Below, in pieces: positions 1 through 5,891 of a stretch of DNA of 5,891 nucleotides. The first letter of the stretch is position 1, and the number at the start of each line of letters is the position of its first letter. Origin of the DNA: Deltaproteobacteria bacterium (GTDB lineage: Bacteria; Bdellovibrionota_F; JAHFAK01). Under the pieces are notes generated by a model. The model did no database searches and was not told the DNA's origin. It saw only the letters and a list, made by a program, of their open reading frames with translations. The position numbers were made by a program, and so were the translations under genes. The stretch spans positions 1-5,891 of the forward strand of contig JAHFAK010000123.1 in NCBI GenBank assembly GCA_023250585.1, in the 5' to 3' direction.

Positions 1-401
1 CAATTGGATCGGGAAAATTTTTTGGAAAAGGATTTTTATCCGGCACACAATCAAAACTCGAATTCGTGCCAAAACAGCATACGGACTTTATCTTTTCTGT
101 GTTTGCCGAAGAATGGGGATTTATAGGCACTTTTGTAGTTATTATGCTCTTTTTCCTGCTTGTTGTTGCTGGCTTTGGTGTTGCGGCTCGTGCGCGAGAT
201 AAATTTGGTTCCATCCTTGCATGTGGTATTACGTGTATGCTCTTTGCTCAAATCTTTGTTAATATTGGAATGGAGCTTGATATTCTTCCCGTTGTTGGCG
301 TTACGTTACCATTTTTTAGTTATGGCGGATCTTCGCTCATTATCAGTATGTTTGGTGTAGGATTACTTCTCAATATCAATATGCGAAGGCATATATTTTA
401 G
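1..401 (+). CDS. rodA: RodA, elongasome peptidoglycan glycosyltransferase (SEDS family), 3' part
   Basis: This is the C-terminal 132 residues of a SEDS protein; the 5' end lies outside the window and the reading frame is open from base 3. RodA polymerises lipid II into glycan strands with a class B PBP in the MreB elongation complex of the inner membrane. The visible segments are GSGKFFGKGFLSGTQS, then PKQHTDFIFSVFAEEWGFIG, two hydrophobic membrane spans, and the family's C-terminal signature NIGMELDILPVVGVTLPFFS followed by YGGSS. The HTDFIF and LPVVG wording fits RodA better than FtsW. The C-terminus (NMRRHIF) is of normal length. An ATG/GTG start near base 66 would be artificial because strong family similarity continues upstream. 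The TAG stop at 399-401 shares its last base with the palindromic element that follows. RodA versus a divergent FtsW is the only real ambiguity. Confidence 0.93.
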   Translation, partial: IGSGKFFGKGFLSGTQSKLEFVPKQHTDFIFSVFAEEWGFIGTFVVIMLFFLLVVAGFGVAARARDKFGSILACGITCMLFAQIFVNIGMELDILPVVGVTLPFFSYGGSSLIISMFGVGLLLNINMRRHIF

Positions 402-525
402 GGAACCTCTAGAAAGGCCCATCTGTGTCGTTGCACACAAGAGTCACAATCCTCACATACTATCTGAGTATGCTCCGGTTGTGACTTTGCGTGCGCCTTA
501 CATCTGCACCTTTCTAGAGGTTCCC
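401..525. repeat. 125-bp structured palindromic element, copy 1
   Basis: The element begins on the G of the rodA stop codon and has a three-part fold. The outer stem is a perfect 17 bp (401-417 with 509-525, GGGAACCTCTAGAAAGG and its complement). The middle stem is about 15 bp (433-449 with 479-494), with one bulged G at 441 and one A-C mismatch. The tip is a 6-bp stem (456-461 with 467-472) closed by a 5-base loop. Between the stems lie motifs also present in copy 2: CATCT, TCGTTG, AATCCTCA, CTCCGG, CGCCTT and ATCTG. It separates convergent genes (rodA and the pseudouridine synthase), so it could block or end transcription from both sides, but no U-run follows the stem in either direction. 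No transposase is nearby. A short extension of the outer stem into flanking bases (394-400 with 526-532, one G-T pair) is visible here but not in copy 2. Confidence 0.9.
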
Positions 526-551
526 TGAAATACGAGTTTTTCAGAGAGTCC

Positions 552-1259
552 TTAAAATCTTGATTCAATATCTTTTTTTTGTAGGTAAATATATTGGCCA
601 GGCTTTAGCGTAGGAAAGCTTAAAGATCCTATTTTCATTCTTTGAATGTCTGCTACAAATATCTTTAATTCTTTGAGCATTCGTTTAATTTGATGATTTC
701 TTCCTGAGACAATCGACAAGCTAATCCAAGAATTTTTTTGTAAAGTTTTTAATGTTTTTATATGATAGGCTTGACAGAGAATGCCATCGAGAATGATTCC
801 TTTTTGAAGGCGTTCTTTATCTTTGGTAGTAAGAATTTTATTAATTTTAACGTGATAGGTTTTTTGAATGTTGCTTTTGGGATGGCTAATCTTTTGAGTA
901 AAATGGCCATCATTAGTGAGAATAACAAGCCCAGATGAATTGAAATCAAGACGCCCTATTGTAAAAAGTTTTTTGTTATGCATTTTGAGTAGATCAAAAA
1001 CAGTAGGACGCCCTGCAGGATCGTTATGAGTGCATAAATATCCTTTTGGTTTATGTAAAATGATATAAATAAACTGTTCTTTAAAAGAAATTAATTTTTT
1101 GTTAATTTTAATATGATCTTTGGTAGGATCTACTTCTTGACTATACGAAGTTGCAATCGTGCCATTTATGGTCACTCTTTGTGAATTAATTAATTCGCAA
1201 GCATCTCTGCGAGAAATATTTTCCGACTGAGTGAGTATATGTAATAATTTATACTTAAT
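552..1259 (-). CDS. rluB: RsuA/RluB-family 16S/23S rRNA pseudouridine synthase with S4 domain (probable ATT start)
   Basis: The product converts a specific rRNA uridine to pseudouridine. The catalytic block [17 protein letters not shown] contains the conserved Asp. It is preceded by [20 protein letters not shown] and followed by [10 protein letters not shown], all typical of the RluB/RsuA group. The first canonical start is a GTG at 1175 (207 aa), but it begins inside the S4 RNA-binding domain. Upstream in frame, with no stop until 1284-1286, lies [20 protein letters not shown] then [13 protein letters not shown], a clear S4 motif. No ATG, GTG or TTG exists in that stretch. The ATT at 1257-1259 overlaps the rpoZ stop (sequence GATTAAG) and gives 235 aa, a normal family length, so I propose coupled initiation there. 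A sequencing error or an S4-truncated protein from 1175 are the alternatives. It is the last gene of the fmdB-rpoZ-rluB operon. Assignment to RluB rather than RsuA/RluE/RluF rests on the [12 protein letters not shown] wording. Confidence 0.87.
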
Positions 1260-1458
1260 CTTTGTCTTCTTTGGTTTTTGGTTTTACAACGCCAGCCGCA
1301 ATTTCTCGGAGTGCGATGACGAGAGGTTTATTCTTGTCAGCTTTAACTAATGGCTGGGCTCCATTAATCAGCTGACGAGCTCGTTGAGCAGCTAATAAAA
1401 CAAGTGAAAAACGGTTGGGAACTTTTTCTAAACAATCTTCAACGGTTATTCGTGCCAT
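1255..1458 (-). CDS. rpoZ: DNA-directed RNA polymerase omega subunit
   Basis: This 67-aa protein is the small omega subunit, which helps fold and assemble the beta' subunit of RNA polymerase. It shows the family core almost unbroken: [20 protein letters not shown], then [18 protein letters not shown], then [16 protein letters not shown]. The N-terminus is very close to the proteobacterial form, while the C-terminal tail is short (KPKTKEDKD), as in many small or early-branching genomes. The start is well supported by an AGGAG Shine-Dalgarno 8 bases upstream of the ATG. It sits 17 bases after the FmdB-like gene, and its TAA stop overlaps the proposed ATT start of the pseudouridine synthase. Confidence 0.95.
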
Positions 1459-1475
1459 ATTGTAATCTCCTAAAA

Positions 1476-1730
1476 TTAAGCTACATTTTCGTTTTTACAT
1501 TTAGTTTCACAAGCTGCCGGTGTATCACAGGCGCTTGTTGATTTTTCTTTATTTGTTTTAGCATAGTCAGTTACATACCAACCGGATCCTTTAAGCTGAA
1601 AACTCGATTGGGAGATGAGTTTTTTAACTTTACTATCACAATGAATACAAGTAATTGGACCTTTTTCCCCTATTTTTTGAAGTAACTCAAAACTATGTCC
1701 ATTGCTGCATTCATATTCATATATTGGCAT
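1476..1730 (-). CDS. FmdB-family zinc-ribbon protein
   Basis: This 84-aa protein has the FmdB/CxxC_CxxC_SSSS layout: N-terminus [16 protein letters not shown], a CIHC knuckle, then [17 protein letters not shown]. Members are predicted zinc-ribbon proteins; the name comes from a formamidase gene-cluster regulator, and no biochemical role is secure. The first knuckle reads C-S-N-G-H, with a single Cys and a His in place of the usual CxxCGH, so zinc ligation may be Cys/His or altered. The tail is Cys-rich ([18 protein letters not shown]). I chose the ATG at 1728-1730 over an in-frame GTG at 1734-1736. The GAGG at 1739-1742 lies 8 bases before this ATG but only 2 before the GTG, and MPIYEY is the usual N-terminus. 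It leads the fmdB-rpoZ-rluB operon, with a strong promoter at 1762-1791. Confidence 0.88.
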
Positions 1731-1756
1731 ATTCACGACCTCGTAAAATTGCAGGA

Positions 1757-1776
1757 TAATTATTAAATAATAATTA
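1757..1776. promoter_or_regulatory. 20-bp perfect AT palindrome over the -10 box
   Basis: TAATTATTA-AA-TAATAATTA is a perfect inverted repeat with 9-base arms. It covers the -10 region and downstream spacer of the operon promoter, the position expected for a repressor site. Pure AT composition in an AT-rich intergenic region makes chance symmetry more likely than usual, so the operator role is only a suggestion. Confidence 0.35.
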
Positions 1777-1791
1777 AGCGCCTATTGTCAA
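1762..1791 (-). promoter_or_regulatory. Sigma70-type promoter for the fmdB-rpoZ-rluB operon
   Basis: On the minus strand, a perfect -35 box TTGACA (1791-1786) is followed by an 18-base spacer and a -10 box TTTAAT (1767-1762, five of six consensus positions). Predicted initiation near 1755 leaves a leader of roughly 25 bases before the fmdB ATG at 1730, with the GAGG ribosome site inside it. The -10 lies within a 20-base AT palindrome at 1757-1776, which could be an operator or simply AT-rich sequence. Confidence 0.7.
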
Positions 1792-1838
1792 GAAATTAAT
1801 GCATTATTTCAATTGTATTGGATTAATTTATCTGGTTC

Positions 1839-1867
1839 TTGACGTATGTATCAGTATATGAGATAGG
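1839..1867 (+). promoter_or_regulatory. Weak candidate promoter for the lipoprotein operon
   Basis: TTGACG (1839-1844, five of six) is followed after 17 bases by GATAGG (1862-1867, three of six). It lies in the divergent intergenic region 1731-1901 and would give a short leader before the ATG at 1902. The -35 is good and the -10 is poor. The same TTG could be read as an upstream start for the lipoprotein gene, but it has no ribosome site and would bury the signal peptide. Confidence 0.35.
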
Positions 1868-1901
1868 TTATAGCTTATCATTAATAAAAAATAGTTATAG
1901 A

Positions 1902-2903
1902 ATGAAACTACTAAAACTCTCTTTTTTAAGTATACTAATTCTTTTTTGTGGATGTACTGCAATAAAAAGAAATAAAATTAAAATTCCTCCTAAACCTTTA
2001 TGGATAGCTGATTTATCTAACACTCCTTATGGAAGCGGCAAATATTTCAGCCGGGTAGTAAAAATAACGAGCAAGCAGCCTACCGATGAAAGTATGTTGG
2101 ATGCTGAAAAATATGCCAGAAATCTTCTTATTGAAAATATTATGGAAGAGAGTGATGAACCTGTTCCGAATGGGGACACTTTCCTTTCATTAGAAAAAGA
2201 ACTTCCGATGCTTGATATACGGGAGTATTTTTATGATCAAGAAGCATCTGCGCTCTATATTCTCGTAGCGTTTAATAAAAGTAATTTGAAAGAATATTTA
2301 TTGACTAAACTTCATGATGCCCAAGAACTCGTACAAAATAGTATTGTCCTGGCGGAAGGTTTCAAAAAAGAAAAGGATTACACGAAAGCTATTATTAGTT
2401 ACCTAGAAGCTTTATCAGTTTTGGACTATTCTGCTACAAAGAAATATCTGTATCAAAAAATTGAGAATGATTCTTCATCCGATGGTATCACTGCCGCTCA
2501 GATTGAAGCAGAAATTCAAACAATCATTCTTAACATTCGAATCGATATTGTTTCTGGAAATAATCAAAGAGCGATTATTGATAGACCTTTAAATGAGCCA
2601 ATCAAACTTTTAGTATATTTTTCCTATGATGGATTAAAAAGTCCTTTAAAAAATTTTCCTATAAAGGTTAACTTGCTCACGGCAAATGCAGTCGTACAAG
2701 GGGTTTTATCGACCGATGAAAATGGCTTTATTGAGTTTTCGGTAACCAAAGTATTTAATACTCAGCATGCAAGTAATATTATTGAAGTACTTCTTGATTT
2801 TGAGCAGTTTATTGGAGACACGAAAAAATTGATTCCAGTTAAGACAAATGTTATATATGAAATATCTTCTCAAGACCAACCAGAGAGAGATACGCATGGG
2901 TAA
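1902..2903 (+). CDS. Multi-module lipoprotein: LPP20-like domain, helical repeat, Ig-like domain
   Basis: This is a predicted 333-aa lipoprotein. The N-terminus MKLLKLSFLSILILFCGC is a signal peptide with lipobox-type FCGC and lipid-bearing Cys18. Residues about 30-140 resemble the LPP20/LpoB-like fold in a diverged form: PPKPLWIADL, then AEKYARNLLIENIM, then REYFYDQEASALYILVAF. Residues about 145-185 form a TPR-like helical hairpin (AEGFKKEKDYTKAIISYLEA). Residues about 230-320 look beta-rich, with a carboxypeptidase-regulatory or Ig-like signature (GVLSTDENGFIEFSV). I start it at the internal ATG because this puts the signal peptide at the N-terminus. An in-frame TTG at 1839 would add 21 residues and hide it. 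There is no clear Shine-Dalgarno. The stop overlaps the ribosome site of the next lipoprotein gene, implying coupled expression. I recognise no named family for the whole protein; an envelope or peptidoglycan role is inferred from the fold and neighbours. Confidence 0.82.
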   Translation: MKLLKLSFLSILILFCGCTAIKRNKIKIPPKPLWIADLSNTPYGSGKYFSRVVKITSKQPTDESMLDAEKYARNLLIENIMEESDEPVPNGDTFLSLEKELPMLDIREYFYDQEASALYILVAFNKSNLKEYLLTKLHDAQELVQNSIVLAEGFKKEKDYTKAIISYLEALSVLDYSATKKYLYQKIENDSSSDGITAAQIEAEIQTIILNIRIDIVSGNNQRAIIDRPLNEPIKLLVYFSYDGLKSPLKNFPIKVNLLTANAVVQGVLSTDENGFIEFSVTKVFNTQHASNIIEVLLDFEQFIGDTKKLIPVKTNVIYEISSQDQPERDTHG

Positions 2904-2910
2904 AGGAGGT
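2902..2910 (+). promoter_or_regulatory. Consensus Shine-Dalgarno overlapping upstream stop; fixes the LPP20 start
   Basis: AAAGGAGGT overlaps the TAA stop (2901-2903) of the preceding gene. GGAGG (2905-2909) lies 7 bases from the ATG at 2917 but 1 base from the ATG at 2911. The 2917 ATG is therefore the likely start, and ribosomes finishing the first gene are placed to reinitiate. Confidence 0.8.
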
Positions 2911-2916
2911 ATGTCT

Positions 2917-3501
2917 ATGCAACGGAATTTTTTATTAAGAATTAGTTTATTATCGTTTCTTCTCGTTCTTTCATGTGGTGGCAAAAAAGAAATCTATAAA
3001 ACAGGCGGAAACCCTCCTGCATGGGTAACCAAAGGAAGCGGAGCTTTTGATACCGGAAAAACAAAAGTTATATATGGAGTAGGTGTGATCAGTAAGGATC
3101 CCAATCCCATGCTTGAACGAAAAGCGGCATCAAATCGTGCCCTCGCTGAAATTGCAACAACGCTTAATACACAGGTTGCAAGTCTTATGAAGGATTTTAT
3201 GGAGTCTCATAAGGATTATACTAATCTTGAAGCAAGTGGATCAGTTGAATTTGTTTCCAATATTTCAAAAACCGTTACCGATGCGAATTTGGTCGGAGCT
3301 CAAATCATTGATTTTTGGCGAGATGATTCGGGAAATCTTTATGCGTTAGCTTCTCTTTCCTATGATAGTGTTATTCAATCACTCAAAGATAAGGTTAAAG
3401 AAGCTCAAGACAAACAGGCGGTTTTCTTAAAAACAAAAGCCGACGAAGCAATGCAGGAACTCAATAAAGAACTTGATCATAAAAAACCCGCTACATTATA
3501 G
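2917..3501 (+). CDS. LPP20-family lipoprotein
   Basis: This 194-aa lipoprotein has signal peptide MQRNFLLRISLLSFLLVLSC with lipobox VLSC and lipidated Cys20. The mature part shows the LPP20 family order: PPAWV near residues 33-37, VIYGVGVIS at 51-59, ERKAASNRALAEIATTL at 67-83, a serine/valine-rich strand pair SGSVEFVSNISKTV, and the closing block GAQIIDFWRDDSGNLYALAS. A charged, probably coiled-coil tail follows (about 155-188). LPP20 proteins are surface or periplasmic lipoproteins related in fold to LpoB-type regulators; the function here is unknown. It is coupled to the upstream lipoprotein gene, which appears to carry a diverged copy of the same domain, so the two may pair or have arisen by duplication. 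The TAG stop shares its last base with the second palindromic element. Confidence 0.86.
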   Translation: MQRNFLLRISLLSFLLVLSCGGKKEIYKTGGNPPAWVTKGSGAFDTGKTKVIYGVGVISKDPNPMLERKAASNRALAEIATTLNTQVASLMKDFMESHKDYTNLEASGSVEFVSNISKTVTDANLVGAQIIDFWRDDSGNLYALASLSYDSVIQSLKDKVKEAQDKQAVFLKTKADEAMQELNKELDHKKPATL

Positions 3502-3625
3502 GGAACCTCTAAAAACTAGCCATCTACTTCGTTGTCCACAAATTCGTAATCCTCACGTATTACCATATACGCTCCGGTTTCGAATTTGTGGACGCCTTGT
3601 ATCTGGGCATTTTTTAGAGGTTCCC
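3501..3625. repeat. 125-bp structured palindromic element, copy 2
   Basis: This copy has exactly the same length as copy 1 (401-525) and also begins on the G of a TAG stop codon. The outer stem is 15 bp perfect (GGGAACCTCTAAAAA at 3501-3515 with 3611-3625), the middle stem 13 bp perfect (3534-3546 with 3581-3593), and the tip stem 5 bp (3556-3560 with 3567-3571) with a 6-base loop. The middle and tip stems differ in sequence from copy 1 yet pair fully. The loop motifs CATCT, TCGTTG, AATCCTCA, CTCCGG, CGCCTT and ATCTG are identical. It separates two co-directional genes, the LPP20 lipoprotein and the wall hydrolase, and leaves only about 31 bases before the hydrolase start. The hydrolase is therefore either read through it or transcribed from a start within it. 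Confidence 0.9.
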
Positions 3626-3642
3626 AAAAAAACATAGTTATC

Positions 3643-3648
3643 GAGGTG
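3643..3648 (+). promoter_or_regulatory. Ribosome binding site supporting a TTG start
   Basis: GAGGTG lies 8 bases before the TTG at 3657, and no ATG or GTG is available nearby in frame. This site and the hydrophobic N-terminus it exposes decide the start of the wall hydrolase gene. Confidence 0.65.
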
Positions 3649-3656
3649 CCCTATAA

Positions 3657-4262
3657 TTGAATTACCGAACACCAATAATTTTTATCATTACACTTTTAAG
3701 CATCGGCTTTATCTTTAAAAAAAATCCTGCGAATAGTGAAAAAAATTTACTTTCCCGCCTTGTCTTTCATGAAGCTTCGGGCTTAGATGTTACTCAATTA
3801 GAACGTGAAGCCATTGTGTGGGTTATTTTCAACCGACTCAAATCACATTCATTTGGTAATTCCATTACGTCAATCATTTTTGAAAAAAGCCAATTTAGCG
3901 GGGTTATAGAAGATAAAAATTGGCTGAAAGAGAAACGACCTCCTCAAAGTAAATGGGAACGCTCATTTAATATTAAAAGAGTAGATGCGCAGGAAAAAAA
4001 TGAATTTTTTAAAGCACAAAGAGCAGTTGAAACGGTTTTAAACAAAAAACAATTTCATAAAGATCCAACTCAAGGCGCTGTTTTTTTTCATAGTCCACGC
4101 TCAAGAGAATATTCTGATAATGAATGTAATCGCAAAGATCCTTTGCTGAAAGCTCCCGGATGGCTTTGTAGAGAACTGCTTAAAGGAACTCTAGAAGAAG
4201 TTATTATTGAAGGAGTTACTCCGAATACATTCCGATTTTATCGCCACATTCATTCCAAATAA
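3657..4262 (+). CDS. SleB/Hydrolase_2-type cell wall hydrolase
   Basis: This is a predicted 201-aa membrane-anchored or exported peptidoglycan hydrolase. Residues 5-20 (TPIIFIITLLSIGFIF) form an N-terminal hydrophobic anchor or uncleaved signal. The SleB/CwlJ-type domain follows: RLVFHEASGLD with the probable catalytic Glu39, EREAIVWVIFNRLKS with the conserved NR, SITSIIFEKSQFSGV, and the closing GAVFFHSP. Family members cleave glycan strands, best known in spore cortex lysis, but the domain is widespread in non-sporulating Gram-negatives. It starts with TTG behind GAGGTG. It lies 31 bases after palindromic element copy 2, which sets it apart from the lipoprotein genes upstream, and its 3' end overlaps the convergent methyltransferase gene by 13 bases. 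The substrate bond is not deducible from sequence alone. Confidence 0.82.
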   Translation: MNYRTPIIFIITLLSIGFIFKKNPANSEKNLLSRLVFHEASGLDVTQLEREAIVWVIFNRLKSHSFGNSITSIIFEKSQFSGVIEDKNWLKEKRPPQSKWERSFNIKRVDAQEKNEFFKAQRAVETVLNKKQFHKDPTQGAVFFHSPRSREYSDNECNRKDPLLKAPGWLCRELLKGTLEEVIIEGVTPNTFRFYRHIHSK

Positions 4263-4906
4263 ATTTTACATCCAGGGTTACCATTGTAAATCGCTTTAAC
4301 TAAAACGAAAATTGCTTCATGTTTATGTAAAATAAGTTTAATTTTTTTTGGTTCAAGCGCATATGCCCTTAAAGTAGAGATGAGATCGACCATTCGTTCT
4401 ACATTATAAATAATATAAAAAGCCCCTTTATTTTTTAAAAAACGTTTTGCTGCTTTTACAACGTCGTCTAACGTTGCAGTAATTTCATGCCGAGCGAGGG
4501 CTTTTTCTTCCAATGGATTAATTCTTCCGCTCTTCCATTTTCTATACGGAGGATTTGCCACAACAATATCAAATTCTCTACGAAGCTTTAGCGTTCGAAA
4601 ATCCCTTTGAATGAATTCGACGACTTTTTCTAAGTTATTCATCTGAATATTTCGTAAAGCAAGATCATGATAGGTTTTTTGAAGCTCAATACCGGTGATA
4701 TGCACGCCTGTATGTTTGGTAGCAAGAAGCAGTGAGATAATACCAGAACCTGACCCAAGCTCAAGAATATTAGCATCTTTTGGCACTTCGACAAAATGAG
4801 CCAGATATGTAGAATCACACGTAAAGCGATAGCCCTTCTTTTTTTGAATAATAGCTAAGTCTGTATGAAGTATTCTATCGAGTGTTTCTGTCAGAGGGTT
4901 ATGCAT
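4250..4906 (-). CDS. trmN6: TrmN6-like tRNA1(Val) (adenine37-N6)-methyltransferase
   Basis: This 218-aa class I SAM-dependent methyltransferase shows the TrmN6/YfiC order. The N-terminal substrate segment is LAIIQKKKGYRFTCDSTYLA. Motif I is ILELGSGSGI (47-56), the acidic ribose-binding residue is Glu74 (GIELQ), and RDF follows at 101-103. The catalytic NPPY at 118-121 is typical of enzymes that methylate exocyclic amines of adenine. The downstream ARHEITATLDDVVKAAKRFL matches the family. The E. coli homologue methylates A37 of tRNA(Val). Length is near normal though slightly short. The start is one base after the antitoxin stop (TAG-A-ATG) and has no Shine-Dalgarno of its own, so translation is probably coupled. 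The 3' end overlaps the convergent wall hydrolase gene. Exact substrate is inferred by family only; related HemK-like or rRNA enzymes are less likely given the N-terminal segment. Confidence 0.85.
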   Translation of the reverse strand: MHNPLTETLDRILHTDLAIIQKKKGYRFTCDSTYLAHFVEVPKDANILELGSGSGIISLLLATKHTGVHITGIELQKTYHDLALRNIQMNNLEKVVEFIQRDFRTLKLRREFDIVVANPPYRKWKSGRINPLEEKALARHEITATLDDVVKAAKRFLKNKGAFYIIYNVERMVDLISTLRAYALEPKKIKLILHKHEAIFVLVKAIYNGNPGCKIYLE

Positions 4907-4907
4907 T

Positions 4908-5294
4908 CTAGAGAAATACTTTATAATGTATATCCAAAACGCGTGCTAAACGTTGTGCCATTTTTTTACCAATAGGGCGCTTTCCTTTTTCCATTTTAGA
5001 GAGATTAGAAACATCAATGTTAAGCTTCGCTGCTAATTCCTTCTGGCTCAAGCTGAGTCTTTTACGTGCTCCTCGAAGGGCAATTCCCTGTTTCGTAAAC
5101 TTAGATATTCTTTCCTTTGCAATTTCCTCCCAGGAAATTTGTGAGGAAGAGGTATCAAAGCTAAATTCACGTAGAAGGTTAAGAACTAACTTAAGCCGAT
5201 TTTCAGCAACTACAAAGCTTTCGTTGAATTTTTCCGTGTGCAGGTAAATTTCTGCATCTACTTTAATAGGGTGCTTTTTCATGTGTACCGACAT
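4908..5294 (-). CDS. higA: XRE-family antitoxin (HigA-like)
   Basis: This 128-aa protein has a C-terminal Cro/C1-type helix-turn-helix: GARKRLSLSQKELAAKLNID then VSNLSKMEKGKRPIGKKMAQ, with SQKELAAKLNIDVSNLSKME (83-102) as helices 2-3. The first about 65 residues are a separate, mostly helical region without a recognised motif, probably the toxin-binding part. It overlaps the end of the toxin gene by 32 bases, the toxin-first order of HigBA/RelE-XRE systems. It should neutralise the toxin and repress the operon. I start it at the ATG at 5292-5294 because GGAGG (5301-5305 on the plus strand as CCTCC) lies 6 bases upstream. An upstream in-frame start at 5348 would add 18 residues inside the toxin gene. 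The HTH sits at the extreme C-terminus (ending HYKVFL), so DNA binding and toxin binding are in the reverse order to MqsA-like antitoxins. Confidence 0.85.
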   Translation of the reverse strand: MSVHMKKHPIKVDAEIYLHTEKFNESFVVAENRLKLVLNLLREFSFDTSSSQISWEEIAKERISKFTKQGIALRGARKRLSLSQKELAAKLNIDVSNLSKMEKGKRPIGKKMAQRLARVLDIHYKVFL

Positions 5295-5547
5295 AATAAA
5301 CCTCCACTCGTTTATGTTCTTTATCAATAACTTCCCAGCAAGCCACATATGTTGGTTTACGTTTACTTGGAGTTAAGTGACAATGATGTTTTATGGGCGA
5401 CAATTTACTGTAATGTTTCCAATTCCCTCTCACTGGTCCTATCTCCATGATTTCACAAACAAGAGTGTCAAAAATATCTTTAATGGATTCAGGAAGTTTA
5501 GTATAACTTTTTGCACTTCTATTATTGAGCACAACTTTCCATCCCAT
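5263..5547 (-). CDS. higB: RelE/ParE-superfamily toxin (HigB-like)
   Basis: This is a predicted 94-aa mRNA-interferase-type toxin. MGWKVVLNNRSAKSYTKLPE and GPVRGNWKHYSKLS are followed by KHHCHLTPSKRKPTYVACWE and the family's C-terminal VEVYYVGTHEKAPY. The His-rich CHL segment, the basic SKRK and the terminal THE are candidate RNA-binding or catalytic positions. Toxins of this fold cleave mRNA at the ribosome. The open frame extends to an ATG at 5640, with another ATG at 5565. I prefer 5547 because the family normally begins just before the W-K-V strand, and a good promoter at 5554-5582 would start transcription almost on this ATG. The antitoxin gene overlaps its end. Relatives of this subfamily are also found as toxins of orphan modules, and activity is not proven here. 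Confidence 0.82.
   Translation of the reverse strand: MGWKVVLNNRSAKSYTKLPESIKDIFDTLVCEIMEIGPVRGNWKHYSKLSPIKHHCHLTPSKRKPTYVACWEVIDKEHKRVEVYYVGTHEKAPY
5301..5305 (-). promoter_or_regulatory. Antitoxin ribosome binding site inside the toxin gene
   Basis: GGAGG on the minus strand sits 6 bases before the antitoxin ATG at 5294 and within the toxin coding sequence. It is much stronger than anything before the toxin start, which favours antitoxin synthesis over toxin from the same message. Confidence 0.7.
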
Positions 5548-5553
5548 TAAAGC

Positions 5554-5582
5554 AGTATAGGTCATTTTTTGACCATAGTCAA
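5554..5582 (-). promoter_or_regulatory. Toxin-antitoxin operon promoter
   Basis: On the minus strand, TTGACT (5582-5577, five of six) is followed by exactly 17 bases and TATACT (5559-5554, five of six). Predicted initiation falls at about 5547, on the A of the preferred toxin ATG, suggesting a leaderless or near-leaderless message. If so, the ATGs at 5565 and 5640 are not the main toxin starts. Confidence 0.6.
5560..5574. promoter_or_regulatory. Inverted repeat operator candidate in the TA promoter spacer
   Basis: GGTCA-TTTTT-TGACC is a perfect inverted repeat filling the spacer between the -35 and -10 boxes. A dimeric XRE antitoxin bound here would occlude RNA polymerase, the usual autoregulation of HigBA/RelE-type operons. 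The arms are only 5 bases, so binding is a prediction. Confidence 0.55.
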
Positions 5583-5688
5583 ATTTACTCAAAAATTGAT
5601 TCAATTTAGAGAGGTGGCTGAGAAATAATTTTAAATACATCCAGCATGTTTATGAACCTATGTGTTTATATCAATAATTATTTCAAGG

Positions 5689-5708
5689 GGTCGAGGCTAA
5701 ACCTCACC
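5689..5708. repeat. Short hairpin upstream of the toxin-antitoxin locus
   Basis: GGTCGAGG-CTAAA-CCTCACC pairs as GAGG/CCTC extended by GGT/ACC across one unpaired base. It lies between the partial minus-strand ORF and the toxin gene and could end transcription of that ORF, although no U-run follows on the minus strand. The interval 5548-5741 otherwise shows no gene. Confidence 0.4.
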
Positions 5709-5739
5709 TTACCGCAGTTTTAAAGAGGAAGTCTCAGGT

Positions 5740-5770
5740 CGTCATCCCGCGGCTTGACCGCGGGATCCAG
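5740..5770. repeat. GC-rich palindromic repeat (CGTCATCCCGCGG...CCGCGGGATCCAG type)
   Basis: The perfect 9-bp arms ATCCCGCGG (5744-5752) and CCGCGGGAT (5758-5766) enclose the loop CTTGA, with flanks CGTC and CCAG. Base composition is far more GC-rich than the surrounding DNA. From memory, near-identical palindromes recur in many copies in Rickettsia-like and other intracellular bacteria; this cannot be confirmed here. It supplies the last residues and stop of the minus-strand ORF beside it. Confidence 0.75.
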
Positions 5771-5891
5771 GGAGTTCAATAGTGGGATGCTCTTCAAAGT
5801 ACACCAGTTTATTACTATCGTATTTTGAGGTGAAGGAATCAGCTGCTTTATTCTTGTGTTGCCAGATTCTTTTGGGAAGATCCACCACCAA
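5742..5891 (-). CDS. Partial unrecognised ORF ending inside the palindromic repeat
   Basis: The minus-strand frame is open from the window edge for 49 residues to a TGA at 5744-5742. It reads like protein: LVVDLPKRIWQHKNKAADSF, then TSKYDSNKLVYFEEHPTIEL, then PGSRGQAAG. The final residues PGSRGQAAG and the stop are encoded by the palindromic repeat, so the original C-terminus was probably replaced or extended by repeat insertion. The 5' end is outside the window. I recognise no family, and with so short a piece it may be a gene remnant. Confidence 0.4.
   Translation of the reverse strand: MVVDLPKRIWQHKNKAADSFTSKYDSNKLVYFEEHPTIELPGSRGQAAG

Follow-up and report, generated by a model that had tools for sequence, protein, structure and literature searches.

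Two hairpin elements in a 5,891-nt bacterial DNA stretch are probably copies of a non-autonomous transposon whose core recurs across phyla

Results

Genes and hairpin elements in the window

The window analyzed here is the whole stretch of 5,891 nucleotides. It contains a rodA/ftsW-type gene with the stop codon TAG at 399-401, a convergent pseudouridine-synthase-like gene with its stop at 552-554, and a lipoprotein-like gene ending in TAG at 3499-3501. The minus strand carries a helix-turn-helix protein gene and a small neighboring gene (4908-5348 and 5263-5640), which from their translations look like a HigBA/RelE-type toxin-antitoxin pair. A short palindrome at 5740-5769, CGTCATCCCGCGGCTTGACCGCGGGATCCA, resembles a CGTC-tagged REP (PMC3733652); its relative at locus L028 (near 1928, minus strand), which has the same neighboring sequence, points to a second repeat family in the parent genome.

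The loop pattern TCGTTG-AATCCTCA-CTCCGG occurred twice in the window and in none of 200 shuffles. The regions 398-529 and 3498-3629 folded at -57 to -77 kcal/mol (z -9.3 to -12.6, either strand) and none of 200 shuffled sequences folded as well, so the two hairpins proposed in an earlier note on this DNA lie where it had placed them (z near -10). That note had taken each element to be 125 nt long. The interval delimits the hairpin, but the element does not end at 525 or 3625; the full elements occupy 401-551 and 3501-3651. The features are as follows.

401-551, plus strand: copy 1, full element, 151 bp, subfamily A (tip ACATACT..AGTATG); borders from the alignment of all genomic copies
401-525, plus strand: copy 1, three-tier hairpin (inverted repeat I1); fold z -10.6 (plus strand) and -12.6 (minus strand)
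428-499, plus strand: copy 1, core, with TCGTTG (428-433), AATCCTCA (448-455), CTCCGG (473-478) and CGCCTT (494-499)
526-551, plus strand: copy 1, right tail, conserved among subfamily A copies and ending in a further terminal repeat (TTTTTCAGAGAGTCC)
397-400, plus strand: copy 1, left flank TTTA; the right flank at 552-555 is TTAA, an imperfect duplication
3501-3651, plus strand: copy 2, full element, 151 bp, subfamily B (tip ACGTATT..ATACG); 83.8 bits with covariance model R1
3501-3625, plus strand: copy 2, three-tier hairpin; fold z -9.8 and -9.3
3529-3597, plus strand: copy 2, core, from TCGTTG to CGCCTT
3626-3651, plus strand: copy 2, right tail, ending ATCGAGGTGCCC
3497-3500, plus strand: copy 2, target duplication TATA; the second TATA is at 3652-3655

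Model R1 matched copy 1 with 83.5 bits (G000:C52:414-512). The stop codon upstream of copy 1 takes TA from the flank and G from the element, and the stop of the convergent gene lies exactly at the other border.

Copies in the parent genome

In the parent genome (2.24 Mb, 164 contigs), AATCCTCA..CTCCGG was matched without mismatch at 33 places and the reversed control pattern at none. The covariance model gave 41 matches, which puts the copy number at about 41, in line with the many copies that the earlier note had expected. Two tip subfamilies are present (ACATACT..AGTATG and ACGTATT..ATACG), and the window carries one of each. Alignment of all genomic copies showed the hairpin arm TTTTTAGAGGTTCCC followed by a conserved tail of ∼26 nt, either TGAAATACGAGTTTTTCAGAGAGTCC or AAAAAAACATAGTTATTAGAGGTGCCC, which closes with a further copy of the terminal repeat. 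Parent-genome copies outside the window measure 149-154 bp; the element has terminal inverted repeats (GGGAACCTCT) and no open reading frame inside. Flanking 4-bp A/T-rich direct repeats were exact in 15 of 32 cases (shuffled mean 2.06, maximum 7 in 5000 shuffles). The element is short, non-coding and multi-copy, with terminal inverted repeats and a target-site duplication, as MITEs are. We concluded that both window sequences probably belong to a MITE, a non-autonomous DNA transposon, the body of which forms a long hairpin; a non-autonomous element had been among the candidates named beforehand.

Several rearranged copies were observed. At locus L016 a minus-strand copy centered at 2517 joins the left part of subfamily A to the tail of subfamily B, which suggests recombination or template switching between subfamilies. 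Remnants were found at L140:1376-1460, L142:1888, L143:1962, L153:2037, L155:1932-1970 and L158:1975-2015; they comprise an element from which the hairpin has been lost, between CATCTGCATCGTTG and CATCTGG, and solo tails in which two terminal motifs stand in direct repeat ∼26 bp apart. The element ends of the parent genome resemble those in RIFCSPHIGHO2 'Deltaproteobacteria' MAGs (L048, L089). In the latter of these MAG loci, at L089:2826-3067, two element subfamilies lie adjacent in opposite orientation, flanked by two tRNA genes.

The same core in other bacteria

The common inner core consists of TCGTTG, AATCCTCAC, GCTCCGG and CGCCT around interchangeable stems. A scan of GTDB genomes with TCGTTG..AATCCTCAC..CTCCGG matched at least 106 stretches, of which a few tens are estimated to be chance matches and several loci are plainly coding. 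In 79 foreign matches CGCCT, which is absent from the search pattern, also stood in its proper position. The core was found in Beta-, Gamma- and Alphaproteobacteria, Bacteroidales, Bacillota (Alkaliphilus, Clostridium), Planctomycetota (Scalindua), Desulfobacterota (Syntrophus, Pseudodesulfovibrio), Chlorobiota and unplaced 'Deltaproteobacteria', that is, in at least seven bacterial phyla as counted from record titles. The similar AATCCTCA...CTCCGG palindromes that the earlier note vaguely remembered from other bacteria do exist. Of 58 other genomes, chosen to represent distinct families, 3 had matches to model R1; the lineage of the parent genome is almost unsampled, with the same class in only 1 of these 58 comparison genomes.

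Copy numbers per genome were at least 150 in Scalindua, 58 in Salinicola, 54 in Ca. Pullibacteroides, 36 in Paucibacter and 26 in Syntrophus. The Scalindua element has the same layout (terminal repeat, hairpin, inner repeat, ∼27-nt tail, terminal repeat); its ends differ (GTGTTTGAACG..CAC) and its duplications are 6-bp TANNTA, exact in 11 of 14. Salinicola copies have GGAAACACTGCATAAAT ends and target sites that include TTAG, CTAA and CTGA, and those of a betaproteobacterial MAG have CAGTCTGTTGAAAAGC ends with CTAG, TTAG, CTGA and ATAG (both sets of sites read by eye). The strict core pattern had no match in viral contigs, and copy 1 had no blastn match in plasmids. Two loci of genome G043, L162 and L169, carry a diverged version in which CGTCGTCA or TTCGTCA replaces TCGTTG and GGGAACC-type ends are absent, indicating that the search pattern does not cover the whole breadth of the core.

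Position at stop codons and operon junctions

In the parent genome a stop codon lay within 3 bp of the target center in 18 of 32 reconstructed insertions, against 3.6 expected from noncoding A/T-rich tetramers at the same loci; the 18 is an undercount, copy 2 having been missed through overlapping ORFs. A long reading frame ended at the left border in 17 of 19 Paucibacter, 9 of 25 Scalindua and 5 of 11 Salinicola copies (backgrounds 1-2.5%), these samples being the top-scoring copies and non-random. Left and right stop contacts numbered 16:4, 9:0, 17:6 and 5:3 (pooled 47:13, p 1e-5), with ORF-based gene calls that are unreliable on the right side in GC-rich genomes. The plus strand of the element mostly follows the direction of the gene (co-directional 47 vs. 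13). Homogeneous, apparently young Scalindua copies lie mostly away from stops, and retention as well as targeting may therefore act.

In Burkholderiales the element recurs at the same gene junctions across species, in every case co-oriented with the upstream gene: between ybaB and recR, between groES and groEL, after rubrerythrin, upstream of pyrC and after a gene ending in GKPVRN (gene names here and below read from translations). The mreB-mreC junction carries it in Burkholderiales and also in the gammaproteobacterium Billgrantia, and five Polaromonas-type loci and Acidovorax have it after a thiolase gene. Stems at orthologous junctions differ in complementary fashion, such as tip GACC/GGTC vs. 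GTAC/GTAC. At ybaB-recR the element was present in 5 of 28 readable Comamonadaceae loci, as two subfamilies, which indicates frequent gain and loss. One gene family had suggested that the outer arms reach into the final codons of the gene before them; over 43 loci the value was 0.246 vs. 0.288 by chance and the idea was dropped.

These placements could also be accounted for if the element acted chiefly in cis as RNA and tuned operon expression through a 3' untranslated structure to which a conserved RNA-binding protein or nuclease binds; mobility would then be secondary or ancient. Co-directional placement directly after stop codons speaks for it, and so do the shared junctions with compensatory differences in several genera (groES-groEL, mreB-mreC, ybaB-recR, pyrC, thiolase). 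We nevertheless consider it rather unlikely, as the target duplications are clear, many young-looking Scalindua copies sit off stops and the ybaB-recR element is missing from most Comamonadaceae loci; further points against it follow below.

Search for a transposase

In the 164-contig assembly we found no autonomous parent element with GGGAACCTCT ends and no transposase gene accompanied by the element ends, so the matching transposase sought on the suggestion of the earlier note did not come to light there. Nor did the analysis yield a protein that binds the loops. The parent genome gave no match to the DUF772/IS5-type transposase (PF05598), and the element ends are absent from its two DDE_Tnp_1 (PF01609) genes, on C103 and C116. 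Instead of a parent element, the PF01609 loci and solo terminal repeats yielded deletion scars from which the hairpin was deleted. Locus L108, with two inverted cores 1.5 kb apart, was considered as a transposase locus and rejected; ribosomal protein genes (rplL- and rplJ-like) lie between the cores instead of a transposase.

Mobilization through a hairpin had been the mechanism named for a mobile element in the earlier note. If this were of the IS200 or REP kind, the element would be of REP type, with a RAYT or a different HUH (Y1) transposase acting on its folded single strand. It is palindromic, extragenic and located 3' of genes, and 10 of 11 core-bearing genomes tested encode some Y1 protein. 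However, no core (R1) was present in 20 loci with Y1 transposase genes (86 kb, 8 core-bearing genomes), the genome of Ca. Pullibacteroides, with 54 copies, has no Y1 match, and an element of 110-151 bp with terminal inverted repeats and target-site duplications in place of a GTAG/CGTC tag (PMC3733652) does not fit. We regard a REP-type origin as highly improbable and hairpin-based mobilization of the IS200/REP kind as not supported.

Comparison with RNA families and terminators

At gathering thresholds Rfam 15 had no family in the window and found only tRNAs in 18 foreign loci, which also counts against a primary cis-acting RNA. Copies in the parent genome gave subthreshold matches to Clostridiales-1 (RF01699; PMC2864571) of up to 27 bits (E 6e-4 per genome). 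Membership in this family was rejected and has almost no probability: the gathering score of 48 bits was not reached, the branched model aligns with large deletions, and the core-bearing Clostridium, Alkaliphilus and Scalindua genomes had no match. A scan for intrinsic terminators detected no terminator-like site (stem plus T run) at either window element. Of the proposal that the hairpin is a widespread 3'-end RNA structure, the 3'-end location stands, given the stop contacts and junctions, and a role as intrinsic terminator is not borne out by the scan. Searches of the published literature by sequence string and by topic returned no description of the core, nor is it described in the publications consulted on REPs, stem-loop families and MITEs; neither these nor the Rfam 15 thresholds produced the fully described repeat family that might have explained the element.

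Stem covariation and fixed loops

Over 51 sequences and 14 pairs, 93% of cells were paired vs. 66% after shuffling, and 183 cells had changed on both sides. The covariation score was 0.662 vs. 0.169 for shuffled sequences (0 of 500 as good) and 0.06-0.13 for slid controls; the controls contain no model of relatedness and the figures are not probabilities. In an arm-swap test each arm paired better with its own partner, with z -7.7 (middle), -5.1 (tip) and -8.4 (outer) in the parent genome and -12.1, -13.2 and -23.0 in foreign copies. The covarying stems and frozen loops noticed in the two window copies are borne out by these results. The further step from covariation to selection for a folded RNA was not established: 660 pair cells are Watson-Crick and 4 are G-U (4 of 664 paired), with 20 further A-C cells. 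The asymmetry between G-U and A-C favored contradictory strands in different sequence sets, and an RNA strand assignment on this basis was dropped. The near absence of G-U pairs and the opposite strands indicated by different sets both weigh against a primary cis-acting RNA.

It has been documented that hairpins can arise and be preserved when the template is switched from one arm to the other as DNA replicates (PMC8794818), and repair of DNA palindromes in this way may drive much of the stem covariation. The scarcity of G-U pairs fits such template switching in DNA and is not what an RNA changing by way of G-U pairs would show, and covariation alone is therefore no proof of RNA function. Unpaired loops, on the other hand, would be the first target of template-switch correction, yet they are fixed, which argues for selection on the loops. 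The invariant loops are a better sign of selection than the stem covariation, although their invariance is in part a matter of ascertainment, since three of the motifs formed the search query.

It could be argued that the stems have no selected function at all, with covariation left by template switching, loops fixed by recent spread and stop contact reflecting survivorship in compact genomes. The 183 double changes beside 4 G-U cells, the documented action of template switching and the deletion scars without hairpin agree with this. We judge it quite unlikely, because loops that should be corrected first are unchanged across phyla with unrelated stem sequences, stop contact exceeds a noncoding, composition-matched null, and the orientation bias is left unexplained.

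Discussion

The explanation that we favor, and hold to be probable, is that the elements are non-autonomous transposons with a conserved hairpin read by a putative factor, and that cells tolerate them or have co-opted them as 3' mRNA structures. The ends would be recognized by a transposase supplied in trans, different between lineages, and the core loops would be bound by a widely conserved factor, either as DNA hairpin or as RNA; binding to the loops would keep them frozen while the stems turn over. An element inserted co-directionally and directly after a stop codon would leave both proteins intact. It would become a strong hairpin in the 3' untranslated RNA, which would do no harm and in certain operons would be kept, the likeliest reason being that it protects or separates the upstream message. 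The recurring junctions groES-groEL, mreB-mreC and ybaB-recR suggest such co-option in gene expression. Counting against this explanation, no autonomous element with these ends turned up in the 164-contig assembly, and the outer arms of Paucibacter vary from copy to copy with complementarity kept, which is odd if a single transposase must read the ends.

We put forward more tentatively, as a possibility that we would not bet on, that one hairpin module, with loops fixed in groups as far apart as Bacteroidota, Bacillota, Planctomycetota and Burkholderiales, is a portable cargo, which would swap outer arms for different transposases, be read by one conserved cellular factor and gain entry to genomes, or last in them, by docking one-way exactly at stop codons.

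Bacterial repeat families are normally bound to a genus or family, and here the core loops are constant over at least seven phyla with stems and ends turning over. Such constancy implies a widely conserved binding partner, and the loop alignment offers a set of recognition sites for fishing it out. Exact, oriented contact with stop codons makes the element well suited to studying how mobile DNA gets into dense operons without harming them. Because G-U intermediates are nearly absent, it can also serve to test for covariation that stems from DNA template switching and not from RNA selection.

Among known systems, the element start GGGAACCTCTGAAAAA with the 4-bp duplication resembles what we take to be the ends of the IS5 group, and IS5-like ends are presumably present in the parent genome and in Halomonadaceae; in contrast to that group, no DUF772/IS5-type transposase was found in the parent assembly. 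The Clostridiales-1 RNA (RF01699; PMC2864571) shows a weak covariance-model similarity to the element, but its model is branched and it is absent from other core-bearing genomes. Four candidate motifs of PMC2864571 that are rated 'ambiguous' as RNAs and have no Rfam entry (Burkholderiales-1, Desulfotalea-1, GUCCY-hairpin and Transposase-resistance) come from taxa that overlap with those of the core, a comparison made by name only, and may coincide with it. With these four motifs compared at that level, the best reading is a MITE with a trans-phylum hairpin core, apparently not described before.

REPs, including GTAG- and CGTC-tagged palindromes and those associated with RAYTs, are likewise palindromic, extragenic and downstream of genes across phyla (PMC3733652). 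They are 20-40 bp long with an unpaired tag at one end, the GTAG type having a Y1 transposase (PMC3733652), whereas the present element is 110-151 bp, has ends GGG..CCC, terminal repeats and duplications, and has neither a GTAG/CGTC tag nor a Y1 neighbor. Bacterial MITEs such as Correia/NEMIS, ERIC, RUP, Nezha and QMITE are closer, being also short, non-coding and multi-copy with a strong hairpin, terminal inverted repeats, target duplications and a frequent position 3' of genes (PMC10969869, PMC3733652). Those MITEs have been described genus by genus, whereas the element reported here combines one fixed-loop core across phyla with differing ends and duplication lengths and with contact to stop codons.
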